DNA of 10,305 bases from Chloroflexota bacterium (GTDB lineage Bacteria; Chloroflexota; Ktedonobacteria; Ktedonobacterales; Ktedonobacteraceae). Positions 1-10,305 of this stretch are shown in pieces. The DNA is taken from the NCBI GenBank assembly GCA_005881995.1, contig VBHV01000114.1, positions 1 through 10,305 on the forward strand. Reading direction: 5' to 3'. Each line of letters opens with the position of its first letter. The first letter of the stretch is position 1. Position numbers and translations under genes: made by a program. Below the pieces are notes generated by a model. It had not been told where the DNA came from. It made no database searches and was given only the letters and a program-made list of their open reading frames with translations.

Positions 1-121
1 TAGTATAGTATATAGTAGCAAATAATTCTAAGAGCGTTTGGTGTTGCTTTAGCACGGCTTTTCTGGGAGTTTTATGGTTATTTTTGCTAGGACGCCTGGA
101 TGGGCTTTCTGGGCTGTTTCC

Positions 122-364
122 CTACGACCCATGATGAATAGCGTATTCAATCTCAACCTGGTGGTCATAATAATAACTAAGCGCGTCATAGACCTGTGCA
201 AGGGTGAGACGATGAATACTGGCGATTTCTTCGGGGTCTTTGCCAGATTGAAAGAGCAGGATGATATGACGCACACCTGTACGAGTTCCTTCAACAATCG
301 GCTCTCCACCATAGATAGCGGTATCACGAATAATATAGGGATGCGCGGTGCGTTCAATGCTCAT
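122..364 (-). CDS. DUF433 family protein (antitoxin-like)
   Basis: An 80-residue protein of the DUF433 family, small winged-helix-like proteins often paired with PIN-type toxins and therefore regarded as possible antitoxins. The family signature is visible: a start like 'HPYIIRD', then 'GGEPIVEGTR', then an 'EIASIHRLTLAQVYDALSYY' stretch that looks like the helix-turn-helix part. Upstream in-frame ATGs exist at 385 and 370. I chose 364 because the run AAGAAAGGG lies about 9 nt before it, while the promoter at 394-422 would put the RNA start almost on the 385 ATG. No PIN or DUF5615 partner is visible in the 121 nt downstream, so it is either an orphan or its partner lies beyond the window. Family assignment is fairly sure; an antitoxin role is inference only. 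Confidence 0.85.
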   Translation of the reverse strand: MSIERTAHPYIIRDTAIYGGEPIVEGTRTGVRHIILLFQSGKDPEEIASIHRLTLAQVYDALSYYYDHQVEIEYAIHHGS

Positions 365-393
365 CGTCATAGACCCTTTCTTCATCTATGTGT

Positions 394-422
394 AGTGTAA
401 TCGCAAATTTTCAGATCGTCAA
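394..422 (-). promoter_or_regulatory. sigma-70-type promoter of the DUF433 gene
   Basis: On the minus strand, TTGACG (422-417) and TACACT (399-394) are separated by exactly 17 nt. RNA would start near 387, about 23 nt before the chosen ATG at 364. Seen by eye; matches are 5/6 and 4/6 to consensus. Confidence 0.6.
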
Positions 423-585
423 TGGGAATTTTGTTTTCCGAAGAGATCGAGACATTTCATTGTTTACTTGCCAATTCACGAAATATTCACAATAAGGCAG
501 AACTGTGAAATCGCGTCATCAAGCTTCAGAGGCTGCTTTAAGCATAGTAGTGACGGTTGAGTCTAAACGAATTTTCATCAAAAGC

Positions 586-617
586 TTGACAACGGGACAA
601 ATGCAAGGTATTATAAT
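586..617 (+). promoter_or_regulatory. strong sigma-70-type promoter of the small transcript
   Basis: A perfect -35 TTGACA (586-591) is followed at 17 nt by TATTAT (609-614) and, overlapping, at 20 nt by TATAAT (612-617). Either -10 would start RNA at about 621-624, immediately before the ribosome binding site of the 24-codon ORF. Confidence 0.65.
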
Positions 618-641
618 CGCAACGAAAGGAGGTGGTGTGTA

Positions 642-716
642 ATGGACCAACGTAGTCGCTGCACAGGCAGCGTGGTAGTTTCCCACACCTTCCAGATGAG
701 AGGTGACCGGCGCTAG
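642..716 (+). CDS. 24-residue small ORF with near-ideal Shine-Dalgarno
   Basis: ATG at 642, TAG at 714-716. The peptide begins MDQRSRCTGSVVVSH and ends QMRGDRR; it is basic, has one Cys, and has no membrane segment or recognisable motif. The reason to take it seriously is its initiation site: GAAAGGAGGTG ends 7 nt before the ATG, matches the expected 16S rRNA tail over 11 nt, and puts the AGGAGG core at the ideal 9-nt distance. A strong promoter and terminator flank it. It could be a leader peptide, a small functional peptide, or a non-coding RNA that happens to carry an SD-like stretch. Function unknown. Confidence 0.45.
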   Translation: MDQRSRCTGSVVVSHTFQMRGDRR

Positions 717-769
717 CCGGTTAATCATCGCTGGTAGGTGCATTTAATAATCCCTACCTGTGCGGCGTT

Positions 770-816
770 CCCCAGAGCGATGGCGATCATAGACCTGCCG
801 TTGCTCTGGGGTTTTT
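770..816 (+). terminator. intrinsic terminator of the small transcript
   Basis: Stem 770-784 pairs with 797-811 (outer CCCCAGAGC with GCTCTGGGG, inner pairs including two wobbles), with a 12-nt loop and then TTTTT at 812-816. Confidence 0.85.
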
Positions 817-984
817 ATCCACAGTATCGCACTTACTCAGTCTGTCTGTTTTTCACCGCGTCGGCGGGTTAATGCCTATCTCTATACTACCGGCAAAACC
901 ACCTGGGCCAATCTTCTAATCGGGCCTATTTAAGACAGATTGGTTCACTTCTTCTAAATACCGATTCTCTAATTTGAGATAAGA

Positions 985-1839
985 ATGGATAGTATGTTAC
1001 GGAGCGCGCTCGATATCGAAGCGCTTGCGCGTCACCTGGATACTCAGTATTTTGGTTGTGGAGATCGGTTACTGTATTTACCAACAGTGAACTCGACAAA
1101 CACGTTGGCAATGCAACTGGCCCAAGAGCGGCCAGAAGAAGGGTTGGTGGTACTTACTGATAATCAAACTGCCGGAAAGGGCAGGCAGGGCCGTCGTTGG
1201 GTAGATGTGCCGGGATGCAATGTGCTTTCATCCATAGTGCTCCTGCCAGGGTTTCCGCCGCATTTGCTTGTCATGATCGCCTCGCTCGCTGTCGTTGACG
1301 CAATCGCCGCAACCTGTTCGGTGACGGCAACTATCAAATGGCCTAATGATGTTCTTATCGGAGATCACAAAGTTGCTGGCATTTTGATTGAGACCAGCCA
1401 TGATCTTACAGGGCGCCTGATAGCCGTCATCGGTATCGGTATCAATGTCAACGGGCGTATTGAGGAGGTAACTGAGCACCTGGCGGAACAAGCTCCCTTT
1501 GTCGCCCGTGCAACAACACTTGAGACGGTCTGTGGGCATACCGTTCAACGCGAAGCATTGATTGCCCACCTGTTGCAGCGTATCGAAAAAGACTATCTCG
1601 CGCTACAACAAGAGGCCGCAGGTGATCTGCCGGGAACAACACCTGCCTCTCGGTTGATTCGAGAGCAATGGCGAGGCCAACTATCAACTCTAGGACGCGC
1701 TATTACAGTGCGTCAGGGGAAATCAATAATCAGCGGGGTTGCTGAAGACGTGGATGGCAACGGAGAGCTGTTACTCCGGCGCCATTCAGGTGAATTAGTG
1801 AACATTACCTGGGGGAGCGTGGAGTATCCTGCCGGGTAA
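985..1839 (+). CDS. birA: biotin--[acetyl-CoA-carboxylase] ligase (monofunctional BirA)
   Basis: This 284-residue enzyme activates biotin with ATP to biotinyl-AMP and transfers it to the lysine of biotin carboxyl carrier domains in the cytosol. Visible motifs: 'STNTLAM' near 37-43, the adenylate loop GKGRQGRRW at 64-72, KWPNDV at 118-123 and K129 in 'HKVAGILIE', which corresponds to the biotin-binding lysine of the family. The C-terminal ~55 residues ('REQWRGQLSTLGRAITV...GSVEY') form the usual SH3-like cap. The N-terminal helix-turn-helix of E. coli-type BirA is absent (the catalytic domain begins within ~30 residues), so it should be a ligase without repressor function. Start is uncertain between ATG 985 and ATG 994; neither has a clear ribosome binding site. 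A weak promoter (TTCACT at 944, TCTAAT at 968) is possible. greA follows after 80 nt. Confidence 0.93.
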   Translation: MDSMLRSALDIEALARHLDTQYFGCGDRLLYLPTVNSTNTLAMQLAQERPEEGLVVLTDNQTAGKGRQGRRWVDVPGCNVLSSIVLLPGFPPHLLVMIASLAVVDAIAATCSVTATIKWPNDVLIGDHKVAGILIETSHDLTGRLIAVIGIGINVNGRIEEVTEHLAEQAPFVARATTLETVCGHTVQREALIAHLLQRIEKDYLALQQEAAGDLPGTTPASRLIREQWRGQLSTLGRAITVRQGKSIISGVAEDVDGNGELLLRRHSGELVNITWGSVEYPAG

Positions 1840-1841
1840 AC

Positions 1842-1861
1842 ACCTATCGATTAAGATAGGT
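1842..1861 (+). other. short hairpin in the birA-greA gap
   Basis: ACCTATC (1842-1848) pairs with GATAGGT (1855-1861) around a 6-nt loop, just after the birA stop. No T-run follows, so it is not a classical terminator. A further copy of ACCTATC lies at about 1894-1900. It may be a processing or attenuating hairpin between two co-transcribed genes; role unknown. Confidence 0.35.
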
Positions 1862-1919
1862 AAGGTTATGGAAGCCTGGTAGGATAAAGGAACCTATCAG
1901 ACAAAGAAGGGAAGCAGAG

Positions 1920-2378
1920 ATGGAAACACAATTCCTGACGGACGACGGACGACAACGCGCACTTACTCAGCTGGAGTTTCTGCGTACAGTCAAGCGCGCC
2001 GAGGTTGCCCAGTACCTTCATGAGGCGAAGGAATCGGGGGATGTCATCGATAATGCCGCCTATGAAGACGCAAAGAACGAGCAAGCACGCCTCGAAGGGC
2101 GTATTTTGGAACTGGAGCGGTTGCTTGCAACGGCCAAGCCCATTAGCAAGCTACTGACCGACGAGGTTTCTCTGGGTTCTATTGCGCACCTGCGCACTCC
2201 TGATGCACGAGAGTACCACTATACCATCGTTGGCGCATTTGAAGCTAAACCGACGGCAGGACTGATCTCCAATGAGTCTCCGGTGGGTAAAGCGCTGCTG
2301 GGCCACAAGGTAGGCGATCTGGTGATTGTCTCTACGCCTGGCGGTGTGAAAGAATATACCATCTACGAGATCGAGTAA
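1920..2378 (+). CDS. greA: transcription elongation factor GreA
   Basis: A 152-residue GreA, close to the usual length. It binds the secondary channel of RNA polymerase and stimulates cleavage of backtracked RNA, rescuing arrested complexes. Residues 1-75 form the antiparallel coiled coil; residues ~80-152 form the FKBP-like domain, with the family-typical 'LISNESPVGKALLGHKVGD' and 'TPGGVKEYTIYEIE'. At the coil tip the sequence is GDVIDNAAYEDAKNEQ: D41 is kept, but the second acidic residue, usually E44, is D44 here, with Asn-Ala-x-Tyr following as in the family. A purine-rich site (GAAGGGAAG) precedes the ATG by about 6 nt. It lies 80 nt after birA, probably in the same transcript or with a weak promoter of its own, and ends at a strong terminator. 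Identity is firm. Confidence 0.96.
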   Translation: METQFLTDDGRQRALTQLEFLRTVKRAEVAQYLHEAKESGDVIDNAAYEDAKNEQARLEGRILELERLLATAKPISKLLTDEVSLGSIAHLRTPDAREYHYTIVGAFEAKPTAGLISNESPVGKALLGHKVGDLVIVSTPGGVKEYTIYEIE

Positions 2379-2407
2379 CCCTTCCCAGGCAGTAACAGCA
2401 ACCAATC

Positions 2408-2442
2408 GACCTGTGGCTTTGAGAGGCCACAGGTCTTTTTTT
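2408..2442 (+). terminator. intrinsic terminator after greA
   Basis: A perfect 10-bp stem, GACCTGTGGC (2408-2417) with GCCACAGGTC (2426-2435), has an 8-nt loop and is followed by seven T (2436-2442). It closes the birA-greA unit and separates it from lysS. Confidence 0.93.
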
Positions 2443-2460
2443 GTGTGCGCTAATAAAGCG

Positions 2461-2490
2461 ATGACAAAAGCGAGAAAACGATGTTACAAT
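2461..2490 (+). promoter_or_regulatory. lysS promoter with extended -10
   Basis: ATGACA (2461-2466; 5/6 to the -35 consensus), an 18-nt spacer, then TGTTACAAT (2482-2490), an extended -10 of the TGnTATAAT type. RNA would start near 2497, about 29 nt before the lysS ATG. Confidence 0.6.
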
Positions 2491-2525
2491 GGTTTGCACA
2501 AATTTGTAGAAGAAAGAGGCACTTT

Positions 2526-4004
2526 ATGACAGACGAACGAGCCGTGCGTTTACAACGGCTGCATATATTACGCGAAAAGGGCATCAACCCCTATCCCAAC
2601 CGTGTGGAGCGCACCCACACCATCACCGAGGTCCTGCAACACTTTGACGAATCGCAGGGAGAAACAGGCGACTACATACTGACCGGGCGAATTCGCCTTC
2701 TGCGTGAAATGGGCAGGGCAGCCTTTGCCCAGATCGAAGATGGCACGGGGCGTATCCAGGTCTACTTCCGCATCAACGATCTTGGGGAAGAGGCGTACAA
2801 GACCGTCAAGCTGCTCGATCTTGGTGACTTTATACAGGTACGCGGCTTTCTTTTCAGGACGCGTACGGGAGAGCCTACTCTACACGCTCGAGCGTTTCAC
2901 ATACTCGCAAAGGGGCTGCGTCCCCTGCCGGAGAAGTATCACGGACTGGAAGATGTAGAGACTCGCCAGCGCAAGCGCTACCTGGACTTGATCGCCAATG
3001 GAGACGAGGCGCGCAACATCTTCATGATTCGCAGCCGCACTATCAGCGCCATGCGCCGTTACCTGGACGAACACGGCTTCATCGAAGTCGAGACGCCCAT
3101 CCTGCAACCGCTCTATGGAGGCGCAACCGCACGCCCATTTATCACGCATCATAATACGCTTGACCGCGATTTCTACCTGCGTATCGCGGTTGAACTCTAC
3201 CTCAAGCGTTTGATCGTGGGCGGGTTTGAACGGGTCTACGAAATTGGGCGTGATTTCCGCAATGAGGGCATAGACCGCACCCACAATCCCGAATTTACGA
3301 TGATGGAGTGCTATCAAGCCTACGCCGATTACAACGACATTATGGTGTTGGTCGAGGAAATGGTCAGTTTTATTGCCCAGCAGGTGAAAGGCTCGCCACG
3401 CATCACCTACCAGGGGACCGAGATTGATCTGACCCCTCCCTGGCCACGTATCCGCTTGCTGGATGCCATCGCAGAGTTTACCGGCATCGATGTTGAGCGT
3501 TTCCCTGACAAGGAGAGCCTCGCGGCTGAGATGCGCGCCCACGGCTACGAAGCCGATCCAAAGCTCGGTCGTGGTCGCCTGATCGATGATCTCAAGGGCG
3601 CGATGTTCCGCAAGGGCATTCCTGCGCTGAAGCAGGCCTTGTTCCTGACGGATTACCCTATCGATGTCTCGCCCCTGGCGAAGCAGCATACCGAGGTACC
3701 GGGGCTGACGGACCGCTTCCAGCCCTTTGTGGGTGGCCTGGAACTCGGCAACGCTTTCACGGAGTTGAACGACCCGCTCGATCAACGCGCCCGCTTTGAA
3801 GACCAGATGCGCCAGCGCACCCAGGGCGATGAAGAAGCCCAGGTACTCGACGAAGATTTCCTGGAGGCGCTTGAAATTGGCATGCCACCCACCGGCGGCC
3901 TGGGCATCGGTGTTGATCGCCTGGTAATGCTGATGGCCGATCAAGAGTCTATCCGCGATGTGATCCTCTTCCCGGCGATGCGCAAGACGGCGGAAGAACA
4001 GTAA
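2526..4004 (+). CDS. lysS: lysyl-tRNA synthetase, class II
   Basis: A 492-residue class II LysRS, normal length. It charges tRNA-Lys with lysine using ATP. The N-terminal OB fold, which binds the anticodon, covers roughly residues 45-140 ('ILTGRIRLLREMGRAAFAQI' onward). The catalytic domain follows, with motif 2 'GRDFRNEGIDRTHNPEF' (arginine at 245) and motif 3 'GGLGIGVDRLVMLM' (arginine at 465). The ELGNAFTELNDP stretch is the lysine/ATP pocket typical of this enzyme. An in-frame ATG exists at 2481, but that codon lies within the likely -10 region. ATG 2526 has AGAAAGAGG about 7 nt upstream and gives the family N-terminus, so I chose it. The frame stays open for 45 more codons after the TAA (see 4005-4142). 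The MOSC gene follows after 159 nt with no terminator between. Confidence 0.97.
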   Translation: MTDERAVRLQRLHILREKGINPYPNRVERTHTITEVLQHFDESQGETGDYILTGRIRLLREMGRAAFAQIEDGTGRIQVYFRINDLGEEAYKTVKLLDLGDFIQVRGFLFRTRTGEPTLHARAFHILAKGLRPLPEKYHGLEDVETRQRKRYLDLIANGDEARNIFMIRSRTISAMRRYLDEHGFIEVETPILQPLYGGATARPFITHHNTLDRDFYLRIAVELYLKRLIVGGFERVYEIGRDFRNEGIDRTHNPEFTMMECYQAYADYNDIMVLVEEMVSFIAQQVKGSPRITYQGTEIDLTPPWPRIRLLDAIAEFTGIDVERFPDKESLAAEMRAHGYEADPKLGRGRLIDDLKGAMFRKGIPALKQALFLTDYPIDVSPLAKQHTEVPGLTDRFQPFVGGLELGNAFTELNDPLDQRARFEDQMRQRTQGDEEAQVLDEDFLEALEIGMPPTGGLGIGVDRLVMLMADQESIRDVILFPAMRKTAEEQ

Positions 4005-4142
4005 GCGGAGGCAACGAACCGCTTCGCCGAGCAACTGCTTCCGCCAGAGCAGGGAAAAGTGGCCCTGGAGGATGCGCTGCTGATCCTGAATCGGCAATTC
4101 GACGCACAGGAACGTTTACACTGGCAAGTAACTGCCCCTTAA
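4005..4142 (+). other. coding-like tail in frame after the lysS stop
   Basis: Directly after the lysS TAA the same frame continues for 45 sense codons to a TAA at 4140-4142. The translation looks like real protein (it begins AEATNRFAEQLLPPEQ and has a predicted amphipathic stretch 'ALEDALLILNRQFDAQ'), with GAG, CTG and CAG codons as in the neighbours. There is no ATG; the only plausible internal start is GTG at 4059. It could be a former C-terminal extension cut off by a nonsense mutation, a remnant of a lost gene, a stop read-through tail, or chance. LysRS itself ends normally at the TAA, so the tail is not needed for function. Confidence 0.3.
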
Positions 4143-4163
4143 AGTGGGACACAGGAGCATTAG

Positions 4164-4733
4164 ATGAAGAAGAAACTAACGGGCATTGTTACCCATGTTA
4201 TGGTTGGAAACGATAAACGCACGCTCGAAACTTATAGAGTACCCAGGGTGCAGGTTACGTTCGAGGGATTTGTGGGAGACCAGCACGCGGGCTTAACGCG
4301 CTTATCAGATGTGCGAGTGCCGCATTATCCACGCAGAACCATCATCCGCAATACGCGCCAGGTTTCCATGCTCTCTCTGGAGGAGATGGCGGATATCGCG
4401 GCGGCGCTGCAATTGCCCGAAGTCCTGCCCCAGTGGTTAGGGGGAAATCTAGCGTTTCAGGGCATACCAGATTTAACGATGCTTCCGCCCTCGACGCGCA
4501 TCTTTTTTCCTGACGATGCAGTGATTGTGGTCGATGTTGAAAATATGCCTTGCACCGGGCCTGGTGAATTAATTCAACTGAAGTATCCGGATATTCCTAA
4601 GCAGGTGCAGTCTTTCCCGAAAGCTGCGATGCATAAACGCGGGCTGGTGGGGTGGGTGGAACGACCTGGATACATCAACGAAGGCGATGAGGTCTGGCTG
4701 TTGCTGCCGACGCCTGTTACCTACAGCTACTGA
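4164..4733 (+). CDS. stand-alone MOSC domain protein
   Basis: A 189-residue single-domain protein of the MOSC superfamily, the fold at the C-terminus of molybdenum cofactor sulfurases and in YiiM/YuaD-type proteins. Members handle sulfur or molybdopterin cofactor, and some detoxify N-hydroxylated bases, through a conserved cysteine. The early motif 'GFVGDQHAGLTR', the mid 'WLGGNLAFQGI' and 'ENMPCTGPGELI' with the conserved Cys at residue 130 all fit. AGGAG sits 6 nt before the ATG. No signal peptide or membrane segment is visible. It lies 159 nt after lysS with no terminator between, and the next feature is the independently promoted split tRNA, so it probably rides on the lysS transcript. 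Family is firm; substrate cannot be told from sequence. Confidence 0.88.
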   Translation: MKKKLTGIVTHVMVGNDKRTLETYRVPRVQVTFEGFVGDQHAGLTRLSDVRVPHYPRRTIIRNTRQVSMLSLEEMADIAAALQLPEVLPQWLGGNLAFQGIPDLTMLPPSTRIFFPDDAVIVVDVENMPCTGPGELIQLKYPDIPKQVQSFPKAAMHKRGLVGWVERPGYINEGDEVWLLLPTPVTYSY

Positions 4734-4749
4734 GAACGCCCAAAAATGC

Positions 4750-4778
4750 TTGACAATAGCCCATGCTAATGCTATAGT
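4750..4778 (+). promoter_or_regulatory. strong tRNA-Val / intron promoter
   Basis: TTGACA (4750-4755), exactly 17 nt, TATAGT (4773-4778). RNA would begin near 4785, about 9 nt before the mature tRNA 5' end. The same transcript must include the group II intron and its maturase. Confidence 0.82.
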
Positions 4779-5046
4779 TGCTCTTGTCAGCAAGGGCGCT
4801 TAGCTCAGTGGGAGAGCGCTTCGTTCACACGTGCGCCGTATGAGGCGTGCAGTTCGCAGTCACGACAGAACGTGATACCACTGGTGTCAAAAGTGGATAA
4901 AGCGGCGACTTACCTAGAGGGGAAACCCAAAGGGGACAATAGCATGTCGCTACAAAGGCGGAAAGGCATAGGTACCTAATCCTTGTCCGTCAGCTAAGCT
5001 GTATATGGTTAAGCCTGCATTGGTTGAACCCCATCCGAGCGATCTA

Positions 5047-5052
5047 GCGAAG
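5047..5052 (+). other. EBS2 candidate of the group II intron
   Basis: GCGAAG can pair with CTTCGT (4819-4824), the 5' strand of the tRNA anticodon stem plus U32, with one G-U wobble. It lies 217-222 nt into the intron, before EBS1, the order seen in group IIA introns. Confidence 0.65.
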
Positions 5053-5103
5053 GTTCTACGCCATCACGGTACTATAGGGCGTATGCGACGTTTCGGTACA
5101 AAC

Positions 5104-5110
5104 GGTGTGA
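5104..5110 (+). other. EBS1 and delta candidate of the group II intron
   Basis: GTGTGA (5105-5110) is a perfect complement of the last six exon bases TCACAC (4825-4830). The preceding G5104 could be delta, pairing with C7975, the first base of the 3' exon. The surrounding sequence resembles the EBS1 arm of LtrB as I recall it. An overlapping second partial match, GTGTG at 5111-5115, is the alternative. Confidence 0.7.
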
Positions 5111-5422
5111 GTGTGCCGAAAGACACCACGTCGCAGCGATGCCGCATTGGGCGGTAACCGGAGAGTGGGGAACCTAAGTACAGCGCGAGCGAATTGCATG
5201 AGACTACGGGATCACCTAACCCGCGAGAGCGGTACGGTGACAGAGCACCCATAGTACCTAGTAGGAACGCCTATACAAAGCGGGACGAAAGGGAAGGGGT
5301 GTAGAAGGTACCACCGCCGGTCTATCAAGGTTGCGATGGATGTCGCACAAGACCAAGGGTAGACTGTCGGCTAGGAAGCCCTAGCGACTGTAGGTTTGTA
5401 AGGAGGGATTTGTAGAGCGTTA

Positions 5423-5452
5423 GTCAGAAACATCAGGAGGAACAATTCTGAC
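5423..5452 (+). other. DIVa-like hairpin with an SD sequence in its loop
   Basis: GTCAGAA (5423-5429) pairs with TTCTGAC (5446-5452); the loop contains AGGAGG (5435-5440) with no usable start codon after it. In LtrB, a domain IV hairpin near the maturase start binds LtrA and represses its own translation; this may be the counterpart. The real SD of the maturase, AGGAG at 5466-5470, lies just downstream. Confidence 0.4.
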
Positions 5453-5476
5453 GTAGAAGATCAATAGGAGACCCAC

Positions 5477-7468
5477 ATGCAGGATGCGGGTAACTTGAAA
5501 TGTCTGGAAAGATTAGAAGTTATCCGTAAGCTCAACGGCGAAAACCGTGAGTGGGTTAACGACGATCTTTACAGACTGATGCTCAGGAAGGACATGTATG
5601 TCCTGGCGTATGAGCGTCTGAAATCCATACCAGGGAACATGACCCCTGGAACGGACGACGAAACGCTAGACGGGTTCTCTGAGGAAGAAATCGACAAGAT
5701 CATCGAACAGATGAGAAACGAGAGCTACCGATGTAAGCCCGTTCGTGAGTCGTTCATCCCAAAGGCAAATGGGAAACTCAGGAGATTGGGTATACCCTGC
5801 CCCAGGGACAAGATTGTACAGGAGGTAGTGCGAATAATCCTGGAGGCGGTCTACGACTCGCCTCACGGCGCGTACTTCTCCGATTGCAGTCACGGTTTCA
5901 GGCGTTCCAAATCCTGTCACAGTGCGGTGAGGGAAATCCAGAAAAAGTGGTCAGGCATGATCTGGCTCATAGAGGGCGATATAAAGTCCTGCTTCGACGA
6001 CATTGACCACCACAAGCTGGTCGATGTCCTGAGAAAGAAGATCAAAGATGAACGGTTTCTATCGCTCATCTGGAAATTCTTAAAGGTGGGATACCTAGAC
6101 CTCGAACGAGCAAGGCATGACTCACTGGCTGGAACCCCACAGGGAGGCATAGCAAGCCCAATACTCAGCAACATCTATCTGAACGAGCTTGACGAATTCG
6201 TGGAGCAAATACGGATAGATCTAGAGCAAGGCAAGGAACGCAGACCCAATCTTGAGTACAAACGTATTGAAGCCCGACGGTACAAGCTGGCGAAAGCTGG
6301 TAAGGCCGACACCAGGGAGTTCAAGAGGTTGGGAAAGCAAATGCGGAGTCTCCCATCGCTGGACACACACGACCCGAACTTTGTCAGAGTTAGGTATGTG
6401 CGCTACGCCGACGACTGGCTAATCGGGGTGATCGGAAGTCATGAACTGGCGAGGGAAATCAAAGACAGGGTTGGTGAGTTCCTAAAGAACGAATTAGCCC
6501 TGACTCTAAGCCAAGAGAAGACCAAAATCACCAACGCCAGAACGGAAGAAGCCGAGTTCTTGGGGTACAGAATTCGGAAGGGCAGAGGAAGGGACACCCA
6601 AAAGGTCACGGTATCCACTAACGGCTCTGGAAGGCTGTTCAAACGACGGTCAACCGGAATGGAAGTGGTACTCAAAGCCCCAATGGACAAGCTGATAAAA
6701 CGGCTCAGTCAAAAGGGTTTCTGTGACGGAAAGGGAAACCCAAAGCACAAAGCAGGGTGGACGGTGTTAGACGAAGACCAAATAGTGAGCTTGTATTCCT
6801 CTATCAACAGAGGGATACAGGAATACTACAGGCCGACCGATAACTGGCCCGAACTTCAAAGAGTGCAGTACATACTGAAATACTCTCTGGCTAAAACTCT
6901 GGCGTTGAAGAAGAAAACTTCGATTACCAGGGTGATGAGAGGGAGGGACATTAGTGTCCAGGTCACAACCAAAAAGGGACAGGTCAGAAACATAGTGTTC
7001 TACAGAAACACGGACTGGACGGTAAAACGGGATGCCTTCAAGGACAGCCCCGAAGTCGATCTAGTCGCGATGAACGTGAGGCTGAGGACACGAAGCAAGC
7101 TAGGACTACCGTGTATGGTGTGTGGCAACCCGAACAAGGTTCAAATGCACCATGTACGGCATATCAGGAAAATGGACGATAAAGAGCCAAAGGGCTTCAC
7201 AAGAGTCATGGCGGCACTAAATCGTAAACAGGTCCCGGTATGTAAAGCGTGTCACGAGAGGATACACAGGGGAGAGTACGACAGCTTAAGCCTTAAAGAA
7301 CTGGCGTATGACTTGCGGAAGATCAGAATAACATCTGGTCTACCAATAGAAGCGCTAGACAAACCGGAAAGAGACTCCAGGAAGAGAGCCGATGCAGTGG
7401 GCGTCAGCCCTGAGCAGGAGCTCAAAGCATTCTACTTGGAGTTGATGACCAAAAAGGCACCAGCCTAG
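5477..7468 (+). CDS. ltrA: group II intron reverse transcriptase / maturase / HNH endonuclease
   Basis: A 663-residue LtrA-like protein that binds its intron RNA, aids splicing, and with the lariat copies the intron into DNA sites. RT domain: roughly residues 60-370, with 'DGFSEEEIDKII', IPKANGKLRRLGIP, the first catalytic aspartate D168 in 'EGDIKSCFDDID', TPQGG at 220-224 and YADD at 310-313 (D312, D313). The maturase (X) domain follows, about 380-530. The C-terminal HNH nuclease has C546/C549, H558-H559, C589/C592 and H593/H597, matching the zinc-ribbon and catalytic layout of LtrA. All key residues are present, so it looks active. AGGAG sits 6 nt before the ATG. About 65 residues follow the last HNH motif, longer than LtrA, with no recognised domain. 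It has no promoter of its own that I can see; the tRNA promoter probably drives it. Confidence 0.96.
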   Translation: MQDAGNLKCLERLEVIRKLNGENREWVNDDLYRLMLRKDMYVLAYERLKSIPGNMTPGTDDETLDGFSEEEIDKIIEQMRNESYRCKPVRESFIPKANGKLRRLGIPCPRDKIVQEVVRIILEAVYDSPHGAYFSDCSHGFRRSKSCHSAVREIQKKWSGMIWLIEGDIKSCFDDIDHHKLVDVLRKKIKDERFLSLIWKFLKVGYLDLERARHDSLAGTPQGGIASPILSNIYLNELDEFVEQIRIDLEQGKERRPNLEYKRIEARRYKLAKAGKADTREFKRLGKQMRSLPSLDTHDPNFVRVRYVRYADDWLIGVIGSHELAREIKDRVGEFLKNELALTLSQEKTKITNARTEEAEFLGYRIRKGRGRDTQKVTVSTNGSGRLFKRRSTGMEVVLKAPMDKLIKRLSQKGFCDGKGNPKHKAGWTVLDEDQIVSLYSSINRGIQEYYRPTDNWPELQRVQYILKYSLAKTLALKKKTSITRVMRGRDISVQVTTKKGQVRNIVFYRNTDWTVKRDAFKDSPEVDLVAMNVRLRTRSKLGLPCMVCGNPNKVQMHHVRHIRKMDDKEPKGFTRVMAALNRKQVPVCKACHERIHRGEYDSLSLKELAYDLRKIRITSGLPIEALDKPERDSRKRADAVGVSPEQELKAFYLELMTKKAPA

Positions 7469-7880
7469 ACCAACCTTGTAATGTCCAAGAGGGTAGACCT
7501 AGTACCTGAACAACCGAATACAACGACGCACCAGTAGACTCAAAGGACCTTGTCTGTCGCTGGGTTTACTCGCCGGAGGTCATACCTACGGAAACGCAGG
7601 GACTACTGGAAAAGCGCGAAGTTGTGTGTATGCGGCTACGCAAACTGCAAGCTGTGAGGATAGTATCCCACCGACGATCTAGCCCATCGTCATCTAAATC
7701 ACAGGTAGCAGGGGTAAAGCGCAGTCACGGCAGTCCGAAGAACTCCCCGCAAGGGTTGAAGGGCAAGAGTAAGACTCCATACAACGACGCGAAGCGTTGA
7801 GGTATGGAGTTGTTTTCTTGATCTCGACTTCTTATTAGGAAACCTGTAGTCATTAAGGCTTCCTAGTGGGTACCTTTGGA
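7469..7880 (+). other. long 3' part of intron domain IV
   Basis: About 410 nt without a gene lie between the maturase stop and domain V, longer than in LtrB. A strong hairpin is present: ACTCCATAC (7774-7782) with GTATGGAGT (7802-7810), an inner AACG/CGTT pair (7783-7786 with 7795-7798), followed by a T-rich run (TTTTCTT from 7813). I see no second domain V, no coding motif and no clear internal intron. Confidence 0.5.
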
Positions 7881-7914
7881 GAGCCGTGTGCTATGAAAGT
7901 AGCCCGCACGGTTC
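7881..7914 (+). other. group II intron domain V
   Basis: 34 nt fold as the catalytic hairpin: a 10-bp lower stem (7881-7890 with 7905-7914), a 2-nt bulge CC (7903-7904), a 4-bp upper stem (CTAT with GTAG) and a GAAA tetraloop (7895-7898). The catalytic AGC triad is at 7882-7884. Confidence 0.95.
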
Positions 7915-7917
7915 GGA

Positions 7918-7971
7918 GGGGGGCGGCTGGAGACGTGCCTTAGAAACAGGTAACGCGCCGACCGCCTACCC
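7918..7971 (+). other. group II intron domain VI with branch-point A
   Basis: The strand 7918-7926 (GGGGGGCGG) pairs with 7962-7971 (CCGCCTACCC), leaving A7968 bulged. This A is the seventh base from the intron 3' end, the usual place of the branch-point adenosine that attacks the 5' splice site. The upper part of the stem is less clear. Confidence 0.85.
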
Positions 7972-8034
7972 TATCGAAGAGGCCACTGGTTCGAGCCCAG
8001 TAGCGCCCACTCGTACAAGGTTCACTCTTTTCCC

Positions 8035-8076
8035 CGGATGAAACCGCCCATTGTTCGCTTGACTATCCGCTTTTTT
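8035..8076 (+). terminator. possible weak terminator of the tRNA transcript
   Basis: CGGAT (8035-8039) can pair with ATCCG (8065-8069), followed by C and six T (8071-8076). The loop is 25 nt and the stem short, so this is weak, and it overlaps the pcm promoter candidate. No better tRNA terminator is visible. Confidence 0.25.
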
Positions 8077-8087
8077 CCCACTACACT
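8059..8087 (+). promoter_or_regulatory. candidate pcm promoter
   Basis: TTGACT (8059-8064), 17 nt, TACACT (8082-8087). RNA would start near 8094, leaving a ~100-nt leader before pcm in which no known riboswitch is apparent. Confidence 0.5.
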
Positions 8088-8195
8088 GTGAAGAAAGATG
8101 CCCCTTTTGTACTATGTCCCCTGTAGTTTTTTACATCTTTGCAAACATTGAAGCGAAAGAGAACCATTTCTCATTGAAGAGCGGAAGATGCTCAT

Positions 8196-8840
8196 ATGGC
8201 TTACGATTTTGAGGCAAAACGCCAGCAGTTACTCGAATCGCTCCGCACGACTACCATACATGATGAGCGTGTACTGGCTGCGATAGGCAGCACTCCTCGC
8301 GAAGCCTTTGTGGATCAGGCACACTATCCCCAGGCCTATGAAGATCGTGCCTTACCTATTCTTATGGGGCAAACTATCTCGCAGCCACTGATGGTTGCCA
8401 CTATGACGCAGGCCCTGCAACTGCGCGGGTCGGAGCGCGTTCTGGAAATTGGTACCGGTTCTGGCTACCAGGCAGCGGTACTGTCACAGCTGGCTGCGCA
8501 TGTCTACAGCGTCGAACGCATTCAGCAACTCGCCTGCATCGCTGCGAGGCGTATGTCAAAATTGGGGCGGCAAAACGTTACTATCTATGTCGGGGATGGC
8601 TCGTTAGGCTGGGAAGATGAAGCGCCATATGACCGCATCCTGGTGACGGCTGCAGCGCCTGAAGTGCCTGCGCACCTTTACGATCAGCTGGTAATATGGG
8701 GCATGATGGTGATCCCGGTTGGAAGACCTGATCACCAGGAGTTGTTAGTCGTGCATCGCGCGCCCTGGGGACCAGAAACGCGCTCGTTAGGTGGGTGTCT
8801 TTTCGTACCACTGGTGGGCGAGGAAGGTTGGCAGGTATGA
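8196..8840 (+). CDS. pcm: protein-L-isoaspartate O-methyltransferase
   Basis: A 214-residue Pcm, normal length. It methylates isoaspartyl residues in aged proteins with S-adenosylmethionine, allowing their repair to aspartate; cytosolic. The family signature 'AYEDRALPI...GQTISQPLMVATMTQAL' lies at ~48-77, where residues recognise the isoaspartyl carboxylate. SAM-binding motif I, VLEIGTGSGYQAAVL, starts at ~82, followed by 'VYSVERI', which supplies the acidic residue for SAM ribose, then 'VGDGSLGWEDEAPYDRILVTAA'. GCGGAAG precedes the ATG by about 8 nt; another ATG at 8188 is out of frame. It has its own promoter candidate, and the next gene has one too, so it is probably monocistronic. Confidence 0.95.
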   Translation: MAYDFEAKRQQLLESLRTTTIHDERVLAAIGSTPREAFVDQAHYPQAYEDRALPILMGQTISQPLMVATMTQALQLRGSERVLEIGTGSGYQAAVLSQLAAHVYSVERIQQLACIAARRMSKLGRQNVTIYVGDGSLGWEDEAPYDRILVTAAAPEVPAHLYDQLVIWGMMVIPVGRPDHQELLVVHRAPWGPETRSLGGCLFVPLVGEEGWQV

Positions 8841-8858
8841 ATCAATTTTCCTTTCGGG

Positions 8859-8886
8859 TTGTCGAATAGAGAAAATAGCATATAAT
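8859..8886 (+). promoter_or_regulatory. promoter of the membrane protein gene
   Basis: TTGTCG (8859-8864), 16 nt, perfect TATAAT (8881-8886). RNA would start near 8893, about 45 nt before the ATG at 8938. Confidence 0.6.
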
Positions 8887-8937
8887 ATAAAGAGAGCGCC
8901 TATCGTTGTGCGCTTCGGTAGAGCAAGGAGAATTGGC

Positions 8938-9459
8938 ATGCCGGGTATGCATAGCAGCGTTCACGTTACCAATATTCTGGGCCTGGTTGGTTTCCTGGTA
9001 CTATGGATTGGATTCTTTGAGTGCGCCAAATTACTCATCGCGCTGTTCAAGCACGATTCACTGATCGGATGGGCTATTGGCCCGCTCGGCGTCACCACAC
9101 TGTACCTCCGAGAACCCTCGACGCCGTTCATCCTTTTCAACGCCATTTTTCCTGCCGTCGTCTCTGGAAGTGTTCTCTACCTGGGACTATTCACGGCATT
9201 TCCCAGTCCTCTGGCCCTACCGCACTATCTCCTGGTAGAAATACTGATCGTTAGTGGCGGTGTGCTGCTGACCAGTACAGGGGATTTTATCAACGCGCTG
9301 CGTGACCTGCGCTATCCTTTATGGGGAGAAGCTCGTATTTTGCGCAGCATCCAATACCTACGCGCAAGCTGGGCTTCTATCCACTTTACTCCGTTCGGTG
9401 TATCGTACTTGCGTGACAAGTTCGACTCGAATCCGACCGATTTACTCCAGGCATTTTAA
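8938..9459 (+). CDS. unrecognised small integral membrane protein
   Basis: A 173-residue protein I do not recognise. Hydrophobic stretches suggest three or four membrane helices: about 12-35 (NILGLVGFLVLWIGFF...), possibly 43-58, 64-88 (FILFNAIFPAVVSGSVLYLG) and 95-116 (YLLVEILIVSGGVLLTSTG), followed by a polar, arginine-rich C-terminal tail of ~55 residues that probably lies in the cytosol. No catalytic motif is seen. The frame is open from 8791, but ATG 8938 has AGGAG 7 nt upstream and follows a TATAAT box at 8881-8886, so I chose it over upstream starts that overlap pcm. It ends 8 nt before the stop of the convergent kinase. Function unknown. Confidence 0.75.
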   Translation: MPGMHSSVHVTNILGLVGFLVLWIGFFECAKLLIALFKHDSLIGWAIGPLGVTTLYLREPSTPFILFNAIFPAVVSGSVLYLGLFTAFPSPLALPHYLLVEILIVSGGVLLTSTGDFINALRDLRYPLWGEARILRSIQYLRASWASIHFTPFGVSYLRDKFDSNPTDLLQAF

Positions 9460-9467
9460 GCAAGCAG

Positions 9468-10305
9468 TTAAGGCGCCGGTAACGTACTCGTGCGGGGAAC
9501 GCGAGGAAGCGTGAAGTAGAAGGTGCTGCCGGTACCTTGATGGCTGGAGAGCCAGATACGTCCTCCATGCGCCTCTACAATAGCTTTTGCGACGTACAAC
9601 CCCATTCCGATGCCTGAGTATTGACGGCTGGTCGCATTGCGCACGCGGTAGAAACGCTCAAAAATGTGGTCGAAAAATTCCGGGCTTACCCCGATGCCCT
9701 CGTCGTTAACACTGACCTGGTACTCGTTGCCCTGCTCCTGCAATTTGACCGTGACTTGCTTGCCCTGTGGGGAAAACTTGATGGCGTTATCAAGGATATT
9801 GCCGACGATCTGGCCAACACGTAATTTATCCGCCACGATCTTGCTATCCTGGGACGCAATATCCAGGTAAATGGTATGTTCTTCCGCGCTGATCTGCGCC
9901 TGGCGCACGCATTCCGCCAGCACATCGGCCAGGTAAAAGCTGGAGTATTGCAGGTGCAACTCACCCCATTGCACGCGCGAGAGGTCGAGCAGGTCATTGA
10001 CCAGTCGTTCGAGATGGTCGGTCTGGCTTTGCACAATATTCAAGCTGCGCAGATCATAGCTTTCCGGCAAGTCTGCTATCGCGTTGGCGGGCAAGGCCTG
10101 GCTGGCTCCACGCAAACGCCGCTCGATACGGCGCATCAGGTGCTGCGTATACCCCTTGATTGCCGTTAACGGCGTGCGCAGTTCATGCGAGACAATCGAG
10201 ACGAATTCGTCTTTCAGCTTCTCAATCTGCTTATGCGAAGTGATATCATTGAGGACTGCCACCACACCGAGTAGGCGCGTCTGAGTCTGGCTGGATTCAT
10301 ATAAG
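9468..10305 (-). CDS. PAS-linked sensor histidine kinase (C-terminal part)
   Basis: The gene runs off the window; 278 C-terminal residues are visible and the N-terminus is missing. The first residues, ending 'VVAVLNDITSHKQIEKLKDEF', are the end of a PAS sensor domain and its linker. Then comes HisKA with the phosphoacceptor in SHELRTPL (His codon at 10185-10187), and the ATPase domain: N box 'GNILDNAIKFSP', G1 'NDEGIGVSPEFF', F box 'FERFYR', G2 'GIGMGLYVAKAIVEAHGG' and the final 'GSTFYFTLP'. It should autophosphorylate and pass phosphate to a response regulator not seen here. A GTG at 10265 is not the true start, because the PAS sequence continues in frame upstream. No membrane segment is visible in this part. 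The gene converges on the membrane protein with 8 nt between the stop codons. Confidence 0.93.
   Translation of the reverse strand, partial: LYESSQTQTRLLGVVAVLNDITSHKQIEKLKDEFVSIVSHELRTPLTAIKGYTQHLMRRIERRLRGASQALPANAIADLPESYDLRSLNIVQSQTDHLERLVNDLLDLSRVQWGELHLQYSSFYLADVLAECVRQAQISAEEHTIYLDIASQDSKIVADKLRVGQIVGNILDNAIKFSPQGKQVTVKLQEQGNEYQVSVNDEGIGVSPEFFDHIFERFYRVRNATSRQYSGIGMGLYVAKAIVEAHGGRIWLSSHQGTGSTFYFTLPRVPRTSTLPAP

Follow-up and report, generated by a model that had tools for sequence, protein, structure and literature searches.

A bacterial tRNA-Val(CAC) gene split by a protein-bearing group II intron, and related introns that appear to home to tRNA anticodon loops

Results

A group II intron splits the tRNA-Val(CAC) gene

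The window, by which we mean the whole 10.3-kb stretch of DNA analysed, has a gene order like that of Ktedonobacteria (Chloroflexota). Its LysS, compared with plasmids, drew 151 records, every one under 60% identity and uninformative as to taxonomy. The features at the locus, all on the + strand, are as follows.

4750..4778, +, promoter-like TTGACA-17-TATAGT with TG before the -10, 5' of the split tRNA (consensus scan, 11/12 matches)
4794..4830, +, tRNA-Val(CAC) 5' exon, up to and including anticodon-loop position 38 (ARAGORN on joined exons; intact gene in relatives)
4819..4824, +, IBS2, CTTCGT, lying largely in the 5' strand of the anticodon stem (6/6 pairs with EBS2, one G-U)
4825..4830, +, IBS1, TCACAC, within the anticodon loop (6/6 pairs with EBS1)
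4831..7974, +, group II intron, 3144 nt, GTGCG...AT (RF00029 match, ends, domain VI fold)
5047..5052, +, EBS2, GCGAAG (best of several candidate stretches; pairs with IBS2)
5104..5110, +, delta (G5104) and EBS1 (GTGTGA), the guide for the loop and the first 3' exon base (exact 7-nt complement of the exon junction)
5477..7468, +, intron-encoded protein (IEP), 663 aa, with reverse transcriptase (RT, YADD), maturase and HNH (open frame, domain matches)
7879..7914, +, domain V (RF00029; 7880-7915 fold -19.6 kcal/mol, z -6.0)
7915..7974, +, domain VI, whose one bulged A (7968) is the candidate branch point (fold z -3.3; RF00029)
7975..8009, +, 3' exon of tRNA-Val(CAC), from position 39 (ARAGORN on joined exons)

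ARAGORN found no tRNA genes in the unspliced 10.3-kb window, and tRNA gene callers can miss genes of this kind. With 4794-4830 and 7975-8009 joined by script, the same program returned one flawless tRNA-Val(CAC). The anticodon loop, TTCACAC, ends at 4830, which places the insertion point between tRNA positions 38 and 39. The exons show no decay and lie 1 base away from 9 of the 24 intact tRNA-Val(CAC) genes of the class; undecayed exons and the exact guide speak against a pair of dead tRNA fragments. Between 4700 and 8150 there are 3 promoter-like sites against a mean of 2.1 in shuffles, so that the promoter match alone is no evidence of function.

The sole Rfam match at the gathering threshold is the group II intron family RF00029 at 7879-7974 (66.2 bits, cut-off 40, E 1.3e-11). 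A group I intron was considered and dropped, no group I family being matched at that threshold. The GTGCG...AT ends agree with the GUGYG/AY ends of mobile group II introns, and the IEP carries RVT_1, Intron_maturas2 and AI2M-like HNH domains (HNH AI2M/AI1M-like). The original prediction of a mobile-type, protein-bearing group II intron splitting tRNA-Val(CAC) is upheld to the base in its parts, namely the flawless rejoined cloverleaf, the split at the 38/39 loop/stem boundary, the intron ends, the canonical domain V, the bulged A of domain VI and the full intron protein.

Within the first 800 nt of the intron, a 7/7 guide match occurs at one place only (intron position 274). Pairing is complete for delta-delta' (1/1), EBS1-IBS1 (6/6) and EBS2-IBS2 (6/6). 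Judged by complementarity, the 7/7 match is well beyond chance, and it recurs in relatives with other guides.

Related introns occupy the same position in other tRNA genes

A related intron lies at the same tRNA-Val(CAC) site in the complete chromosome of Ktedonosporobacter rubrisoli SCAWS-G2 (NZ_CP035758.1; locus L002) and another in a separate MAG (L001), in which an intact tRNA stands next to a decayed split copy. The IEPs of these two are 77-80% identical to that of the window. IEP relatives at 90-96% identity were seen as well. An empty site, which the original prediction had suggested seeking in relatives, was found in genome G023, with an intact tRNA-Val(CAC) and a similar gene order.

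Position 38/39 is also occupied by group II introns in tRNA-Arg(CCU), tRNA-Ile(CAU), tRNA-Leu(UAA) and tRNA-Leu(UAG), the guides being re-matched to each target. Of the 16 tRNA introns found, 15 have a guide identical to the reverse complement of their exon junction, and five guide types match five tRNAs. The exception is L001, whose host gene is decayed; there the same guide still pairs, one of the pairs being G-U. Some 7-nt guides of other families are also present in 5 of the 16 introns, away from the EBS1 place. EBS2 could not be assigned with confidence in the non-Val introns, and no candidate was present in 6 of the 14 introns scored (L001 left out).

In an IEP tree of 36 rows, built without reference introns, all seven tRNA-sited IEPs fall on one side (12 rows) of a split with support 96/99. 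The excision test for rejoined tRNAs recovers 6/6 known cases, and applied to the 24 rows across the split it yields no rejoined tRNA. The tree has 29 loci with no tRNA site; excision at the Rfam 3' end, carried out on 28 of them, gave no tRNA, L122 being left out as it lacks an RF00029 match. Part of the L003 IEP, compared with 322 genomes of its order (E up to 1e-60), gave two matches, L003 itself and L122. Viral contigs yielded seven RT loci, at most 40% identical, and no match to the exact split junction.

A split-tRNA pattern matched 13 Chloroflexota genomes, two of them judged false on the matched letters (L097 resembles an intact tRNA stem, L100 is not tRNA-like), and its reversed control matched 2 of 400 genomes. 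The pattern matched 0 of 10 genomes from which loci had been taken. One of these is Pseudomonas 10-1B, in which the split tRNA-Leu carries a different D arm, and tRNAs of that form are missed by the pattern; its GTGCG form gave none in 398 Pseudomonadota genomes. A split tRNA-Leu(UAA) pattern, run on 298 genomes from the same genus as Pseudomonas 10-1B, matched the 10-1B genome alone, and megablast of the Pseudomonas intron against E. coli genomes gave no match.

Nine of the related tRNA introns are ORF-less. Introns of this kind split tRNA-Ile(CAU) in eight related genomes, and no intact tRNA-Ile(CAU) was seen in any of them; both other kinds of CAU tRNA were detected in 6/8, and an RT domain was not seen in 6/8. 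Tengunoibacter tsumagoiensis Uno3 (G003) is a named strain with a split tRNA-Ile(CAU), and the ORF-less introns of L103-L108 may lack a branch-point A. Since no intact copy was found in any of the eight, six of them lacking a visible RT domain, splicing at 38/39 very likely works in bacteria in which only a split tRNA-Ile(CAU) is found.

Intact tRNA genes accompany most of the protein-bearing introns

In six of the seven protein-bearing tRNA introns, an intact tRNA lies inside or adjoining the intron, either within it or 72 nt beyond the first 3' end of the intron; the spare stands upstream of the IEP, between it and domain V, or 3' of domain VI. Its anticodon is that of the broken gene in five of six (L002, L003, L060, L118 and L120), covering four tRNAs, and in the sixth (L001) the broken gene is decayed. 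ARAGORN detected no same-anticodon spare in or beside the window intron within the 10.3 kb.

Two flipped base pairs are all that distinguishes the K. rubrisoli spare from the split copy, and they break the guide pairing. The K. rubrisoli intron has two candidate 3' splice sites, L002 7560 and 7994, and a tRNA is restored only with the latter. The L001 and L002 spares escape the guide at EBS2 and delta, and that of L120 at delta alone; those of L003, L060 and L118 still fit delta and EBS1 (L060 with one G-U). The L003 and L118 spares are alike at 72/85 positions, against 57/89 and 65/90 with their own host genes, and by this closer likeness they were probably inherited with the intron. The intact tRNA-Val(CAC) adjoining the intron in the two closest relatives of the window intron seems to belong to the system and not to mark a pseudogene, and its retention suggests that splicing by itself may be insufficient there. 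We found no report of such a spare-tRNA arrangement with group II introns in the literature.

Discussion

The data are best accommodated by a mobile retroelement that homes to tRNA loops, whose exons would be spliced to tRNA-Val(CAC) and whose relatives carry spare tRNAs; we hold this account, which includes repeated homing of a group of related group II introns to tRNA anticodon loops, to be highly probable. As the pairing shows, delta and EBS1 read the last six bases of the loop and, on the 3' stem strand, its first base, while EBS2 reads the 5' strand of the anticodon stem. The IEP would then reverse-splice and copy the intron into the 38/39 gap. The split gene would be transcribed, probably from the tRNA promoter, after which the intron would fold, the IEP would act as maturase and the exons would join to give tRNA-Val(CAC); for the window's own host we infer this splicing from the sequence. 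In the protein-bearing relatives examined, the spare tRNA inside or beside the intron probably covers imperfect splicing, and in the Val family its altered anticodon stem is no longer matched by the guide.

Four other explanations were weighed. The first, that an intact, guide-resistant tRNA-Val(CAC) elsewhere in the window's host does the work, gains from the frequency of spares among the IEP-bearing tRNA introns (6/7). However, the spares of the relatives lie beside or inside the intron, whereas the 10.3-kb window has none, and within the class a single match to the tRNA-Val(CAC) 5' half is the rule (25 of 26 genomes with any match); we regard this explanation as unlikely.

Alternatively, the intron is real but the split gene is a tolerated loss, poorly spliced and with nothing dependent on it. 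The tRNA-Val(CAC) may be dispensable, because its 5' half has no match at ≤3 mismatches in 21 of 47 genomes of the class and tRNA-Val(UAC) is in principle able to read GUG; the decayed split copy of L001, beside an intact one, points the same way. Against this, the window exons have stayed undecayed and within 1 base of those nine intact genes, though the IEPs of L001 and L002 are as little as 77-80% identical, and the very likely splicing of tRNA-Ile(CAU) at 38/39 in relatives also tells against a tolerated loss, which we consider improbable.

Equally doubtful is the proposal that the relatives' spares are chance neighbours or structural intron inserts rather than replacements. The three different placements, and one case among a plasmid tRNA array, would fit it, but the anticodon agrees in 5/5 readable cases across four tRNAs, and the mutual likeness of the L003 and L118 spares exceeds their likeness to host genes. 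That the assembly is chimeric, or that two tRNA halves lie together by chance, can be dismissed, given the exact guide match and the related introns at the same site in the complete K. rubrisoli chromosome and in the separate MAG.

Returning to the homing retroelement, a further step is somewhat favoured: the protein-bearing members of this tRNA-homing group would carry an antidote, an intact tRNA whose anticodon is that of the broken gene and which escapes the guide, through its altered anticodon stem, in at least the Val family, and loss of the protein and of any spare would lead to plastid-like introns that depend on splicing only, some in genomes without a detectable reverse transcriptase. 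If true, a mobile intron supplying a guide-resistant version of the gene it disrupts would give retroelements a new means of reducing the cost they impose. One bacterial class shows the empty site, the protein-bearing intron, the intron with a spare, the decayed split gene with an intact spare, and the ORF-less tRNA-Ile(CAU) introns. With these states side by side, one can test in bacteria, some of them named strains, how a mobile retroelement turns into an obligatory tRNA intron.

Organelles provide the best-known examples of group II introns in essential tRNA genes, and those of plastid tRNAs (trnK/matK, trnI, trnA, trnV) lie in or near the anticodon loop. They resemble the window intron in splitting a tRNA, and its relatives include ORF-less forms; unlike them, it has a bacterial host and retains a full RT and HNH protein. 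The organelle parallel drawn in the original prediction is strengthened by the ORF-less tRNA-Ile(CAU) introns. Bacterial tRNA introns of group I, such as those of cyanobacterial tRNA-Leu(UAA) and Azoarcus tRNA-Ile, are a different ribozyme. They self-splice and are found in anticodon arms (PMC3984707). Ktedonobacter racemifer, of the same class of bacteria, has group II introns with RT, maturase and HNH proteins and a count of 34 RT genes; the portions consulted of PMC3236041 make no mention of tRNA sites for them.

The original prediction had also called it very unusual for a bacterial group II intron with an ORF to sit inside a tRNA; such introns are indeed rare, but one published bacterial precedent was found, the cyanobacterial TeI4h of Thermosynechococcus elongatus, which lies in a tRNA-Ile(CAU) gene present as a single copy (Mohr, Ghanem and Lambowitz 2010, PMC2882425). 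In the sections available of that paper, neither another tRNA site in the genome nor a spare tRNA is named. TeI4h is there described as subclass IIB1, with good EBS/IBS pairing, and is inferred to splice to a functional tRNA. It differs from the window intron in its protein (561 against 663 aa, YAGD against YADD) and its 5' end (T against GTGCG), and is like it in being an ORF-bearing bacterial group II intron within a tRNA whose exons rejoin.

The split tRNA-Val(CAC) gene and its intron

In the window, a tRNA-Val(CAC) gene is interrupted in the anticodon arm by a group II intron, in line with the original prediction. ARAGORN returns no tRNA from the unspliced window and a perfect tRNA-Val(CAC) from the joined exons. 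The features are:

4750-4778, promoter-like site, TTGACA-17-TATAGT
4794-8009, tRNA-Val(CAC) gene, interrupted between positions 38 and 39
4831-7974, group II intron, 3144 nt, starting GTGCG, with 3' end AT
5047-5052, EBS2, forming 6/6 pairs with CTTCGT, mostly the 5' strand of the anticodon stem
5104-5110, delta+EBS1 (GGTGTGA), exact complement of the 5' exon's last six bases plus the 3' exon's first base

Domain V/VI of the intron matches RF00029 with 66.2 bits, and the fold z-scores are -6.0 for domain V and -3.3 for domain VI, which carries a single bulged A at 7968. The intron-encoded protein (IEP) ORF, of 663 aa, contains RVT_1, a maturase domain and an AI2M-like HNH. We infer that the intron splices, and is able to home, in the window's host.

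Another genome of the class Ktedonobacteria (G023) has the gene order birA, greA, lysS, tRNA-Val(CAC), pcm, histidine kinase, with identities to the window of 69% (birA), 84% (greA), 82% (lysS), 71% (pcm) and 81% (histidine kinase). Its tRNA-Val(CAC) is uninterrupted, and the intron therefore occupies a native locus of which an empty site exists. The MOSC gene that separates lysS from the tRNA in the window is unmatched in G023. A 222-aa ORF at 8791-9459 overlaps the end of pcm; it has no Pfam match at E 0.001 and, by eye, most of its length is similar to 7202-7723 of another locus, L086.

Among the 120 listed relatives of the IEP protein, Ktedonobacteraceae is the sole organism named, twice. 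The closest IEP relatives in the genome collection are those of the Ktedonobacterales MAG clean319 (80%) and Ktedonosporobacter rubrisoli (77%).

Recurrence of the insertion position

Introns at 38/39 were collected by in-silico excision of fetched loci (two rounds), by searching 400 Chloroflexota genomes for a split-tRNA pattern, and by reading of loci. Sixteen group II introns occupy this one position, in five tRNAs.

Group II introns at position 38/39, and loci with an intact tRNA ("spare") inside or adjoining the intron
Val(CAC): window, L001 (MAG clean319), L002 (K. rubrisoli); spare in L001 and L002
Arg(CCU): L060, L099; spare in L060
Ile(CAU): L102-L109
Leu(UAA): L003 (Pseudomonas sp. 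10-1B), L118 (Pseudomonas sp. FeN3W megaplasmid CP136011.1); spare in both
Leu(UAG): L120 (P. silesiensis plasmid NZ_CP143488.1); spare in L120

All 16 match RF00029 at the gathering threshold, and each carries, within intron positions 214-313, a 7-nt guide of its own. In 15 introns this guide complements the exon junction exactly; in the sixteenth, L001, one base has changed in the host exon, leaving a G-U pair. Guides of other families are present in the first 400 nt of five of the 16, but away from the EBS1 place.

Real pattern matches were found in 11 of the class genomes, all 47 of which were among the 400 searched, or 12 with the genome of L001; these counts are lower bounds, because the pattern covers a single D-arm type. 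One match within the class (L100) was judged false, as was the single match (L097) among the 353 genomes outside it.

The IEP tree (36 rows, midpoint root, without reference lineages) places all seven tRNA-sited IEPs on one side, of 12 rows, of a split with support 96/99. Excision at Rfam 3' ends recovers 6/6 known cases (window, L002, L003, L060, L118 and L120), and yields no tRNA from the 24 rows across the split or from L058, L059, L061 and L119 on the same side as the tRNA-sited IEPs; L122 lay outside this test.

Related introns outside tRNAs, those of L058 and L077 (G035) and of L119 (a Cupriavidus necator plasmid), appear by eye to lie in loops formed between inverted repeats, GGGGAT...ATCCCC and GTTGGGA...TCCCAAC; the group may thus prefer hairpin targets. 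L058 also contains a second RF00029 match (1328-1416) and, just downstream of the intron, a HEARO RNA (RF02033, 112.8 bits, 3650-3919). The Pseudomonas sp. 10-1B IEP (L003 5001-6835) is broken into frames of 96 and 502 aa; that of its relative L118 is annotated as one CDS.

Spare tRNAs

A spare accompanies six of the seven tRNA introns that encode an IEP, and in 5/5 cases where the broken gene is still readable the two anticodons are the same. The spares probably have a rescue role. The seventh is the window, over which ARAGORN finds no spare; none of the nine ORF-less loci has an intact tRNA.

The spare precedes the IEP in L003, L060 and L118, placed in domain III by reading of the sequence, comes after the IEP but ahead of domain V in L120, and stands 72 nt from the intron's 3' end in L001 and L002. 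Downstream of the L002 spare come a second domain V/VI (7894-7994) and then the true 3' exon; the tRNA is restored only via the second of the two 3' splice sites. Across 7466-7994 of L002 the two domain V/VI copies flank the spare, the second with no other intron parts visible by eye; the intron may splice alternatively, or the arrangement may have a twintron-like origin. Nine intact tRNA genes, the intron's spare among them, lie at 317-5760 of L120.

The spares of L003 and L118 are identical at 72/85 positions, compared with 57/89 (L003) and 65/90 (L118) against their own host genes, and were probably inherited with the intron, because they are closer to each other than to those genes. In MAG clean319 the split tRNA-Val is decayed in both exons (L001 4229-4269 and 7352-7400) beside the intact spare, a likely end state of replacement.

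Guide escape

The K. rubrisoli spare differs from the split gene at 4/72 bases, namely the two base pairs adjoining the insertion site, such that the stem CTTCG/CGAAG becomes CTTGC/GCAAG. This flipped stem, also present in the L001 spare, breaks 2/6 EBS2 pairs and the delta pair. Intact tRNA-Val(CAC) in other genomes of the class (n=24) has CTTCG/CGAAG in 22, CTTCC/GGAAG in two (G027 and G034) and the flipped form in none; with the CTTCC/GGAAG stem (loci L038 and L043), too, the Val introns would lose their delta pair.

In the L120 spare the delta pair alone is broken. Any escape in L003, L060 and L118 would need to come from EBS2 or from contacts made by the protein, because these spares still fit delta+EBS1.

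ORF-less introns in tRNA-Ile(CAU)

In eight genomes an ORF-less group II intron, 544-754 nt in length, interrupts a CAU tRNA gene of which no intact copy is seen in any of the eight. Both other kinds of CAU tRNA are present in six (G003, G038-G041 and G043); one or both are absent from G042 and G047, which may be incomplete. Elongator tRNA-Met is a separate gene (GGCGGCG...) in two of these genomes, and the split gene is of the GGGCCCA... kind, intact in G002 and G029; by exclusion, we take it to be Ile(CAU).

Of the eight, six genomes (G038-G043) match neither RVT_1 at E up to 0.001 nor the IEP profile, and five of these six have both other CAU tRNAs. In such genomes splicing would thus depend either on the intron RNA alone or on proteins of the host. 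According to a review (PMC4424553), bacterial ORF-less introns nearly always have a related IEP in the same genome, with one known exception.

The introns of L103-L108 share the 3' end GGCTTCAC (e.g. L104 2125-2200). Domain VI of L104, the one folded, has an unpaired GG and no bulged A (z -3.1), a replacement that in L103-L108 would predict hydrolytic splicing. L102 keeps the bulged A, with a fold barely above shuffles (z -1.3).

Comparison with known introns

Searches of the open-licence literature, subscription journals and preprints aside, turned up no group II intron described as having a spare tRNA that matches its host gene. They gave one precedent for a tRNA host: the group II intron TeI4h, which lies in the T. 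elongatus gene for tRNA-Ile(CAU) (PMC2882425).
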